Source: Lachnospiraceae bacterium (lineage in GTDB: Bacteria > Bacillota > Clostridia > Lachnospirales > Lachnospiraceae). From it: a stretch of 64,000 nt of DNA. The notes under the pieces are model-generated. The model ran no database searches. It was not told the DNA's origin and worked only from the letters and a program-made list of their open reading frames with translations. The position numbers and the translations under genes were made by a program. This document shows, one piece after another, positions 1 to 64,000 of this stretch; positions within the stretch are counted from its first letter, which is position 1, and each line of letters opens with the position of its first letter. The stretch lies in contig JAFUIR010000011.1 in the NCBI GenBank assembly GCA_017468395.1, forward strand, positions 62,001 through 126,000, written 5' to 3'.

Positions 1-724
1 CAGGCTCGCGTCCCCAAGCATGGTCGATAAGGTACTGAGCGTCAATTCCGAGAAGCCGGTAAAGCAACTTTTCATCGGCACGGGCCACATCTTCCATATT
101 AAAAATTCCTACACTTTCCAGCCGCCTTGCGATGCCCGGTCCCACACGCCAAAAATCCGTAAGGGGTTTATGGTTCCAAAGGGTTTTTTGATAAAGTTCT
201 TCGTCCAGATAGCCAATAAATTCTTTGGAGTGTTTGGCAGTAATGTCCAAAGCCACTTTGGCCAAATAGAGATTTGTGCCGATGCCGCAGGTGGCAACAA
301 CGCCGATATCCTTTTTAATATCGCTCATAATGCGTTTACCCAGTTCGGTAGCAGTCATGCGATAAAGACCAAGGTAATTGGTGACATCCAAAAAAGCCTC
401 GTCAATGGAATAGACGTGGATATCTTCTTTTGCAATATATTTCAAATAAATTTCGTAAATTCTGGCGGAATAATCTATATAAAGCTGCATCCGTGGCGGC
501 GCCATAATGTATTGGATATTTGCGGGAATCTGAAAAACCCTGCAGCGGTTGGACACTCCCAGCGCTTTCATGGAAGGGGATACTGCCAGACAGATAGTGC
601 CCCGCTCCCGCTCCGGGTCGGCCACTACCAGGTTGGTAGTCATGGGATCTTTTTTGCGCTCCACACATTCCACGGAGGCATAGAAGGATTTTAAATCAAT
701 ACAAAGATAGATTCGGTTTTCCAC
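1..724 (-). CDS. Y-family DNA polymerase (DinB/UmuC/UvrX type), 3' end outside window
   Basis: Translesion DNA polymerase of the ImpB/MucB/SamB family. About 241 codons are visible and the C-terminal part runs off the left edge. The protein opens MENRIYLCIDLKSFYASVE, with the catalytic Asp at residue 10 and the steric-gate region FYASVE; the second catalytic block YSIDEAFLD lies near residues 104-112, and a helix-hairpin-helix-like WRVGPGIARRLES follows. I chose the GTG start at 724 because GAAAGGAG lies just upstream and the family motif begins within 10 codons. A LexA-type box sits in its promoter, so it is probably SOS-induced. It resembles Gram-positive UvrX/YqjW polymerases as much as DinB, so no symbol is given. 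Confidence 0.93.
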   Translation of the reverse strand, partial: MENRIYLCIDLKSFYASVECVERKKDPMTTNLVVADPERERGTICLAVSPSMKALGVSNRCRVFQIPANIQYIMAPPRMQLYIDYSARIYEIYLKYIAKEDIHVYSIDEAFLDVTNYLGLYRMTATELGKRIMSDIKKDIGVVATCGIGTNLYLAKVALDITAKHSKEFIGYLDEELYQKTLWNHKPLTDFWRVGPGIARRLESVGIFNMEDVARADEKLLYRLLGIDAQYLIDHAWGREP

Positions 725-808
725 GGGGTCTCCTTTCTGAAAAGTGGGTTGCTACAATGGGTGGGCAGTTGCAACTTGACACCTTTGAGGACAATAACAG
801 TATACCCA

Positions 809-838
809 TATTATAGCAAACATATGTTCGGTTGTAAA
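809..838 (-). promoter_or_regulatory. SOS-regulated promoter with LexA/DinR box
   Basis: On the minus strand a TTTACA -35 (833-838) and TATAAT -10 (809-814) are separated by 18 bp. Between them, at 817-830, lies CGAACATATGTTTG, which fits the Gram-positive LexA consensus CGAAC-N4-GTTYG exactly. The box would block RNA polymerase until SOS induction. The transcript reads into the Y-family polymerase. Confidence 0.85.
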
Positions 839-858
839 TGGATAGTTTTGGGAAATAC

Positions 859-887
859 TTGTGAGGATACTTTAAAAATGGTACAAT
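859..887 (+). promoter_or_regulatory. sigma-A type promoter
   Basis: TTGTGA (859-864), 17-bp spacer, TACAAT (882-887). It lies 52 bp upstream of the YkgJ-family gene and is divergent from the SOS promoter. Confidence 0.6.
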
Positions 888-939
888 TTGCATGAGTTTA
901 TAAATCAAAAGAGAATCAGGACACAAAGGAGCGCTCGGT

Positions 940-1611
940 ATGGAACGACAAGTGGACTTAATGGAAATTTCTGACGGAAAATTATACGGCTTAAATGATA
1001 TGGTAAAAGCTTGTGCCAATAATTGTGACGGGTGTAGTGCCTGCTGCCATGGCAGAGGAGATACTATTACTTTAGATCCGCTGGATGTGCATCATCTGAA
1101 AACCGGTTTGCAGACAGGTTTTGAGCAACTCATGACCGGAGGAATCAGTCTGGGCGTGGTAAATGGTATTATCCGTCCCAGCATGATGATGACAGAGGAA
1201 GAGGATTCAAAATGTATTTTCCTAAATGCTCAGGGTAGATGTGGTATTCACAGTTTCCGTCCCGGACTTTGCCGCCTGTTTCCTTTGGGGAGAGTTTATG
1301 AAGAGGATGGAATCAAATACATTTTGCTAACCGGAGAGTGTGTCCGCGAAAACAGAACTAAAGTAAAGGTACGGAAATGGATAGACATGCCGGATATGGA
1401 TGCTTATGAAAAATTTTTAATAGAGTGGCATGATTTTTTGAAGGAAATAGAGGCAGCTGTAACAGATGCAAAAGATGATACTTTTGCAAAAAATCTGAAC
1501 ATGTATGTGCTTCGGAAGTTTTATGTGGAGAATTTTGGCGAGACTGAGGAACAGTTTTACCTGGTTTTTGCGCAAAGATTGCTCGAAGCAAGAAAAATTA
1601 TTTTTGGTTAG
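940..1611 (+). CDS. YkgJ-family cysteine cluster protein
   Basis: A 223-residue soluble protein of the CxxCxxCC family (YkgJ/UPF0153), thought to bind zinc or an iron-sulfur cluster; its biochemical role is not established. Cysteines lie at residues 25, 29, 32, 35 and 36, followed by the typical second block with KCIFL, GRCGIHSFRPGLCRLFP and a later GEC. The start at 940 follows AAAGGAG with good spacing. It has its own promoter and a terminator right after the stop, so it appears monocistronic. The C-terminal 70 residues are acidic and helical and look lineage-specific. Confidence 0.85.
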   Translation: MERQVDLMEISDGKLYGLNDMVKACANNCDGCSACCHGRGDTITLDPLDVHHLKTGLQTGFEQLMTGGISLGVVNGIIRPSMMMTEEEDSKCIFLNAQGRCGIHSFRPGLCRLFPLGRVYEEDGIKYILLTGECVRENRTKVKVRKWIDMPDMDAYEKFLIEWHDFLKEIEAAVTDAKDDTFAKNLNMYVLRKFYVENFGETEEQFYLVFAQRLLEARKIIFG

Positions 1612-1621
1612 GAAATAAAAG

Positions 1622-1667
1622 AGGGATTGGATGCTTTGGTGCACCAAATCCCTTTGAAGTTTTTTTG
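1622..1667 (+). terminator. intrinsic terminator
   Basis: An AGGGATTGG/CCAAATCCCT stem with one bulge (1622-1630 with 1644-1653), followed by a T-run at 1660-1666. It lies between two convergent genes. Confidence 0.75.
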
Positions 1668-1672
1668 TGAAT

Positions 1673-2320
1673 TTAAGGTTTCCAATGTTGTTCCAGGTAT
1701 TCTAATGCCTTATTGGTGGTTAGTGAAAAACGCTGCTTAAGCACTGCAAGCGTGTCTTCTTTGGTATGTCCCAGTTCTTGGAGTGAAAGGATTAAAGCCA
1801 TAATTCCGTAATCAATGCCCTCCTGCCGGCACATTTCGTCATGTTCCCAAGATTTCATATAACTAATGCCAACCTCCCTTCGCAACTTTGCGTTTTCTAC
1901 AATGTGATGAATGGTATCAAGATTTTGATTTGTCACATTTTCGTTTATTGTATTCTCCATGTATTGTAACATATCTTTTAATTCTTGACTAGGGTTTCCT
2001 TCCGTTCCTTTCGTATAAAGAAAAATTTTTGTGGCGCCATCGTTGTATGGTACGGAAGAATCCTCTATACACTGGTTCCGGATAGTATATCGGATACCAT
2101 GTCTGTCAGTGTCAATTCCCAGCACATTTTTTTGCGGAACAATTTGCACTTTTCGGATGGGTCTACCCAGAATCGTACTAAGTAGAATCCGGCAAAATTC
2201 AGGCCCGTCTTCTTTCTGCATAAGTATTTGATGAAACAGAAAGTCGTCCATTAAGTCAAGCTCAGCCAGAGGGCGACGCGGACGTTTAGTAGTAACAGTT
2301 AAATCATTTGTCATAGGCAT
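1673..2320 (-). pseudogene. Rpn/PD-(D/E)XK transposase-family nuclease, internally deleted
   Basis: 215 residues of the Rpn family (recombination-promoting nuclease, PD-(D/E)XK). The family N-terminus is present (LMDDFLFHQIL, then CRILLSTILG), as are the middle motif YNDGATKIFLYTKGT and the usual C-terminal GHTKEDTLAVLKQRF. The text jumps from DRHGIR straight to YTIRNQCIED. In intact members the segment between these holds the catalytic Asp and the ExQ/ExK strand (roughly 60-70 residues), so an in-frame deletion has removed the active site. The reading frame is otherwise open, which makes this a recently inactivated copy or a non-catalytic derivative. Start at 2320 follows AAAGGA. Confidence 0.8.
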
Positions 2321-2358
2321 ATAATCCTTTTGTATAAAATTATAGAATTGAAATGTTT

Positions 2359-2387
2359 GGCGAATCGCCGGATGCAGTTAAACTGCA
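2359..2387. repeat. two adjacent short palindromes
   Basis: GGCGAATCGCC (2359-2369) and TGCAGTTAAACTGCA (2373-2387) lie next to each other in the 279-bp gap upstream of the acetyltransferase gene. No T-run follows. They could be regulatory hairpins or the end of a lost mobile element; no function is assigned. Confidence 0.4.
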
Positions 2388-2540
2388 ATGATTAGAGGCA
2401 TCCCTGAAAATGGGTTCCATCTAATAACGCAAGAAGAATTCCTGCGGATGTAAGATGTACTATAAGGCATTTTATAAAGAAACGCAAGCAAAAAATGCAA
2501 TTTATATTATGCGTATATAATGGAAGGAAAAAGACAGGTA

Positions 2541-2549
2541 TGGTATAAT
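2541..2549 (+). promoter_or_regulatory. extended -10 promoter
   Basis: TGGTATAAT: an extended TGn motif joined to a consensus TATAAT (2544-2549), 51 bp before the acetyltransferase start. No good -35 box is visible, as is usual for extended -10 promoters. Confidence 0.5.
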
Positions 2550-2599
2550 GTACGCGAACACAATGAGCCAAGCGGCTGCGAAGCATAGAGGAAAACAAG

Positions 2600-3055
2600 A
2601 TGTTGAATAGAAAAAATATAACTATTAGTCGGGCAACCGTGAAAGATGCCCATGACATTGCAAAAATGGCAATTCAGATGTGGGAAGAGAATACCATAGA
2701 CGGTCTTGCGGAAGAGTTTAAGGAAATGATAGAAGAGGCCGAGGGCGTGGTTTTTCTGGCAAAAGTGGATGGACAGGCGGCAGGGTTTGCCCAGTGCCAA
2801 CTTCGCCATGATTATGTGGAAGGAACTGACAGCAGCCCGGTAGGGTATTTGGAAGGTATTTTTGTACAAGAGGAATATAGAGGTTGTGGTATTGCCAAAC
2901 ATCTTTTGCAGGAATGTGAAAAATGGGCGGTCAAGCAAGGCTGCACGGAATTTGCCAGCGACTGTGAACTGACCAACAGTGAAAGTTTGAAATTTCACAT
3001 GAGCATGGGATTTGAGGAAGCAAACAGAATTATTTGCTTTACAAAGAGATTATAA
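2600..3055 (+). CDS. AAC(6')-like aminoglycoside N-acetyltransferase (GNAT)
   Basis: A 151-residue GNAT-fold acetyltransferase. The segment RHDYVEGTDSSPVGYLEGIF, the acetyl-CoA loop EEYRGCGIAKHLL, and the end GFEEANRIICFTKR follow the AAC(6')-Iy/Iz type of chromosomal aminoglycoside 6'-N-acetyltransferases from Gram-negatives, as I recall those sequences. The predicted activity is acetyl transfer to the 6'-amino group of aminoglycosides in the cytoplasm. A GNAT with another amine substrate is possible. The RBS is weak (AGAGGAAAAC). A methyltransferase follows 15 bp later, probably in the same transcript. Confidence 0.75.
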   Translation: MLNRKNITISRATVKDAHDIAKMAIQMWEENTIDGLAEEFKEMIEEAEGVVFLAKVDGQAAGFAQCQLRHDYVEGTDSSPVGYLEGIFVQEEYRGCGIAKHLLQECEKWAVKQGCTEFASDCELTNSESLKFHMSMGFEEANRIICFTKRL

Positions 3056-3070
3056 TTATAAGGAAAAACC

Positions 3071-3781
3071 ATGAGCAACGAAAGATTAAGTCAAATAAGA
3101 GAAGCGGAAAGAGCCTCACATTTGGAAATATATTCTACAGCGGAATTATATGAGAAAGGAAGTTGGCTACAAAAGCCAATTAAAACGGTATTGGATTTGT
3201 TGCCGGTTTTTGCCAATTATCAGGCGTTGCGAGCGCTGGACTTAGGCAGTGGGGTAGGCAGAAACAGTATTGCAGTGGCGTTAGAATATCGGCATATTGA
3301 TTGTAAAGTGGAATGTGTGGATATATTGGAATATTCCATTGAGCGGTTGAGGCAAAATGCGGTCAAGTACGAGGTTGAAAAAGAAATTGAAGGAATTGTT
3401 TCACCTATAGAGAACTATGTTATTGCTGAGAATACATATGATTTGGTTATGGCTGTTTCAGCTTTGGAGCATATAGACTCAGAGAATGCTTTTAAAGAAA
3501 AATTAAAAGAGATTTGCCAAGGAATCCGTGCAGGCGGTGTGGTATGTTTGGTTATCAATTCGGGTGTGACAGAAAAGGATAAAGAAACAGGAGAAAAACT
3601 ATCTCCGCAATTTGAAGTGAATCTGCCAACGCAGGAATTACAAACCATTTTGCAAGAGACTTTTATTGGATGGAAGATCTTAAAATCAACTATCCGTCAT
3701 CAACAATATGATATTCCTCGTGGTGAGAGAACTGTAGATTTAGAAACAGATGTAGTCACTTTTGTGGCGCAAAAACTATAA
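3071..3781 (+). CDS. class I SAM-dependent methyltransferase
   Basis: 236 residues with a Rossmann methyltransferase core: motif I ALDLGSGVGRNS near residues 55-66, an acidic ribose-binding position in CVDILEYS, and the motif IV region DLVMAVSALEHI. The fold is that of methyltransferase type 11/12 small-molecule enzymes. Substrate cannot be told from sequence; the N-terminal REAERASHLEIYS recurs in Firmicute paralogues of unknown target. It lies 15 bp after the acetyltransferase and 17 bp before a membrane protein, each with its own RBS (AAGGA here), suggesting a short operon. Confidence 0.8.
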   Translation: MSNERLSQIREAERASHLEIYSTAELYEKGSWLQKPIKTVLDLLPVFANYQALRALDLGSGVGRNSIAVALEYRHIDCKVECVDILEYSIERLRQNAVKYEVEKEIEGIVSPIENYVIAENTYDLVMAVSALEHIDSENAFKEKLKEICQGIRAGGVVCLVINSGVTEKDKETGEKLSPQFEVNLPTQELQTILQETFIGWKILKSTIRHQQYDIPRGERTVDLETDVVTFVAQKL

Positions 3782-3798
3782 TTTGGAGGGAACATTTT

Positions 3799-4296
3799 AT
3801 GAATAAAGAAGTTATCGGTGGCGCAGACGGACCCACAAGCGTTTTTTTGGCAGCAGATTGGATGGATTGGTTTAATGTTTTAGGGCTGTTTGTAATGATT
3901 TGTGTTTTATTGCCCAACATTATATACGCCATCAAATTTAAAGGGGTTAAAAATAAGTGTACAAGTAAGGTTATGAACATCTTGGAACAGGTTGGACGTT
4001 ATGCCTGTATGATCTTGATGGTTTTCTGCATCGGAATGAGAAGTTTTGGCTTTTTTTCACTGGAAGAATGTCTGATTTATTTGTTGGGAAACATATTTTT
4101 AATAATAGTATATTGGATAATCTGGCTTCTTTACTTTGTGAAGCAAAAAGCGTGGAAGAGCATGGCACTGGCTATTTTGCCCACGGCTATTTTCCTGCTC
4201 AGCGGAATCACACAAAGACACTTTTTACTGATAATCGCCGCAACAATTTTTGGCGTGGCACACATTTATGTGACTTATAAAAACATAAGGGATTAA
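3799..4296 (+). CDS. small membrane protein with N-terminal GGADGPT motif
   Basis: A 165-residue protein, function not recognised. It begins MNKEVIGGADGPTSVFLAA. The IGGADGPTSIF signature is the conserved segment of the beta subunit of sodium-translocating decarboxylases (OadB/GcdB/MmdB), but the rest bears no resemblance to that 11-TM protein. About four or five hydrophobic helices follow (near residues 24-46, 68-88, 90-113, 120-138, 143-158). The start at 3799 has a strong GGAGGG RBS. The motif may be a membrane-insertion or ion-binding element reused on a different scaffold. Confidence 0.6.
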   Translation: MNKEVIGGADGPTSVFLAADWMDWFNVLGLFVMICVLLPNIIYAIKFKGVKNKCTSKVMNILEQVGRYACMILMVFCIGMRSFGFFSLEECLIYLLGNIFLIIVYWIIWLLYFVKQKAWKSMALAILPTAIFLLSGITQRHFLLIIAATIFGVAHIYVTYKNIRD

Positions 4297-4386
4297 TAAG
4301 CATATAAACTTTAATTAGCAAACAAATTTCATCCTCAAAAGCAAGGTAAAAGAGGGTTTATTAGTAGATAGGAGGAAATATAAGTA

Positions 4387-5163
4387 GTGGAATATATTTT
4401 AGTGGTTATAATTACATTTTTAGCAGGCATGGGTGCAGGACTTGGGACAGGGTTTGCAGGAATGAGTGCAGCGGCAGTAATAACTCCCATGCTCATTACT
4501 TTTTTGAATGTGGATCCATATACGGCGGTTGGTATTGCACTGGCTTCGGATGTATTAGCCAGCGCAGTTTCTGCTTATACTTATGGGAAAAATAAGAATC
4601 TAGATATTAAAAACGGTTTGATAATGATGGCTGCTGTTCTTATGTTCACGGTTGTCGGTAGTTATGTTTCGAGTTTAGTTCCTTCCAATACCATGGGCAG
4701 TTTCAGTACAGTTATGACAATGTTCCTTGGGATCAAGTTCATTTTTAAGCCGGTAATGACGACAAAACAGGATATGGAAAAGGCAAGTAGAAAAAAGAAA
4801 ATTTGGGGATCTCTTATTTGCGGTGCGCTAATAGGGTTTATCTGTGGTTTTGTTGGTGCTGGCGGTGGTATGATGATGCTTTTGATTCTTACAAGTGTTT
4901 TAGGTTATGAATTGAAAACCGCTGTTGGAACCAGTGTATTTATCATGACTTTTACCGCTTTGACAGGAGCGGTTTCGCATTTTTCCTTTGGAGATGCTCC
5001 AAATATGTTAATCATGGGATTGTGTATCATTTTTACATTTATGTGGGCGCGTATAGCAGCGGTATTTGCTAACAAGGCTAAACCGGAAACGCTGAACCGC
5101 GCAGTTGGTATTGTGTTGACGGTATTGGGGATTACGATTTTAGGGTTTAATTATTTGTTCTAA
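4387..5163 (+). CDS. TauE/SafE-family sulfite/anion exporter
   Basis: A 258-residue polytopic membrane protein of the TSUP (TauE/SafE) family. Each half carries the family Gly-rich opening: GAGLGTGFAGMSAAAVITP near residue 17 and GFVGAGGGMMMLLILTSVLG in the second half, with a charged cytoplasmic linker KASRKKKIWG between. Members export sulfite, sulfoacetate or related organosulfur anions; the substrate here is unknown. The start is GTG at 4387, about 11 bp after GGAGG. It stands about 90 bp from its neighbours on each side. Confidence 0.85.
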   Translation: MEYILVVIITFLAGMGAGLGTGFAGMSAAAVITPMLITFLNVDPYTAVGIALASDVLASAVSAYTYGKNKNLDIKNGLIMMAAVLMFTVVGSYVSSLVPSNTMGSFSTVMTMFLGIKFIFKPVMTTKQDMEKASRKKKIWGSLICGALIGFICGFVGAGGGMMMLLILTSVLGYELKTAVGTSVFIMTFTALTGAVSHFSFGDAPNMLIMGLCIIFTFMWARIAAVFANKAKPETLNRAVGIVLTVLGITILGFNYLF

Positions 5164-5258
5164 AAGTAATTATCAAAATCTTTAAAAAGAACAAAAACAG
5201 TTCCTTTCCTTACACTATGTAGTTTATACGAAGAAACAAGTTTTATAGGAGAAAAAGC

Positions 5259-6143
5259 ATGTACATTTTCCACTGCGTCAGAAAGCGTGATTATGACCCT
5301 ACAGCTAAATTTTATGGTGAAGAGAGTGTTAAGAAGTGTGGTTTTATCCATTGCTCGGATATAGACACATATTATCTTGTGGCGCCTAATTTTAAGGACG
5401 ATTATGAAGAGCGCATCCTACTTCTCATCAATACTGACAAAGTAATTCCTGAAATTAAATGGGAAGATAGTGAAGGGTGGGATTTTCCGCATATTTACGG
5501 GCTTTTGAATACAGATGCCGTAGAAGCAATCTTGCCTCATATATGGTCTGAAGATAGGGTGTGGATCCCGAATGAAGAATTAGCACAGTTTAAAAAAATG
5601 TACGCATACCACGTTGTGACGGACAGACCTATGCATGTAGGGCAGCAGATTATATTTGATGAAACACACCACAGCGGAGTGTATCAAAGGGTATATGAAA
5701 AAATAGATATTGTAAATGATATATATTCTAATCCGTCCAAGTATAATGCAGAAGCATTGGAACATCATACATCTGTTGCTCTAAGGGAATTAGCGTTAGA
5801 AGAGGTCAGGCAGAAAAAGTATCCTCAATATCCTTCAAGAATGGGGTGCTTATATGTTTCCAATACCTTTGAAGAAGCAGAGAGATGGGGCGAATTTTTC
5901 TCAAAAATTGGACGTCCGACATATCACATTGTAAAACTGGAGATAGAGGGGAATTGTTTTGTAGGTGATGCAACAAAATGCTTTGAAGGCCAATTGGATA
6001 AGCAAGAAAACCTGAGACTTGCAGAAGTGTACTGGGAGAATAAATCCAGTGACAGTAACGAGCAACCTATTTGCGAGATGTTGGTTGACGGTCATATAAC
6101 CGTTATTGAGATAGTAAAAGAAATAAATGCTAATATAGGTTAA
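5259..6143 (+). CDS. DUF952-DUF2441 tandem protein (ADP-ribosyltransferase-like)
   Basis: 294 residues in two parts. Residues 1-105 match DUF952: FHCVRKRDYD at the start, GFIHCSD, then WDFPHIYGLLN. Residues 110-294 match DUF2441: MYAYHVVTDRPMHVGQQIIF at the start, RVYEK, then SRMGCLYVSNTFEEAERW. I recall DUF952, and probably DUF2441, being grouped with the ADP-ribosyltransferase fold, which suggests NAD-dependent ADP-ribosylation or phosphotransfer chemistry, but no activity has been shown. RBS GGAG at 5248 supports the start. No signal peptide, so cytoplasmic. Confidence 0.75.
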   Translation: MYIFHCVRKRDYDPTAKFYGEESVKKCGFIHCSDIDTYYLVAPNFKDDYEERILLLINTDKVIPEIKWEDSEGWDFPHIYGLLNTDAVEAILPHIWSEDRVWIPNEELAQFKKMYAYHVVTDRPMHVGQQIIFDETHHSGVYQRVYEKIDIVNDIYSNPSKYNAEALEHHTSVALRELALEEVRQKKYPQYPSRMGCLYVSNTFEEAERWGEFFSKIGRPTYHIVKLEIEGNCFVGDATKCFEGQLDKQENLRLAEVYWENKSSDSNEQPICEMLVDGHITVIEIVKEINANIG

Positions 6144-6201
6144 TGGAAATGAAACCATAAAAGGCAGTGATAATTAATTTGGAAGGTTCACGGAGGAAAT
6201 C

Positions 6202-6627
6202 ATGGTACGCTTGGCAACAGTAAATGATGCGGAACAATTAGAGAGTTTGAATATTGAGTTTAACGGGAAAGACGAGGCAACCCTTGAGCATATAAAGGAA
6301 TCTCTTCTAAATAATCAGCAGGAAATTGTTATTGTTGATGATGAAAACGGAGTGCTTACCGGATTTGTATGTATTCAGTTGAAAAAGTCTTTTTGCTATG
6401 ATGATTTTACACCGGAAATTACAGAAGTGTTTGTTAAGCCGCAATATAGGGAAAAAGGCATTGCCAGCGAGATGATAGCCTTCGCAGAAGATTATTGTGG
6501 TAGGCTGTATCCACTTCACAAATATGAACTTCTGACGGGAAAGAATAATATTATTGCCCGGTCGCTATATGGTAAACTTGGATATAAAGAAGATGGGGAA
6601 ATTCATTTGTCAAAGCGAATAAAGTAA
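6202..6627 (+). CDS. GNAT family N-acetyltransferase
   Basis: A 141-residue GNAT-fold protein. The acetyl-CoA-binding segment is VKPQYREKGIASEMIAFAE (about residues 74-92), and the family C-terminal element NIIARSLYGKLGYKEDGEI follows. The opening VRLATVNDAEQLESLN is the usual beta1-alpha1. Substrate unknown. GGAGG lies 7 bp before the ATG. It is not closely similar to the AAC(6')-like gene at 2600, so it is not a recent duplicate. Confidence 0.82.
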   Translation: MVRLATVNDAEQLESLNIEFNGKDEATLEHIKESLLNNQQEIVIVDDENGVLTGFVCIQLKKSFCYDDFTPEITEVFVKPQYREKGIASEMIAFAEDYCGRLYPLHKYELLTGKNNIIARSLYGKLGYKEDGEIHLSKRIK

Positions 6628-6674
6628 TAGATAAGTAGCAGTTTGAAAGAAGTAAAACGTGGGTAAATACGCTT

Positions 6675-7472
6675 ATGAAAAAGAAAAAATATGTATTCAT
6701 TCTATTGGCAGGCATTTTGCTACTCTTTTTGTTGTGGGACACACCCATTAGAGAGCGTAATGCGCAGGAAACGGGTGATTCCTGTGGGGTATACTATTTA
6801 CTCAACATTGACGGGATGAAGGGGTTGGGACATACAGCACTTTTGCTGACCGATGAACAAGGAAAGGGTTTTTTTTACAGTTATAACGGTATGCAGTATT
6901 CTCTGGGAGAGTGCCTGATGGGAAAAGCCGGCGTAGGAAAAATGAAAGTTTTTGCACTAAGCGGGGAAGAAGTTGAAGAATTTTTGACCACAGGTAATTT
7001 GCAAGTGGAAGATGCGGCAGAATGTGATAATTTTGATAGAATCTTGTATCGCTATATTTCTTCGGAAGATTATACACTTATACAGGAGAGTGCTGCAAAG
7101 TATATTGACACCGGCGATGAGTATGAGCGTTTATATGGGGTCGCTTGTAATGCCTCCGAGGGAGAGCGGGCCATTGCAGAAAAGGCCTTGAATGAATTTT
7201 TGACACAAGTAGATTTGCCCAAATATCAGATTTATGTACATAACTGTGACACGGTTGCACGGGAATTGATGGCGCTGATAGACCAGGAAGTGGCCTCATA
7301 TAATGCCGAAGATGAAAAATTGACACCTACAGACAATTATATCGGAATGTATAAAAAACTAAGCGAGACGTGGGGATGTCGTGTGTTGGGGGCAGATACT
7401 ATGGTAGAAAATTTTTTTGGAAATAAAAAAATCTTTGAAAAAATTTGGGGGTTACTGTATAATACCTATTAG
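6675..7472 (+). CDS. membrane-anchored protein with possible permuted papain-like fold
   Basis: 265 residues, not assigned to a named family. An N-terminal signal anchor (residues 6-21, after KKKK) predicts an extracellular domain. The conserved-looking parts are GLGHTALLLTD (His53), FFYSYNG and YVHNCDTVARELM (Cys191). A His in a GHT strand upstream of an NC-x-T/A-x-ARE-L helix is the order seen in circularly permuted NlpC/P60 (YiiX/LRAT-like) proteins, so a cysteine peptidase or amidase is possible. This is inference from motif order only. The RBS is weak. The promoter for the next gene lies inside its last 40 bp. Confidence 0.6.
   Translation: MKKKKYVFILLAGILLLFLLWDTPIRERNAQETGDSCGVYYLLNIDGMKGLGHTALLLTDEQGKGFFYSYNGMQYSLGECLMGKAGVGKMKVFALSGEEVEEFLTTGNLQVEDAAECDNFDRILYRYISSEDYTLIQESAAKYIDTGDEYERLYGVACNASEGERAIAEKALNEFLTQVDLPKYQIYVHNCDTVARELMALIDQEVASYNAEDEKLTPTDNYIGMYKKLSETWGCRVLGADTMVENFFGNKKIFEKIWGLLYNTY
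7435..7463 (+). promoter_or_regulatory. promoter for the MATE gene, inside upstream CDS
   Basis: TTGAAA (7435-7440), a spacer of exactly 17 bp, TATAAT (7458-7463). Transcription would begin near 7470, within the stop codon of the preceding gene and just before the hairpin at 7483. Confidence 0.7.
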
Positions 7473-7482
7473 TGCGTAGCCG

Positions 7483-7521
7483 AAAAGGCGTAAGTCCAGC
7501 TTTTGGACTTACGCCTTTTTT
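7483..7521 (+). terminator. strong intrinsic terminator in MATE leader
   Basis: A 16-bp perfect stem (7483-7498 with 7504-7519) with a 5-base loop and a T-rich right end. It ends the upstream gene but also lies between the 7435 promoter and the MATE start at 7546, so it could act as an attenuator. Confidence 0.9.
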
Positions 7522-7545
7522 GTATTTATTTAGGAGGTAAATTTA

Positions 7546-8949
7546 ATGGAACAAAACAACCAAACCTACCTTGCAACCGAAAAGGTAGGAAAACTAATGG
7601 GCAAGTATGCTGTGCCCTGTATTATTTCACTTTTAGTCGGTGCACTTTACAATATTGTAGACCAGATATTTATCGCAAATGCCGATTATCTTGGATCTTA
7701 TGGCAATGCGGCTAACACAGTGGTATTCCCACTGACTGTTATAGCGCTTGGTATTGCGGTTATGATTGGTGACGGTACTTGTGCTTTTGTCAGTATTTCA
7801 CTCGGTGCAAACAAGAAAGAGGATGCACATAAGAGTGTTGGCAATGCTATTTTGCTTTGTATTATCAGCAGTATTGTACTGACAGCTATCTACCTTATCT
7901 TTAGTAATCCGATTCTGACTGCATTTGGAGGAAGGGTGAATGAAGAAACCTTTACCTACGCAAAAGAGTATTTCTTTTGGATTGCTCTCGGTATGCCGTT
8001 TTACATGTTTGGTCAGGCGATGAATCCGATTATTCGCTCAGATGGTAGCCCGAAGTTTGCGATGTTTGCAACTCTTGCCGGTGCAGTAACAAACCTTATT
8101 CTCGACCCTGTATTCATTTTTCCGATGAAAATGGGAATGAAAGGTGCCGCTATCGCAACTGTTATCGGCCAGATTTTGACCGCAGTATTGTCCCTTTGGT
8201 ATATTTGCCATATGAAATCTATTAAACTTGGCAAGAGCAGTTTTGGCTTTTATGGAAGACTTACAAAGAAGTTTCTCTCCCTTGGTTTTACCAGTTTTCT
8301 TGCACAGATTTCACTTGTTATTTCTATGGCGGCTGTACAGAATATGTGCACCAAATACGGTGCAATGGATGAGATTTTCGGACGGGTAGAATATGCGCAG
8401 ATTCCGCTTGCGGTTCTCGGAATTGTAATGAAATTTTTCCAGATTGCTATTTCAATTGCAATCGGGTTTGCCGCCGGATGTATTCCCATTGTGGGATATA
8501 ACATTGGTGCGAATCGAAAGGACAGAGCAAAGCAACTTTTCACGTATCTTATAATTGCAGAAGCAGCTGTCGGAGTCATTGCTCTTCTGATTGTTGAATT
8601 TTTACCACATCAACTTATTGGCATATTTGGTGCAAATAATGAGAGTGCGTATTACACGGATTTTGCCGTTAAAAGTTTTCGCATTTACCTTTGTATGATG
8701 CCGCTTGCGATGATAAATAAGGGTACTTTTATCTATTTGCAGGCTCTTGGTAAGGCTGTTCTTTCCACAACCATTTCCCTTGCACGAGAAATTATTTTCG
8801 GCGTATTTTTGCCTATTATTTTGCCTATTTTTATGGGATTGGATGGTTTGTTGTGGTCATTCCCGGTGGCGGACATTTTAACCTTTTTGATTGCAGCCGT
8901 CATTATTAGAAAAGTGTATAAAGAATTAAACGGTAAAGTGATCTTTTAA
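7546..8949 (+). CDS. MATE-family multidrug efflux transporter
   Basis: 467 residues, the usual MATE length, with about 12 membrane helices in two repeats. Typical blocks are LMGKYAVPCIISLLVGALYN at the N-terminus, GMPFYMFGQAMNPIIRSDGSP and the repeat-two equivalents GFAAGCIPIVGYNIGANRKD and MMPLAMINKGTFIYLQALG. It resembles MepA/NorM-like Firmicute exporters that extrude cationic drugs with Na+ or H+ antiport. RBS TAGGAGG precedes the ATG. Transcription probably passes through the hairpin at 7483; a terminator follows the stop. Confidence 0.93.
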   Translation: MEQNNQTYLATEKVGKLMGKYAVPCIISLLVGALYNIVDQIFIANADYLGSYGNAANTVVFPLTVIALGIAVMIGDGTCAFVSISLGANKKEDAHKSVGNAILLCIISSIVLTAIYLIFSNPILTAFGGRVNEETFTYAKEYFFWIALGMPFYMFGQAMNPIIRSDGSPKFAMFATLAGAVTNLILDPVFIFPMKMGMKGAAIATVIGQILTAVLSLWYICHMKSIKLGKSSFGFYGRLTKKFLSLGFTSFLAQISLVISMAAVQNMCTKYGAMDEIFGRVEYAQIPLAVLGIVMKFFQIAISIAIGFAAGCIPIVGYNIGANRKDRAKQLFTYLIIAEAAVGVIALLIVEFLPHQLIGIFGANNESAYYTDFAVKSFRIYLCMMPLAMINKGTFIYLQALGKAVLSTTISLAREIIFGVFLPIILPIFMGLDGLLWSFPVADILTFLIAAVIIRKVYKELNGKVIF

Positions 8950-8954
8950 GAGGG

Positions 8955-8991
8955 GGTGTCGTACTAAATAATTAGTGCGGCATCTTTTTTT
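8955..8991 (+). terminator. intrinsic terminator
   Basis: A 12-bp stem (8955-8966 with 8973-8984, three G-U pairs), a 6-base loop and a T-run at 8984-8991. Confidence 0.85.
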
Positions 8992-9009
8992 GGGGAATAA
9001 AAAAATATC

Positions 9010-9054
9010 TTGACATATTGACAAAAACAGAAATATAATATATGTTATATAACA
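9010..9054 (+). promoter_or_regulatory. promoter with candidate TetR operator
   Basis: TTGACA (9010-9015), 18-bp spacer, TATAAT (9034-9039). A second TTGACA at 9018-9023 makes a short direct repeat. A perfect 12-bp palindrome, TGTTATATAACA (9043-9054), lies at the expected transcription start and is a plausible autoregulatory operator. Confidence 0.65.
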
Positions 9055-9077
9055 AGAATTATAAAAGGAGTGTATTT

Positions 9078-9662
9078 ATGCCGCCAAAAGCAAGAATTTC
9101 AAAGGAAATGATTATAGAGGAAGCATTTCAGATTGCACGGACAGAGGGTGCAGATAAGATAACCGCCCGCAGTATTTCCCAGCGGTTAAAGTGTTCCACT
9201 CAGCCGGTACTGTATTATTTTACGACGGTGGAGGAAATAAAAGCAGCGGTTTACCGGAAGGCCGATGAGTATCATACCGGTTGGTTGATGAATTTGGAGC
9301 ATGACTGTGAAAACCCCATGCTTGGCATTGGAATGAATTATATCCGCTTCGCGGTGGAGGAGAAAAATTTGTTTCATCTTTTGTTTCAGTCGGGTGAATT
9401 TTCGGGAGCCGGTCTGATGGATTTGGTGCAGTTGGAAGAACTGGCGCCTGTTTTGCAAGTGTTACAGCAGGAGGCTGAACTGACGGAAGTAGAGGCAAAG
9501 GAGGTATTTAGTACTTTATTTGTTTTTGTTCATGGATACGCCAGCATGTTTGCAAATAACGAAATGGTTTATGATGAGAAACTTTTAGAGACATTATTAA
9601 CAAAGGTATTTTATGGTGCAATTTACGCCACGAAGGAGGTCAAAGATGAAGAAGATTTATGA
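9078..9662 (+). CDS. TetR/AcrR-family transcriptional regulator
   Basis: 194 residues with an N-terminal TetR helix-turn-helix: ISKEMIIEEAFQIARTEG, then ITARSISQRLKCSTQPVLYY with the typical recognition helix ending in YYF. The C-terminal ligand domain is of the TetR_C_33-like kind and has no assigned inducer. The start at 9078 follows AAAGGAG; an upstream in-frame ATG at 9042 lies in the operator region and lacks an RBS. It overlaps the next CPBP gene by 17 bp, so both are likely co-expressed and autoregulated. The MATE gene upstream is a possible second target. Confidence 0.88.
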   Translation: MPPKARISKEMIIEEAFQIARTEGADKITARSISQRLKCSTQPVLYYFTTVEEIKAAVYRKADEYHTGWLMNLEHDCENPMLGIGMNYIRFAVEEKNLFHLLFQSGEFSGAGLMDLVQLEELAPVLQVLQQEAELTEVEAKEVFSTLFVFVHGYASMFANNEMVYDEKLLETLLTKVFYGAIYATKEVKDEEDL

Positions 9663-10365
9663 GAAGAATGAGTTGAATTTTGCATTAATATGGATTGGTA
9701 TTTATGTTGTGTTGTTTAGTGTCTGTGATAGCGTTTCGGAAACTATAGGAATTGCCAAGATAGTGACAGCACCGGTTTGCATGGCATTAGCGCTTATAAT
9801 GTTTCTTTGGATTAGTAAAAATAATCTGAAGGAAAAATATGGTCTTTGCTCATTTAAATCAAGCGCAAAGAAGTATCTGTATTTTATTCCCCTTGTGTTA
9901 TTGGCATCAGTTAATCTTTGGTGGGGATTTCGGCTGAATTTGACTTTGGTTGAAACTATTCTTTATATTATAAGTATGATGTTTGTAGGATTTTTGGAGG
10001 AAGTGATTTTTAGAGGCTTCTTGTTTAAAGCAATCTGCAAGACTAATGTAAAACAGGCTATTATTATTTCCAGTATTACCTTTGGGTTCGGTCATATCGT
10101 GAATTTACTTAACGGAAGAGACATTCCGGCAACACTGATACAGATATGTTATGCAGTTGCCATTGGTTTTCTCTTTACAATTATTTTTTATAAAGGAAAA
10201 AGTCTTTGGCCGTGTATCATTACACATTCTGTCCTTAACAGTTTGAGCGTATTTGCAAATGAAGAAGTGATAACCATACCTAAGCATCTGGCTGTATGTA
10301 TATTCCTATGTGTTGTTTCCATTGGGTATACAATGTACATTTTGAAAAAAACTGAGAAGGAATAG
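9646..10365 (+). CDS. CPBP intramembrane glutamic/metalloprotease
   Basis: 239 residues with about seven or eight membrane helices. CPBP (Abi/CAAX protease, Rce1-like) motifs are present: motif 1 LEEVIFRGFLF with the EE and R residues, motif 2 FGFGHIVN with the His, and a final ITHSVLNSL. Bacterial members act in bacteriocin self-immunity, peptide maturation or signalling. The start at 9646 has an excellent AAGGAGG RBS inside the end of the TetR gene. The pairing with TetR suggests inducible expression. Confidence 0.87.
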   Translation: MKKIYEKNELNFALIWIGIYVVLFSVCDSVSETIGIAKIVTAPVCMALALIMFLWISKNNLKEKYGLCSFKSSAKKYLYFIPLVLLASVNLWWGFRLNLTLVETILYIISMMFVGFLEEVIFRGFLFKAICKTNVKQAIIISSITFGFGHIVNLLNGRDIPATLIQICYAVAIGFLFTIIFYKGKSLWPCIITHSVLNSLSVFANEEVITIPKHLAVCIFLCVVSIGYTMYILKKTEKE

Positions 10366-10395
10366 CAAATTTGAAAAATTTATTTGGAGGTGCCT

Positions 10396-10860
10396 ATGAA
10401 AATAGAAAAATGCATAAAAGAATCTTTTGTAGTAATTGGTAAGGAAGGCTCTACTCTTGACGGAAATGATTTTATCGGGAGATTATGGGAGGATGCGAAC
10501 TCCCATTTTAACGAAGTGCAACATTTGGCCAAAAAAGATGAGAGCGGAAATATAGTTGGAATTTGGGGAGCAATGTCCGATTTTTCTCATTCGTTCAATC
10601 CATGGCAGGATAATTTCAGTAAAGGCTTATATCTCGCCGGAGTAGAGTGCACTGACAATGCGGAGGCACCAAAAGGATGGACAAAATGGGTGATTCCCGG
10701 ATATGAATACCTTTATGTGGAGTGTGAAGATGGAAACACTTTTCCTCAAGTAATAGATTATATGCATCAAAATAATATTGCACTGGTGGGCGCAGTACAT
10801 GATTTTACTTGTCCCGAAACAGGGAAAAATTACATGTTCTTCCCTATAAGTAGAATCTAG
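10396..10860 (+). CDS. GyrI-like effector-binding domain protein
   Basis: 154 residues, a stand-alone GyrI-like/AraC effector-binding domain (SOUL-like fold). Typical features are IKESFVVIGKEG at the start, IVGIWGAMSD in the middle, the YLAGVEC strand, WVIPGYEYLYVEC and the closing KNYMFFPI. Such proteins bind small hydrophobic or cationic ligands, and some hydrolyse cyclopropanoid toxins. No DNA-binding domain is attached. Start chosen at 10396, after TTTGGAGG. A nucleoside phosphorylase gene follows 19 bp later. Confidence 0.8.
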   Translation: MKIEKCIKESFVVIGKEGSTLDGNDFIGRLWEDANSHFNEVQHLAKKDESGNIVGIWGAMSDFSHSFNPWQDNFSKGLYLAGVECTDNAEAPKGWTKWVIPGYEYLYVECEDGNTFPQVIDYMHQNNIALVGAVHDFTCPETGKNYMFFPISRI

Positions 10861-10879
10861 CGGAGGCGGAGCAGAAGTT

Positions 10880-11641
10880 ATGATAACGGAAAATAAGTAT
10901 CCAATACTGGAATTTGATGATAACAAAACAGCAAAATTGAATCCTACAAATTTTGCGGAAACGCCCTTTGAAACAAACAAAATGGTTATCACCTTTTTCC
11001 CCGAGGTTATGGACAAGTTGGCAGCGGAAGGAAAGATAACACCGGAAAGAACTATCGGCGGTGAAAATCCGGTTTATGTGTATCGCTTTGCGGACACAGA
11101 CATTTTGATTACGCTGGGACAGGTGGGCTGTCCGGCATGTGCAGGAAATTTGGATCTCTTTAATGCTATGGGTATTACGCAGGTTATGTTTTGCGGTGGT
11201 GGCGGAGTACTTGATAAAAATATCGAAGTAGGACAGATTCTTGTGGTGGACGGTGCCATCAGGGATGAAGGCTTTTCCTACCACTACATAGAGCCCTCAA
11301 GATACATTTATACCAACCCGGAAGTTACAGAGAAAATTGTCCGCTACATGGAAGAGAACACCATCTCCTACCTTCGCGGAATCACATGGACAACGGACGC
11401 TATTTTTAGGGAGACCGTTGACCGAATTGCAGGTCGAAAAGAAGAAGGCGCAAAGATTGTAGAGATGGAACAGGCCGGATGCATTGCGGTGGCACAGTTT
11501 AGGGATTTTGCATACGGAGCACTCATATATGGAGGCGATGATGTCTCCCAGGAAGAGTGGAGCGACAGAAGTTGGCGAAGCCGGGAAGGCATCCGCTACG
11601 ACCTGGTGATGCTTTGCAAAAAATTGGTTGAAATCATTTAG
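10880..11641 (+). CDS. nucleoside phosphorylase (PNP/UDP family)
   Basis: 253 residues of the phosphorylase superfamily. Visible elements are the phosphate/ribose-site strand FCGGGGVLDKNIEVGQILVV, the base-binding RDEGFSYHYIEPS and the family's MEQAGCIAVAQFR, in which MEQA replaces the more common MEMA/EMEGA. It should cleave purine or pyrimidine nucleosides with phosphate in the cytoplasm. The nearest relatives are uridine phosphorylase-like proteins, but the substrate is not settled. RBS GGAGGCGGAG precedes the ATG. Confidence 0.82.
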   Translation: MITENKYPILEFDDNKTAKLNPTNFAETPFETNKMVITFFPEVMDKLAAEGKITPERTIGGENPVYVYRFADTDILITLGQVGCPACAGNLDLFNAMGITQVMFCGGGGVLDKNIEVGQILVVDGAIRDEGFSYHYIEPSRYIYTNPEVTEKIVRYMEENTISYLRGITWTTDAIFRETVDRIAGRKEEGAKIVEMEQAGCIAVAQFRDFAYGALIYGGDDVSQEEWSDRSWRSREGIRYDLVMLCKKLVEII

Positions 11642-11747
11642 ATATATGGGCGGCTTTTTACTCAAAATATCAAGAATCACTCCATAGAATCTGCTATGAT
11701 AAAGTTACGGTACCGGAAAGTAGCATGTGAAAGGAAGGGTGGGTGAA

Positions 11748-12548
11748 ATGAACAATCTGGAGTTATTATCTGCGTCCTTGGCGTATATGGAAGACCACCT
11801 TTGCGAAGATATTAAAACAGAGGATGTAGCTAAAGAATGTTATTGTTCAAAATCAACCCTGGAAAAACTGTTTCGATGTGTGGAGCATATCTCTGTTCAC
11901 GATTATATTGTGAGGAGACGAATGATGAAAGCAGCTCGTTTGATGCTGGAAAATCAGGAAATGGCAATTTTGGACATTGCACTGATGTATGGTTATAGCA
12001 CAAATGAATCTTTCACCCGCGCATTTAAGCAGGTGTGGCACTGTAAACCTTCCGAATTCCGGAAAAACAGCCGGTTTTCGGAGTTGTTCCCAAGGTTTGT
12101 TGTACCCTTGGAGAGTGGAGATGATTATATGAGAAACCGTAGACATGTAGATATTAGTGAGTTATATGATTTATTCCGTAACAGGCAGGACTGTTATTTT
12201 GTTTGCTGTGATATTGCGTACATGATAAAGATTAATGAAATATCCAGAAAAGCAGGGGATTTGGCAATTATTGAAGAAATGCGCCGAATGGAAGAATGCA
12301 GCGGACCGGAAGACGTTGTGTTCCGTATCGGCGGTGATGAGTTTGCACTTCTGACAAACAGCAGCGATAAAAATTATGCTGAAGAAATTGCTGCAAAAAT
12401 CCGGGCATTAAACGGAACTACTTTTGAATATGAGGGACAGCAGATTCCCTTGAATCTTTATGCCAGTGTGGCGCAGTTTCAGGAATCACCGTTACGATAC
12501 AATGAACTTTTTACAAGTTTACATACAGCCATTAAGGAAAGCAAGTAA
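11748..12548 (+). CDS. AraC-type HTH fused to GGDEF domain
   Basis: 266 residues. Residues 1-105 form an N-terminal AraC DNA-binding domain with two helix-turn-helices; the second, IALMYGYSTNESFTRAFKQV, ends in the canonical KPSEFRK. Residues 145-266 are a compact GGDEF domain: FVCCDIAYMIKINEISRKAG corresponds to the DxDxFKxIND..GH block, and VVFRIGGDEFALL (GGDEF at 195-199) is intact. FK and GH are replaced, so cyclase activity is uncertain; it may bind nucleotide instead. The order is reversed from ordinary AraC proteins. Start chosen at 11748 after GGAAGGG, over a GTG 21 bp upstream. Confidence 0.8.
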   Translation: MNNLELLSASLAYMEDHLCEDIKTEDVAKECYCSKSTLEKLFRCVEHISVHDYIVRRRMMKAARLMLENQEMAILDIALMYGYSTNESFTRAFKQVWHCKPSEFRKNSRFSELFPRFVVPLESGDDYMRNRRHVDISELYDLFRNRQDCYFVCCDIAYMIKINEISRKAGDLAIIEEMRRMEECSGPEDVVFRIGGDEFALLTNSSDKNYAEEIAAKIRALNGTTFEYEGQQIPLNLYASVAQFQESPLRYNELFTSLHTAIKESK

Positions 12549-12566
12549 ACAGATAGTGGAAAACAC

Positions 12567-12595
12567 TTGACAGTTTAATTTCCCAAGACTATATT
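12567..12595 (+). promoter_or_regulatory. promoter of ABC-F leader
   Basis: TTGACA (12567-12572), 17-bp spacer, TATATT (12590-12595). Transcription would start near 12602, giving a leader of about 240 nt before the ABC-F start codon. Confidence 0.75.
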
Positions 12596-12631
12596 AAAAA
12601 CAGAATAATGAAAGGTAGGTTGCGAAACAGA

Positions 12632-12655
12632 ATGTTTAAGATTTTTTCTTGCTAA
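12632..12655 (+). CDS. candidate leader peptide MFKIFSC
   Basis: A seven-codon ORF ending at TAA 12653-12655, preceded by AAAGGTAGG about 12 bp upstream. An in-frame ATG at 12608 would give a 15-residue version but lacks an RBS. Its position, between the promoter and an alternating hairpin leader upstream of an antibiotic-resistance ABC-F gene, is that of drug-sensing stalling peptides. Translation is not proven. Confidence 0.45.
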   Translation: MFKIFSC

Positions 12656-12669
12656 CATGTAACTTTATA

Positions 12670-12818
12670 GGTACGACGAAGAAGCAGAGAGCGAGGGTGC
12701 TTTCGGCTTAGGCTTTGTCGTGTACCGGCAGGAAAAATCATTCTCATACGCATACTGTTTATATGGATAAACGAAAAGTGCAGAGGATTTTCTGCACTTT
12801 TTTTTGTGCACGACAAAG
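12670..12818 (+). promoter_or_regulatory. alternating-structure leader (attenuator) of ABC-F gene
   Basis: Three segments can pair in competing ways. Segment A GGTACGACGAAG (12670-12681) pairs with B CTTTGTCGTGTACC (12713-12726) through 5 + 7 bp around a two-base bulge. B also pairs perfectly over 10 bp (12713-12722) with C CACGACAAAG (12809-12818), which lies just before the ABC-F Shine-Dalgarno and after a terminator hairpin. A:B and B:C exclude each other, the layout of a transcription or translation attenuator controlled by ribosome stalling. Confidence 0.65.
12774..12805 (+). terminator. leader terminator upstream of ABC-F gene
   Basis: An 11-bp stem, AAAAGTGCAGA with TCTGCACTTTT (12774-12784 and 12791-12801), a 6-base loop and a run of T to 12805. 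It lies 34 bp before the start codon with no second promoter between, so expression needs readthrough. Confidence 0.85.
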
Positions 12819-12839
12819 CACTTTGAAAGGAGGGATTTT

Positions 12840-14324
12840 ATGTCCTTGATTAGTGTAAATCATTTAACTTTTTACTATGAAGGCAGTTTTGACAATGTTT
12901 TTGAAGATGTGTCATTCCAGATTGATTCCGATTGGAGGCTTGGTTTCGTAGCCAGAAACGGCAGAGGAAAGACGACCTTCTTAAATTTGCTCATGGGAAA
13001 ATACGAGTATCGGGGCAGTATTACGGCTTCGGAAAAATTCGATTATTTTCCTTTTGAAGTGGAAGATGCATCCAAAAACACGTTGGAGATTGTAGACGGT
13101 ATTTTTCCTGACAATGAGTTCTGGAAAATTTGCAGGGAACTGACTTTGCTTCAGGTGGATGCAGAGGTATTGTACAGACCTTTTGAAACCTTGAGTTTTG
13201 GAGAACAGACCAAGGTAATGCTGGCGGTTTTGTTTTCCATGGAGGAACATTTTTTACTGATTGATGAGCCCACCAACCATTTAGATGCACCGGCCAGGGA
13301 ATTGGTAAGGGATTATTTAAAGCAGAAAAAAGGGTTTATTTTGGTTTCCCATGACAGAGATTTTTTGGATCAATGCATCGACCATGTGCTTGTCATTAAT
13401 AAGACTAATATTGAGGTTTTTCAGGGCAATTTCAGTACTTGGTGGGAGAATAAAAACCGCCGGGATGCTTTTGAACTGGCTGAAAATGAGAAACTGAAAA
13501 AAGAGATTGGCAGACTGGAAGCCTCTGCCCGAAGAACAGCGGATTGGGCGAAAGATATAGAAGCTTCCAAGATAGGGAAGCGGTCCGACAAGATTGAGTG
13601 GGCGATAGACTCCCGTGCGTATATCGGAGAGAAATCCCGCAGAATGTCCCAGAGAAGAAAGAACTTAGAGCGCAGGCAGACCCGTGCCATCGAGGAAAAA
13701 TCGGCGTTACTTCACAACATTGAATCTGCGGAGGTTTTGAAGTTATTTCCACAAAGGCACCACAAAGAAGTGCTTGTGAAAATGGAGGATGTGAGGATTT
13801 CCTATGGTTCTAAGATGCTTCCGGCTGTGAATCTGGAAATCCGTAACGGGGATAGGGTGGTGCTGCAGGGAGCCAACGGCTGTGGAAAATCCAGCGTCAT
13901 AAAGGCGCTTTTACAGGCGGTTTCTTACACCGGCACTGCCAATACTGCAAGCGGGCTTATTATTTCTTACGTTTCCCAAGACACATCTCATTTAAACGGC
14001 ACGTTGGCAGAGTACGCTGAGGCACAGGGGATTGACTTGACGGTTTTTCTGGCTCTTCTTCGGAAGTTGGATTTTTCCCGTGCGCAGTTTGAAAAGAAGA
14101 TGGAAGACTATAGCGGCGGTCAAAAAAAGAAGGTGCTGTTGGCGGCAAGCCTTTGCAAACAGGCGCATTTGTACATATGGGATGAGCCATTGAACTTTAT
14201 TGACGTCTTCTCCCGAATGCAGTTGGAGAGCCTGATTTTGGAGTTTAAACCGACTATGCTTTTAGTGGAACATGACAAGACTTTTGTGGAGAAGGTGGCA
14301 ACGAAAAATCTGCTTATCACCTAA
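12840..14324 (+). CDS. Lsa-family ABC-F ribosomal protection protein
   Basis: 494 residues, two ABC cassettes without membrane domains. Cassette 1: Walker A ARNGRGKTT, signature LSFGEQTKV, Walker B LLIDEPTNHLD. The linker (about 190-305) is the arginine/lysine-rich antibiotic-resistance domain. Cassette 2: GANGCGKSS, DYSGGQKKKV and YIWDEPLNFIDVFSRMQ. The opening SLISVNHLTFYYEGSFDNVF and this last motif are characteristic of Lsa/Vga-type proteins, which dislodge lincosamides, streptogramin A and pleuromutilins from the ribosome. Start at 12840 after GAAAGGAGG. Expression is probably drug-induced through its leader. Confidence 0.88.
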   Translation: MSLISVNHLTFYYEGSFDNVFEDVSFQIDSDWRLGFVARNGRGKTTFLNLLMGKYEYRGSITASEKFDYFPFEVEDASKNTLEIVDGIFPDNEFWKICRELTLLQVDAEVLYRPFETLSFGEQTKVMLAVLFSMEEHFLLIDEPTNHLDAPARELVRDYLKQKKGFILVSHDRDFLDQCIDHVLVINKTNIEVFQGNFSTWWENKNRRDAFELAENEKLKKEIGRLEASARRTADWAKDIEASKIGKRSDKIEWAIDSRAYIGEKSRRMSQRRKNLERRQTRAIEEKSALLHNIESAEVLKLFPQRHHKEVLVKMEDVRISYGSKMLPAVNLEIRNGDRVVLQGANGCGKSSVIKALLQAVSYTGTANTASGLIISYVSQDTSHLNGTLAEYAEAQGIDLTVFLALLRKLDFSRAQFEKKMEDYSGGQKKKVLLAASLCKQAHLYIWDEPLNFIDVFSRMQLESLILEFKPTMLLVEHDKTFVEKVATKNLLIT

Positions 14325-14371
14325 TATTTACCATGTTAAAAATTCTTTAAGATTCCTTAAGAATTATTGAA

Positions 14372-14401
14372 TTGTCAGAAAAATTATGATACCTTTATAG
14401 T
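14372..14401 (+). promoter_or_regulatory. promoter of the ZorAB-like operon
   Basis: TTGTCA (14372-14377), 18-bp spacer, TATAGT (14396-14401). It lies in the 180-bp gap after the ABC-F gene. Confidence 0.55.
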
Positions 14402-14407
14402 AGCAAT

Positions 14408-14442
14408 AGCGCCGGTGTGAATGGCATCACTGGCGCTGTTTT
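14408..14442 (+). terminator. GC-rich hairpin at the expected 5' end of the operon mRNA
   Basis: AGCGCCGGTG pairs with CACTGGCGCT (14408-14417 and 14428-14437, one G-U), followed by only GTTTT. It begins where the 14372 promoter should start transcription. It may be a weak terminator/attenuator, a 5' stabilising stem, or the end of the ABC-F transcript. Confidence 0.5.
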
Positions 14443-14505
14443 GACCACGAAACTGACAACTTACAAAGGCAACGCGTGTCTATGGGGCACGGGAGGAGAG
14501 TGCGA

Positions 14506-15657
14506 ATGAAAAACAGACTTTACTATTTATTATTTATCTGCTATGCGGTGGTGTTTGCAATAATTTTATATGTAAACGGTATCTTTACCGGCGAAGTAAC
14601 AGATTTTGTAAATGTGGCGATTAATATAGGATTTTTGCTCATTATCGGTGTGCTCTTTGTCATATCCACAGTGAGTTTTACAAGACTTAACAGTTGTACT
14701 GCGGAGCTGGAGAACATGACATGGGCGCTTCAGCAGGAGTATACTGCTTCCGGCGGAAAAAATCTTGCGGAACTTTACATGGAAAAGAAAGACTTTTTTG
14801 ACAACGATGAACTTCGGGAAGCATATAGCAAATATCGTACACGGATTAAAAGTTACCGCACCAGAAGAGGGTATTCAAATACCTGCGACCTTGAGGAATA
14901 TATCAATGAAGATTTGATTGACCAGGTGGGAATGAACTTTTTTAACGCCGGTATTTCCGGAACTATGACAGGTTTGGGTATTTTGGGTACGTTCCTTGGT
15001 CTGTCTCTTGGTCTGGGTTCCTTTAACGGAGATGATATTTATACAATCTCAGATAATGTGGGTCCCCTGCTTTCCGGTATGAAGGTGGCTTTCCACACTT
15101 CTGTATACGGTATTTTCTTCTCCCTTATTTTTAACTTTTCATATAGAAGTATTATGTCTGATGCCTATGATAAATTGGACAATTTCTTAAATGCTTACAG
15201 GCAGTATGCGATGCCTATTGTGGCAACCGAAGATGAAAATATGTCTGCAATGCTTGTTTATCAGGCAAATATGAACAATTCCTTAAAGCAGATGTTGGAA
15301 CTGATGAAAGGTAATGCCATGGAGCAGACGGCAGGTGTTGAGCGCATCGTAAACCGCTTTATGGTGCAGATGAACGATGCTCTTGGTACGAATTTCGAGA
15401 AACTTGGCAATGATTTGAAGAAGTCTTGTGATGCGCAACTTAACTTTGCGGCAAACAGCAGAGACTTGATGAAGGCGGCTTCTGCGATGCTTGAAACGAA
15501 CCGGGAAGCCCAAGAGAGATTTGCTATGTTGGCGGAAAGTCAGGAAACTTTCGCAAAAGAACTTTTGGCACAAAAGGAAGAAATTGCGGCAACTTGTGAC
15601 GAAATCGGTAACCAGTTATATGCATTTGACCAGATGAGGAAATTGTATGAAAAATAG
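14506..15657 (+). CDS. MotA/TolQ/ExbB-family proton channel, ZorA-like
   Basis: 383 residues. Four membrane helices are visible: 5-26, 36-57, 148-170 (NAGISGTMTGLGILGTFLGL) and 193-214 (KVAFHTSVYGIFFSLIFNFS), with a cytoplasmic domain between TM2 and TM3. The last two match the channel helices of MotA/TolQ/ExbB and of ZorA from the Zorya anti-phage system. A tail of about 165 residues after TM4 is helical and probably coiled coil; in ZorA an elongated cytoplasmic tail transmits the signal. RBS GGGAGGAG supports 14506 over an upstream GTG. It overlaps the next gene by 11 bp. Confidence 0.82.
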   Translation: MKNRLYYLLFICYAVVFAIILYVNGIFTGEVTDFVNVAINIGFLLIIGVLFVISTVSFTRLNSCTAELENMTWALQQEYTASGGKNLAELYMEKKDFFDNDELREAYSKYRTRIKSYRTRRGYSNTCDLEEYINEDLIDQVGMNFFNAGISGTMTGLGILGTFLGLSLGLGSFNGDDIYTISDNVGPLLSGMKVAFHTSVYGIFFSLIFNFSYRSIMSDAYDKLDNFLNAYRQYAMPIVATEDENMSAMLVYQANMNNSLKQMLELMKGNAMEQTAGVERIVNRFMVQMNDALGTNFEKLGNDLKKSCDAQLNFAANSRDLMKAASAMLETNREAQERFAMLAESQETFAKELLAQKEEIAATCDEIGNQLYAFDQMRKLYEK

Positions 15658-16609
15658 ACGAAAGAGTAGAGAGGCCTTTGCGGAGCACAGTTTTTGGCAG
15701 TCCTATTCGGATATGATGGCGGCGCTACTGCTAATCTTTATACTGATTATTGCTATCACATTGGCTATTTACAGGCAGAAAACAACGGATTTGGAAGAAA
15801 CCAGATTGGATTTGAGCGCTGCCGAGCAGCAATTAAATGCCACGATTATTGATTTGGAAAATTCCAAGATAGAATTGGAAAATTCTAAGGTTGAAATTGA
15901 AAATTCTAAAATTGAGTTGGAAAAATCCAATGCGGATTTGATGGCTTCTTTGGCGGAGTTAAAGGAACTTTATGCCCAGGCGGCATTGACGCAGGATGAA
16001 CTGAACAAGGCATATTTGGAAATTGAAAATGCGCAAAATGAACTTGCCACTACCAAGAGTGAGTTGCAGGATATTGTAGGTATCAGAACAGATATTATAG
16101 GTGCTTTACAATCGACTTTTAACAATTCCAGTATGTCGGTGGACGCCCAGACAGGTTCCATTGCTTTTTCATCAGATGTAATGTTCGCTTTTGACAGTGC
16201 GGAACTTAATACAGCCAGCAAAGCATCTTTGAAAGAAGTAATCCCTAAGTATTTGGATGTTCTTTTGCAGGATCAGTACAGAGAATATATTGCAGAAATT
16301 ATCATTGAAGGACATACAGATACCAATGGTTCTTATAAAGCGAACATGCAGTTGTCCTATGACCGTGCCAGTGCGGTGGCAAATTTCTGCTTGGACGAAA
16401 AAAATGGTCTGACCAAGTCTAAAATCGGACAGTTACAGTCTCTGCTTACGGTAAACGGCCGTTCTTACAGTGACCCGGTTTATAAAATCGGTGCCAATGG
16501 TCAGAAGACAAACCAAGTAGACATGGCGGCGTCCAGACGTGTGGAAATTAAGTTCCGTCTGAAAGAGGACGAGATGATTAAGAAAATTTCTGAGATTTTG
16601 AACCAGTAA
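15647..16609 (+). CDS. MotB/OmpA-family protein, ZorB-like
   Basis: 320 residues. A single membrane helix (22-42) begins with WQSYSDMMAALLLIF, where Asp22 corresponds to the proton-carrying Asp of MotB and ZorB. Residues 45-155 form an extracellular coiled coil containing four 7-residue repeats. Residues 170-308 form an OmpA-like peptidoglycan-binding domain: FAFDSAEL, IIEGHTDTNGSY, YDRASAVANF and ASRRVEIKF. Together with the preceding gene it should form a proton-driven motor anchored to the cell wall. Start is inside the preceding gene after GAGGAAATTGT, so the two are translationally coupled. Confidence 0.85.
   Translation: MKNRRKSREAFAEHSFWQSYSDMMAALLLIFILIIAITLAIYRQKTTDLEETRLDLSAAEQQLNATIIDLENSKIELENSKVEIENSKIELEKSNADLMASLAELKELYAQAALTQDELNKAYLEIENAQNELATTKSELQDIVGIRTDIIGALQSTFNNSSMSVDAQTGSIAFSSDVMFAFDSAELNTASKASLKEVIPKYLDVLLQDQYREYIAEIIIEGHTDTNGSYKANMQLSYDRASAVANFCLDEKNGLTKSKIGQLQSLLTVNGRSYSDPVYKIGANGQKTNQVDMAASRRVEIKFRLKEDEMIKKISEILNQ
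15857..15940 (+). repeat. 21-bp tandem repeats (4 units) in the ZorB-like gene
   Basis: Four in-frame 21-bp units encode ENSKIEL, ENSKVEI, ENSKIEL and EKSNADL (residues 71-98). The first three are nearly identical in DNA; the fourth has diverged. They extend the stalk coiled coil and could vary in number by slippage. Confidence 0.85.
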
Positions 16610-16621
16610 GGAAAACCTATC

Positions 16622-17380
16622 ATGACGGAAGAAATCAGGAAGCAAAGGGCAGCGGATTTCCGGCGTGCGAAGGAAAAAATTGTGGGCACAGAGCGGCAAC
16701 GTCAGGGAATAGGAACGTTGTCGGAAAAGACTACCCATGCTATTTTGAAAAATTATTATGCGCCGGATGAGGACATGCATGAAATTCCTATAGAAAACTA
16801 TGTGGCAGATATTTATACCGGTTCTGAAATCATAGAAATCCAGACCAGACAATTTAACCGTATGCGGGATAAGTTAACTGCTTTTTTGCCTCTTTATCCG
16901 GTGACTATAGTGCACCCGGTTCCGAGGGAGAAATGGCTCATATGGATTGACGAGGAAAGCGGCGAGTTTACCCAAAAAAGAAAATCGCCTGTCCGGGGAA
17001 GTGCATATCATGCCTTTGGAGAATTGTACAAAATAAAAATGTTTTTAAAAGACCCTAATCTTCGGATTAAGCTGGTGCTTATGGATTTGGAAGAGTACCG
17101 GCTGTTAAACGGCTGGAGCAAGGATAAGAAAAAAGGGTCTACCAGATATGACAGAGTGCCTCTGGAAATCGTAGAGGAAGTGGATATAGAATGTTTGCAG
17201 GATTATATGCAATTTATCCCCTACGAACTGGAAGAGCCCTTTACGGTAAAGGCATTTGCCAAGGCCGCTCATATCAGACCACAACTTGCGCAGGTGGTCA
17301 TCAATATCCTATTTTATGTGGAAGTTATTGAACGGGTAGGCAAAGAAGGAAATGCCTGGCTATACAGGGTGGCAGAGTGA
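16622..17380 (+). CDS. putative PD-(D/E)XK-like protein, third gene of the ZorAB-like operon
   Basis: 252 residues, no named function. The N-terminus is basic and helical (KQRAADFRRAKEKI). Residues 55-80 read PIENYVADIYTGSEIIEIQ: an Asp (63) followed by a hydrophobic strand with ExQ (Glu72, Gln74), the arrangement of a PD-(D/E)XK nuclease core, with Glu35 as a possible upstream acidic residue. Residues 205-250 look like a winged helix. It lies 12 bp after the ZorB-like gene and before the operon terminator. Similar stand-alone proteins occur widely in Clostridia, so linkage to the motor genes could be incidental. Confidence 0.6.
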   Translation: MTEEIRKQRAADFRRAKEKIVGTERQRQGIGTLSEKTTHAILKNYYAPDEDMHEIPIENYVADIYTGSEIIEIQTRQFNRMRDKLTAFLPLYPVTIVHPVPREKWLIWIDEESGEFTQKRKSPVRGSAYHAFGELYKIKMFLKDPNLRIKLVLMDLEEYRLLNGWSKDKKKGSTRYDRVPLEIVEEVDIECLQDYMQFIPYELEEPFTVKAFAKAAHIRPQLAQVVINILFYVEVIERVGKEGNAWLYRVAE

Positions 17381-17414
17381 TTTTGCAAGTTAGTATATCA
17401 GTATTGCAACTTGG

Positions 17415-17445
17415 GGAAAGTGCTATTGTGCACTTTCCTTTTTTT
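17415..17445 (+). terminator. operon terminator
   Basis: GGAAAGTGC/GCACTTTCC (17415-17423 and 17430-17438) with a 6-base loop and seven T. It closes the three-gene operon. Confidence 0.9.
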
Positions 17446-17527
17446 ACATATACTTTGGTTAAGAGAAGGGCCTCTCGGAAGTTCAAACGGCTTTGGTGCA
17501 TTCATGGCCGTAGAAAAGGAGTTTAAA

Positions 17528-17965
17528 GTGAAAATTAAAATTCAGGAGACAGCGAATCTTCAGGAAACGGAAGTAATCATTAATTGCAGACAAACAGATG
17601 AGAATATTTTGAAGATGCTGGCAATGCTTCGGGTATTGGATAAAAAGATAACCGGAATGAAAGCAGGAGAAACTTTCCTGCTGGATGCCGCAGAAATTTT
17701 GTACATTGATACGGTGGACAAAAAGACCTTTTTTTATACGGAAAAAGAGGTGTATGAGACACCGCTGAGATTGTATGAATTGGAAGAGCGGCTTCAAAGT
17801 TGCGATTTTGTGAGAACCTCCAAGGCGGGACTGGTAAATTTCAATCAAATTAAGTCCCTGCGCCCGGACATGGGCAGCCGTATGAGGCTCACCATGAACA
17901 ACGGAGAAACCATTATTGTGTCCAGACAGTATGTGCCGGATATTAAAAGAAAACTTGGAATTTGA
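17528..17965 (+). CDS. LytTR DNA-binding regulator (paired with DUF3021)
   Basis: 145 residues without a receiver domain. The C-terminal half is a LytTR domain: FLLDAAEILYIDTVDKKTFF, YELEERLQSCDFVRTSKAGL, then VNFNQIKSLRPDMGSRMRL and IIVSRQYVPDIKRKLGI. The N-terminal 45 residues (helical, ILKMLAML) are shared with other stand-alone LytTR proteins. I chose GTG at 17528, which has AAGGAG five bases upstream; longer in-frame versions would run through the preceding terminator. A DUF3021 membrane protein follows after 24 bp, a recurrent pair in Clostridia where the membrane protein probably controls the regulator. Confidence 0.88.
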   Translation: MKIKIQETANLQETEVIINCRQTDENILKMLAMLRVLDKKITGMKAGETFLLDAAEILYIDTVDKKTFFYTEKEVYETPLRLYELEERLQSCDFVRTSKAGLVNFNQIKSLRPDMGSRMRLTMNNGETIIVSRQYVPDIKRKLGI

Positions 17966-17989
17966 TGGTAGTCAGGAAAGGAAATAGAT

Positions 17990-18442
17990 ATGAAAAAATT
18001 TTTGAATATTGTTATGCAGATAAAAACAAATTTATCATTGTCTTTTACGGCAATGATGTGCTGTGTTGTGGTGGTAGCCTTTTTTATGGGTTTGGAAACG
18101 CTTAATGTAAATTATATTTTGTCCGTATTTTTGATATCGGCGGTGTCAAGTATTTGTCAGGTGATTGCCTTTTCAGACCTTTTATTTAAGAAAATGTCTT
18201 ATATGTTGCGTATAGGTATATTTGCAGTACCTTTCTATTTGATATTGTCCTTTGTTGCCATACAGTTTCAGTGGTTTCCGGCAGAAAGCATTGGCGCATG
18301 GGTGACTTTTAGTGTTATCTTTTTGATTATTTTGGTGGTAATCACAGCGGGATTTGAGATTTATTATCGGGTGAACGGTCAGCGTTATGATGGTCTTTTG
18401 GGTGAATATCATAGGAAAAGACAAAAAGAAACCCAAGAATGA
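17990..18442 (+). CDS. DUF3021 membrane protein
   Basis: 150 residues with four membrane helices (about 18-36, 42-62, 74-92 and 103-124) and a basic C-terminal tail. This matches DUF3021 proteins, which nearly always lie next to a stand-alone LytTR regulator. They are thought to sense a membrane signal and restrain the regulator, but no ligand is known. RBS AGGAAAGG precedes the ATG. The gene ends 26 bp from the convergent radical SAM gene. Confidence 0.85.
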   Translation: MKKFLNIVMQIKTNLSLSFTAMMCCVVVVAFFMGLETLNVNYILSVFLISAVSSICQVIAFSDLLFKKMSYMLRIGIFAVPFYLILSFVAIQFQWFPAESIGAWVTFSVIFLIILVVITAGFEIYYRVNGQRYDGLLGEYHRKRQKETQE

Positions 18443-18468
18443 TTTTGAGCCCCCTAAAAAGGTGGGTC

Positions 18469-19101
18469 TTATGTCTCAGGTTTCTTTCGAATCACATAGG
18501 AGAACACATCGAAATTGGTGAACCCCATTTCCCTTAGTATATTGCAGCTGTTATCCAGATCCTCCCGTTTATTAAAGCGGGGAATCAAAGGTACGCGTAC
18601 CAGAACCCTTTGAGAGTCTATATGCTCTCTTAGGGTTTTTAGATTCTGCATTACCCGAAAATTGCTGTTTCCGGTATAAGATTCATAGGTGCCGGGGTTC
18701 ATGTCTTTGATGTCTACAATATATTCGTCCACCACATCAACCACTTTTTGTAGGTTTTCCGGTGGAACATTCAGAGAGGTTTCCACGGTGATCTGCCACT
18801 GCGGAGGGCAAATGCTACGAAATTCCCGGATGAAATCGCTGTGAAGCAATGACTCGCCTCCCCCAAAGACAATGCCTCCACCGGTGGCAAGAAAATAAAG
18901 ATGGTCTATTTTCACTTTGTCTAAAAGTTCTTCGGGGGTGACATTTTGGTATTTTGTGCCCGGTGCCCAGGCGTGGGGGTTTAGGCAGTATTTACACTTT
19001 AAGGGACATCCGTAAGCCCCCACCAAGGTGGTAACGCCTTTACCGTCGATACCGAGGCGGTGTCTGTGGATGGAGATGAGGGGCAGGCATACGTTACTCA
19101 T
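18469..19101 (-). CDS. minimal radical SAM enzyme (PflA-like activase family)
   Basis: 210 residues. The radical SAM motif GCPLKCKYC (C32, C36, C39; CxxxCxxC) follows IDGKGVTTLVGAYG, the PflA-style opening. FGGGESLL is the SAM-binding GGE block, and DEYIVDIKDMNPGTYESYTG resembles the activase core. There are no extra cysteines for auxiliary clusters. It should generate a 5'-deoxyadenosyl radical in the cytoplasm. I chose ATG 19101 because it overlaps the upstream gene's stop (AATGAGTAA), indicating translational coupling. The target is unknown; no pyruvate formate-lyase-like gene is nearby. Confidence 0.85.
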   Translation of the reverse strand: MSNVCLPLISIHRHRLGIDGKGVTTLVGAYGCPLKCKYCLNPHAWAPGTKYQNVTPEELLDKVKIDHLYFLATGGGIVFGGGESLLHSDFIREFRSICPPQWQITVETSLNVPPENLQKVVDVVDEYIVDIKDMNPGTYESYTGNSNFRVMQNLKTLREHIDSQRVLVRVPLIPRFNKREDLDNSCNILREMGFTNFDVFSYVIRKKPET

Positions 19102-19627
19102 TTGGTGTACCCTCTGTAGGTTCCTCCCAAGGAGCGGGACTAATGTCTCCGGCGATTTCCCATTCCGTTTCGGGTGCAGTGGTTTCCGGAGCAACAATTT
19201 CGCCTACCATTTCTATGTCTCCGGATATTTCGGTGGCATTTTCGATTTCGCAGCTATCTTTGGTTGCCAAAGGTTCGTCAGGATTGGGGAGTGCAACATC
19301 GCCGTCCAATTCATAGGTGTCCGGGTCGGCCATCATTCCTGCCACTTCTTCCTGTCCAAATGGATTTTTCAGAATGTCCGATGTATCGCAGGCTGTCATT
19401 GTTGCGCATACTCCTACGGACAGACCAACCACAGCCACGGCTTTTCCAAGGTTCTGCCGAATGACCAGTTCTCTCTCCAAATAGCGCAGTTCCGATTCGC
19501 ATTTGGGACAGGTTCCGAGACAATCTCCCTGATGTTTACATTCAGACACCACAAATTCTATATCATTCGCTTCCGCAATTTGTCTTCTGATTTCTTTCAA
19601 AGCCTTACATTTCTCTTTACCCTTCAT
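19094..19627 (-). CDS. Cys-motif membrane protein coupled to radical SAM enzyme
   Basis: 177 residues, not recognised as a named family. The N-terminus is helical and charged, then cysteines occur at 30, 36, 40 and 43 (SECKHQGDCLGTCPKC), a pattern able to bind a metal or iron-sulfur cluster. Residues 62-78 form a membrane helix ending in MTAC, and residues 81-177 are acidic and Pro/Thr/Glu-rich. The protein therefore has a cytoplasmic metal site and a disordered outer tail. Its last codons overlap the radical SAM start. It could be the enzyme's substrate, partner or membrane anchor. Confidence 0.65.
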   Translation of the reverse strand: MKGKEKCKALKEIRRQIAEANDIEFVVSECKHQGDCLGTCPKCESELRYLERELVIRQNLGKAVAVVGLSVGVCATMTACDTSDILKNPFGQEEVAGMMADPDTYELDGDVALPNPDEPLATKDSCEIENATEISGDIEMVGEIVAPETTAPETEWEIAGDISPAPWEEPTEGTPNE

Positions 19628-19837
19628 AACGCTACCCCCTGTTTTTATATATAAAAGATACGATTCTTTATGGGGAAATTATGGAAACAATTGGATAAAC
19701 GTTAAACCGTTTGTTGCAAAACAGAAAATAATGTGCTATGGATGTTTTGAACGTATATATGAATATGCGATATATCACGCAAAGCGAAAAATATTTCAAA
19801 GAGCAAAAAGAATATCTGCAAATAATTGGTTAAAATG
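19628..19837. other. gap between divergent genes with a possible 24-codon ORF
   Basis: AT-rich intergenic DNA. A 24-codon ORF, MNMRYITQSEKYFKEQKEYL and four more residues (19759-19833), ends just before a terminator-like hairpin but has no ribosome binding site. It may be a small RNA or chance. Nothing else is recognised. Confidence 0.3.
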
Positions 19838-19838
19838 A

Positions 19839-19886
19839 AAAATTGAGGGACTGGGAGAAATCCAGTCCTTTTTAATCCTCAATTTT
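19839..19886. terminator. nested hairpin, likely terminator
   Basis: An inner stem GGACTGG/CCAGTCC (19848-19854 and 19862-19868) followed by TTTTT lies within an outer AAAATTGA/TCAATTTT pairing (19839-19846 and 19879-19886). No recognised gene ends here, so it may terminate a small unannotated transcript. Confidence 0.6.
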
Positions 19887-19929
19887 TAACCACTTACCCC
19901 CCATTTTGTTACCACATACGGAAAATCTA

Positions 19930-19957
19930 TATACAAAAAAATGTTTTTTGCTATAAT
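19930..19957 (+). promoter_or_regulatory. promoter of LytTR/LiaF-like operon
   Basis: TATACA (19930-19935), 16-bp spacer, extended -10 TGCTATAAT (TATAAT at 19952-19957), 55 bp before the LytTR start. Confidence 0.6.
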
Positions 19958-20012
19958 AAACCCATAAACAGCAGTTGTTTAAATATGTAACTACTAACAG
20001 ATGGTGAAAGAG

Positions 20013-20471
20013 ATGAAGGTTAGAATCGAAGTCGATGAAAACTTCATAGAGGAAGAGGTAGTTATCCGGTGCAGTGCCCTAAATGCACAAATTCAGGCCA
20101 TTCAAAAGGCAGTGACCGAAATTACCTCCGGCAGTCAGCAATTGGTTTTCTACAAAGGAGAAACGGAGTATTATCTACCCTTAGAGGAAGTTTTGTTTTT
20201 TGAGACGGATGGGGGAGGAATCAATGCTCACACGGCAACCGATGTATACCAGACGAAATACAAATTGTATGAGTTGGAGGAACTATTACCGGGATACTTT
20301 ATGAGGATTTCCAAATCAGGAATTTTGAACATACGGAAAATTTTTTCCATGACAAAAAGTATTTCCACTTGTGTGGTGGAATTCCAAAACACACATAAAC
20401 AAGTTTTTGTATCGAGATATTATTACAAACCTTTAAAAGAAAAAATGGATGAAAAGAGGATGAGCAGATGA
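20013..20471 (+). CDS. LytTR DNA-binding regulator (paired with LiaF-like protein)
   Basis: 152 residues, a second stand-alone LytTR protein. The N-terminal region VRIEVDENFIEEEVVIRCSA parallels the one at 17528. The LytTR domain spans about 50-150: YYLPLEEVLFFETDGGGINA, YELEELLPGYFMRISKSGIL, NIRKIFSM and VFVSRYYYKPLKEKM. Start at 20013 is preferred because GGTGA lies five bases upstream; ATG 20001 has no RBS. The stop overlaps the next start by 4 bp, so the two proteins are made together. Confidence 0.87.
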   Translation: MKVRIEVDENFIEEEVVIRCSALNAQIQAIQKAVTEITSGSQQLVFYKGETEYYLPLEEVLFFETDGGGINAHTATDVYQTKYKLYELEELLPGYFMRISKSGILNIRKIFSMTKSISTCVVEFQNTHKQVFVSRYYYKPLKEKMDEKRMSR

Positions 20472-21217
20472 GAACAAAGAAAAAAATTTTTTGGGGAATT
20501 ATACTTGTATTGGCAGCGGTGTTCCTTTTGGTGTCACAAATGGGGTTGATTCCGGAACTTAACATTGGTTTTTGGACCATTGTCTGGACCATTGTTTCCG
20601 CAGCAATTTTAATTAATGGTATTGCAAAGTTTCAGTTTTCGGGAATCTTTTTTGGATTAGCATTTTTAGGCATTATTTATGATGAGCCTTTAGGAATCAG
20701 TGCTATTACACCTTGGCCTATTTTGGGCGCTGCATTGCTTTTGTCTATTGGTTGCAATATGCTTTTTCCAAAAAGAAAGCATAAAAAAATTGTCAATGTG
20801 ACCTGCAGCGACCATTGGGGCAATGAAATAGAAGTGGACAGGGAAAAGGGCGAAGATAGAGAGGAACATTTTGAAGGTGCAGACGGAGAATATCTGGAGT
20901 TTAAGCAGGTGTTTAAATCTGGCACAAAATATGTAACTTCTGCAAATTTGAAGAGTATTGAGATAGAATGTGTTTTCAGCAATATGGAAATTTATCTGGA
21001 TAATGCCACATTGGCAGGCGGTGTTGCCACTTTATCCGTAGAAAGCGTATTTTCCCATATGAACATTTATGTGCCCAGAAGTTGGATTGTTGAGGAAAAC
21101 AGTGAGAATGTGTTTGCTTCTGTAAATGTCAAAGGAAAACCTTCGCCGGATGGATGCAATAAATTGTATCTGAAGGGTGAGAATGTATTTGGCGGAGTTG
21201 ATGTTATTTACATTTAA
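20468..21217 (+). CDS. LiaF-like membrane protein
   Basis: 249 residues. Four N-terminal hydrophobic helices (about 7-25, 33-50, 54-68, 78-95) resemble the LiaF transmembrane (DUF5668-like) region. The cytoplasmic C-terminal part (150-249) shows the repeated beta pattern IECVFSNMEIYLDNA, VESVFSHMNIYVPRSW and GENVFGGVDVIYI of LiaF/DUF2154 toast-rack-like domains. LiaF represses the LiaRS envelope-stress system; here the partner appears to be the overlapping LytTR regulator. The pair probably reports on membrane stress. Confidence 0.82.
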   Translation: MRTKKKIFWGIILVLAAVFLLVSQMGLIPELNIGFWTIVWTIVSAAILINGIAKFQFSGIFFGLAFLGIIYDEPLGISAITPWPILGAALLLSIGCNMLFPKRKHKKIVNVTCSDHWGNEIEVDREKGEDREEHFEGADGEYLEFKQVFKSGTKYVTSANLKSIEIECVFSNMEIYLDNATLAGGVATLSVESVFSHMNIYVPRSWIVEENSENVFASVNVKGKPSPDGCNKLYLKGENVFGGVDVIYI

Positions 21218-21235
21218 AGAAATAAATTAAAACAA

Positions 21236-21264
21236 TTGCAAATGTTGTAAGTCTGTGCTAAACT
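21236..21264 (+). promoter_or_regulatory. promoter of riboswitch transcript
   Basis: TTGCAA (21236-21241), 17-bp spacer, TAAACT (21259-21264) with an extended TGC before it. Confidence 0.6.
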
Positions 21265-21296
21265 GTCACGGTAATAAATGTGAATATCGCGATGAT

Positions 21297-21510
21297 AGGT
21301 GTCTGACGGGGCAGGAAATCCAAACCGGTGTAAACGCAAAATGTGTGCCCGGCAAGGTGGAAAGTTCAGGGTCAGGTGAAAAGGGAAGCAGGTGAGAGGC
21401 CTGCACGATCTCGTCGCTGTAAGTAGGGAATGTTTCTTCAAAAGTGTCACTGAAAGAAATTTTGGGAAGGCCGAAGGAGCGTGATGATCTACAAGTCAGA
21501 AGACCTGCCT
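21297..21510 (+). promoter_or_regulatory. cobalamin (AdoCbl-class) riboswitch
   Basis: The conserved cobalamin aptamer blocks occur in order: AGGTGTC at the 5' end, GTGAAAAGGGAAGCAGGTGA, the GCACGATCTCGTCGCTGTAA segment, a CACTG block, GGGAAGG, TGATGA and the closing AGTCAGAAGACCTGCC (B12 box region). Binding of cobalamin should reduce expression of the downstream B12-uptake genes through the terminator at 21611. The intergenic span 21218-21701 is otherwise occupied by its expression platform, including a perfect ATAAAGCA/TGCTTTAT hairpin at 21570-21588 that could be an antiterminator element. Confidence 0.93.
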
Positions 21511-21610
21511 ATTATTCGGTACTAAAGTGACCACGAGGAATTGGTTAGGTACAGATTGATGGCAGACTTATAAAGCAGTGTGCTTTATGGTGTTATGCAA
21601 AAGAATCTCC

Positions 21611-21642
21611 ATGCCCCGTGTGTAATTGCACGGGGCATTTTT
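21611..21642 (+). terminator. riboswitch-controlled terminator
   Basis: ATGCCCCGTG/CACGGGGCAT (21611-21620 and 21629-21638) with an 8-base loop and TTTTT. It lies between the aptamer and the DUF4430 gene. Confidence 0.88.
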
Positions 21643-21701
21643 AGTGTGTCTGATATTCACGAAACTTTAAGCCTAAACGGCAGACACAAGGAGGAAAAAA
21701 C

Positions 21702-22121
21702 ATGGAAACAAAGAAAACAAGTAACAAGAAGGTCGTCCTCGGTCTTATTGCACTGGTGGCAGTGATTGCAGTGCTGGGTATCGCTTATGCGGTATTCGGA
21801 CCTAAGACTACAGAGGGCGCAAAGGCAATCACTATCGAAGTTATCGATAATGAGCAGAAGAGTGAAGTCTATGAACTGAACACTGATGCAGAGTATCTTC
21901 GTCAGGCATTGGAAGAGGCAAAGGCAGTAGGTCTTACTGTTACAGGTACAGAGAGCGAGTACGGTCTGACGATTATAACGGTAAACGGTGTGACAGCGGA
22001 TTTCAATGTAGACAGCGCTTACTGGTCCATTACGGTAAATGGCGAATATGGTATGCTTGGTGCTGACAGCCAGCCGGTAACAGATGGTGATGAATTCCAG
22101 TTGGTATACACTGTTTATTAA
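21702..22121 (+). CDS. membrane-anchored DUF4430 (transcobalamin-like) protein
   Basis: 139 residues. A signal anchor or signal peptide (residues 10-32) is followed by an extracellular DUF4430 domain, related to the C-terminal domain of transcobalamin/intrinsic factor: IEVIDNEQKSEVYELNTDAE, YLRQALEEA, YGLTIITVNGVTADF, then YWSITVNGEYGMLGAD and DGDEFQLVYTVY. Such proteins are thought to capture cobalamin at the cell surface. RBS AAGGAGG. Regulation by the upstream B12 riboswitch and overlap with the ECF S component support a role in B12 uptake. Confidence 0.87.
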   Translation: METKKTSNKKVVLGLIALVAVIAVLGIAYAVFGPKTTEGAKAITIEVIDNEQKSEVYELNTDAEYLRQALEEAKAVGLTVTGTESEYGLTIITVNGVTADFNVDSAYWSITVNGEYGMLGADSQPVTDGDEFQLVYTVY

Positions 22122-22675
22122 TGGATACAGGTTTAAAGATGAAAAAGAGGCAATTTTTCGCAGGTTGGGAAGTTACCCCGAAGGACATTGCACTGATAGG
22201 CATGATGATTGCGGTAATTGAAGTCTGCAAACGGGCATTGGATTTTTTGCCGAATGTGGAACTTGTAACCTTTTGGGTTATTATGTTTACCCTTTTTCTT
22301 GGGAAAAAAGCAGTTTATGGAGTAATCGGTTTTGTTCTCATAGAGGGGCTGGTGTTTGGGTTCCATGTCTGGTGGATTATGTACCTTTACATATGGCCGG
22401 CGTTGGTGGTTATTACCCTTATATTCCGTAAAAATGAATCTGCCCTGTTTTGGGCAATTATTTCCGGTCTCTTTGGCTTCCTTTTTGGGGCAGCCGGTTC
22501 CATACCATACATATTCATTGGCACTATGGATGGAGGATTAGGAAATGGATTTTATACGGCTTTTTCCTGGTGGATTACAGGAATTCCTTGGGATTTTATA
22601 CACGGCATAGCCAATTTTGTTATTATGCTGGTGCTTTACATGCCCATCAGAAAAGTAATGAAAATGATGCAATAA
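22121..22675 (+). CDS. ECF transporter S component, predicted cobalamin-specific (CbrT/CblT-like)
   Basis: 184 residues with about six membrane helices (25-45, 52-70, 72-92, 97-115, 120-145 and 155-175). The sequence fits the S-component (substrate-binding) family; specificity is inferred from the riboswitch and the DUF4430 partner. The start at 22121 overlaps the previous stop as TAATG, a coupled arrangement; an alternative is Met at 22139. No ECF ATPase or T component lies in this window, so it must share a general EcfAA'T module encoded elsewhere (group II ECF). Confidence 0.83.
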   Translation: MDTGLKMKKRQFFAGWEVTPKDIALIGMMIAVIEVCKRALDFLPNVELVTFWVIMFTLFLGKKAVYGVIGFVLIEGLVFGFHVWWIMYLYIWPALVVITLIFRKNESALFWAIISGLFGFLFGAAGSIPYIFIGTMDGGLGNGFYTAFSWWITGIPWDFIHGIANFVIMLVLYMPIRKVMKMMQ

Positions 22676-22676
22676 T

Positions 22677-22739
22677 AAAAAGACTGTTGCAAGCGGAACC
22701 GGCCTCAAAGAGGATTTCGTTTGTAACAGTCTTTTGTTT
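22677..22739. terminator. bidirectional terminator
   Basis: A long stem joins AAAAAGACTGTTGCAAGCG (22677-22695) and the complementary 22717-22735 segment, with a short inner hairpin. A- and T-runs on both sides serve the convergent ECF and histidine kinase genes. Confidence 0.85.
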
Positions 22740-22757
22740 TAGTTGTCAGGGGGCGTC

Positions 22758-24185
22758 TTAATCATCATCGTCATGTACATGGGATTTGGGAAGGGAGAAA
22801 ATAAATTCTGTTCCTACGCCTTCGGTACTGATTACGTTAATATGCTCTCCATGGGAAGCAATGATTTCTCTTGCGATGGAAAGCCCCAGTCCGGTACCTT
22901 TTTTATCTTTACCGCGGGATAAATCTGATTTATAAAAGCGATCCCAAATCATTTTCAAGTCGTCTTTGGGAATACCGATTCCCGTGTCCTTTACGGACAC
23001 AAATATCTTGTTTTTCTTTTCGGATGTTTCAATGGTAATGACGGAATCGTGGTGACTGAATTTAATAGCATTATCCAAGAGGTTATACAGAACCTGCTGG
23101 ATTTTGCCCATATCTGCGGACACATACATTACATCCCCGGTGAGAACCAGGGCGATGGCAATGGTTTTTTGGCGGCAGGTTCCTTCAAAGGAAGCGGCCG
23201 TATTACGGATGACCTGATTAATGTCAAAGTTGGTTTTGTCCAGCAACATTCCCTTGGTGTTTAAGTTGTTTAAGGTCAGCAGACTGTTGGTAAGTTTGGT
23301 CAGTCTTTCCGTTTCGTTTAGTACAATGTTTAAATATTTCTCATGTAACTGCGGGGGGATGGTTCCGTCAATCATAGCCTCCAGATAACCTCTGATAGAA
23401 GTCAGCGGAGAGCGGAAGTCGTGGGAAATATTTGCCACAAACTTTTTCTGGTCGTCCTCTGTGCGGGCCATTTCGCTGGCCATATATGACAGGCAGGCTG
23501 CCAGATAACCAATTTCATCGTCACTGTCCACCTGAAATTCGTAGTGCATATTACCGGAGGCGTATTGCTCTGTGGCATAAGTAATTTTCCGCAAAGGGAC
23601 ATAAACCATCTCCGTAAAGAAAATAAGGATAATCAGAGACAGTAAAAATACAATTACAGTAGTGATAAAGGCGATGTTTTGGATATTGGCGCAGGAACTC
23701 TCGATGCTGTCCATGGACATATGTATTGCTACATAGCCTTTTACTTTATAGTCTGCGGTAATAGGTGCCAGTACATTGAGCATTTCCTCTTTATAGGAAT
23801 CAAAAAAAGTACTGACATTGTAATAGGAGCCTGCGGTAATAGTAGGGTCAAAATTTTCAATGATAATTTCCTTTTCCAGATTCAAGGGTGAGGAAGTATC
23901 CAAAATCATACGCCCGGAGGGGTTAATAATCCATATGTCTGAATTTAGATATATGGACAACATGTCTAACTGTTTTTTTACGATTTCAATAGAAGTTTCA
24001 TTGGCATAAAGGTCGCTGGCGTAATTTTCTGCGATCAGGGTTGCCTCCGAGTAAAGGGTGTTGGCCTCTTCGCGGATTAACTGATCCCTCGTAATGCCCG
24101 GAACAAAATAATTTACCATAATAAAGGCAAAGATGCCGAATATGAAATAGCCAAGGAGAAATTTTAAGTATAAAGTTTTTTTCAT
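22758..24185 (-). CDS. sensor histidine kinase (HAMP, HisKA, HATPase)
   Basis: 475 residues. TM1 is at 7-27, a sensor region of about 140 residues faces outside, TM2 is at 170-192, and then HAMP (193-245, VPLRKITYATEQYASGN). HisKA carries the H-box FVANISHDFRSPLTS. The ATPase domain has the N-box NLLDNAIKFS, G1 DTGIGIP and G2 GTGLGLSIAR. The C-terminus ends in an unusual HVHDDDD tail. GGAG lies 9 bp before the ATG. It follows the response regulator gene by 43 bp in the mutS2-RR-HK order. The stimulus is not evident. Confidence 0.92.
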   Translation of the reverse strand: MKKTLYLKFLLGYFIFGIFAFIMVNYFVPGITRDQLIREEANTLYSEATLIAENYASDLYANETSIEIVKKQLDMLSIYLNSDIWIINPSGRMILDTSSPLNLEKEIIIENFDPTITAGSYYNVSTFFDSYKEEMLNVLAPITADYKVKGYVAIHMSMDSIESSCANIQNIAFITTVIVFLLSLIILIFFTEMVYVPLRKITYATEQYASGNMHYEFQVDSDDEIGYLAACLSYMASEMARTEDDQKKFVANISHDFRSPLTSIRGYLEAMIDGTIPPQLHEKYLNIVLNETERLTKLTNSLLTLNNLNTKGMLLDKTNFDINQVIRNTAASFEGTCRQKTIAIALVLTGDVMYVSADMGKIQQVLYNLLDNAIKFSHHDSVITIETSEKKNKIFVSVKDTGIGIPKDDLKMIWDRFYKSDLSRGKDKKGTGLGLSIAREIIASHGEHINVISTEGVGTEFIFSLPKSHVHDDDD

Positions 24186-24228
24186 TTTCCGGCTCCTTTC
24201 TTAGTTTATGGCGCAAAAAGCGAGGGAT

Positions 24229-24927
24229 TTACCGGGTTTCAAATTTGTAACCGATGCCCCAGATAGTGGAAATTTTCCAAGATTCGTGGTCTTTAATTTT
24301 TTCCCTAAGGCGCTTGATATGTACGTCTACGGTTCTGGTATCGCCAATATATTCGTATCCCCAAATTTGGTCCAAAAGTTGTTCTCTGGTAAATACATGA
24401 TTGGGCGAGGAAGCCAGAAAATATAAAAGTTCCAGTTCCTTGGGAGGCATTTCCACGGAGGCGCCCATGTAAATTACGGAATAATTGGTCTGATTAATAA
24501 TCAAATCGGGATATTCTACACATTTTTCTTTTGCGGTCTCTACAGTGGCAGCCGTGGGTTTGTAGCGGCGTAGTACCGCTTTTACTCTGGCAACCAGTTC
24601 CTTGGAATCAAAAGGTTTTTCCATATAATCATCGGCGCCCAATTCCAGTCCCAATACTTTATCAAAGATTTCGCCCTTTGCAGAAAGCATAATAATAGGA
24701 GTCTGGGATTTGGAACGGACTTCACGGCAAACCTGATATCCGTCAATGCCCGGAAGCATTAAATCCAAAAGAATCAAATTGGGATTAAAACTTTCCACAG
24801 CTAAGAGGGCGGACTCGCCGTCCTCTACTATCATGGTTTCAAAGCATTCTTTGGTTAAATAGAGGGAAACCAATTCTGCAATATTGAAGTCATCATCTAC
24901 AATCAAAATTTTTTGTTTACTAACCAT
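24229..24927 (-). CDS. OmpR/PhoB-family response regulator
   Basis: 232 residues. The receiver domain (1-120) has the acidic pair DDD, phospho-acceptor DLMLPGIDG and the Lys of YMEKPFDSKELVARV. The winged-helix output domain (135-230) shows MPPKELELLYFLASSPNHVF, TREQLLDQIWGY and TRTVDVHIKRLREKI, ending WGIGYKFE. It partners the downstream kinase. RBS AGGAGG precedes the start. It lies 9 bp after mutS2, so all three genes are probably co-transcribed. Confidence 0.94.
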   Translation of the reverse strand: MVSKQKILIVDDDFNIAELVSLYLTKECFETMIVEDGESALLAVESFNPNLILLDLMLPGIDGYQVCREVRSKSQTPIIMLSAKGEIFDKVLGLELGADDYMEKPFDSKELVARVKAVLRRYKPTAATVETAKEKCVEYPDLIINQTNYSVIYMGASVEMPPKELELLYFLASSPNHVFTREQLLDQIWGYEYIGDTRTVDVHIKRLREKIKDHESWKISTIWGIGYKFETR

Positions 24928-24936
24928 TTTGTCCTC

Positions 24937-27315
24937 CTATTTAAAGGTTACAATTGTGACACCTGCGTCACCTTCTCCGTATTCTCCAAGACGGTATTCT
25001 TTTACATATTTCAGCCGTTTCAAGTGATTGTGCACAGCCGCCCGAAGTGCGCCGGTTCCCTTTCCGTGTACCACACGGACGGTAGAAAGGTGAGCCAAAT
25101 AAGCATCATCCAGATATTTATCCAAAGCTGCAATGGCTTCGTCCGTAGTTTTTCCAAGGAGGTTAATTTCGGCGGAAATGTGGAGGGCTCTGCTCATATT
25201 CATTTTGCCTAAGCCACCTTTGGAAGAGGTGAAACTTGTGCCGGGTAAAGAGTCTTCGTCTATGAGTACTAAATCCCGGATATTTACCTGAGAGCGGATA
25301 ATGCCGCATTGTACAAAAAGATTACCTTTCGCATCAGGCAGGGTGCTGACAGTTCCTTTCAGTCCCATGGAGACAACTTTTACGCTGTCGCCCTTTTTCA
25401 GTTTGGCCGGGTCTAAAGTTTTCTTAGGCGCATCCGCTTTCTTTAATGTAAGTTTTGAATTTTTTTCATCAATTTTATTTCGGATGTTCTGTCGTTTCTT
25501 TTCCAAGTCCTTGATATCGCTGCCGGAACCGACTTTGTTGAAATCACGGATGGTTTCGTCCGCCACGTCTTTTGCTTCCTGCAGGATTTGTCTGGCCTGT
25601 TCATTGGCTTCCCTGAGAATCCGTTCCTTGGCGTTGTCAATTTTTTCATTTTTTGCTTTTAACTGACCTTCCAGAGTTTTGATGCGCTCTTTGTAAGCGG
25701 CGATTTCTTTGTGCTCTTTTTCGATGGTCAGGCGGCTTGCCTCCAGATCGGCAATAACATCTTCAAAACTTTCGTCTTCCTTACTGATTTGTTCTTTTGC
25801 AGCCGCTATAATTTCATCCGGAAGGCCCAGTTTGGAAGAAATTGCAAAAGCATTACTTTTTCCGGGAATACCGATTAACAGGCGGTAAGTAGGGCGCAAA
25901 GTTTCCACGTCAAACTCGCAGCAGGCATTTTCCACAAAGGAAGTGGAAAGTGCGTAAAGTTTTAATTCGCTGTAGTGTGTGGTAGCCATAGTGCGGATGC
26001 CTCTGTCGTGCAAATGATTCAAAATGGCAATGGCCAGTGCCGCACCTTCCGTAGGGTCTGTGCCGGCGCCAAGTTCATCGAAAAGACACAGGGAGTTCTC
26101 ATTGGCATTGGCTAAAATAGAAACAATGCTGGTCATGTGGGAAGAAAAAGTACTGAGACTTTGCTCTATGCTTTGCTCATCGCCGATATCTGCATAAACT
26201 TCTTCAAAAATGGATAGTTCAGAGCGGTCCAGTGCAGGAATATGCAGTCCGGCTTGTCCCAGTAGTGTAAATAATCCAACGGTCTTTAAGGATACGGTTT
26301 TTCCACCGGTATTAGGACCTGTAACAATCAAAAGGTCAAAGTCTTTTCCCAACTGGATGTCGATAGGCACTACCTTCTTTTTGTCCAGCAGGGGGTGTCT
26401 TCCTTTGCGGATATGAATGTAGCGGTCTGTATTAAAAATAGGTTTGGTAGCATTCTGGTCCAAGGCCAGTTTGGCTTTGGCAAATACAAAATCCAGATGT
26501 GTCATCATTTTTTGGTTGGTTGCCAGTTCCTGCGTATGTTCACCGGTCATGGCGCTTAAGGAGGCCAGAATAATTTCAATTTCTTCCTGTTCTTTGATGG
26601 CCAGTTCCTTTAATTGATTGTTCAAATTCACGACGGCAGCAGGCTCAATGAAATAGGTAGAACCGGTGGAAGACTGGTCGTGAACCATACCGGAAACCTG
26701 ACTTTTGTACTCTGCCTTCACGGGGATGCAATAGCGGTTGTCACGCATGGTAACCACTGCATCCTGTAAATAACTGCGGTAAGAACCGTTCACCATGGAG
26801 TTTAACTGGGAATGGATTTTCTCACCGGTGAGGGTAATCTGTCTGCGGATGCTCTTTAAAGCAGGGCTGGCATCATCGGCGATTTCCTCCTCCGAAAGAA
26901 TACATCTGTGAATTTCATTTGCAACCTGGGTCAGAGGAGAAAGAGCCTCAAAATAGCCATCCAAACTGTCGGAGGGAGTTTCTTCCTTGTCTTTTTTGCC
27001 GTAGGTTTTAATACGGTTTACATTGTCCAAAAGTGCAGCAATGCGTAAAAGTTCCGGTGCGGACAGGGTACTGCCGATTTCCAAAGTGCGGATGGCAAAG
27101 CCCAAATCTTTGTTGCCCCCAAAAGAAGTACTTCCGCAGCGAAACAGTCTGGCAAGACCGTCTGCAGTTTCTGTCTGGGCTGCGTTTATTTCTTCCATAT
27201 TTGTGGAAGGAGTCAGCGCAGCGCAAAGTTTTTTGGCTGGCTCGGAGTCTGCTTTTTCGGTTAAAGAGCCAATGATTTTGTTATATTCCAATGTTCGTAA
27301 AACTTTTTCGTTCAT
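24937..27315 (-). CDS. mutS2: MutS2 endonuclease/ribosome-rescue ATPase
   Basis: 792 residues, the normal MutS2 length. The MutS-type core has Walker A GPNTGGKTV near residue 328, Walker B CLFDELGAGTDP and the His of ATTHYSELK. A coiled coil (about 510-610) is followed by the KOW-like domain (LKKGDSVKVVSMGLKGTV) and a C-terminal Smr domain with VVHGKGTGALR. The Smr LDLR motif reads INLLG, so the usual catalytic Asp is Asn. MutS2 suppresses recombination and, in Bacillus, splits collided ribosomes. Start chosen at 27315, with GGAAGAGG upstream; a longer in-frame version would cross the preceding terminator. Confidence 0.95.
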   Translation of the reverse strand: MNEKVLRTLEYNKIIGSLTEKADSEPAKKLCAALTPSTNMEEINAAQTETADGLARLFRCGSTSFGGNKDLGFAIRTLEIGSTLSAPELLRIAALLDNVNRIKTYGKKDKEETPSDSLDGYFEALSPLTQVANEIHRCILSEEEIADDASPALKSIRRQITLTGEKIHSQLNSMVNGSYRSYLQDAVVTMRDNRYCIPVKAEYKSQVSGMVHDQSSTGSTYFIEPAAVVNLNNQLKELAIKEQEEIEIILASLSAMTGEHTQELATNQKMMTHLDFVFAKAKLALDQNATKPIFNTDRYIHIRKGRHPLLDKKKVVPIDIQLGKDFDLLIVTGPNTGGKTVSLKTVGLFTLLGQAGLHIPALDRSELSIFEEVYADIGDEQSIEQSLSTFSSHMTSIVSILANANENSLCLFDELGAGTDPTEGAALAIAILNHLHDRGIRTMATTHYSELKLYALSTSFVENACCEFDVETLRPTYRLLIGIPGKSNAFAISSKLGLPDEIIAAAKEQISKEDESFEDVIADLEASRLTIEKEHKEIAAYKERIKTLEGQLKAKNEKIDNAKERILREANEQARQILQEAKDVADETIRDFNKVGSGSDIKDLEKKRQNIRNKIDEKNSKLTLKKADAPKKTLDPAKLKKGDSVKVVSMGLKGTVSTLPDAKGNLFVQCGIIRSQVNIRDLVLIDEDSLPGTSFTSSKGGLGKMNMSRALHISAEINLLGKTTDEAIAALDKYLDDAYLAHLSTVRVVHGKGTGALRAAVHNHLKRLKYVKEYRLGEYGEGDAGVTIVTFK

Positions 27316-27362
27316 AATAAATACCTCTTCCAAAAAGGAATTTTGCCTGTTTCCCGATATGG

Positions 27363-27389
27363 AAAAAGAGGATATGGATATCCTCTTTT
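27363..27389 (-). terminator. intrinsic terminator after murG
   Basis: A perfect 11-bp stem AAAAGAGGATA/TATCCTCTTTT (27364-27374 and 27379-27389) with a 4-base loop and a minus-strand U-tract. It separates murG from mutS2. Confidence 0.85.
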
Positions 27390-27414
27390 GAAATGGCAAA
27401 ACGACTTTTGACCA

Positions 27415-28482
27415 TTATGCACGCACAGTTTCTTCAATGAGAGCGATAATGGTAGAAATAGCATCTTTTTGCTGACTTTGTTTCATTGTGTCAATGTAAT
27501 TTTGTCTGGAACAGAACAGTTCCTGTACTTTTTCAATCAGGAGATTTTCTGTCAGATAATCCTCGTCAATAACGATAGAAAATCCCTGTGACTCAAATGA
27601 TTTTGCGTTTAACAACTGGTCACCCCGGCTGCTGGCTGAAGGCAGGGGAATCAGAATGTTAGGTTTATGCAATGCCAGCAGTTCGCAGATGGCATTAGCC
27701 CCCGCGCGGGAGATAACCACGTCTGCCATGGCAAAAATATCCTTTAATTCACTTTTCAAATATTCAAATTGTTTATAACCTTCCACTTTCAGAAGGAGAT
27801 TGTCGACTTTGTCTTTTCCGCACAGATGTACCACCTGAAAATCATCCAAAAGTTTCGGAAGCGCCTGACGGACTACCTGATTTACACTGGAAGCGCCCAG
27901 ACTGCCACCGATAACCATTATAACCGGCTTGTTTGCGGTAAAACCGCACATATCCAAAGCGGCAACTTTGTTACCCTGAGCAAGTTCCCTACGGATGGGG
28001 GAGCCGGTAAGCAGAGCCTTTCCTTCCGGAATCAAAGCCATGGTTTCCGGGAAATTGCAGCATACTTTGGTTGCAACAGGAATGCAGAGTTTGTTTGCCA
28101 GTCCCGGTGTCATATCGGATTCGTGGATAATGCAGGGGATTTTCAGGGAAGCAGCCGCGCGTACAACGGGTACACTAACAAAACCGCCCTTGGAAAAAAC
28201 CACATCCGGTTTCAGTTCTTTCAAAATTTTTCGCGCTTCACTGTATCCTTTAATTACGCGGAATGGATCGGAAAAATTCTTGGGATCAAAATATCTACGG
28301 AATTTTCCCGTGGAAATCCCATAGTAAGGTATATCAAAATCCGCAATCAACTTTTTTTCGATTCCGTCATAGGAGCCCATATAGTGGACTTCGTAGCCAA
28401 GTTCCCGCAAACGGGGGAGTAAAGCAATATTTGGTGTTACATGTCCGGCTGTTCCACCGCCGGTTAAGACAATTTTCTTCAA
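27415..28482 (-). CDS. murG: UDP-GlcNAc:lipid I N-acetylglucosaminyltransferase
   Basis: 355 residues. MurG transfers GlcNAc onto lipid I to form lipid II at the cytoplasmic membrane face. Diagnostic segments are KKIVLTGGGTAGHVTPNIAL, IHESDMTPGLANKLC, IMVIGGSLGASSVNQVV and VISRAGANAICELLALHKP. I chose a TTG start at 28482: GGAGG lies 7 bp before it, whereas a GTG at 28497 overlaps that Shine-Dalgarno sequence. It is solitary here rather than in the mur/fts cluster. A TSCPD gene lies 31 bp upstream. Confidence 0.94.
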   Translation of the reverse strand: MKKIVLTGGGTAGHVTPNIALLPRLRELGYEVHYMGSYDGIEKKLIADFDIPYYGISTGKFRRYFDPKNFSDPFRVIKGYSEARKILKELKPDVVFSKGGFVSVPVVRAAASLKIPCIIHESDMTPGLANKLCIPVATKVCCNFPETMALIPEGKALLTGSPIRRELAQGNKVAALDMCGFTANKPVIMVIGGSLGASSVNQVVRQALPKLLDDFQVVHLCGKDKVDNLLLKVEGYKQFEYLKSELKDIFAMADVVISRAGANAICELLALHKPNILIPLPSASSRGDQLLNAKSFESQGFSIVIDEDYLTENLLIEKVQELFCSRQNYIDTMKQSQQKDAISTIIALIEETVRA

Positions 28483-28513
28483 ATTTCCAGCCTCCACGAT
28501 TGTTTGTCAAAGC

Positions 28514-28753
28514 TTAGTTTGCGATGCTTTCCAGAGCTCTGGCCAACTGGTCAGGACAGGAAGTCGCTTTGTCTCTGCAACGGATTCCTTTTAATCTGGC
28601 GATGGCATCTTCCACTTTCATTCCCTTTACGAGAGCACTGACTCCCTGCAGGTTTCCGTGGCATCCGCCTGTAAATTTAACGGACATAATAACGCCGTTT
28701 TCTACTTCTATGTCAATCAATTGGGAGCATACACCTTGTGTCTTGTATGTCAT
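28514..28753 (-). CDS. TSCPD-domain protein (TIGR03905 type)
   Basis: 79 residues. It carries VCSQLIDIEVENGVIMSVKF, the strand FTGGCHGNLQGVSAL and the signature CRDKATSCPDQLARAL. TSCPD domains occur at the C-terminus of class II ribonucleotide reductases and as stand-alone proteins in Clostridia, where the cysteines may bind metal or mediate thiol exchange; the function is not known. The start at 28753 follows GGAGGG with 7-bp spacing; an upstream in-frame ATG lacks an RBS. It may be co-transcribed with murG. Confidence 0.88.
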   Translation of the reverse strand: MTYKTQGVCSQLIDIEVENGVIMSVKFTGGCHGNLQGVSALVKGMKVEDAIARLKGIRCRDKATSCPDQLARALESIAN

Positions 28754-28842
28754 AATAATTCCCTCCAACATGTATATGTATTTCAACTAAGGATTATAGC
28801 AGAAAAATGCAGGAAGTGCCAGTATTTTGCGATGAAAATATG

Positions 28843-28871
28843 TTGAGATAACAATATTTTGTCCATATAAT
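28843..28871 (+). promoter_or_regulatory. sigma-A type promoter
   Basis: TTGAGA (28843-28848), 17-bp spacer, TATAAT (28866-28871), 46 bp before the hypothetical membrane protein. Confidence 0.7.
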
Positions 28872-28916
28872 GTAAGTTATCCGAAAAAGGATTCTTTGTG
28901 GAAAGGTGGAAAAAGT

Positions 28917-29606
28917 ATGTTTCAGGTATTTCAAGAGGAAAAAGGGATTTCTTTGGCTATGATTATTACACTTACAGCCGGTATTGTTGGTAGAATTATT
29001 ATATGGATATTGTATCAGAATATGATAAAGGAAACAGATAATATGTCTGCGACTTCCAACAAGTTGCTGAAGCAGTGTAAATTAAAATTTGCCAACTGTT
29101 ATCAACTAAACGGAGGGGTTCATAATGTTTCTATTTTTGTAGACAAGTTTTTGAATCGTCTGGCACTGGGGCCTCTGAAATTTGATACCCTTTATCATTT
29201 GTGTGGGCAAATGGTGCTTTTGTCAGTGCTGTTTGCGGGCATCGGTGTGTGCAAAAGTATTATCGGGGGAAGGACGCTGGGAGAAATACTGCCTTTTTAT
29301 ATTGTCAGTTTTGCCAGTCTTTATTTGTATTTTTCCATATCTGCAATTACGGACATCAAAGGGCAGAGGCGCATTTTGAAAACCAATCTGGTGGATTATC
29401 TGGAAAATCACATGATAAACAAACTGGGAACCGTACAGCAGGATTTAGAGATTGTGAAACCTGCAGGAAAAAGGGAAACGCCAAGGGAATTGATTGTACC
29501 TTCTGCGGAAGGCGTGATGTCCGCAGATGTGACCAAGGTGGCATTTTCCAAGGCGCAGGAAAGGGAATTGGAGGAACTTTTAAAGGAATTTTTGAAAAAT
29601 GCGTAG
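28917..29606 (+). CDS. hypothetical membrane protein
   Basis: 229 residues, family not recognised. Three hydrophobic segments are visible: about 11-33, 102-120 and 125-147. The part between the first two (35-95) contains several cysteines and a FVDKFLNRLALGPL helix. The C-terminal 75 residues are soluble, charged and end in a coiled EL-rich helix (KAQERELEELLKEFLKNA). It has its own promoter and lies upstream of pgi, which also has its own promoter. Start chosen at ATG 28917 over an upstream TTG because GGAAAGGTGG precedes it. Confidence 0.7.
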   Translation: MFQVFQEEKGISLAMIITLTAGIVGRIIIWILYQNMIKETDNMSATSNKLLKQCKLKFANCYQLNGGVHNVSIFVDKFLNRLALGPLKFDTLYHLCGQMVLLSVLFAGIGVCKSIIGGRTLGEILPFYIVSFASLYLYFSISAITDIKGQRRILKTNLVDYLENHMINKLGTVQQDLEIVKPAGKRETPRELIVPSAEGVMSADVTKVAFSKAQERELEELLKEFLKNA

Positions 29607-29640
29607 GGCTTTGTAGCGCAAACTTTGTGAACAATTTATC

Positions 29641-29669
29641 TTGAATTTGGCATATATCTTTGTTACACT
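29641..29669 (+). promoter_or_regulatory. pgi promoter
   Basis: TTGAAT (29641-29646), 17-bp spacer, TACACT (29664-29669), 41 bp before the pgi start. Confidence 0.65.
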
Positions 29670-29709
29670 GAGAAAAAGTATATTTCCTATATTATGAAGG
29701 AGCGATATT

Positions 29710-31065
29710 ATGAGCAAAAAAGTAACATTTGATTATTCCAAAGCAAATTCTTTTATTTCTGCTGCCGAAGTGGAAAGAATGAAAAAATTAACCTTAGACG
29801 CCAAGAAGGTGCTGGTGGAAAAAACCGGTGACGGAAATGATTTTTTGGGTTGGATTGACCTGCCTGTTGATTATGATAAGGATGAGTTTGTAAGAATCAA
29901 GAAGGCTGCGGAGAAAATCCAGAATGATTCCGAAGTGCTGATTGTAATCGGTATCGGCGGTTCTTATTTGGGAGCAAGAGCGGCTATCGAATTTTTGGGA
30001 CACAGTTTTTATAACAATGTGGACAAGAGTATCCGCAAAGCACCGGAAATTTATTACGCAGGTAATTCCATCAGTTCTACATATTTGAAACATCTGATTC
30101 AGGTTGTGGGCGACAGAGATTTCTCCGTAAATATTATATCCAAGTCCGGTACAACCACAGAGCCGGCCATTGCATTCCGTATTTTCAAAGAAATGTTGGA
30201 GAAAAAATATGGTAAGGCAGAGGCAGCAAAGAGAATTTATGCGACTACAGACAAGGCCAGAGGAGCTCTTAAAAATCTGGCTACAGAGGAAGGCTATGAA
30301 AGTTTCGTGGTGCCCGATGATGTAGGCGGAAGATTCTCTGTTTTGACAGCAGTTGGTCTGCTTCCCATTGCAGTCAGCGGTGTGGACATTGATGCGCTGA
30401 TGGAAGGTGCGGCAAGCGCAAGAAAGCGTTGTCTGGAAAATGCCTTTGAAGAAAATGATGCGTTGCAGTATGCAGCAGTCCGCAATATTATGCTCCGCAA
30501 GGGTAAGAGTGTGGAAATTCTTGCCAACTACGAGCCTTGTGTTCACTATGTTTCCGAATGGTGGAAACAGCTTTATGGTGAAAGCGAAGGAAAAGACCAG
30601 AAAGGTATTTTTCCTGCAAGCGTGGATCTGACAACGGATTTACATTCCATGGGTCAGTTCATTCAGGACGGCGCAAGAATTATGTTTGAGACGGTTATCG
30701 AAATCGAAGAGTCCCGTGAAGAGTTGATTATCGGCGAGGAGCCCGTGGATTTGGACGGTTTGAATTATCTGGCGGGAAAAACCGTTGATTTTGTAAATAA
30801 GAGTGCTATGAACGGAACCATTCTGGCTCATACAGACGGTCAGGTTCCCAACTTTATGGTAAAAGTGCCAAAGGTAAGTCCTTTCTACCTGGGCGAACTG
30901 TTCTACTTCTTTGAGTTTGCCTGTGGTGTGAGCGGCTATTTGAATGGTGTAAATCCTTTCGACCAGCCCGGCGTAGAAAGTTATAAGAAAAACATGTTTG
31001 CTCTGCTTGGTAAGCCCGGATTTGAGGCACAGCGAGCAGAACTGATGAAGAGATTGGAAGCATAA
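29710..31065 (+). CDS. pgi: glucose-6-phosphate isomerase
   Basis: 451 residues, typical for the short Firmicute enzyme. It interconverts glucose 6-phosphate and fructose 6-phosphate in glycolysis. Recognised blocks are [19 protein letters not shown], the phosphate-binding [33 protein letters not shown] and the C-terminal catalytic-lysine region [24 protein letters not shown] lies upstream of the ATG. Expressed from its own promoter and followed by a terminator. Confidence 0.97.
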
Positions 31066-31074
31066 AAATAAAAG

Positions 31075-31102
31075 ACAAGTCGCTACCGGCGGCTTGTTTT
31101 TT
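31075..31102 (+). terminator. intrinsic terminator after pgi
   Basis: CAAGTCGC/GCGGCTTG (31076-31083 and 31089-31096, one G-U) followed by six T. It ends only 22 bp before the next start codon. Confidence 0.8.
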
Positions 31103-31123
31103 GCGCAAAGGGAAGGAAGACAA

Positions 31124-34100
31124 ATGATGAGTAAGCGTTTTGGAAAAACAAAATTCAAAAAAATACTGGTTTCCATGTTGACAGTCTGTTTATTGCTGTC
31201 AGGGGTAACAGTTTTGCCGGTTTCGGCCGAGGAATCAGGTACAGGGGCTGCCGAATACGTGCTGGATTGCACCGAGGATTTGGAAGCGCTGGCAGCAGAT
31301 GCCGCCAATGAAGGTCTTGTTAAAAAAGCGGGAGCCAATGAATATTTTGAACTGCTTTTCAGTGAGAAGACAAAGATTGACGGAAGTAATAAAGATTTTA
31401 GTGACGGATATACAGCCACCCAGAGATTTAATCCCGGTGGAAAGGCAACAACGGAAAAAAATGCTATCCGGTTTACCACCAAGAACCCGGCCACAGTAAA
31501 GGTGCACTGGGTATGCGGAGGAGACGGCAGGGAGATGACACTGCTGGATGAAAGCGGAACCGCTGTTGCAACAACGGCGGAAGGAACCACCAAAAACGCT
31601 TTATATATTTCCGAGCTGAAGTTGGATATGGCAGGCACATACTGTTTGGGCGGAGATACCGGAAGTAACTATATTTTCCGGGTAGGAGTTACCGAAGAAG
31701 GCGGACAAGCAGACCCCGTTAATGCGCCTACGGTATCCAAAGTTTCCGCAACTCTTTCTGAGGATGTTGTAACTGTAAAAATTACAGGTAAAGCAGGGGA
31801 TGAAGCGTCAAAATATATGGTAGAAATCCGCAACGGTGCCGAAGGTGAATGGATTGCGGCAGGAAGTGCGGACGGAAATGTAGACCAGATAGAGATAACA
31901 GTGGATTTGTCTGATGAAAAGTATGGTTCCGGCAAGTGGTATTTCCGGGCATACGGAAAAGGTGATGAAAACAGTGACAGCGTAGAGGCTAAAAAAGCTA
32001 TCTCTTATACCCTGAAATTGGTAGCGGCAGAGCCAAAAGTAACTATTGGGGATGAAAAAGCAACCATTCAGTGGAATGAGATTAGGGAAGCCGAAAGTTA
32101 CGAAGTGGTTGTTTATGATGCCGAGGGCAGTGTAGCAGCCCAGTCTGATGCCATAAGTGCTGATGCGGAGAAGTCTTTTGAAGTAACAGGTCTTAAAAAC
32201 GGTGTGAAATATTTTGTGGAACTGACAACCATCAGAGGTGCGGAGAAATTAACTTTTGAACAGGTGTCTTTCCGTCCATATAAACCGGTTGATACATCTA
32301 ATTCCATTCCGGGTCTTGTAATTACCAGTTTGGATGATATGAATCCGGTAGTAATCAGAGATGAAGGAAATATTACGGTGTCTCAGGCGGCATCGGAAGG
32401 CGGATTTAATTCTGATGGTAAAATCAGCAATGCTACCTTTATTTATCTGGATTCCCCCGTGGCGTCTGGAACAGATTTCAGTATCAGCGCAGATGTAACC
32501 GTAATAGGAAGAAGTTTGGAAGCCACTACAGGCGGTGTATTTCTGGGTGGTGCAACGGCACCTTCAGATAATTCTAAATATGTAGCAAGTGCTCTTCGAG
32601 GAGATGCATCTATCAGAGCATACCGGATTAAAACTGACGGAACCGGTGGTGGTTCGGGAAGTGAAAACTTGAAAGAGAATGTGGCATATACACTGACCGT
32701 AACCCGTAACGGAAGTTCCTATACGGTCAAAGCAAAGGGTGATTCCGTAGATTTTTCAAAGGGATATTCGGCATCAGATTTACATGCTGATTTAAATGGA
32801 GATGCAGTATATCCTGCAATTTTGATTAGCGGCGTGACGGCTGATATCAAAAACATCGTAATTACAGTTGCGGGAGAGGAAGTATTTCGTTCTGCGGATC
32901 TGACAGGCAGTGTGACACCTTTTGAAGACAACTGGGAACTGGTGGACGCACCTGTGCTTGGCACACCTATTGTAGATAATGAAAACCAGAAGATTGGGCT
33001 GGAATGTGAATGTGAAATTGGTGTTACAGGTGCCGGACAGGTTACCGTAGACATGTATAATGAAGCAGGCGAAAAAGTAGATTCACAGACTTCCAGTGCT
33101 TTCGGACAAAGTAAACATTCTTTTAGTTTTGAGCCGAAAGCAAGTGGTATTTATACTTTTAAAGCGGTGGCAAGCCGACCCAATGAAGAGACCCTAAAAG
33201 AAGGGGAGTCAGTAAGCGCTGCCGATAAATTTGTGATGACTTTAGGTCAGACTTCTATTTGGGCATTTAATCAGGGAAGCGGTAATGTGAAACTGGTTTG
33301 GGACGCCATTTTTGAAGCCGCCGGATATAGTGTTTATTATAAAGAGGCAGATTCAACAGGAGAGGCAACTTTAGCCTTTGAAAATATCGCAGAAACAAAC
33401 TGTATTGTCAGTGGACTTGGCGAAGGAGAATATATTTTTATCGTTAAGGGCGTGAGAGAAGGAAAAGAAGATTCTTCTTCCGAAGTGAAAAAAGCAGTGA
33501 ACGATGAATTGGAGAGAGAATGGTATTTCTCTGCTTTCGGTACAGGTATATCCACCGCTACCAACGGTTACAGCGGTTCTGCCAATGAAGGCAGTGTGAC
33601 CGTATATAGTGAAGGCGGTAAAGGTAAATTACAGCCTGCATCCACAGACGGACTGGCATTTTATTATACTGCAATTCCTGCGGATGAAAACTTCACACTG
33701 TCAGCAAAAGTTACCGTAGATAAGTGGACCTATTCCAACGGACAGGAAGGATTCGGTCTTATGGCAGCAGATGCCGTGAATAAAAACGGTAATAACTCCG
33801 TATTTTGGAATAACTCTTATATGGCAGTGGCAAGTAAAGTGGAGTACTACTGGGATGATTCCAAACAGGAAGTTTCCGACAGCGGCACAAAGATTGCCAT
33901 GAAACTTGGTCTGGGCTCTCAGGAAAAGATTGGTGTAACAGCGGAAAATATTGCAGAACTTACCGGTGAGAATGCAACCGAGGCACTGACAAAGTATTAT
34001 AAGTCAGAAATGAAAACTTTGGAAACATCCTGTGCATCATTGGGTAAGGGTACATATAACATCTTTGGAAATGCAACCGCTGATGTGGCCGGAACCCAGA

Positions 34101-36139
34101 GCAGTATTACTGAACTTGTACTTTCTATCCAAAAAAACAATACAGGATATTTTGTGAGTTATACGGACGGCGAAGGTAATGTAGTAACCAATAAATATTA
34201 TGATACAGAGGCTTTGGAGCAGATTGATAAGGATAATGTCTATGTTGGTTTCTTTGCATCCAGAAATGCGAGAATCACCGTAACAGATATATCTCTTACC
34301 ACTATTGACCCGGCGCAGGATGCACCGGCAGAAGAAAGACCCATTGAAAAGGTAACTGCTTCTTATTCCGTAATTTCTGCAGCCAATGCCAACAGTGCGG
34401 ATTACGACCTGGTATTTTTGGCAAATGCAGACGGTCTGGTAAGCATTACCGATGCAGCGGGAACCGTGATTGCTAAAGATGTGGTAGTGACGGCAGGTGT
34501 GAAGAAGAGTTTTGAAACAACCATTGCTTTGGGTGAAAATACGTTTAACATTACTTTTACACCGGATGCGGACTATAAGCCCGGCGAGTATTTGGCGCTG
34601 GATTCTTATGAAACTAAGACCTTTACCCATACCGTGAATTATAAGACGTATGGTGAAATTGGTCAGTCCATTTACGTTGCTCCGGACGGCAGCAGCAGTG
34701 GCGATGGTTCCAAGGAATATCCTTTGGATATTTATACGGCTGTCAAATATGTGCAGGCCGGACAGATGATTGTGCTGAAAGGCGGTACATACAGTTTAAA
34801 CAGCACCGTAATCGTGGACAGAGGAATTGACGGAACTGCTGACAAATTGATTTACATGGTGGCAGACCCTACAGATACAAAGAGACCTGTATTTGACTTT
34901 AACAAAGCCTGCGCAGGCATGAGATTTGCAGGAGATTATTGGTACTGTCAGGGATTTGATGTGACCAATTCTTCCGATGGACAAAAAGGTCTTGAAGTAT
35001 GCGGCAGTTACAGTACATTTGATGATATTCACGCATACCATAACGGAAACACCGGTATTCAGGTAAGCAGATTTAAGGGTTCGGATGTATACGAGGATTG
35101 GCCCAGCCATGATCTGATTTTGAACTGTACCGCTTATGGCAATGCAGATTCCGGCTATGAAGATGCGGATGGTTTTGCGGCAAAACTTACTGTTGGCGAC
35201 GGCATCGTATTTGACGGTTGTGTGGCCTATAACAACGCTGATGACGGTTGGGATTTATTTGCAAAACCGGAAACCGGCGCAATCGGTGCAGTAGTGATAA
35301 AGAACTGCGTGGCTTATAACAATGGCTATTTGGAAGACGGTACCAATGCCGGAAACGGTAATGGATTTAAACTGGGAGGCTCCAGCATTGCGGGAGGACA
35401 TCAGTTGATGAATTCTGTTGCTTTCGGTAATAAGACAAAAGGTATTGACTCTAACAGTTGTCCTGATGTTAAAGTATATCATTGCACATCCTTTAATAAT
35501 GGTAGTGTACAAAACGGTAAAGATAATGGTTATAACGTGGCATTGTACACCAATGATGCAGCAAATACAGATTTCCTGGCAGAGGGCGTTTTGTCTTACC
35601 GCACAGAAAATCTGCAAATCGGTGAAAATATTAAGCCCAAAGGAAGTCAGGATACAACCAAACTCTATGGTGTTGCAAACTATTATTGGGATGCGGCTAC
35701 AGTTACATCTGCAAACGCAGAAGATGCTACAGTAAGTGACACATGGTTTGAGAGTCTGACATTTACAGAGATTTCCCGTAACGCAGACAAAACCATCAAT
35801 ATGAACGGTTTCCTTGTACTGACAAGTCAGGTTCCGGAAGGCGTAGGTGCCAAAATCGGCGGACAGGCATCAGCGGAAATTACTGTTTTGGATGCTATTG
35901 AAACAACTATAGAAGTTATGAATCCTGATGAGGATAAAGTAATTACGCAGGAATCGGAAACTGTTGAGTCGGAACAAGAAACAGTGGCAGACGAAAGCGA
36001 TGAAGATGCGGAAAATATGCCTTCCATTTCCATAATTATGATTGCCGTGGCAATAGTGGCAGCTATTTTGGTGGTGATTGCAGTAATGGCAGTTATTGTT
36101 GGAATTGTGATTTCCAAGAAAAAGAAAAAAGAAAACTAA
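31124..36139 (+). CDS. giant membrane-anchored PL9 pectate lyase-like protein with FN3 domains
   Basis: 1671 residues. A signal peptide (about 1-37, ending VLPVSAEE) is followed by an unassigned jelly-roll-like region and several fibronectin III-like domains (about 203-300, 300-385, 610-790) with concanavalin-like segments between (390-600 and 800-1060). Residues 1180-1580 form a parallel beta-helix with PL9 signatures: QSIYVAPDGSSSGDGS, YWYCQGFDVTNSSDGQKGLE, EDADGFAAKL, YNNADDGWDLFAK and GNGNGFKLGG. The Lys of FAAK and nearby Asp residues match the calcium-dependent pectate lyase active site. A C-terminal membrane helix (about 1636-1662) and KKKKKEN anchor it. It would degrade pectin at the cell surface. 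RBS GGAAGG. Confidence 0.87.
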   Translation: MMSKRFGKTKFKKILVSMLTVCLLLSGVTVLPVSAEESGTGAAEYVLDCTEDLEALAADAANEGLVKKAGANEYFELLFSEKTKIDGSNKDFSDGYTATQRFNPGGKATTEKNAIRFTTKNPATVKVHWVCGGDGREMTLLDESGTAVATTAEGTTKNALYISELKLDMAGTYCLGGDTGSNYIFRVGVTEEGGQADPVNAPTVSKVSATLSEDVVTVKITGKAGDEASKYMVEIRNGAEGEWIAAGSADGNVDQIEITVDLSDEKYGSGKWYFRAYGKGDENSDSVEAKKAISYTLKLVAAEPKVTIGDEKATIQWNEIREAESYEVVVYDAEGSVAAQSDAISADAEKSFEVTGLKNGVKYFVELTTIRGAEKLTFEQVSFRPYKPVDTSNSIPGLVITSLDDMNPVVIRDEGNITVSQAASEGGFNSDGKISNATFIYLDSPVASGTDFSISADVTVIGRSLEATTGGVFLGGATAPSDNSKYVASALRGDASIRAYRIKTDGTGGGSGSENLKENVAYTLTVTRNGSSYTVKAKGDSVDFSKGYSASDLHADLNGDAVYPAILISGVTADIKNIVITVAGEEVFRSADLTGSVTPFEDNWELVDAPVLGTPIVDNENQKIGLECECEIGVTGAGQVTVDMYNEAGEKVDSQTSSAFGQSKHSFSFEPKASGIYTFKAVASRPNEETLKEGESVSAADKFVMTLGQTSIWAFNQGSGNVKLVWDAIFEAAGYSVYYKEADSTGEATLAFENIAETNCIVSGLGEGEYIFIVKGVREGKEDSSSEVKKAVNDELEREWYFSAFGTGISTATNGYSGSANEGSVTVYSEGGKGKLQPASTDGLAFYYTAIPADENFTLSAKVTVDKWTYSNGQEGFGLMAADAVNKNGNNSVFWNNSYMAVASKVEYYWDDSKQEVSDSGTKIAMKLGLGSQEKIGVTAENIAELTGENATEALTKYYKSEMKTLETSCASLGKGTYNIFGNATADVAGTQSSITELVLSIQKNNTGYFVSYTDGEGNVVTNKYYDTEALEQIDKDNVYVGFFASRNARITVTDISLTTIDPAQDAPAEERPIEKVTASYSVISAANANSADYDLVFLANADGLVSITDAAGTVIAKDVVVTAGVKKSFETTIALGENTFNITFTPDADYKPGEYLALDSYETKTFTHTVNYKTYGEIGQSIYVAPDGSSSGDGSKEYPLDIYTAVKYVQAGQMIVLKGGTYSLNSTVIVDRGIDGTADKLIYMVADPTDTKRPVFDFNKACAGMRFAGDYWYCQGFDVTNSSDGQKGLEVCGSYSTFDDIHAYHNGNTGIQVSRFKGSDVYEDWPSHDLILNCTAYGNADSGYEDADGFAAKLTVGDGIVFDGCVAYNNADDGWDLFAKPETGAIGAVVIKNCVAYNNGYLEDGTNAGNGNGFKLGGSSIAGGHQLMNSVAFGNKTKGIDSNSCPDVKVYHCTSFNNGSVQNGKDNGYNVALYTNDAANTDFLAEGVLSYRTENLQIGENIKPKGSQDTTKLYGVANYYWDAATVTSANAEDATVSDTWFESLTFTEISRNADKTINMNGFLVLTSQVPEGVGAKIGGQASAEITVLDAIETTIEVMNPDEDKVITQESETVESEQETVADESDEDAENMPSISIIMIAVAIVAAILVVIAVMAVIVGIVISKKKKKEN

Positions 36140-36154
36140 TACAGAGGTAATTCT

Positions 36155-37117
36155 ATGAAAATCGTAATGTTAGAGCGAAACAGTGTGGGCCCTGATATAG
36201 ATGTGTCCTGCTATATGCAGCTTGGAGAAGTAACTTATTACAAAAATACAGTAACCATAGAAGAGGTTGCAGAGCGGGTAAAGGACGCCGATGTAATTAT
36301 CGCAAATAAATCACCTATGAACGAAGCGTCTCTTAAAGATGCAAAAAACGTGAAATTAATTTGCGAACTGGCCACAGGTTTTGATAACTGCGATTTGGCT
36401 TATTGTAAGAGCAGAGGTATCAAAGTGGCAAACGTGGTGGATTATTCAACAGGAATGGTGGCACAGCATACCTTTACTCTTGCCCTTGCCCTGGTGCAAA
36501 AATTAGCCCACTACGACCATTATGTAAAATCCGGTGCATACAGCGCCCAAGACCGTTTTTCCAATTTTGATGTGCCTTTTCAGGAGTTGGAAGGAAAAAC
36601 CTGGGGTATCGTCGGTATGGGAAATATCGGACGCAGAGTGGCAAAACTGGCAACAGCTTTTGGCTGTAAAGTAATTTTCCACTCCATTACAGGAAAAAGT
36701 GCAGTTACGGATTATCCCCAGGTAGACAAAGAAACTTTGCTTGCAGAAAGTGATTTTCTATCCCTGCACTGTCCTTTGAGCGATTTGTCCAGAGATTTTA
36801 TTGATGCAGATGCACTGAAAAAGATGAAAAATACTGCAGTGCTCATTAACGTAGCCAGAGGACCTGTAGTGAATAATACAGACTTATATCATGCTCTGGT
36901 AAATGGTGAAATCATGGCGGCAGGCTTGGATGTACTTGAACATGAGCCTCTCCGGGAGACCAATCCTTTGAGTAAATTAAAAGATAGCAATCAAATTATT
37001 ATTACCCCCCATTTGGCATGGGGAAGCGTGGAAGCCAGAACCAGATGTGTAGAAGAAGTATATAAGAATATCCGGAGTTTCATGGACGGTGTCGACAGAA
37101 ATGTTGTGAATCCGTAA
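36155..37117 (+). CDS. D-2-hydroxyacid dehydrogenase (glycerate/hydroxypyruvate type)
   Basis: 320 residues of the D-isomer-specific 2-hydroxyacid dehydrogenase family. The NAD-binding GIVGMGNIGRRVA motif, the substrate-binding Arg in NVARGPVVN, the catalytic Glu of LEHEPLRETNPL and the His of ITPHLAWGSVEAR are all present. The overall sequence is nearest to glycerate dehydrogenase/hydroxypyruvate reductase. It is 15 bp after the pectate lyase-like gene, but no functional link is obvious. AGAGG RBS; a strong terminator follows. Confidence 0.9.
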   Translation: MKIVMLERNSVGPDIDVSCYMQLGEVTYYKNTVTIEEVAERVKDADVIIANKSPMNEASLKDAKNVKLICELATGFDNCDLAYCKSRGIKVANVVDYSTGMVAQHTFTLALALVQKLAHYDHYVKSGAYSAQDRFSNFDVPFQELEGKTWGIVGMGNIGRRVAKLATAFGCKVIFHSITGKSAVTDYPQVDKETLLAESDFLSLHCPLSDLSRDFIDADALKKMKNTAVLINVARGPVVNNTDLYHALVNGEIMAAGLDVLEHEPLRETNPLSKLKDSNQIIITPHLAWGSVEARTRCVEEVYKNIRSFMDGVDRNVVNP

Positions 37118-37121
37118 AAAT

Positions 37122-37162
37122 AAGCCCATTGCTCAATGTTGCATTGAGTAATGGGCTTTTCT
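37122..37162. terminator. bidirectional terminator
   Basis: A perfect 17-bp stem (37122-37138 with 37142-37158) and a 3-base loop, followed by TTTTCTTT. It separates convergent genes. Confidence 0.92.
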
Positions 37163-37182
37163 TTGCTTTATGAAAGGATTAA

Positions 37183-38655
37183 TTACTGATTCAACTGTTT
37201 TGCCTTATCGTTGATTTCTTTTACGACTTTTGTAATTTCTTCTACGATTAAAGCGTTCTTTTCGCTTTCGGAAAGAGTTTCATTGGCACGGGCAGATACT
37301 TCTTGTGTAACAGCGGAGACATTATTAATGTTTTCCACAATGGTTTCATTTGATTTTGCCAGTTCAAGAACCACTTTTTCCAAAATATCACTGTTCTCGT
37401 AAATATTGCGGGAGCAGGATTCAATCTTTTCAAAATTAAGAGCCATGGTCTCCACGGATTTGTTCTGTTCTTTATTACTCTCCATCAATTGATTGATTGC
37501 ACTGAATACTTCCTGAATGGAGAGAGAAATACCATCAATCAATTTTGTAATATTAACGGTAGCTTCGCTGGTCTGTTTTGCAAGACTGGAAATTTCATCG
37601 GCAACCACTGCAAATCCCCGACCTGCCTCGCCTGCTCTTGCTGCTTCGATAGAAGCATTGAGGCTCAAAAGGCTTGTCTGGTTGGTAACGGAATTAATCA
37701 TTTCTACGATGGAGTTCATCTTTTCCGTATTCTCGGTCAATTCATTCATTTTTGAAATAACCGTGGAACTAACGGATTCAGATTGATTTACAGAGGAGAG
37801 CAGGTGGTTAATATTATTTTTACCAACATTGATGTTATCCTCTGTCTGCTGCACATCGTTTGCAATATTTTTGGATACTTCTTTGGCTCTGTTTACCTGT
37901 TCAACGATTTCTTCCGTTTGTAACAACTGCGCCTGTGTGGACTCGGCGGTTTCGCTTGCGCCGTAAGAAACATCCTGCATGGAATCTTTGGTTGCAGAAA
38001 CGGATTGGTCTAAGTGTACCATTCTTTCTGTAACGGATTCGATATCATCGGAGATGCCCTTTGAAATGTTCAAAGTATTAGTAAGAATGGCATCTATTTT
38101 TTCTTTTTCTTCATTTAATTCTCCCATTTTCTGGGCGTTAACTTTATCGATTACCATTGTTGCAAGTCCGGAGAAAATAGCAGCAAAAGCAGTTGCCAGA
38201 ACCTGAATTTCCACCATTGCCAAATCAGCGGTAGTTAAGGAGCCGTTAGCAAATCCGATAGCCACAGAGATAATGTTGGCCGCAACGGTGATTCCGCCGG
38301 CAATATAGCAAAGTTTCAAATCTCCGTAAGGGATGAGCAGGAAAAATACTAAGAATATGTATACAAAAGTAGTCGGAACATTTGCTGTCAATAATACGAA
38401 AGCATATAAAATGGAAAAGCCGATGCTTAAAATATACTTAATATAGTTGGTGGATTTATCTTTTTGGTATAGCAATACACATGCAACATACGGGCAGATA
38501 TCCAGCACAGAGAATATTAATGTGTAGGTAAGTGTTCTGTCACCTTTAACAAATTCTAAAAGGTAGGCGAAGAATAGCACGAATGTAAGCAAGGAATAAG
38601 CTATCAATGTAGCAAAATTTATTCGATGTGTTTCGTTCATTGTCTTTTGTTTCAT
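37183..38655 (-). CDS. methyl-accepting chemotaxis protein with 6-TM sensor
   Basis: 490 residues. The N-terminal part (15-190) holds about six membrane helices with very short loops, so it lacks a periplasmic ligand domain and may sense within the membrane. No HAMP domain is evident. The cytoplasmic signalling domain contains the hairpin tip [20 protein letters not shown] followed by [10 protein letters not shown]. It should signal through CheA/CheW, though no che or flagellar genes are in this window. Start at 38655 follows GGGAGG; an upstream GTG/ATG extension lacks an RBS. Confidence 0.9.
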
Positions 38656-38882
38656 AATGTTCCTCCCATTATCGTAAGTTGACAACCGAAAAAATAAACA
38701 TATACTCTTAAATATTTTCCTATTGATACTTTTCAGTGTGTTACCAGTATATCACAAGATATTTTTTTTCACAATTCGGCAAAGAAAATTTTTTTAAGAA
38801 ATTAGTCCTATTTTTTCAGAAAAGAATAGCGGACCCGCCGTAAAGCACATAATATATTCTAAGTGTATAAGGTGGTAGAAAT

Positions 38883-39407
38883 ATGTTAGTAGAGCAAAAG
38901 TGTTATAGTAAACTGACAAATTTAAATGAAATTTTTCACAGAAGACCCCATGCCATGGCAATGCTTGCCGGTAGTAGCGAGTATTCAGAAATAAAGGGAA
39001 CGGTGGGATTTTATCAGACCGGATGCGGCGTTTTGGTAGTAACGGAGGTTATGGGACTGCCAAATTCAAAGGAACAGTGCAAAAGTTCCTTTTTCGCCGT
39101 TCATATTCATGAGGGAGAAAGTTGCAGCGGTAGCGCAGAAGATTCTTTCGCCAATGCGATGCAGCATTACAATCCGCAAGGGTGTGAGCATCCCGGACAT
39201 GCAGGGGATTTGCCTCCTCTTTTGGGAAATCAGGGATATGCTTTTTCTGTTTTTTTGACAGACAGATTTTCTGTCAGAGAAATTCTCGGCAGGACGGTTA
39301 TTATTCATTCCGGCGCGGATGATTTTCATACCCAGCCTTCCGGAAATGCGGGTACAAAGATAGCCTGCGGAGTGGTGCGAAAGGTTGACAAGGCTGTCCA
39401 ATCATAG
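38883..39407 (+). CDS. Cu/Zn superoxide dismutase-family protein (SodC-like)
   Basis: 174 residues. Metal ligands of SodC are recognisable: copper H74 and H76 (VHIHEGESC), bridging H95, zinc H103, H106 and D109 (HPGHAGDLPPL), and H149 (DDFHTQPSGNAG). Disulfide cysteines (C81 and C162) and the GNQGYAF strand are also present. The protein would dismute superoxide. No signal peptide is visible, so unlike most bacterial SodC it appears cytoplasmic. The start has only a modest RBS (AAGGTGG). The 227-bp gap upstream has no clear feature. Confidence 0.87.
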   Translation: MLVEQKCYSKLTNLNEIFHRRPHAMAMLAGSSEYSEIKGTVGFYQTGCGVLVVTEVMGLPNSKEQCKSSFFAVHIHEGESCSGSAEDSFANAMQHYNPQGCEHPGHAGDLPPLLGNQGYAFSVFLTDRFSVREILGRTVIIHSGADDFHTQPSGNAGTKIACGVVRKVDKAVQS

Positions 39408-39448
39408 TACAGTTATTAAAGTGCTGAAGAAATAAAGGACGGTGCATT

Positions 39449-39886
39449 ATGATAGAAAAAATCAAGGCGTTATACTTTAAATATGAAGAAATTATCAATT
39501 ATCTGGTTGTAGGTGTGGCAAACACCTTTGTGTCCTGGGGAGCATGGTTCGCCTGTGCTTATACCATTTTGGACGCCCAGGTTGTCTGGCAAAATATGGC
39601 ACTCACGGTTATTTCCTGGGTGGCAGGTGTTATCTTCGGATACTTTATGAACCGTATCTATGTCTTTAAGAGTAAAGAGCCAAATATGTGGAAAGAATTT
39701 CTGCAATTTGCAGGCGGAAGAGTTGCAACCGGCGTATTGGATGCCGTAATGATGGTTCTTATGGTTAATGTAATGTCAATTAATGAGGCGTTTTCCAAGA
39801 TTTTTGTATCGGTCCTTGTGGTAATAGGAAATTATGTTTTGAGTAAGTTGTTTGTATTTAAAAAGAAACCGGAGGAAGACAAATAA
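39449..39886 (+). CDS. GtrA-family membrane protein
   Basis: 145 residues with four membrane helices (about 18-38, 45-66, 82-105 and 112-132). It has the GtrA/DPMS family opening YLVVGVANTFVSWGAWFACA and the motif FGYFMNRIYVFKSKE, and ends NYVLSKLFVFKKK. Such proteins probably flip polyprenyl-linked sugars for cell-envelope glycosylation. GGACGG RBS. It stands alone, with a terminator directly after. Confidence 0.9.
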   Translation: MIEKIKALYFKYEEIINYLVVGVANTFVSWGAWFACAYTILDAQVVWQNMALTVISWVAGVIFGYFMNRIYVFKSKEPNMWKEFLQFAGGRVATGVLDAVMMVLMVNVMSINEAFSKIFVSVLVVIGNYVLSKLFVFKKKPEEDK

Positions 39887-39906
39887 ACCCATCCGGTTGG
39901 AGCATA

Positions 39907-39943
39907 GAAAAGCGGTTCGTGAAGAGTCACGGACCGCTTTTTA
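39907..39943. terminator. bidirectional terminator
   Basis: AAAAGCGGTTCGTGA pairs with TCACGGACCGCTTTT (39908-39922 and 39927-39941), with A- and T-runs on both sides, between convergent gtrA-like and mtnN genes. Confidence 0.9.
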
Positions 39944-39947
39944 CTGT

Positions 39948-40646
39948 TTATAACTTGCAAATCATATGTGCCACCAGTTTTGCGGAGTGCTTGGCAGCCG
40001 CTTTTTCAAAAGTAGGGTAGTCCATCTCTGCGCTGTCGTCTGCTTTGTCGGAGATGGCGCGGATAATTACGAAAGGAATACCGTTTAAATATGCAGCATG
40101 GGCGATGGAAGCACCTTCCATTTCCGCACAGTCGCCCTTGAAATTTTCAATAATGAACTGCTTGGTTGCCTTGTCGGAAATAAACTGGTCGCCACTGGCT
40201 ACTCTGCCGGAGCGGACGGTAATGTCGGGGTTTACTTCCTTACAGGTTTCCATGGCAACCTCTATCATGTGTGCATCGGCGGGAAATTCTCTGAGTCCCA
40301 TCTGGGGAACTTCTCCCAGTTGATAGCCAAAAATTGTGACATTCATGTCATGATGCACCGCATCTGTGGAAACCAAAATATCCCCGATGTCTAAATCTGC
40401 ATTTAAGGAGCCTGCCACACCGGTATTGATAATGTGTGTAACTTCAAAAATGTCAATCAAAATCTGTGCGCACAGGGCGGCATTGACTTTTCCGATACCA
40501 CTTTTTACAATAACGACATTTGTGTCATTTAATGTTCCCTCATAAAATTCCATGGAGGCACGTTTCACGATGTTGGAAACCTGCATCTCTTTTTTTAGCG
40601 CATCTACTTCCAAATCCATTGCGCCGATAATACCAATTTTTTTCAT
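39948..40646 (-). CDS. mtnN: 5'-methylthioadenosine/S-adenosylhomocysteine nucleosidase
   Basis: 232 residues. It cleaves SAH to adenine and S-ribosylhomocysteine (and MTA to methylthioribose). Diagnostic segments are MKKIGIIGAMDLEVDALKKE, GIGKVNAALCAQILID, NTGVAGSL, CAEMEGASIAHAAYL and IRAISDKADDSA with the catalytic Asp. It lies 29 bp after luxS, which uses its product, completing SAH detoxification and AI-2 formation. RBS GAAAGGA. Confidence 0.96.
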   Translation of the reverse strand: MKKIGIIGAMDLEVDALKKEMQVSNIVKRASMEFYEGTLNDTNVVIVKSGIGKVNAALCAQILIDIFEVTHIINTGVAGSLNADLDIGDILVSTDAVHHDMNVTIFGYQLGEVPQMGLREFPADAHMIEVAMETCKEVNPDITVRSGRVASGDQFISDKATKQFIIENFKGDCAEMEGASIAHAAYLNGIPFVIIRAISDKADDSAEMDYPTFEKAAAKHSAKLVAHMICKL

Positions 40647-40675
40647 AGTGATTAGTCCTTTCTTTTATTGGGATA

Positions 40676-41155
40676 TTATTTCGGATACACCAGTCTGTCC
40701 GGGGTAATATTATAGAGAACCTGGTCTAAATATTTTTTTGCCAGATAGTTTGCCATGCCCAGATTCATATCCAGATAGTTACCGCAGTCTTTGGGGGAAG
40801 CACCGGGCACTTCATCTTTAAAATCACGGATAAATTCATACATTTCGATCATCAAATCCACAATGTCTTTTGACTCGTAGTCGCCGGCAAGAAGCAAATA
40901 AAAGCCTGTGCGGCAACCCATGGGACCAAAATATACAGTCTTGTCCCCATAAAGGGCGTGATTACGCAAAAAAGTGGCAGCCAAATGTTCAATAGTGTGC
41001 ATTTCGGCAGTGTTCATAACGGGCTCCTCGTTGGGGCTGGTCATGCGTAGGTCGAAAGTGGTAATTACGCTGTCGCCTACATGATCCTTGCGGGAAACAT
41101 ATACGCCGGGCTGCAATTTAATATGGTCGATAGTAAAACTTGCTATTTTTTTCAT
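40676..41155 (-). CDS. luxS: S-ribosylhomocysteine lyase
   Basis: 159 residues. It converts S-ribosylhomocysteine to homocysteine and the AI-2 precursor DPD. The metal site HTIEHLAATFLR and the later GPMGCRTGFYLL (metal-ligand Cys region) are intact, as is the substrate segment KLQPGVYVSRKD. Start at 41155 follows GTGAGG. It lies between a GH13 gene (14 bp upstream) and mtnN in one probable operon. Confidence 0.97.
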   Translation of the reverse strand: MKKIASFTIDHIKLQPGVYVSRKDHVGDSVITTFDLRMTSPNEEPVMNTAEMHTIEHLAATFLRNHALYGDKTVYFGPMGCRTGFYLLLAGDYESKDIVDLMIEMYEFIRDFKDEVPGASPKDCGNYLDMNLGMANYLAKKYLDQVLYNITPDRLVYPK

Positions 41156-41169
41156 AGTTAACCTCACAA

Positions 41170-42720
41170 TTATAATTTAATAAAACTTACGGAACATGCC
41201 GGAACAATAATTTTTCCGTTGTGGGTATAGGCAGGACTTCCGTAAGAATAGATCACTTCTTTTAAGGAAAGTGCACTTTCAAAGCAAGTGTCCTTTTCGG
41301 AAGGATTGAGAACCACCAGTATTTTTTCTTCTGCATCCTCGGGATGATTGGTTCTTACATATGCGAAGGGATAAGCATTTTCCTCGGCATACACAAAGTT
41401 GATTTCTCCCTTATTCCAAAGGGCGGGATGGGCCTTTCTGACTTGTATCAATTTCTTAATTTCATGGAAAAGGGAAGTTTCATCCGCCATCTGGCCTTGC
41501 ACGGTAGGTCTGTCTTTGCTTTCATCCTGCCGGATGTAAAGTTTTTCGGCAGGGGCGGTGCTGAAACCTGCGTTGACCCCGTCATCCCACTGCATGGGGG
41601 AACGGGAGCCGGTACGGTTATAGCCGCCTTCCACAGAAACCAGATTTTCCACATAACGCATGCCGATTTCATCGCCGTAATAAATAAAAGGTGCGCCGGG
41701 CATGGAAAGAAGAAATGCGAATGCAATTTTCATTTCCTCTTGGGAAAGCCTGCGTGCCAGACGGTCCATATCGTGGTTACCGGAAGGGATACAAATAAGT
41801 CCTTTTTTCTCGGATTTTTCATAATTTTCCAAATATTTTTGGACGAATGCGGAAATATCGCCTTTTCCCTCTTTGGAGAAATAGGGATAATCGCAGCGGA
41901 ACAGGTCATTATAATGGGAAGGACCAAAGTGAAGCAGGAAGTCCATGTGGAAGCCGCCCTGCAGGGATTTGTCCGGCTCGCCCCATTCGGAAATCATGGC
42001 TGCCTCGGGAAATTCCTCATCCAAAAAGGCTCTTACATTTTGCCACAGTGCAATAATTCCTTTGCTTTCTTCGTCCTGTTTGACCAAAGAACCTGCCATA
42101 TCCACTCGGAAGCCGTCACAGCCCATTTTCAGCCAAAACCGCATGATGTTTTTCATTTCCTCCAAAGTGGCTTTCGGTCCCGGCGCATCCATGGGTTGCT
42201 GCCAAGGTTTGGTTATTTTATAAAAACCATAATTCAGCGCCGGCTGGGCGGAGAAAAAGTTCAGTGCAACAGAACCGTCTCTTTCGGAAATACCGGTAAG
42301 ACAACCCATATTTTCGGGATATTCCCAAACGGTATTTGTCCAGATGTAGCGGTCGGAAAATTGGTTTTTTTCCTGTTTCATGGATTCCAAAAACCATTTA
42401 TGGTAAACGGAAGTGTGCCCGGGAACCAGGTCCAAAAGCACATGCATATCTCTGGCGTGGGCCTGTTCAAATAATTGTTTTAAGTCCTCATTGGTTCCGT
42501 ATCTGGGGGCTACGGTGTAGTAGTCCTGCACATCATAGCCGGCATCCATAAAGGGTGAGAGGAAACAGGGATTGAGCCATAAGGCGTTACATCCTAAATC
42601 TTTGATATAATCCAATTTTTCGATAATACCGGGGATGTCGCCGATACCATCAGCATTAGTGTCATTAAAAGATTGGGGATAAATTTCATAAAAAAGTGCG
42701 TCGTTAAGCCATTTAGCCAT
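41170..42720 (-). CDS. GH13 alpha-glucosidase/amylase-family glycosidase
   Basis: 516 residues with a (beta/alpha)8 GH13 fold. The conserved regions are DLVPGHTSVYHKW, DGFRVDMAGS (nucleophile Asp), MISEWGEPD (acid/base Glu) and SGNHDMDRLARR (transition-state Asp, NHD). IGDIPGIIEKLDYIKDLG and the C-terminal beta domain are typical of oligo-1,6-/alpha-glucosidases of the trehalulose/maltodextrin type. No signal peptide, so it acts on imported oligosaccharides. Start at 42720 after AAAAGGAG. It is the first gene of the operon with luxS and mtnN. Confidence 0.9.
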   Translation of the reverse strand: MAKWLNDALFYEIYPQSFNDTNADGIGDIPGIIEKLDYIKDLGCNALWLNPCFLSPFMDAGYDVQDYYTVAPRYGTNEDLKQLFEQAHARDMHVLLDLVPGHTSVYHKWFLESMKQEKNQFSDRYIWTNTVWEYPENMGCLTGISERDGSVALNFFSAQPALNYGFYKITKPWQQPMDAPGPKATLEEMKNIMRFWLKMGCDGFRVDMAGSLVKQDEESKGIIALWQNVRAFLDEEFPEAAMISEWGEPDKSLQGGFHMDFLLHFGPSHYNDLFRCDYPYFSKEGKGDISAFVQKYLENYEKSEKKGLICIPSGNHDMDRLARRLSQEEMKIAFAFLLSMPGAPFIYYGDEIGMRYVENLVSVEGGYNRTGSRSPMQWDDGVNAGFSTAPAEKLYIRQDESKDRPTVQGQMADETSLFHEIKKLIQVRKAHPALWNKGEINFVYAEENAYPFAYVRTNHPEDAEEKILVVLNPSEKDTCFESALSLKEVIYSYGSPAYTHNGKIIVPACSVSFIKL

Positions 42721-42865
42721 AAAATGCTCCTTTTCAAAAAAGTTTCTCTTCATATTTTAATATATTTTAGTGTTTGTATCTACAAAATCTTTCAAAAAAT
42801 ATTTGGTTTATGATATGATTTAAGAAAGACCTTTAAAGAACAAAAACGAAGTCAGAGGTGAAGTT

Positions 42866-43834
42866 ATGAAATTTGCAATTTTGGCGCCGGGAAAAATTGC
42901 CGGAAAGATGGCAAAAGCAGTATCGGGAATTTTGGATATTGAAAAATATGCGGTGGCATCCAGAAGTTTGGAGAGAGCCCGGGATTTTGCCAAGGAATGG
43001 AACTTTGAAAAGGCCTACGGTTCTTATGAGGAAATGCTGAAAGACCCGGAAGTGGAACTTGTTTATGTAGCATCTCCCCACTCCCATCATTTTGAACATG
43101 CAAAGATGTGTCTGGAAGCCGGAAAACATGTGCTGGTGGAGAAAGCATTTACCGTGAATGCTGCCCAGGCCCGGGAGTTGATTTCCCTTTCCCGGGAAAA
43201 AGGTTTGCTTTTGGCAGAGGCTATTTGGACCCGCTATATGCCCAGCAGAAAGATGATAAAAGACTTAATTGACGGCGGTGCTATCGGAAAAGTGACATCT
43301 TTAACTGCAAATCTGGGATACATTCTGCCTCATATTGAAAGACTTCAGAATCCTGAGCTGGCCGGGGGAGCGCTTTTGGATTTGGGCTTATATCCCATTA
43401 ACTTTGCATTGATGGTCATGGACGGGGAAGTGGTAGATGTGCAGTCTACAGCGGTTTTGTCCCCTAAGGGCGTGGATTGGATGAATAGCATGACCCTGAC
43501 TTTTGAAGGAGGCCGGATGGCGGTTCTTCACAGTACGATGTTGGCACTGACGGACAGACAGGGAACCATATACGGTGATGAGGGATTTCTCGAGGTGCAA
43601 AATATTAACAATTGTGAGGAAGTCCGTGTTTATGACAAAGATCGCAATTTGGTGGAAACCCATGCCGTGCCGGAGCAGATTAACGGGTATGAATATGAAG
43701 TGATTGCCTGCGTCAAAGCTATCAGAGAGGGCAAGATACAGTGTGAAGAAATGCCTCATAGTGAAACCTTGCGGGTTATGACATTGATGGACCGGATGCG
43801 CAGCCAGTGGGGAATGAAATATCCATGGGAATAA
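42866..43834 (+). CDS. Gfo/Idh/MocA-family oxidoreductase
   Basis: 322 residues. The N-terminal Rossmann fold (KFAILAPGKIAGKMAKAVSG) has a variant nucleotide loop; the family motif EKAFTVNAAQARELI (EKP-like) is at about 92-106. The C-terminal alpha/beta domain contains GGALLDLGLYPINFALMVMD with the catalytic-region DLG..Y. NAD(P)-dependent dehydrogenation of a sugar or inositol is expected; substrate unknown. AGAGGTG precedes the ATG. A membrane GT-C-like gene follows after 15 bp. Confidence 0.88.
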   Translation: MKFAILAPGKIAGKMAKAVSGILDIEKYAVASRSLERARDFAKEWNFEKAYGSYEEMLKDPEVELVYVASPHSHHFEHAKMCLEAGKHVLVEKAFTVNAAQARELISLSREKGLLLAEAIWTRYMPSRKMIKDLIDGGAIGKVTSLTANLGYILPHIERLQNPELAGGALLDLGLYPINFALMVMDGEVVDVQSTAVLSPKGVDWMNSMTLTFEGGRMAVLHSTMLALTDRQGTIYGDEGFLEVQNINNCEEVRVYDKDRNLVETHAVPEQINGYEYEVIACVKAIREGKIQCEEMPHSETLRVMTLMDRMRSQWGMKYPWE

Positions 43835-43849
43835 CAGGAGGATAAATCC

Positions 43850-45571
43850 ATGCAACGGGTTTTGATGAAATGCGTTAAATTGGGAATCCCTTTTATAATC
43901 GCAATTGCCGCTGTGAAAATATTATTGGTAGGATATGACGTGGATGAGCAGTATGCTATAAGCATGTCATACCGCCTGCTTCAGGGAGATTTACTCGTGG
44001 CAGAAATGTGGGAGCCCCATCAAACATCTGCGTTTTTACTGGCTTTGTTAATGTATCCCTATGATTTGATTGTGGGAAATCTCACGGGAATAGTGTTGTA
44101 TTTAAGGATTTGCGGTCTGTTGATGCACGGGCTGGTCAGTATCTGCTTGTACAGGCACTTGACAAAATATATTTTTAAAGATTGGCTGGAAAAAGAAGAG
44201 GCAAAAGTATTTGCTTTTCTCATTGTGTGTGTGCAGTTTTTCTCTTTGCCGAAACTGATGTTTTTACCTGAATTTTCCAATATGCAGGTATGGTTTTTAC
44301 TGCTTACGGTTTTATCTTTTCATAAATATTTACTGCTGCGGGAGGAAAAAAAGGGTACTTGCCATCTGCTGCTTGCCGGATTTTGGGTAATGCTGGAGGT
44401 TCTTACGTATCCTTCGACTTTTTTCGTGTTTGCATTTCTGGTACTATTTATGCTTTTTTCAAGGAAGAGCAGGTTTAGTATTAAAGAAGTGGTACTGTTC
44501 GTGGCTCCCGGTGTTTTGGGATTTTTGCTCTTTTTTGCTTATTTGTTACGTTATATACAGTTACAGGATTTGGGACAGTATATTTCATATATACTGGATG
44601 ACGGTTCCCACGGTGCGACGTGGAGCGAGAAATTACTACTCAATATACGGTCGGTGGGAGAAATTTTACTCTATCTGACGGTGTATGGTTTGATTGCACT
44701 TTTTTGTGGTTTGATTGTACGGAACATAAAGTTTCTAAAAGAAATATCCCCTTTTTTTAGAAATGCAATGTTACTGCTTGTAATTACTTTTGCAGGTCAG
44801 ATGGTTATCTGGCTGTTTGGAAACAAGTATCCTAATTATCCCTCAGTGGAATACTTTTTTGTTTTAGGAATGGGATTTATTTTTGCTTTAAAAGAAAAAC
44901 TATTTAAAGACAGGGAAGTGGTATTGTTTTTACTGACCCCTTTGATGGCATTTGCCGGAATTCTCGCGTTTACAAATCATCCGGTCTTGGTATCGGCCCC
45001 ATTTTTGAATGTGTGTGTTACCGGGATTTTGATTATGCTTGTTAAATACGGAAAAAATCAGTCCTGCAAAAAAATTATTCTGAAAGCAGTTTTCGCACTT
45101 TGGATATTAATGCTCTTATTTGGAAAAACATATTTAGTGCGAGTGACAGGTGGAGTGCATTATCCGGTGTTTGATTCGGTATACCTGATAGAAGAGGGGC
45201 CGGCAAAGGGAATTATCGGAGATTACACAGCAGTTTTTGGATATAACGAGCGTTTACAAATAGTTAAGGCAAATATTCCGGAGGGTGCAAAAGTGTTTTA
45301 TGCAGGGGATTGTACAGACGTGTATTTATTGGGTAATGCGCAGGTGTGCACTCCTTCCACAATCAGCACGCCTACCTTTAATCAAAGAATTGAGGAATAT
45401 TTTAAGCTTCATCCGGAAAAACTGCCGGAATATATTATTTGTGATTGCGGATTGGTAGATTTTTCTACAGACAGTTGGCTGATGAACTATGTACGGGACA
45501 ACTGTCATTTGCAACCGCTGGCAGAGAATAACTATTTGGTAGTTTTTGAAATGAAGCAAAAATCAGAGTAG
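43850..45571 (+). CDS. GT-C-fold membrane glycosyltransferase-like protein
   Basis: 573 residues with about 11 membrane helices. The first outer loop has DVDEQYAISMSYRLLQGD and WEPHQTSAFLLALLM, the acidic/His arrangement of GT39-like polyprenyl-phosphate sugar transferases. The C-terminal 130 residues form a non-membrane domain. It probably transfers a sugar to an envelope polymer or protein; donor and acceptor are unknown. RBS CAGGAGG. Its companion in this window with similar architecture is at 58723. Confidence 0.7.
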   Translation: MQRVLMKCVKLGIPFIIAIAAVKILLVGYDVDEQYAISMSYRLLQGDLLVAEMWEPHQTSAFLLALLMYPYDLIVGNLTGIVLYLRICGLLMHGLVSICLYRHLTKYIFKDWLEKEEAKVFAFLIVCVQFFSLPKLMFLPEFSNMQVWFLLLTVLSFHKYLLLREEKKGTCHLLLAGFWVMLEVLTYPSTFFVFAFLVLFMLFSRKSRFSIKEVVLFVAPGVLGFLLFFAYLLRYIQLQDLGQYISYILDDGSHGATWSEKLLLNIRSVGEILLYLTVYGLIALFCGLIVRNIKFLKEISPFFRNAMLLLVITFAGQMVIWLFGNKYPNYPSVEYFFVLGMGFIFALKEKLFKDREVVLFLLTPLMAFAGILAFTNHPVLVSAPFLNVCVTGILIMLVKYGKNQSCKKIILKAVFALWILMLLFGKTYLVRVTGGVHYPVFDSVYLIEEGPAKGIIGDYTAVFGYNERLQIVKANIPEGAKVFYAGDCTDVYLLGNAQVCTPSTISTPTFNQRIEEYFKLHPEKLPEYIICDCGLVDFSTDSWLMNYVRDNCHLQPLAENNYLVVFEMKQKSE

Positions 45572-45655
45572 TTTTTGGTTCATAGGATAATTTATTTCTA
45601 TACAATTTCACTAAAAAAAATTTATCAAAAATCAGAAAATTGGTTTATCAAAATA

Positions 45656-45684
45656 TTTACATCGTCGCTTTAGTGCGCTATAAT
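45656..45684 (+). promoter_or_regulatory. sigma-A type promoter
   Basis: TTTACA (45656-45661), 17-bp spacer, TATAAT (45679-45684), 70 bp before the CofE-like gene. Confidence 0.75.
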
Positions 45685-45754
45685 AATCACTGGTGTGGCG
45701 GGAGAAAGCAATTTTTTACTTCGCTATAATCTTAAAAAAAAGAAGGGATACTCT

Positions 45755-46945
45755 ATGGAAAGAAAAGTAGGAACAGTATCAAGAGGAATACGTTGCCCGA
45801 TTATCAGAGAAGGCGACAACCTGGTGGACATTGCAGTAGACAGCGTTATGGAAGCTGCCGCAAGTGAAGGTTTTGAGTTTAGAGACCGCGATGTTATTGC
45901 ACTGACAGAGTCTATTGTAGCTCGTGCACAGGGTAACTATGCGTCTGTTCAAGATATTGCAGACGATGTTAGAGCAAAACTTGGCGGAGAGACAATCGGT
46001 GTTATTTTCCCGATTTTATCCCGTAACCGTTTCGCAATTTGCCTCAAAGGTATTGCAATGGGTGCCAAAAAAGTTGTACTGATGCTAAGTTATCCTAGCG
46101 ATGAAGTGGGAAATGCCCTTTTGACATACGATCAACTTGACGAAGCAGGAATCAATCCGTATACAGATGTCCTGACTTTGGCAAGATACCGTGAATTGTT
46201 CGGTGAGAACAAACATGAATTTACAGGCGTAGATTATGTGCAGTATTATTCTGACATTATTACAGAAGCAGGTGCAGAAGTAGAAATTATTTTTGCAAAC
46301 CAGCCTACTGCGATTTTGAACTATACCGATTGCGTTATGACTTGTGATATTCACACCCGTGCAAGAAGCAAACGCCTCTTGTTGGCAGCAGGCGCAAAGG
46401 CAGTGTGCGGTTTGGATGATATTTTGACAGAATCCGTAAATGGCAGCGGCTATAATACAAAATACGGTCTGCTTGGTTCCAATAAATCTACCGAGGACAA
46501 AATTAAATTGTTCCCCAGAGAGTGTCAGGACTTGGTGGAAAGTATTCAGGCTGAAATGTTGAACAAAACAGGAAAGCATGTTGAAGTTATGGTTTACGGA
46601 GATGGTGCTTTCAAAGACCCTCAAGGTAAAATTTGGGAGTTGGCTGACCCTGTTGTTTCCCCTGCTTTCACAAGCGGACTTGTGGGAACACCTAACGAGT
46701 TGAAATTGAAATATCTTGCTGATAACGATTTCAAAAACCTCAGCGGTGCGGAACTTAAGGAAGCAATTTCCAACAGCATCAAGCAGAAGGATTCTAATCT
46801 GGTAGGTAATATGGCTTCTCAGGGAACAACCCCCAGACAGCTTACTGATTTGATTGGTTCTCTTTGTGACCTGACCAGTGGTTCCGGCGATAAGGGTACA
46901 CCTATTATCCACATTCAGGGTTATTTCGATAACTTCACAGATTAA
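45755..46945 (+). CDS. coenzyme F420-0:L-glutamate ligase (CofE)-like protein
   Basis: 396 residues. The N-terminal segment (DVIALTESIVARAQGN, then GVIFPILSRNRFAICLKGIA) and YGDGAFKDPQGKIWELADPV in the second half resemble the F420-0 gamma-glutamyl ligase family found in Clostridia. Canonical CofE adds glutamates to F420, but organisms of this type are not known to make F420, so another gamma-glutamyl ligation is likely. Start at 45755 follows AAGGGA. It has its own promoter and terminator. Confidence 0.75.
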   Translation: MERKVGTVSRGIRCPIIREGDNLVDIAVDSVMEAAASEGFEFRDRDVIALTESIVARAQGNYASVQDIADDVRAKLGGETIGVIFPILSRNRFAICLKGIAMGAKKVVLMLSYPSDEVGNALLTYDQLDEAGINPYTDVLTLARYRELFGENKHEFTGVDYVQYYSDIITEAGAEVEIIFANQPTAILNYTDCVMTCDIHTRARSKRLLLAAGAKAVCGLDDILTESVNGSGYNTKYGLLGSNKSTEDKIKLFPRECQDLVESIQAEMLNKTGKHVEVMVYGDGAFKDPQGKIWELADPVVSPAFTSGLVGTPNELKLKYLADNDFKNLSGAELKEAISNSIKQKDSNLVGNMASQGTTPRQLTDLIGSLCDLTSGSGDKGTPIIHIQGYFDNFTD

Positions 46946-46966
46946 TTACAAGGATAAAAGACAGCG

Positions 46967-46997
46967 CCCCGGTGAATTTACTCACCGGGGTATTTTT
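46967..46997 (+). terminator. intrinsic terminator
   Basis: CCCCGGTGA/TCACCGGGG (46967-46975 and 46982-46990) followed by TATTTTT. Confidence 0.9.
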
Positions 46998-47050
46998 AAT
47001 GTTACTGCCTTTTAAACATAATATTTGTAATAAACCAGGAGGATTTACAC

Positions 47051-47875
47051 ATGAGAAAGAAAATATTACGTTTTGTTTTAATCGCGGTCATGACCGGCGC
47101 AATGCTTACCGGCTGTGCAAATAATGAACAGTCGTCCCGCCAGCCTGACAAAAGCGATGCAATCGAAAGCAGCAGCGATGAAAGTAGCACAATCGAAAGC
47201 ATTGAAGCAGAAAGCAGCGAAGCAGAAAACAGCACCACCGAGCAGGTTACCGGTGTCGAAGACACGCAGCCGGCGGAAAAAGATGTGCTTACAACAGACA
47301 TTGACCTGGAAGAAGCGAGACTATGGATTTATGATTCGCCTGAATTGTATGAAGCAGATGGAAATGTGAAATGGAATGAAGGACTTACCAGATATATAGA
47401 AGAAGACGTTCCTTGTGATAAATTAAGCGACTCCCTTGCCAAGACAATTGAGCAATATAAAGTTCACGGTTACTCTTATGTGGGTGATGAAACAGATATA
47501 ACATCTTTAAATGAAGATAGTTTCAAGAATAATGACGTGGCATATTTTAAATTGGAATTGACAGACCCTGTATTACTGGCGGAATTGGAAACAGCCATGC
47601 TAAACGCATATATAGATGCAGGAAAGAGTATGCCGGAAGATGAAAAATATGATGCACTAATAGAAAGAATACAGAATACCATTAAAGAATTTACTACTCT
47701 GGGAATTCAGGTTACATGGATTTCTTTTAAGGAAACATATTCTGTATGGACGTATGGGGAGTTCCGGTTCAATGATAAAGAATTTGTTCGTTTTACAGAA
47801 AATTTCGAATGGATTCCCCGATGGCTGGAATACAATACGGAAGATAAAATGTGGCAGTTGTCACCGGATTATTAA
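47051..47875 (+). CDS. secreted lipoprotein, unknown function
   Basis: 274 residues. A lipoprotein signal peptide ends in the lipobox LTGC (Cys18 region), followed by a low-complexity Ser/Glu/Thr linker (about 20-80) that would span the cell wall. The remaining 190 residues are a folded acidic domain with no family recognised (YIEEDVPCDKLSDSLAKTIE; IQVTWISFKETYSVWTYGEF). RBS AGGAGG. It faces a convergent rubrerythrin gene. Confidence 0.8.
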   Translation: MRKKILRFVLIAVMTGAMLTGCANNEQSSRQPDKSDAIESSSDESSTIESIEAESSEAENSTTEQVTGVEDTQPAEKDVLTTDIDLEEARLWIYDSPELYEADGNVKWNEGLTRYIEEDVPCDKLSDSLAKTIEQYKVHGYSYVGDETDITSLNEDSFKNNDVAYFKLELTDPVLLAELETAMLNAYIDAGKSMPEDEKYDALIERIQNTIKEFTTLGIQVTWISFKETYSVWTYGEFRFNDKEFVRFTENFEWIPRWLEYNTEDKMWQLSPDY

Positions 47876-47913
47876 GGAATTGCAGAACTACATTTATCTT
47901 TAAGACAATATAA

Positions 47914-47954
47914 AAGAGGTTTGGTGAAGGAAGAAATCCATCGCCAAGCCTCTT
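47914..47954 (-). terminator. terminator of the perR-rubrerythrin operon
   Basis: AAGAGGTTTGGTGA pairs with TCGCCAAGCCTCTT (47914-47927 and 47941-47954, with G-U pairs). An A-run on the right and T-poor exit on the left orient it mainly to the minus strand. Confidence 0.6.
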
Positions 47955-47978
47955 AAAAAATTACTTTATACGGTATTT

Positions 47979-49187
47979 TTATTTTCCAAAATAACGGTTT
48001 AATAAACCCTCGAATGCCTTACCATGTCTAGCCTCGTCTCTTGCCATTTCATGGACTGTGTCATGGATAGCGTCCAGATTCAATTCTTTTGCACGTTTTG
48101 CAAGGTCAAATTTGCCTGCTGTTGCGCCGTTTTCAGCGTCAACACGCATTTCAAGGTTTTTCTTTGTGGAGGAAGTTACAACTTCACCCAGCAGTTCTGC
48201 AAATTTTGCAGCATGCTCAGCCTCTTCGAGGGCTGCTTTTTCCCAGTACAGACCGATTTCGGGATAACCTTCCCTGTGAGCCACACGAGCCATAGCCAGA
48301 TACATACCTACTTCGGAACATTCGCCTTCAAAGTTTGCGCGAAGATCCATGATAATATCTTCCGGTGCGCCCTGGGCAACGCCTACAACATGTTCAGCCG
48401 CCCATACTTTTTCGCCGGACTGCTCGTTAAATTTAGAAGCAGGAACGCCGCAAACGGGGCATTTTTCCGGTGCAGAATCTCCCTCATGCACATAGCCGCA
48501 AACGCTGCAAACATACTTTTTGGAAGAACTTTCTTTTGTGGAGACAGCGGGTGCAGGAGTGGCTGCATTAGTTGTTGTTTCTGTCAGAACAAAATCTTCT
48601 TTTCCATGGTGACAAAGGGGGCAGATGAAGTCATCAGGTACTTCCTCTCCTTCGTAGACATAACCACATACAGAGCAGGTCCAGGTTTTCTTTTCGGTAT
48701 TTGCTGCCACGGGTCTTGGTTTGATATCACTTTGATAATAGCCGTAAGTGCAAGAAGGGATATCAGATAATACCTTGGCATCTGTCAATTCAGCCACAAA
48801 CAAGGTATGGCTGCCCAGATCAAAGTGCTCGGTTACTTTTGCGGACATATACATATTTGCCATGTCTGTTAAATAATAAAGTCCGTTTTCACTGCGGGCT
48901 GCATTTGTGAAACTTTCAAATTTATTTACATCTCTGCCGGACTGCATACCGAAACGCTTAAACAGTTCAAAGTCAGCGCCGGTTGTAATGGCTGAGATGT
49001 TGAAAACTCCCGTATTCATAATCATGTCATGAGTTTTATTTTTCTGAATTACGGCAACAGAGATACGGGTGGGGTTGTTTGCGATTTGAATAGCTGTGTT
49101 AATGATACATCCATTATCAAAGCCATTTTCTTTTGCCGTCAATAAAAACAAACCATATGTGAATTTGTATAAAGCTTTGTCATCCAT
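47979..49187 (-). CDS. flavin reductase-rubredoxin-rubrerythrin fusion
   Basis: 402 residues in four parts. Residues 1-155 form a FMN-binding split-barrel flavin reductase (High Molecular Weight Rubredoxin-like). Residues 168-200 are a classical rubredoxin ([18 protein letters not shown], then CPLCHHG). After a Thr/Ala/Pro/Ser linker, residues 225-258 are a rubrerythrin-type rubredoxin ([21 protein letters not shown]), and 262-402 a ferritin-like diiron domain ([42 protein letters not shown]). This arrangement could pass electrons from NAD(P)H via flavin to the diiron peroxidase in one chain. The last 179 residues are almost the same as the neighbouring rubrerythrin. Confidence 0.9.
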
Positions 49188-49253
49188 GATATAACCTCCT
49201 ATTATTGGAAAAGACGGAGGGTTTTTCCTCCGCCTCCTTAGTATTTCCCAATA

Positions 49254-49793
49254 TTAACCGAAATAACGGTTCAAAAGACCCTCAAATGCCTTGCCGTGTC
49301 TTGCCTCGTCTCTTGCCATTTCGTGAACTGTGTCATGGATTGCATCCAGATTCAGTTCTTTAGCACGTTTTGCAAGGTCGAATTTGCCTGCTGTTGCGCC
49401 GTTTTCAGCGTCAACACGCATTTCAAGGTTTTTCTTTGTGGAAGAAGTTACAACTTCACCAAGCAGTTCTGCGAATTTTGCAGCATGCTCAGCTTCTTCA
49501 TATGCTGCTTTTTCCCAGTAAAGACCGATTTCAGGATAACCTTCTCTATGAGCTACACGAGCCATAGCCAGATACATACCAACTTCGGAACATTCGCCTT
49601 CAAAGTTTGCGCGAAGATCCATGATAATATCTTCCGGTGCGCCCTGGGCAACACCTACAACGTGTTCAGCGGCCCATACTTTTTCGCCTGCCTGAACATT
49701 AAATTTGGAAGCGGGAACGCCGCAAACGGGGCATTTTTCCGGTGCTTCATTTCCTTCGTGAACATAACCACATACGCTACATACATATTTCAT
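49254..49793 (-). CDS. reverse rubrerythrin (rubredoxin N-terminal)
   Basis: 179 residues. An N-terminal rubredoxin-like zinc/iron ribbon ([20 protein letters not shown]) precedes the four-helix diiron domain, the reversed order compared with classical rubrerythrin. It detoxifies hydrogen peroxide or oxygen in the cytoplasm. It differs from the fusion's C-terminal part at only about six positions. It lies 56 bp after perR and 66 bp before the fusion gene in the same direction, so peroxide-controlled co-expression is likely. AGGAG RBS. Confidence 0.93.
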
Positions 49794-49849
49794 AATTCTA
49801 ATCTCCTTTGCTTTTTGTTGTTTATATTTTTACTTAGTTGCCAAATGTT

Positions 49850-50242
49850 TTATGAAGATGTTTTTTTACAACAATCTCCGCAAGTACCGTGGAAATAGGT
49901 GAAATGTCCTTTGATTTGACCGTCAAAATTCATTCCGGCAATCTCTGTGATGGAATCGATGTTGTCCATTTCAAGGTCAATCACACTTCCGCACTCGGTA
50001 CAAATGAAATGATAGTGTGGGGATGTGTCTGCATCAAAATGGTCTACACCATCGCCCACCCGCAGTCTCAAGATTTCTCCCGTATCGGCCAAAAGTGTTA
50101 AGTTCCGGTAGACGGTACCCAAACTGATATTGGGATATTGCTTGCGGACATTCATATACACTACATCTGCCGTGGGATGGTCTTTTCTTGTCATAAGGAA
50201 GTTTTTGATTTCTTCCCTTTGTCGGCTGTATTTCAGTGACAT
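49850..50242 (-). CDS. perR: PerR/Fur-family peroxide-sensing repressor
   Basis: 130 residues. A winged helix (1-80: KYSRQREEIKNFLMTRKDHP, ISLGTVYRNLTLLADTGEIL) is followed by the metal-binding dimer domain. The regulatory-site segment HFDADTSPHYHFICTECGSV has the Asp typical of PerR, and the CTEC/CGDC pair forms the structural zinc site. Peroxide oxidises an iron-ligand His and releases DNA. It heads the operon with two rubrerythrin genes. The promoter contains an inverted repeat suited to autoregulation. GGAGGG RBS. Confidence 0.92.
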   Translation of the reverse strand: MSLKYSRQREEIKNFLMTRKDHPTADVVYMNVRKQYPNISLGTVYRNLTLLADTGEILRLRVGDGVDHFDADTSPHYHFICTECGSVIDLEMDNIDSITEIAGMNFDGQIKGHFTYFHGTCGDCCKKTSS

Positions 50243-50264
50243 CGCAACCCTCCTTTTTGAAATC

Positions 50265-50311
50265 AGTAACGATTACTAATATCATTATACAAAATCTATG
50301 TGAAATGTCAA
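50265..50311 (-). promoter_or_regulatory. perR promoter with candidate PerR operator
   Basis: On the minus strand: TTGACA (50306-50311), 16-bp spacer, TATAAT (50284-50289). Just downstream is the inverted repeat AGTAA-N3-TTACT (50265-50277), overlapping the transcription start, and the stretch TATAATGATATTA resembles part of the Bacillus Per box. Confidence 0.7.
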
Positions 50312-50458
50312 CACATATTGAGAAAATTTTTCAAAAAAGTTTTTCTTATCAATTTTATAAATTTTTAATGATATTATTCCGCATAATTAATATCTTTTTT
50401 CGCTATTTGATGATAATATTAAGGAAGAGTAGAGAAATCGGAAAGGAAAGGTCAGTTT

Positions 50459-51937
50459 ATGAAGTTTAAAACTCGGTTGGTAGTAACCTGTGTTACGATT
50501 GTGCTGTTACCTTTGGTATTGACGGCAACAGCATTTTTGGCCATCGGTTTTTATATATTGAATTCCCAGCAGAATTATGGGATGGGTGAAATAAAGCCTT
50601 TTACCATGATTGAAAATGTGGAAAGCATTCATTTAGAAACAGAAAAAATATATGATGAGTTGTTTCTGCAGGCGCAGGAAGATACATCCCTATTTGAAGA
50701 TAAGGGCTTTTTGGAGGATTTTGAAAAAAGCCGTTTGACGGAGCAGTCTTATTTGCTGGTGCGCAAAGGAGAAGAAATTTATTATACGGGAAACGCAGAG
50801 GGTGCGGCTCGGATTTTGGGACAACTTCCTGATTTCGGATATGCAGCCGGTGAAGATGGTAATACCTATTACTTCGGAGAAATGGACAAATATGTAAAAC
50901 AAATTGATTTTCAGTTTGGGGATGGTACACCGGGAAGTCTGTTTGTGATAACCAGAGTGACAGGTCTGATTTCAAAAGAGTTCTTGGTAGATATGGTAGT
51001 AGCCATTATCGTCATTTTGATATTTACCAGTGTAATGTTGACATGGTGGATTCACAGGGGAGTATTTCTTCCGATTAAAGAATTGAATTTGGCTATGTGT
51101 AAGATTAAGGAAGGGAATTTTGACTATAGGCTTGTTTCGGACAGCAAGGGCGAGATCGGTGAGTTGTACCGCAACTATGAAGATATGAGGCTTCGTCTGA
51201 AGGAGTCTACAGAAGAAAAGGTACGGCAGGAAAAGCAGAGCCGTGAGTTAATCAGCAATATTTCCCACGATTTGAAGACACCTATTACTGCGGTAAAGGG
51301 TTATGTGGAAGGTATTATGGATGGTGTTGCGGATACGCCGGAGAAGATGGAAAAATATATTAAGACCATCTACAACAAAGCCAATGATATGGATAAACTT
51401 ATTAACGAATTGACTATTTATTCCGGTATTGATAATAACCGTATTCCTTATAATTTCCACCGTATTAACGTGGCAGATTATTTCGGAGATTGTGTGGAAG
51501 AAGTGGGTCTGGATTTGGAGTCCAGGAATATTGAATTGAATTATTCCAATGTGGTTTCGCCGGATACTATGATAATTGCGGATCCGGAGCAGATGAAAAA
51601 GGTTATTAATAACATTATCAGTAACAGTGTGAAGTATATCGATAAACCTAAGGGCATTATTGATATTCATATTTTGGATGAAGTGGATTCGGTGCGGATT
51701 GAGATAGAGGACAATGGAAAAGGTATTGCGGCGAAGGATTTGCCCAATATATTTGAAAGATTTTACCGGACGGATGCTTCCAGAAATTCCTCGCAGGGCG
51801 GAAGCGGAATCGGTCTTTCCATTGTAAAGAAGATTATTGAAGACCATGGTGGTTACATTTGGGCTACCAGTAAAGAAGGAGAAGGAACTTGTATTCATTT
51901 TGTAATTCGCAAATACCGTGAATTGCAGAGAGATTAG
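50459..51937 (+). CDS. sensor histidine kinase (HAMP, HisKA, HATPase)
   Basis: 492 residues. TM1 at 7-30, an outer sensor region of about 140 residues, TM2 near 178-200, then HAMP (LPIKELNLAMCKIKEGNFDY). H-box LISNISHDLKTPITAVKGYV, N-box NNIISNSVKYI, G1 DNGKGI and G2 GGSGIGLSIVKKII are intact. AAGGAAAGG lies upstream. It is followed 20 bp later by its response regulator. It is distinct from the kinase at 22758 and its stimulus is not evident. Confidence 0.92.
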   Translation: MKFKTRLVVTCVTIVLLPLVLTATAFLAIGFYILNSQQNYGMGEIKPFTMIENVESIHLETEKIYDELFLQAQEDTSLFEDKGFLEDFEKSRLTEQSYLLVRKGEEIYYTGNAEGAARILGQLPDFGYAAGEDGNTYYFGEMDKYVKQIDFQFGDGTPGSLFVITRVTGLISKEFLVDMVVAIIVILIFTSVMLTWWIHRGVFLPIKELNLAMCKIKEGNFDYRLVSDSKGEIGELYRNYEDMRLRLKESTEEKVRQEKQSRELISNISHDLKTPITAVKGYVEGIMDGVADTPEKMEKYIKTIYNKANDMDKLINELTIYSGIDNNRIPYNFHRINVADYFGDCVEEVGLDLESRNIELNYSNVVSPDTMIIADPEQMKKVINNIISNSVKYIDKPKGIIDIHILDEVDSVRIEIEDNGKGIAAKDLPNIFERFYRTDASRNSSQGGSGIGLSIVKKIIEDHGGYIWATSKEGEGTCIHFVIRKYRELQRD

Positions 51938-51957
51938 TCATAGTATAGGAGGAAAAC

Positions 51958-52650
51958 ATGAGTAAGATTTTGATTATTGAAGATGAAGAAGCAATTGCAG
52001 ATTTGGAAAAAGATTATTTGGAACTCAGTGACTTTGAGGTAACCATTAAAAACAGTGGCGATGTGGGATTGAAGGAAGCGTTGGACGGAAACTATGATTT
52101 GGTGGTACTGGATCTGATGCTGCCCGGCATAGACGGATTTGAGGTTTGCAAAAAAATCCGTGAGGAGAAGAATATCCCTATTTTGATGGTTTCTGCAAAA
52201 AAAGATGATATTGATAAAATCCGGGGACTGGGCATGGGTGCAGACGACTACATGACCAAGCCTTTCAGTCCCAGCGAATTGGTGGCCAGAGTAAAGGCAC
52301 ATCTGGCAAGATATGAGAGATTGGTGGGGACCAATCAAAAGCCCCAAAACGACATTGTGGAAATCAGAGGGCTACGCATTGATAAAACTGCAAGACGTGT
52401 CTACGTGGATGGGGAAGAGAGAATTTTCACTACCAAGGAATTTGATTTGCTTACTTTCTTGGCGGAGAATCCCAATCATGTATTTACAAAGGATGAACTC
52501 TTTAGGGAGATTTGGGATATGGATTCCATCGGCGACATTGCGACTGTAACCGTTCACATCAAAAAAATCCGTGAAAAGATTGAAGTGGACACAGCAAAAC
52601 CCCAGTATATCGAAACTATTTGGGGCGTGGGGTATCGGTTTAAGGTGTAA
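51958..52650 (+). CDS. OmpR/PhoB-family response regulator
   Basis: 230 residues. The receiver has the acidic EDEE, DLMLPGIDG (phospho-Asp) and DDYMTKPFSPSELVARV. The output winged helix shows FTTKEFDLLTFLAENPNHVF, then TVTVHIKKIREKI and the closing WGVGYRFKV. AGGAGG RBS. Its last nine codons occur a second time at 55153-55182, immediately before rluA-like, indicating that foreign DNA entered at the 3' end of this gene and that rluA-like once followed it directly. Confidence 0.94.
   Translation: MSKILIIEDEEAIADLEKDYLELSDFEVTIKNSGDVGLKEALDGNYDLVVLDLMLPGIDGFEVCKKIREEKNIPILMVSAKKDDIDKIRGLGMGADDYMTKPFSPSELVARVKAHLARYERLVGTNQKPQNDIVEIRGLRIDKTARRVYVDGEERIFTTKEFDLLTFLAENPNHVFTKDELFREIWDMDSIGDIATVTVHIKKIREKIEVDTAKPQYIETIWGVGYRFKV
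52625..52650 (+). repeat. left flank repeat of inserted island (att-like)
   Basis: The 3' end of the response regulator gene encoding WGVGYRFKV-stop. The core TATCGGTTTAAGGT (52633-52646) recurs exactly at 55165-55178, and the next four bases differ at one position. Confidence 0.75.
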
Positions 52651-52656
52651 AGGGAA

Positions 52657-52684
52657 TTGAAAATATTTGAATTTAGAATATAAT
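52657..52684 (+). promoter_or_regulatory. promoter of the MNT-HEPN module
   Basis: TTGAAA (52657-52662), 16-bp spacer, TATAAT (52679-52684), just inside the left boundary of the island. Confidence 0.65.
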
Positions 52685-52726
52685 AAAAGTAGAGAATCTT
52701 GATGGAGATAGTAGGAGGTGATAAGG

Positions 52727-53065
52727 ATGTGTACGGAAACGCAGTTGAGTAGAATTACGAAAGCAATAGTAGAATGTTATAGAGTTGTATATGGTGATGA
52801 TATTGTTGAAATAGTTCTTTATGGTTCTTATGCAAGAGGAGATTATGCAGAAGATTCCGATATTGATATTGCTGCGGTTGTACATGGTTCACGCGAGGAA
52901 CTGCAGGAAAAACTAAAGGCTGTTTGGGATGTTTCGGCAGAGCTTGGAGTAGAAAATGATATTATAGTTTCACCAACAGTTATTCCGTATGAGGAGTTTA
53001 TGAAATATAAGCAAACACTTCCGTATTATCGCAATATTGCAGAGGAGGGACAAAAGATTGGATGA
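52727..53065 (+). CDS. MNT-type nucleotidyltransferase antitoxin
   Basis: 112 residues of the minimal nucleotidyltransferase (DNA polymerase beta-like) fold. The catalytic GSYARGDYAEDSDID fits GSx10DxD. In HEPN-MNT toxin-antitoxin pairs this enzyme AMPylates and neutralises the HEPN RNase. Start chosen at ATG 52727, which has the near-perfect AGGAGGTGAT eight bases upstream; a GTG nine bases earlier would overlap it. It overlaps the HEPN gene by 8 bp. Confidence 0.87.
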   Translation: MCTETQLSRITKAIVECYRVVYGDDIVEIVLYGSYARGDYAEDSDIDIAAVVHGSREELQEKLKAVWDVSAELGVENDIIVSPTVIPYEEFMKYKQTLPYYRNIAEEGQKIG

Positions 53066-53444
53066 TTTAATTAAGTATCGTTTGTCGTCTGCTAAAGAAA
53101 AACTGAATTCTGCTAAGGTACTTTTGGAAGCAGGATTATATAAGGATTCTGTGGGAAGATCTTATTATGCTATTTTTTCTGCTATAAGAGCCGTTCTTGC
53201 TGTAAGGCAGGTTGATTTTTCAAAGCATGCAGGGGTAATAGTTTACTTTCAGAAGGAGTTTATTAAGACGGAAGTTTTTGATAAAAAGTATTCAAAATAT
53301 TTACAACAGGCATTTCAAATTAGAAATAGTTGTGATTATGATGATTTCTTTATTGTGTCGAAACAGGATGCAGAAGAGCAATATATAAGAGCAACCGAAA
53401 TGTTGACCGTTATCGAAGAGTATATTGGGCAGTCAAGGAATTGA
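53058..53444 (+). CDS. HEPN-domain protein (toxin partner)
   Basis: 128 residues. The family opening DDLIKYRLSSAKEKLNSAKV, the helix SVGRSYYAIFSAIRAVL and the motif RNSCDYDDF are present. The last is the RxxxDY variant in place of the Rx4-6H catalytic motif, as found in MNT-linked HEPN proteins. It would act as an RNase toxin controlled by the upstream nucleotidyltransferase. I chose TTG 53058, ten bases after GGAGG, because HEPN proteins start at this point. A terminator follows. Confidence 0.82.
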   Translation: MDDLIKYRLSSAKEKLNSAKVLLEAGLYKDSVGRSYYAIFSAIRAVLAVRQVDFSKHAGVIVYFQKEFIKTEVFDKKYSKYLQQAFQIRNSCDYDDFFIVSKQDAEEQYIRATEMLTVIEEYIGQSRN

Positions 53445-53467
53445 TTTTAATAAAGTATGGTTTGAAG

Positions 53468-53497
53468 GCACAAGTTCAAAATGTACTTGTGCTTTTT
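53468..53497 (+). terminator. terminator of the MNT-HEPN module
   Basis: GCACAAGT/ACTTGTGC (53468-53475 and 53485-53492) with a 9-base loop and TTTTT. Confidence 0.88.
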
Positions 53498-53901
53498 GTG
53501 GCAAGCGGTGGCAGAATTACCAAAGCAAGTAATTGGATTTGTGAGGCGGTATTTTCATACCCCGAAGAATTACCACTTGAACGCTTGGACGAATACAACG
53601 ATTTAATCATAAAATATATGAATGCAAGATTTAATAATAATGTAGTGAACATAGAATTATACCTATCATACTCAAAAAACACGGATTTAACATTGATGAA
53701 TATGAAGAAACCGAAGAAAAGAAGCAGGGCGGATTGTCTGCAAAGGAATACAAGAAGAAAATGGAGCAGGAAAAAGAAGAACTTAATAAAAAGTTAGATA
53801 ATATGGCAAATGAATACAATGAATTAGTAGACAGATATAATAAATTCATTGATATAAAGCCGAATTGGAACGAAAGAACAGAGAAAAGGCTTATGAAGTG
53901 A
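53498..53901 (+). pseudogene. relic of a mobilisation (MobV/Pre-like) protein
   Basis: Two open pieces in different frames. The first (53498 to about 53670) reads SGGRITKASNWICEAVFSYP and NDLIIKYMNARFNNNVVNIE, resembling the relaxase region just before the metal-binding histidines. The second (about 53672-53901) reads ILKKHGFNIDEYEETEEKKQ and then the coiled coil LSAKEYKKKMEQEKEELNKK, ending at TGA 53899. The HxDE/HxH catalytic part expected between them is missing, so a deletion and frameshift have destroyed the gene. The family assignment is from memory of such proteins and is tentative. Confidence 0.5.
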
Positions 53902-53923
53902 TGTATCAGCAGGAGCGAAGCAG

Positions 53924-53971
53924 ATGAATCAGATTGCAAAGATGACGATATTTGATATAATAGAAAAGTAA
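53924..53971 (+). CDS. possible 15-residue peptide
   Basis: The ORF MNQIAKMTIFDIIEK is preceded by AGGAG at 9-bp spacing. MTIFDI-type endings recur on tiny plasmid and phage ORFs. It may be part of the mobile remnant; no function can be assigned. Confidence 0.3.
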   Translation: MNQIAKMTIFDIIEK

Positions 53972-54051
53972 AATTTGAATTTTCGCATGAGTTTGCCTAA
54001 CTGGGATATGAACAGTTACAAATTACAATGTCTAATGGAGGCAGGATAAGA

Positions 54052-54801
54052 TTGAAGAAAGAAGCATTAAAATTATTTTGGGTATTCATACTTTTTATAT
54101 TAGTTTGGGTAATTGCCAATATGTTCAATATGAATATATTGTGGTTTGTAATAGTGAGTGTAATTGCAATTCGCTATATTGTTAAAGAAAAAAACTTAGA
54201 CAGAAAAGATATCATAACAGCTTGCGCGTTTGGCGTTGTTTCTATACCATCAGCATTTAGTGCTGGTTTCATACCATCAGAGTTAATAATGGGATTAGTT
54301 ACCATACCGGCTTATCTTGGCGCTATGAGTATTTTGAAAAGTAGTAATAATGAGATTCTTTTAATTAGGTCTGAAAAAAAGGAAATTGCAATTTCTTTTA
54401 GTATTGCAATTGGAATCGGAAGTATTTTGGGGGTTATTAATCTACTTTTGGCAAATTATCCAATAAATTTTTCTGTTAAATTAAAATGGTTTTTAGATGC
54501 AATTAATGCTGGAGTAACAGAAGAAATCATTTTCAGATTATTTTTCTTTGCTATATGTGTTGCCATTGTGAAAGATAAAAAAATGTCAAAAGCAGAAAGT
54601 GTTATGAGTTATTTAATCATGACTATACCACATGTCTTAATCCATTTTAATTTTGAGACAGTAGACCTAGGAAGTATAATTGTTTTATTTGTATTATTTG
54701 GTTTGCCTTTTGCTATTTTGCAAAGAAAAAGAGATTTATCATCTGCCATTGTAGCACACTCCGTTGTAGATTTAATTCGATTTGTTTTAGTAGGGATGTG
54801 A
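54052..54801 (+). CDS. CPBP intramembrane protease-like protein (divergent)
   Basis: 249 residues with about eight membrane helices. Motif 1 reads GVTEEIIFRLFFF (the EE and Arg kept, the usual FRG Gly replaced), motif 2 IPHVLIHF supplies a His, and AHSVVDLIRF is the final motif. It is more divergent than the CPBP protein at 9646. I chose TTG 54052, eleven bases after GGAGG; the ATG at 54028 lacks an RBS. It lies within the island and is followed by a terminator. CPBP proteins often serve as immunity or defence-related factors on mobile DNA. Confidence 0.78.
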   Translation: MKKEALKLFWVFILFILVWVIANMFNMNILWFVIVSVIAIRYIVKEKNLDRKDIITACAFGVVSIPSAFSAGFIPSELIMGLVTIPAYLGAMSILKSSNNEILLIRSEKKEIAISFSIAIGIGSILGVINLLLANYPINFSVKLKWFLDAINAGVTEEIIFRLFFFAICVAIVKDKKMSKAESVMSYLIMTIPHVLIHFNFETVDLGSIIVLFVLFGLPFAILQRKRDLSSAIVAHSVVDLIRFVLVGM

Positions 54802-54846
54802 TGTATAGAAACTTTCAGTTTAACACAGAATTATGTTTTAATTTAT

Positions 54847-54883
54847 AAAGATACTATGCTTAACGTGTGGTATCTTTTTTTTT
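54847..54883 (+). terminator. intrinsic terminator
   Basis: AAAGATAC/GTATCTTT (54847-54854 and 54870-54877) with a run of nine T. Confidence 0.8.
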
Positions 54884-54973
54884 GCCAAAAATCCCGAAAT
54901 ACTTCCACAAAATTCATATAAAATATGAGTTGCTTTTGGGGTGTTATGAGTTATAATTTTCATATCAGCCAAA

Positions 54974-55028
54974 TGGTAATATTACCACTTTTGAAAAGGC
55001 GGAGCGAATATTACCAAAAATATTACCA
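54974..55028 (+). repeat. iteron-like repeats with palindrome
   Basis: AATATTACCA occurs three times in direct orientation (54978, 55007 and 55019); the first copy is inside the perfect 14-bp palindrome TGGTAATATTACCA (54974-54987). The 54802-55185 gap has no gene. The arrangement recalls a replication or nicking site of a small plasmid, but this is speculative. Confidence 0.45.
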
Positions 55029-55071
55029 CAGAAAAAATAAAGTAGTTTAGAAAAAGTGTAAAAAACAATTT

Positions 55072-55138
55072 TCTGTATAGCCAAAATCTTGAAAAAAGCC
55101 TTTAACCACCCCGAAAACAAGTAAGAAGGCTATACAGA
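55072..55138. repeat. 11-bp inverted repeat at the island's right end
   Basis: TCTGTATAGCC (55072-55082) and GGCTATACAGA (55128-55138) are exact inverse copies 45 bp apart, with a second AGCCTT/AAGGCT pairing inside. They lie just before the right flank repeat and could be recombinase arm sites or a hairpin. Confidence 0.5.
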
Positions 55139-55152
55139 GAAGAAAATAGCGG

Positions 55153-55182
55153 TGGGGTGTGCTATATCGGTTTAAGGTATAA
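55153..55182 (+). repeat. right flank repeat of island (att-like; duplicated gene end)
   Basis: Thirty bases that still read TGG GGT GTG, then codons for LYRFKV and a stop, i.e. WGVLYRFKV against WGVGYRFKV at 52624-52650. It also carries the AAGG that serves as RBS for the RluA-like gene starting three bases later. Confidence 0.75.
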
Positions 55183-55185
55183 TTA

Positions 55186-55944
55186 ATGAAGACAAAAATT
55201 CTTTATGAAGATCAGGATATTTTGGTAATTTATAAGCCTGCGGGCATTGCGACCCAGACGGCAAAAATCGGGCAGGCGGATGTGGTCAGCGAACTGCGCG
55301 GTTATTTGGCAAAGTCAAGGCGTGGAAATGATAAAGGCGGTGCAATACCTTTTGTTGGGTTGGTTCATAGGTTGGACCAGCCGGTGGAAGGAGTGCTGGT
55401 GTTTGGAAAGCATAAGAAAGCCACGGCGCAGTTAAATGGGCAGTTGGCGGATGGGCGGATGAAAAAGTTTTATCTGGCGGCTGTGTGTGGAAAACCATCC
55501 CAGGAATCTGCAAAACTTGTGGATTATGTGGTAAAAGATAAAGATGGGTTGGCAAAAATTGTAAAAGAAGGTCATCCGGAGGCTAAAAAAGCAGTGCTGG
55601 AATATACCGTGAAGGGAACCTGTGCTTTACAGGTGGGTGCCAGACACGATGTGGAGAATTTGTGGAACAGGGACATAGAGGTAAGTCTGGTGGAGATATT
55701 GTTAAAGACAGGCCGGTTTCATCAAATCAGGGTGCAGATGTCAAGCAGGGGAAATTCTCTTTTGGGAGATTCAAAATACGGTTCGGAAATTTCTGCGCTC
55801 ATCAGTAATTCGTTGAACATCAGAAACGCTGCTCTTTGTGCTTATCATTTGGAGTTTGAACATCCCATGACAGGAAAAAAGTTGGAATATACTGTCAGTC
55901 CCGAAAATAAAGCATTTACTATTTTTCAGAATTATTTAGCGTAA
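55186..55944 (+). CDS. RluA-family pseudouridine synthase
   Basis: 252 residues. It isomerises uridine to pseudouridine in rRNA or tRNA. The catalytic block GLVHRLDQPVEGVLVFGK contains the essential Asp, although the common HRLDxxTSG reads HRLDQPVEG. Other marks are DILVIYKPAGIATQTA, KFYLAAVCGKP and TGRFHQIRVQMSSRG. The target base is not clear. The start lies three bases after the duplicated end of the response regulator gene, whose AAGG provides its RBS. Confidence 0.9.
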   Translation: MKTKILYEDQDILVIYKPAGIATQTAKIGQADVVSELRGYLAKSRRGNDKGGAIPFVGLVHRLDQPVEGVLVFGKHKKATAQLNGQLADGRMKKFYLAAVCGKPSQESAKLVDYVVKDKDGLAKIVKEGHPEAKKAVLEYTVKGTCALQVGARHDVENLWNRDIEVSLVEILLKTGRFHQIRVQMSSRGNSLLGDSKYGSEISALISNSLNIRNAALCAYHLEFEHPMTGKKLEYTVSPENKAFTIFQNYLA

Positions 55945-56003
55945 GTTTCTCATACTATTTTTAAAGGAAGGCGCAGAAGTCTTCTGGAATGGCAGGAATG
56001 AGT

Positions 56004-57092
56004 ATGAGTGAAAAATTGATAAAAAACAAGTATATAGCACTGCTCCTGATTGTGGGGGCAGTCTATTTTTTTCTAAAGTATTTGTGTCCTCTTTTTGCGC
56101 CGGTTTTGATTGCGGTGTTGTTTTTGACCATGTTCTATCCTGCATTGGATGACATTCAGAAGAAAACGCATATTAAAAAGCAATTTCTGGCGGCAATTTT
56201 TATCGTTTTTTTCGGTATTGTCATAGTGACTTTAGCATGGATTCTCGTTACAGTATTTATGCAATATGTGCCGCAGTTTTTGGGGAGCGCCGGGCAGATT
56301 CAGGTACAGATTAACGTGTTTGTCAGGGATTGCTGTGATGCCATTGAGCGTACTTTCGGCGTGGATGCCACGTCCGTGGAACGGATTATTATTGAGAAAG
56401 TGGATATTATTGTGGAGGATTTTCAAGGGCAACTGCTGCCGGGACTGTTAAACAAATCTTGGGGATATGCCAGAAGTATCATCTCCTTGGGGGGCTTTAT
56501 CGGTATAACGGTCATTGCAACGGTGCTTCTTGCAAAGGATTATGACGAAATTTTAGATAAAATGGCAGCCGGGCAGGGAAGCCTCATGTGCCTGGAGGTA
56601 GTGGTACGGGTAATTAAATATATTGCTACTTTTGTAAAAGCCCAATTAGTGATTATGCTGACCATCGGCAGTCTGTGCATGTTGGTGCTTGGCATTTTTA
56701 AAGTGGAAAGCGGCGTGCTTTGGGGATTGTTGGCCGGGGTTTTGGATGTGCTTCCTTTTATCGGGACAGGAATTGTTTTGTTGCCGTTGGCATTATGGGA
56801 ACTGATGCAGGGGTATTATCTACAGGCCGCAATCTGTGTGTCGTTGTATGTTGTGTGTGTGCTGATCCGCGAGACTTTGGAACCGAAGTTAATCGGGGAT
56901 AAGGTGGGCATCTATCCGGTAGGAATTTTAATTGCGGTTTATGCGGGATTAAAATTGTTTGGAATCGTAGGAATTTTTCTCGGTCCTCTGGGGCTTGTTA
57001 TTATACAGCAGGTGTATAGGGCTTTCCTGCGTTATGTTGACGGGGACGAAAAAAATGGCTATGATGAAAGAGAGAAAAATGAGGAGCAGTGA
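56004..57092 (+). CDS. AI-2E (YtvI/PerM)-family membrane protein
   Basis: 362 residues with about eight membrane helices in the AI-2E pattern: three at the N-terminus (LLIVGAVYFFLKYLCPLFAP), an amphipathic outer domain, then TIGSLCMLVLGIFKVESGVL, LLAGVLDVLPFIGTGIVLLP and the final GPLGLVIIQQVYRAF. Members include putative permeases of AI-2 and ions and sporulation protein YtvI. Despite the name there is no proof of AI-2 export. Start at 56004 is preferred (CAGGAA upstream), but 55989 and 55998 are possible. It overlaps the next gene by 4 bp. Confidence 0.85.
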   Translation: MSEKLIKNKYIALLLIVGAVYFFLKYLCPLFAPVLIAVLFLTMFYPALDDIQKKTHIKKQFLAAIFIVFFGIVIVTLAWILVTVFMQYVPQFLGSAGQIQVQINVFVRDCCDAIERTFGVDATSVERIIIEKVDIIVEDFQGQLLPGLLNKSWGYARSIISLGGFIGITVIATVLLAKDYDEILDKMAAGQGSLMCLEVVVRVIKYIATFVKAQLVIMLTIGSLCMLVLGIFKVESGVLWGLLAGVLDVLPFIGTGIVLLPLALWELMQGYYLQAAICVSLYVVCVLIRETLEPKLIGDKVGIYPVGILIAVYAGLKLFGIVGIFLGPLGLVIIQQVYRAFLRYVDGDEKNGYDEREKNEEQ

Positions 57093-58720
57093 TTGGGAGC
57101 ATGCAAAAGACAAAAGGTTATATTGCAAGATTGATATGTGTAATTAGCTGGATATATATTGTGGTTGTTGCGGGAATTATGCCCTTTTATTTTACCAATG
57201 GATATGGTTATATCGGCTCTGATAAAGCCAATTTTGTAAAAAAATTCGGGTTTCCGATTTTGATTACAGGCGCAGTAGGTCTTGTGATTTATGTGGTTTT
57301 GAATGTGATAGTGTGCTGTAAAGGGAAAACCAGGGAAGAAGTTTGGCTGTGGGTAAAGAAGCGGTTTTCTGTTACGGATATTTTTGTACTTTGTTATGCG
57401 GGAGTTTTGATTTTATCCTACTTAAGCACCGAGTACAAAGATATTGCGTGGTATGGACACACCAGTTGGCCTATGGGACTGGTTCCTCATTTGATGATGG
57501 TGACTTCTTATTTTCTTTTGTCCCGCTTTTTCATTGGCAGGGAATATTTTTTCGGTTTACTGCGGAAAATTTCTCTGGTAGTTTTTGCTTTGGGAATTTT
57601 AAACACATTTGGGGTTCGCCCCATTGAAATGGAATATGCCGGTTATTGGTTCATATCCACTCTCGGAAATCTCAACTGGTTTTGCGGTTACTGGACCCTG
57701 ACTGGATTGATTGCGGTAATTTGTTATTGGAATCATGAAGTGCGGGGAGATAAAAAGAATCTTTTGGATGTAATTTTTGACGGAGGCGTAGCCACAATAG
57801 CAATGTTTACCGGTCTTATTCATGGCAGTGACAGCGGTGTGTTTGCTTTGGCGGTTGTTTTTTTGGTAATGTTTTGTATGTCTGTGGAAAACGGAGACAG
57901 AATGCAGCGCTTTTTTGAACTGCTGATAATGCTTTGCGGTATCTGTAGTTTGGCAACTATTGTGAATCATTTCTTTCCGGAAGCAATTACTTTTCCCAGT
58001 GTGTTTGTTAACTTGACCACAAGAACTGTATTCCCTTGGGCAGCAGGCATTTTCTGCGGGATATTATATTATTTTGTCCAAAAGAAAAATGCCATAAATT
58101 TGTTCCCGAAGAAAATATGGAAAAAACTCCGGGTAGTTGTGATAGGAACCGTTCTCTTTGGATTGATGTTGTATTTTGTTGTGGCGCTGGCAAATACGCT
58201 TTTGCCGGAAGGTTTGGGTTCTTTTGCAGGCAAGTCCGCATTCATTTTTGATGTGAAATGGGGCTCTCAGCGCGGAGGTCCTTGGTCGGCGGCGGTGCGT
58301 ACATGGTGGGGGCAGGATTTCTGGCACAAATTGGTAGGAGTAGGCCCCGACAGTATGTGGTCCTACATAAGTAGCGGAAAGGATGCAGCATTGCAAACCG
58401 CTGTGACGAAGCAGTTTCCTCAAAACCTGCTGAATGCCCATGAGGAATGGCTGACCAATCTGGCAAATCTGGGTGTTTTGGGTGCGGTTTCTTTTGGAGG
58501 ATATATTGTAAGTTTTCTGTACAGGTGTTTTAAAAAGGGAAAGAAGGATGCTACATATTACATATTTGCTTTTGCGGTGCTTTGTTACACGGTGAATAAT
58601 ATATTCAGTTTTCAGACGGTCATCAATCTGACGCATCTTTTTATGATAATGGGTGTGGGTGAAAATATGATTCGCAGACAAGAGGGCAAAAGATATTTGA
58701 GTTTGAAGACCAAGGATTAA
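57089..58720 (+). CDS. O-antigen ligase-like (Wzy_C) membrane protein
   Basis: 543 residues with about 12 membrane helices. The large outer loop carries VGVGPDSMWSYI and NLLNAHEEWLTNLANLGVLG, the Wzy_C/WaaL-type signature (His of NAHEEW). Such enzymes ligate or polymerise lipid-linked glycans; in a Gram-positive the acceptor would be a cell-wall polymer or protein. The GTG start at 57089 overlaps the preceding stop as GTGA, and ATG 57101 is an alternative. A GT-C-like gene follows two bases after the stop. Confidence 0.83.
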   Translation: MIGSMQKTKGYIARLICVISWIYIVVVAGIMPFYFTNGYGYIGSDKANFVKKFGFPILITGAVGLVIYVVLNVIVCCKGKTREEVWLWVKKRFSVTDIFVLCYAGVLILSYLSTEYKDIAWYGHTSWPMGLVPHLMMVTSYFLLSRFFIGREYFFGLLRKISLVVFALGILNTFGVRPIEMEYAGYWFISTLGNLNWFCGYWTLTGLIAVICYWNHEVRGDKKNLLDVIFDGGVATIAMFTGLIHGSDSGVFALAVVFLVMFCMSVENGDRMQRFFELLIMLCGICSLATIVNHFFPEAITFPSVFVNLTTRTVFPWAAGIFCGILYYFVQKKNAINLFPKKIWKKLRVVVIGTVLFGLMLYFVVALANTLLPEGLGSFAGKSAFIFDVKWGSQRGGPWSAAVRTWWGQDFWHKLVGVGPDSMWSYISSGKDAALQTAVTKQFPQNLLNAHEEWLTNLANLGVLGAVSFGGYIVSFLYRCFKKGKKDATYYIFAFAVLCYTVNNIFSFQTVINLTHLFMIMGVGENMIRRQEGKRYLSLKTKD

Positions 58721-58722
58721 AA

Positions 58723-60483
58723 ATGCTGAGCAAAAACAGACAATTATTTGAAAAGTGCATATGGATGCTAAGCATTGCGATTTTATTTTTGTATCCTCTG
58801 TGCCATGTAAATATAGGCGTGGACCTTTGGGATGGAGGATATAATTTTGCTAATTTCCGCTATGCAGGTACGGAATATATGGATTCCATGTGGTTTTTTG
58901 CCACATATATCGCAAATTCAGTGGGTTCATTTTTCAGTGTATTACCCTTTGGCGATACTATGATTGGAATGAATGTGTATACGGGATTGGTTGTCAGTGC
59001 CATGGCGGTGGGCAGTTACATTTTCGGTGTGAAAAAATGGAAAGTGCCGGCGTGGATTGCTTTTATGGGTGAATTTACGGCAATCGGTTTATGCTGGGCG
59101 CCCACCACGATGTTGTATTCCTATTTGACCTATGCTTTCTTTTTGGGAGCCTTGGTTCTTTTGTATTTTGGCTTAACAAAAGACAGTAAATGGTACTATA
59201 TTTTAGCCGGTATTGTACTTGGATTAAATGTAGGGGTACGGTTTTCTAACTTGGCGCATATAGCGTTAATTCTTCTGGTTTGGATATTTGGATTTTTGTG
59301 CAAAAAGAAGTTTTTGCAGGTTTTACGGGAAACCGGATTTTGTGTCCTTGGCTATGTGATGGGGCTGGGTGTATTTCTTTTGTTTATTACTGTTTTTTAC
59401 GGAATTGGCGATTATGTGGATGGTGTTTTGCGGCTCTTTCAAATGACCGAGGTGGCTATCGATTACAAGGTCACGTCTATGCTTTGGGGGATCGTGGGAG
59501 GCTATTTTGAAAGTTCTTATTGGCTCAAGCGGTTTGCGCTTTTAGGCGGTGTAGGGATATTGGTTTGTCTTGTGTTTTCTCGTAAATGGATAAAAGTAAA
59601 GCAGACTCTTTGCGTGGTGTTTTCTTTGGGCATTATGTGGTGGCTTTCCAGGAAGGGCTTTTATACGAAGGATTATGCTTCTCTTTTTTCTGTTTACTAC
59701 CCCTGTGTGATGGTGCTGACAATGACTATCGGACTAGCGGTTTGGGAGATTGTGGATTCTAAAAAAGAGGAAAAAGAAAAGATTCCGGCGCTTCTCGTGT
59801 TGTTTACGCTATTGATTTCACCGTTGGGTGGAAATAGTGCTATGTACTGTAATATCAACAATATGTTCCTTGTAGCCCCTTGGTTTTTGTGGATGGTGTG
59901 GAAAACTTGTCTGGAACGGAAGCAGATTGTGTATTTCCCCATCAAGTGTATGCTGATTGTGTCGCTGTTTTTCTGGCTGGTACAGAGTGTCCGTTTCGGA
60001 ACGATGTATGTGTATGAGGAGGCTGACGGTGGCAGAAATATGAAAGCCAAGGTTCAGGGAGTTCCTGTGCTTGATGGTATGATTACGGAAGAGGAAAAGG
60101 CCAGGAAAATAGAGGAAATGTATGGGTATGTAGAGAAGTCGGGACTACAGACAAAAGAGTGTATTTTGTTCGGGCAAATTCCGGGAGCGGCCTGTTATCT
60201 GGAATTGGCACCGGCTATGAATATTTGGGCAGATTTGCGTTCTTACGGTTATGAAACTATGAAGGCAGATTTGCAAAAGATAGAGCAGGAGTTGGCAGCA
60301 GGAGCCGAAAAGCCTGTGGTGATTTTGGAGGCTCGCCATGGAGCCTATTTATTGGGCGAAACAGAAGAAAAGCCTTTCTTGGAGGAAACGGCAGAGCCTA
60401 AACTGTGGTTAATCTCTGATTTTATGATAAAAAATGAATACGAGCCGACATTTCGAAATGAGATGTTCGTAGTGTTTGAATAA
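58723..60483 (+). CDS. GT-C-fold membrane glycosyltransferase-like protein
   Basis: 586 residues with about 11-12 membrane helices. The first outer loop contains VDLWDGGYNFANFRYAG, an acidic pattern of the kind seen in GT39/GT83-like polyprenyl-sugar transferases. A C-terminal region of about 140 residues is soluble. The general plan is like the protein at 43850, though sequence similarity is low. Two bases separate it from the O-antigen ligase-like gene, so both should act in one envelope glycan pathway. It lacks a clear RBS and probably depends on coupling. Confidence 0.7.
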   Translation: MLSKNRQLFEKCIWMLSIAILFLYPLCHVNIGVDLWDGGYNFANFRYAGTEYMDSMWFFATYIANSVGSFFSVLPFGDTMIGMNVYTGLVVSAMAVGSYIFGVKKWKVPAWIAFMGEFTAIGLCWAPTTMLYSYLTYAFFLGALVLLYFGLTKDSKWYYILAGIVLGLNVGVRFSNLAHIALILLVWIFGFLCKKKFLQVLRETGFCVLGYVMGLGVFLLFITVFYGIGDYVDGVLRLFQMTEVAIDYKVTSMLWGIVGGYFESSYWLKRFALLGGVGILVCLVFSRKWIKVKQTLCVVFSLGIMWWLSRKGFYTKDYASLFSVYYPCVMVLTMTIGLAVWEIVDSKKEEKEKIPALLVLFTLLISPLGGNSAMYCNINNMFLVAPWFLWMVWKTCLERKQIVYFPIKCMLIVSLFFWLVQSVRFGTMYVYEEADGGRNMKAKVQGVPVLDGMITEEEKARKIEEMYGYVEKSGLQTKECILFGQIPGAACYLELAPAMNIWADLRSYGYETMKADLQKIEQELAAGAEKPVVILEARHGAYLLGETEEKPFLEETAEPKLWLISDFMIKNEYEPTFRNEMFVVFE

Positions 60484-60500
60484 GAAGGATAAAAGAAGAT

Positions 60501-61145
60501 ATGACAGATACTTACTTGTTTGATATGGACGGAACTTTAATAGATACAGAAAAATATTACCGCATTTTTTGGCCCAAAGCATTGGCAAAGTTTGGGTATG
60601 AAATGAGCGATGAGCAGGCTCTTTCCATGCGAAGCCTTGGCAGACCTTTTGCGCCGGTGCGGCTGAAGGAAATGTTTGGGGAAGAACTGGATTATTATGC
60701 GGTGCGGGATTGCCGCAAGGCCATGATGGAAGAGTTTTTGGATAGTCATGGAATAGAGTTAAAACCCGGCGCGCTGGAACTTTTGCAGAATTTGAAAAAG
60801 AGAGGACTTCGGGCGGCGGTTGCCACGGCAACGGATGCACAGCGCACAGAAAAATATTTACAAAAACTTGGAATCCGCCGGTATTTTGAAAAAATAGTAT
60901 GTGCCACTATGGTCAATGAAGGAAAACCTTCGCCGGACATATATCTTTATGCCTGTGAGCAGATGAGCAGAAAACCGGAGGAATGTATTGCAGTGGAAGA
61001 TTCCCCAAATGGCGTGCTTTCTGCGTACAGGGCGGGCTGTAAAGTGGTGATGGTGCCGGATCAGACCCAGCCCGATGAGGAGTTGTCTGCCCTGCTTTTT
61101 GCCAAGGTGGACAGTTTGGAAGAACTAATGGATAGGGAGTGGTAG
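60501..61145 (+). CDS. HAD-superfamily hydrolase (phosphoglucomutase/phosphatase type)
   Basis: 214 residues. Motif I DMDGTLIDTE (nucleophile Asp), motif II in VATATDAQ, motif III Lys of GKPSPDIYL and motif IV VEDSPNG are all present, with a helical cap of the beta-phosphoglucomutase (subfamily IA) type. It probably acts on a sugar phosphate. AAGGA RBS. A ROK-family kinase follows 4 bp later, consistent with sugar-phosphate metabolism. Confidence 0.9.
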   Translation: MTDTYLFDMDGTLIDTEKYYRIFWPKALAKFGYEMSDEQALSMRSLGRPFAPVRLKEMFGEELDYYAVRDCRKAMMEEFLDSHGIELKPGALELLQNLKKRGLRAAVATATDAQRTEKYLQKLGIRRYFEKIVCATMVNEGKPSPDIYLYACEQMSRKPEECIAVEDSPNGVLSAYRAGCKVVMVPDQTQPDEELSALLFAKVDSLEELMDREW

Positions 61146-61149
61146 AGAT

Positions 61150-62031
61150 ATGAAACTTGGAGCATTGGAAGCAGGGGGCACAAAGATGGTGTGTGCTATC
61201 GGCGATGAAACAGGGAAGGTGTTTGAGAGGATTTCCATCCCAACCAAAACACCGCAGGAAACCATGCCGGAAATGATTGCTTATTTTAGGGAGAAACAAA
61301 TCGATGCTTTGGGAATCGGCTGTTTCGGACCCATTGACCCGGACCCGAAGTCGGAGACTTACGGGTATATTACGTCTACGCCCAAACTTGCGTGGCAAAA
61401 TTTTAATATTGTAGAGGCATTTAAAGAAGCACTGGGCTGTCCGGTAGGTTTTGATACGGATGTAAATGCTTCTGCACTGGGAGAGGCAACTTTCGGTATT
61501 ACGAAAGGGCTGGACTGCAGTATGTATCTGACAGTGGGCACAGGAATCGGTGCGGGGATTTACATAAACGGCGAGTTGTTGCACGGAATGATGCATCCTG
61601 AGGCAGGGCATATTTTACTGCAACGTCATCCACAGGATTCCTATGGGGGAAAGTGTCCTTTTCACGGAAATTGTTTTGAGGGACTGGCAGCAGGACCGGC
61701 CATCGAGGAACGGTGGGGAAAAAAGGCAGTGCAGCTTGCGGACAGACCGGAAGTTTGGGAAATGGAAGCTTTTTATATTGCACAGGCATTGGTAAATTAT
61801 ACCATGATTTTTTCGCCCATGAGAATTGTGCTGGGCGGCGGTGTGATGCATCAAAGCCAGTTGTTTGCACTCATTCGTGAAAAATATAAGGAGTTAATGG
61901 CGGGTTATATCCGCACGAAAGAATTGGAAGATTTGGATTCTTATATTGTGCCTTACAGTCTCGGCGACAATCAGGGAATTATGGGATGTTTGCAATTGGC
62001 GGTTTGGGCAGAGTCAAAATACAGGGTTTAA
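61150..62031 (+). CDS. ROK-family fructokinase
   Basis: 293 residues. The ATP phosphate loop LGALEAGGTKMVCAIG, the catalytic FDTDVNASALGEATFG (Asp), the second phosphate site TVGTGIGAGIYINGE and the ROK zinc motif His..CPFHGNCFEGLA match Firmicute fructokinases of the ScrK/YdhR/GmuE group. It phosphorylates fructose (or mannose) for glycolysis. It is four bases after the HAD gene with RBS near AGGGAGTGG, so they are co-transcribed. Confidence 0.9.
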   Translation: MKLGALEAGGTKMVCAIGDETGKVFERISIPTKTPQETMPEMIAYFREKQIDALGIGCFGPIDPDPKSETYGYITSTPKLAWQNFNIVEAFKEALGCPVGFDTDVNASALGEATFGITKGLDCSMYLTVGTGIGAGIYINGELLHGMMHPEAGHILLQRHPQDSYGGKCPFHGNCFEGLAAGPAIEERWGKKAVQLADRPEVWEMEAFYIAQALVNYTMIFSPMRIVLGGGVMHQSQLFALIREKYKELMAGYIRTKELEDLDSYIVPYSLGDNQGIMGCLQLAVWAESKYRV

Positions 62032-62084
62032 AAAGCGAAAGCCATATGTTATAATGCAAAAAACAAAATATGAGGAGAAGCTTT

Positions 62085-62801
62085 ATGACTGAGAAGGTGT
62101 ATCGTCAGGAAGTAAAAAGCTTGCTGCCAAATACGAAGGCTTATTTGTTGGAGCAGAGAGTTGCTTCTGTGTTACAACCGGACGAGCATGCCGGGGCAGA
62201 CGGAGTTTATTACATCAGAAGTATTTATTTTGACACGGAAAATGATAAGGCCTATGAGGAAAAACTGATGGGCATATCGGAACGTGAAAAATTCCGTATT
62301 CGTATTTATGGTAAAGATTCCCATACCGTCCATTTGGAGCGGAAAGAAAAGAAAGAAAATTTGATTTATAAAGAAGTAATGGCTATCAGCCGGGATACGG
62401 CACAGGAGTTGGTTTCGGGGAATTTCGAAGGATTGCTTTCCTATGAGCATCCGCTTGCCTCGGAGGTTTATAGCAAGGCAAAAGCGGAACTGTTAAAACC
62501 TGTTGTTATCGTAGATTATAGGCGAAAAGCGTATACTTATCCCGTTGGAAATGTGAGAATTACTTTCGATTCCTGTTTGCAGTCAAGAGCGGTGGCAGGC
62601 AGTATTTGGGAGCCGGGAGCCTTATATGATGTGCTGGGCCAAGAAACGATATTGGAAGTGAAATACAATCAATATCTGCCGGAACACATCAGGCAATTGG
62701 TGTGCAGCGTTCCGGGGCAGAGATTGGCGTTGTCCAAATATGTATTGTGCAGAGACAATTTACAAATAAAACAAGGTGACTTTTTAGGAGGCAAGAGATG
62801 A
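62085..62801 (+). CDS. VTC-domain (polyphosphate polymerase-like) protein
   Basis: 238 residues of the VTC/triphosphate-tunnel family. The charged tunnel strands are visible: YRQEVKSLLP, YIRSIYFDTE, KFRIRIYG, VHLERKEKKENLIYKEV, VIVDYRRKAY, VRITFDSCL and ILEVKYNQYLP. In eukaryotic VTC4 this domain makes polyphosphate from ATP. Start at 62085 follows GAGGAG. It overlaps the DUF4956 gene by 4 bp, and a lamin-tail (probably CotH) gene lies convergently beyond; VTC, DUF4956 and CotH recur together in Clostridia. Confidence 0.88.
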   Translation: MTEKVYRQEVKSLLPNTKAYLLEQRVASVLQPDEHAGADGVYYIRSIYFDTENDKAYEEKLMGISEREKFRIRIYGKDSHTVHLERKEKKENLIYKEVMAISRDTAQELVSGNFEGLLSYEHPLASEVYSKAKAELLKPVVIVDYRRKAYTYPVGNVRITFDSCLQSRAVAGSIWEPGALYDVLGQETILEVKYNQYLPEHIRQLVCSVPGQRLALSKYVLCRDNLQIKQGDFLGGKR

Positions 62802-63454
62802 ATTCAATTAAAACATTATTAGCAGAAAATATGCAGCAGTTGGGCATGATAGAGTCCCTTTCCATTTCTACCATGTGTGTTTCTTTTTTGGTTTCTTTGG
62901 TATGTGCTATTATGATATATCAGGTGTACCGTCATTTTTATAAAGGCGTGTCCTTTTCGGAAAATTTCGGAATGTTATTAATTTTGTTGACAGTGGTAAC
63001 TACTTTTATCATTCTTTGTATTTCTTCTAACTTGGTATTGTCTCTCGGTATGGTGGGTGCGCTTTCCATTGTACGTTTCCGTGCAGCCGTAAAGGAGCCC
63101 CTGGATGTGGGATTTTTGTTCTTTGCCATAGCAGCCGGTATTACAGCGGGAGCAAGACTTTATGATGTGGCTTTGGTGGGAACCATTATCGTTTGTGTGA
63201 TTTTTGTGTTAAGTTATGTGTTTGTATCTTCCAAAAAATCTTATTTATTGGTGATTCGTTATGCAGATGAAGCAGGCGATGATGTGATGGAATGTCTGGA
63301 CGGTGTAAAAAAGAAATTCAAGTCCAAAATCAAAAACGGAGAAGTTACTGAACTTACCTACGCAGTGAGATGCGATGAGGATTTGGTAGATGACTTGAAC
63401 AAAATCCAAGGCGTAGAAAATGTGGTGCTGGTGCAGTTCACTCAGGAAGCATAA
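62798..63454 (+). CDS. DUF4956 membrane protein
   Basis: 218 residues. Four membrane helices (about 22-45, 58-78, 82-98 region and 105-145) enclose the conserved cytoplasmic motif GALSIVRFRAAVKEPLDVGF. The C-terminal 75 residues form a ferredoxin-like soluble domain. The family is almost always coupled to a VTC-domain gene and may move or anchor polyphosphate or act with CotH kinases; the exact role is unknown. The start overlaps the VTC stop as ATGA, with AGGAGG inside the VTC end. Confidence 0.87.
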   Translation: MNSIKTLLAENMQQLGMIESLSISTMCVSFLVSLVCAIMIYQVYRHFYKGVSFSENFGMLLILLTVVTTFIILCISSNLVLSLGMVGALSIVRFRAAVKEPLDVGFLFFAIAAGITAGARLYDVALVGTIIVCVIFVLSYVFVSSKKSYLLVIRYADEAGDDVMECLDGVKKKFKSKIKNGEVTELTYAVRCDEDLVDDLNKIQGVENVVLVQFTQEA

Positions 63455-63485
63455 CTATTTGTACGTAAAAAGCGAATAATATAAG

Positions 63486-63545
63486 AAGGCTGTTGTGAAG
63501 TGGTTTTGGGATATCCAATAAACCATTTCGCAGCAGCCTTTTTAT
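63486..63545. terminator. bidirectional terminator
   Basis: A long stem from AAGGCTGTTGTGAAGTGGTT (63486 on) to its near-complement ending CAGCAGCCTT (63540), followed by TTTTT, between convergent genes. Confidence 0.85.
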
Positions 63546-64000
63546 TAATTAGGTTGTATTTCTTTAAATGTGCCTGTTTCCATATCCATGGTGTAGATTC
63601 CTTCCTCTGTTCCCAAAGAAGGCACGGTAACGCTTTGGAGTTGCACTTCTCCGCTACCGTACAAGGATAGGGGTTCCCCTTCTTTTAAGTTGAAATTGAC
63701 ACAGGGTTTGCCCAGGGCTTGAGTTTCCGTGTAATTATTACAGTAGATAGTAACGGATTCGCCGCCTTTAAGAGTAATTCCCGGTAAGGACGATTTATTC
63801 CACTGGCTGTCGTCAGTCAAATAGTAACTGCTTAAGGACTTGGGAGTTGTGCCCAAATTGGTCAGTACAATGTAATCGCTGCCGATGTTGGATTTGAGAG
63901 CAGTAATATAAATTCCCGCATCCGGGTCAGGGGAAGAAACACATTCCAAAGATAATCCTTTTTCTGTAATCATGGATTTAGTCACTTCAAAGGAAGGTTC
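63545..64000 (-). CDS. C-terminal part of a lamin-tail-domain protein (probably CotH-family), partial
   Basis: The frame stays open to the right edge of the window, giving 151 C-terminal residues and stop TAA at 63545-63547. They form a lamin-tail-like immunoglobulin domain: YITALKSNIGSDYIVLTNLG, LSSYYLTDDSQWNKSSLPG, then GGESVTIYCNN and VNFNLKEGEPLSLYG. Such domains end many CotH kinase-family surface proteins of Clostridia. Position next to VTC and DUF4956 supports CotH, but the kinase part lies outside the window. The internal GTG at 63985 is not a start. Confidence 0.75.
   Translation of the reverse strand, partial: EPSFEVTKSMITEKGLSLECVSSPDPDAGIYITALKSNIGSDYIVLTNLGTTPKSLSSYYLTDDSQWNKSSLPGITLKGGESVTIYCNNYTETQALGKPCVNFNLKEGEPLSLYGSGEVQLQSVTVPSLGTEEGIYTMDMETGTFKEIQPN

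Follow-up and report, generated by a model that had tools for sequence, protein, structure and literature searches.

The ZorA-like and ZorB-like genes described here probably constitute an orphan ZorAB unit of two genes that has its own promoter and now stands in front of an unrelated and widespread chromosomal gene; we put the probability of this reading at roughly 60%. The original prediction had suggested that the three genes could be one cassette, a Zorya variant with a PD-(D/E)XK effector. The host is a gut bacterium, and 'the window' refers to the whole stretch of 64,000 nucleotides that was analysed. The relevant features, in window coordinates, are:

12804..14324, + strand: ABC ATPase of the left flank, matched by ABC_tran in two stretches and putatively of ABC-F type
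14337..14401, + strand: ZorAB regulatory region, a TTAAGATT-type box with promoter-like hexamers after it (TTGTCA ... TATAGT)
14506..15657, + strand: ZorA-like gene (383 aa, ATG start), channel of the MotA/TolQ/ExbB type whose helical tail is short
15647..16609, + strand: ZorB-like gene (320 aa), transmembrane helix with Asp22, coiled linker and OmpA-like peptidoglycan-binding domain
16622..17380, + strand: third gene (252 aa), probable PD-(D/E)XK domain plus winged helix
17413..17440, + strand: intrinsic terminator-like stem-loop (11-pair stem and T run), 3' of the third gene

Judged by sequence, the gene pair is of ZorAB type and not flagellar or Tol/Exb, an assignment that rests on profile and PDB scores because tree support is weak and branches are long. 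The ZorA-like protein matches the PADLOC ZorA profile (1.2e-18) and the PDB ZorA chains 8vvn_C (1.3e-12) and 8qyk_A (2.3e-10), with no Mot, Tol or Exb system chain besides the ZorA-type ones at E ≤ 1, and the ZorB-like protein matches PADLOC ZorB1 (1e-64), Pfam OmpA (1.5e-14) and PDB chain 8qyd_F (3e-17); both proteins score below the NCBIfam curated cut-offs. In the A and B trees, built from the window, references and 21 of the 43 loci (out of 50) that qualified, ZorAB lies apart from Mot/Exb/Tol (support 79/92 and 89/99). The predicted stator with a membrane Asp22 and an OmpA domain was borne out, Asp22 being retained in 43 of 44 ZorB rows (the row of L176 shows X there). Two of the four transmembrane helices originally assigned to ZorA are seen as stretches exceeding a hydropathy cut-off of 1.5 (19-residue window), and the other two rest on the MotA_ExbB match at residues 148–220. 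The tail comprises about 165 residues beyond the channel, and whole ZorA proteins of relatives measure 382–595 aa.

It is extremely unlikely that the pair is an alternative flagellar stator, although it carries MotA_ExbB and OmpA domains, a MotB_plug match lies slightly under its cut-off, and FliG is present in this genome. The same genome has a separate flagellar-type MotA near FliG, followed, as judged by eye, by a MotB-like gene, and the PDB matches are ZorAB chains and include no flagellar MotA chain. Within the genus, ZorB occurs in 8 of the 16 genomes that lack a FliG match and in 42 of the 85 that have such a match (p = 1.0), FliG having been called at E ≤ 0.001 with some weak partial matches among the positives. 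We rejected the stator reading on this independence from FliG and on the separate MotA.

The cassette was judged mainly by linkage. Neither ZorA nor ZorB was found at any of 99 other third-gene loci examined, made up of a set of 80 and a set of 19 (two of the latter duplicating loci of the former), and the third gene was found at none of 50 other ZorAB loci, so that the conserved gene order which the original prediction proposed to look for is absent from both collections, and its caution that the third gene might not belong proved correct. One of the observations that it had named as refuting the cassette, a third gene occurring mostly away from ZorAB, is thereby the one made. L074 and L085 lack a closed frame, leaving 78 loci of the first set, of which 75 include 1 kb or more of upstream sequence and 73 that much on each side. 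The 50 ZorAB loci come from 40 of the 49 other ZorB-carrying genomes of the genus and 10 genomes of the family, with more than 0.9 kb of downstream sequence in 49; L131 (G190) was excluded; it matches a ZorB domain but has no ZorA. Among 101 genus genomes, 62 carry the third gene, 50 carry ZorB (E ≤ 1e-40; 7 of 57 matches were weaker and left out of the count) and 34 carry both, which is no significant co-occurrence (p = 0.22). In the family, the third gene was found in 51 of 200 genomes, including one weak match (G193, E 3e-4), and ZorB matched in 30 of 200 at E ≤ 0.001, with 11 accepted at E ≤ 1e-37, this genome included. All 33 other genus genomes with both have the third gene and ZorAB on different contigs, which, most genomes being drafts, is weaker than a measured distance.

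Synteny points the same way. At four relatives' loci (L034, L037, L038 and L049), an ABC protein gene, the same one as on the left flank here, precedes the third gene by about 20–30 bp with no ZorAB between, and elsewhere the third gene sits closely behind many unrelated genes (the synteny counts include two kinase matches at 24–27% identity, L051 and L134). That the three genes form a Zorya variant with a PD-(D/E)XK effector is very unlikely, and this reading was rejected on linkage and on these four ZorAB-free sites, despite the 12 bp spacing in the window, a terminator-like site that comes only after the third gene, and the probable nuclease-type fold predicted for the third protein.

That fold was examined on an AlphaFold model with a pLDDT of 93.8. 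PD-(D/E)XK cores have the order alpha-beta-beta-beta-alpha-beta, and their central strands carry conserved acidic residues. The model shows the elements in this order (helix 36–46, strands 53–57, 60–65 and 70–73, helix 78–88, strand 94–109), with D63 and E72 on strands and Q at position 74 where K is usual. The D63-(x8)-E72-x-Q74 pattern noticed originally was confirmed, D63, E72 and Q74 being invariant in all 52 aligned homologues (the window plus 51 of the 78 closed-frame loci), and the likely winged helix is supported, the fold comparison of the whole protein listing winged-helix-type matches only. Since the whole-protein matches were of that one type, the N-terminal domain was predicted and compared separately, with a domain alignment of 50 rows after removal of rows with unknown residues, and gave middling fold scores against PD-(D/E)XK-type proteins. 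A PDB profile search returned only ribosomal protein S25 (E 0.01), across the winged helix; no family was found in Pfam, PADLOC or NCBIfam, and the sole PHROGs match was at chance level (E 0.21). The third protein is best regarded as an undescribed, widespread, putative nuclease-like protein, probably a PD-(D/E)XK-type domain joined to a winged helix; the proposed domain type stands as probable, and its role as a Zorya effector does not. We also rejected the idea that the third gene is phage cargo: 56 stretches of a viral collection match a pattern and none encodes a relative.

Zorya type I consists of ZorA, ZorB, ZorC and ZorD and type II of ZorA, ZorB and ZorE, the adjacent effector sets being ZorC with ZorD, ZorE, or ZorF with ZorG. 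By sequence searches, no recognised Zorya effector adjoins the window pair. Queries with ZorC, ZorD and ZorE (tblastn) gave no match in the window and, at the 50 relatives' loci, a single one of 71 residues (35%) to the end of ZorD, at L123; both positive controls, L241 and L243, gave matches, and in two systems of the same class ZorC and ZorD are adjacent to ZorB. Ten nearby window genes lying outside 18469–19627 had no Zorya match in PADLOC, and ZorF and ZorG were looked for beside ZorAB with PADLOC profiles, which recognised neither. The ZorC profile was silent in all 101 genus genomes, as it was in the controls. The ZorD profile, at E ≤ 1e-30, matched 41 of the 101 but not this genome, and the matches listed begin at position 407 or later of 1171, for which reason we read them as other SNF2-type helicases.

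ZorAB behaves, in sequence comparisons, as a two-gene unit found at different genomic places. ZorA adjoins ZorB in 48 of the 50 loci, contig ends cutting the remaining two, and in 18 loci copA precedes the pair and in 18 clpB follows it, 14 loci having both, while a LUD-domain gene is present in 9; the clpB locus of this genome has neither ZorAB nor copA. Defence genes are often mobile cargo, and ZorAB can be too, because two viral-collection contigs (L218 and L219) hold it between two serine recombinases. HicA/HicB-like genes were seen by eye near ZorAB on these contigs.

The layout noted originally was found in full: a promoter-like site, ZorA-like and ZorB-like genes that share 11 bp, a gap of 12 bp before the third gene, and a terminator-like stem-loop that closes the set. 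GTG at 14476 is a possible alternative ZorA start. The promoter-like site at 14372–14401 (TTGTCA-18-TATAGT) scores 10/12, tied by two other sites within 14–18 kb, and taken alone it is weak because the scan found 13 sites against 8.6 ± 3.3 expected. A stretch of 61 bp upstream of ZorA in L164 matches the window region at 87% identity, with weaker matches in L160, L161, L162 and L176. Across 40 ZorA upstream regions (the window plus 39 of 43 loci giving a ZorA start), the box TTAAG[AG]T occurs in 18, against 5 of 152 control genes, and is absent from 22, and the box with TATGxTA occurs in 14, against 1 of 152, in upstream sequences related to one another and with a pattern picked after the first matches had been viewed, so that the p-values calculated for these counts come out too low. 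The stem-loop at 17413–17440 is the top-ranking terminator-like site in the region scanned. Since the gap is 12 bp and no intervening terminator was found, ZorAB and the third gene probably share a transcript in this genome, and for this reason a recent functional capture in this strain is conceivable.

In the preferred reading of an orphan unit, ZorA and ZorB would form a 5:2 ion-driven motor in which the OmpA-like domain of ZorB grips peptidoglycan and the ZorA pentamer, with its short tail, is rotated or flexed by ions flowing past Asp22. The motor would report or act on the state of the envelope inside the cell via a partner not encoded next door, and the third gene would be a bystander that acquired ZorAB as its upstream neighbour. 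Envelope sensing, or defence together with a partner encoded elsewhere, are candidate functions of such a unit. More tentatively, a pair lacking effectors in cis, carrying its own regulatory box and present in half of the genus may have a job in Clostridia other than the recruitment of a nuclease encoded beside it, for example sensing cell-wall damage. That the two genes defend against phages, through an effector encoded elsewhere or by themselves through ion leakage, seems rather unlikely. Their similarity to Zorya in PADLOC profiles and PDB matches, their patchy presence (50/101 genus genomes) and the recombinase-flanked contigs with HicA/HicB-like genes nearby would fit it. Against it, neighbours of ZorAB in relatives look like housekeeping genes (by eye at 34 of 50 loci, the others being L179–L193 and L165, which has no frame), and the genome-wide searches, made for ZorC and ZorD, gave neither ZorC in the genus, with silent controls, nor ZorD in this genome. 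It is reported, moreover, that ZorAB by itself is not enough for defence (PMC8565338) and that two phages were no longer held off once any one component of Zorya I had been deleted (PMC11890865).

If the pair has such another job, motors that sense the envelope would be a broader family, and Zorya one of its uses, in defence; and if it works without a neighbouring effector, it would offer a simple system for studying the sensing or action of the ZorAB motor itself. A tempting three-gene Zorya variant is removed as unsupported, and matches to ZorA and ZorB profiles can flag a pair of genes that lacks known effectors. The relaxed '_other' classes of PADLOC are satisfied by just two defence genes that are co-localised (PMC8565338), so ZorAB-only units could count as defence systems. 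No description of an orphan ZorAB was found in the titles and abstract openings searched.

Among known systems, Zorya type I has homologous ZorA and ZorB, and the PADLOC profile PDLC00609 is the best one both for the window ZorB and for ZorB of L241, a system from Clostridia that includes ZorC and ZorD; type I differs in having ZorC/ZorD beside ZorB, and its ZorA measures 729 aa in the type I record, compared with 383 aa here. Zorya type II shares the ZorAB core, but in the E. coli record ZorE lies 3 bp behind ZorB and the third gene of the window is not ZorE-like. For the third protein the nearest candidates are SfsA, YaeQ and NucS-type PD-(D/E)XK proteins, from which it differs in having 7–16% identity with middling Z, a C-terminal winged helix and no sequence family match. 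Flagellar MotAB shares a MotA/ExbB-type channel and an OmpA-like domain with the window pair, which is set apart by the genome's separate MotA near FliG and, in terms of co-occurrence, by a presence independent of FliG.

The ZorA- and ZorB-like genes (ZorAB) and the third gene behind them do not, on the evidence, belong together. All three genes, together with the promoter-like and terminator-like sites, lie at the positions given in the original prediction. The features are:

14506-15657, +, ZorA-like gene, ending 11 bp inside ZorB
15647-16609, +, ZorB-like gene, sharing 11 bp with ZorA
16622-17380, +, third gene (252 aa), starting 12 bp past ZorB
21341-21526, cobalamin riboswitch, followed by genes for a small protein and a transporter-component-like product (genes read by eye)

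Linkage was tested by tblastn with all three proteins as queries (E<=1e-3) on 100 third-gene loci, comprising the window, 19 loci with flanks of ~1.5 kb and 80 with flanks of <=6 kb. Only one of these loci, that of the window, matched ZorA and ZorB, and the third gene was absent from the 50 other ZorAB loci (40 genus, 10 family), so the proposed three-gene cassette is not supported. Co-occurrence of ZorB and the third gene in the genus is not significant (both in 34/101 genomes, p=0.22), and in 33/33 other genus genomes having both, ZorAB and the third gene sit on separate contigs.

The pair itself is of ZorAB type rather than flagellar or Tol, as had been proposed: in PADLOC the first gene matches the ZorA profile (1.2e-18) and the second a ZorB profile (1e-64), the top matches among all PDB sequences are chains from solved ZorAB complexes, and a small tree concurs, weakly. 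None of the PDB matches at E<=1 is an A subunit of flagellar, Tol or Exb type. In Pfam, MotA_ExbB is barely above the cut-off for the first gene and OmpA is also matched; the top NCBIfam names are likewise ZorA and ZorB, both scoring under the curated cut-offs. ZorB W17, S19, D22, N233 and R240 and ZorA T155, T162, T198 and S199 are invariant or almost so across 44 rows, counting the window. More distant ZorB-like genes were also seen: in the class genomes L239 and L240 one follows a long frame and adjoins a 391-402 aa gene, with genes resembling type IV pilus ATPases nearby (all by eye), and in L244 and L245 one precedes a gene of ~316-334 aa. Neither the 391 aa protein nor the one ~316-334 aa product scanned matched PADLOC.

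In the 50 fetched loci, copA (a heavy-metal P-type ATPase gene, the metal presumably being copper) lies upstream of ZorAB in 18, clpB downstream in 18 and both in 14, while a LUD-domain gene adjoins ZorAB in nine; clpB of the window's genome has neither copA nor ZorAB alongside. L160, the window's nearest row in both trees, is ordered copA-ZorAB-clpB. The ZorA promoter region has a 61 bp match (87%) in one relative of this order, and a TTAAG[AG]T box precedes ZorA in 18/40 loci versus 5/152 control genes. These findings suggest an autonomous ZorAB unit that arrived here with its own promoter.

The third gene represents an undescribed family widespread in Clostridia, its close relatives being mostly Lachnospiraceae among named records, and its product probably combines a predicted PD-(D/E)XK domain with a winged helix. 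A kinase gene at 22758 recurs near it in 24/88 loci (two weak) and the gene at 24937, which we take to be MutS2-like, in 19/88; both sit 4-8 kb behind it in the window. The ABC gene flanking ZorAB (12804-14324) lies ~20-30 bp before the third gene in four loci, with nothing between, and is 61-68% identical to the window copy; one of these (L049) also keeps the downstream genes, and the other three share only the ABC gene with the window. Many unrelated genes stand closely before the third gene elsewhere: of 78 loci, 52 carry a frame on its strand within 400 bp before it; these frames fall into 28 sequence groups, and a few are doubtful. In two genomes (G258:C78, G253:C70) a homologue directly follows an SNF2-type helicase gene.

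ZorC, ZorD and ZorE queries found no match within the window. These queries recovered both same-class positive controls, L241 and L243, where ZorC (1e-16, 1e-14) and then ZorD (2e-245, 0) follow ZorB; those taken from E. coli for ZorC and ZorE matched nothing in the whole set. Among the 50 relatives' loci, the sole match was to the C-terminal part of ZorD in L123, inside a family ZorAB locus (71 residues, 35%, E 3e-5). ZorC had no match across the genus, but control searches were equally empty, and ZorD had none at E<=1e-30 in the window's genome. That genome, with the window on contig C6, is an incomplete 2.6 Mb draft (completeness 92.7%), so an effector may be encoded far from ZorAB.

In our judgement, the leading candidate role of ZorAB is envelope sensing or a related housekeeping task; phage defence through an effector encoded elsewhere comes next. 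The main point for defence is that in two IMG/VR contigs (L218:892-6607 and L219) ZorAB is flanked by two serine recombinases; HicA/HicB-like genes were seen nearby by eye. A role in swimming is disfavoured, since ZorB presence is not tied to FliG (8/16 genomes without a FliG match, 42/85 with one) and the window's genome has a separate MotA.

Adjacent effector genes, a defining feature of a Zorya system, were looked for and not found, and the locus is therefore not filed as one. A 2025 study describes Zorya as distant kin of non-flagellar transporters of ZorAB's family (PMC12505986). The pair may work like the ZorAB part of a Zorya system. The solved complex is a cell-wall-anchored, ion-driven motor of five ZorA and two ZorB (PMC11890865), and by analogy five ZorA and two ZorB would here form an ion-driven motor fixed to the cell wall.
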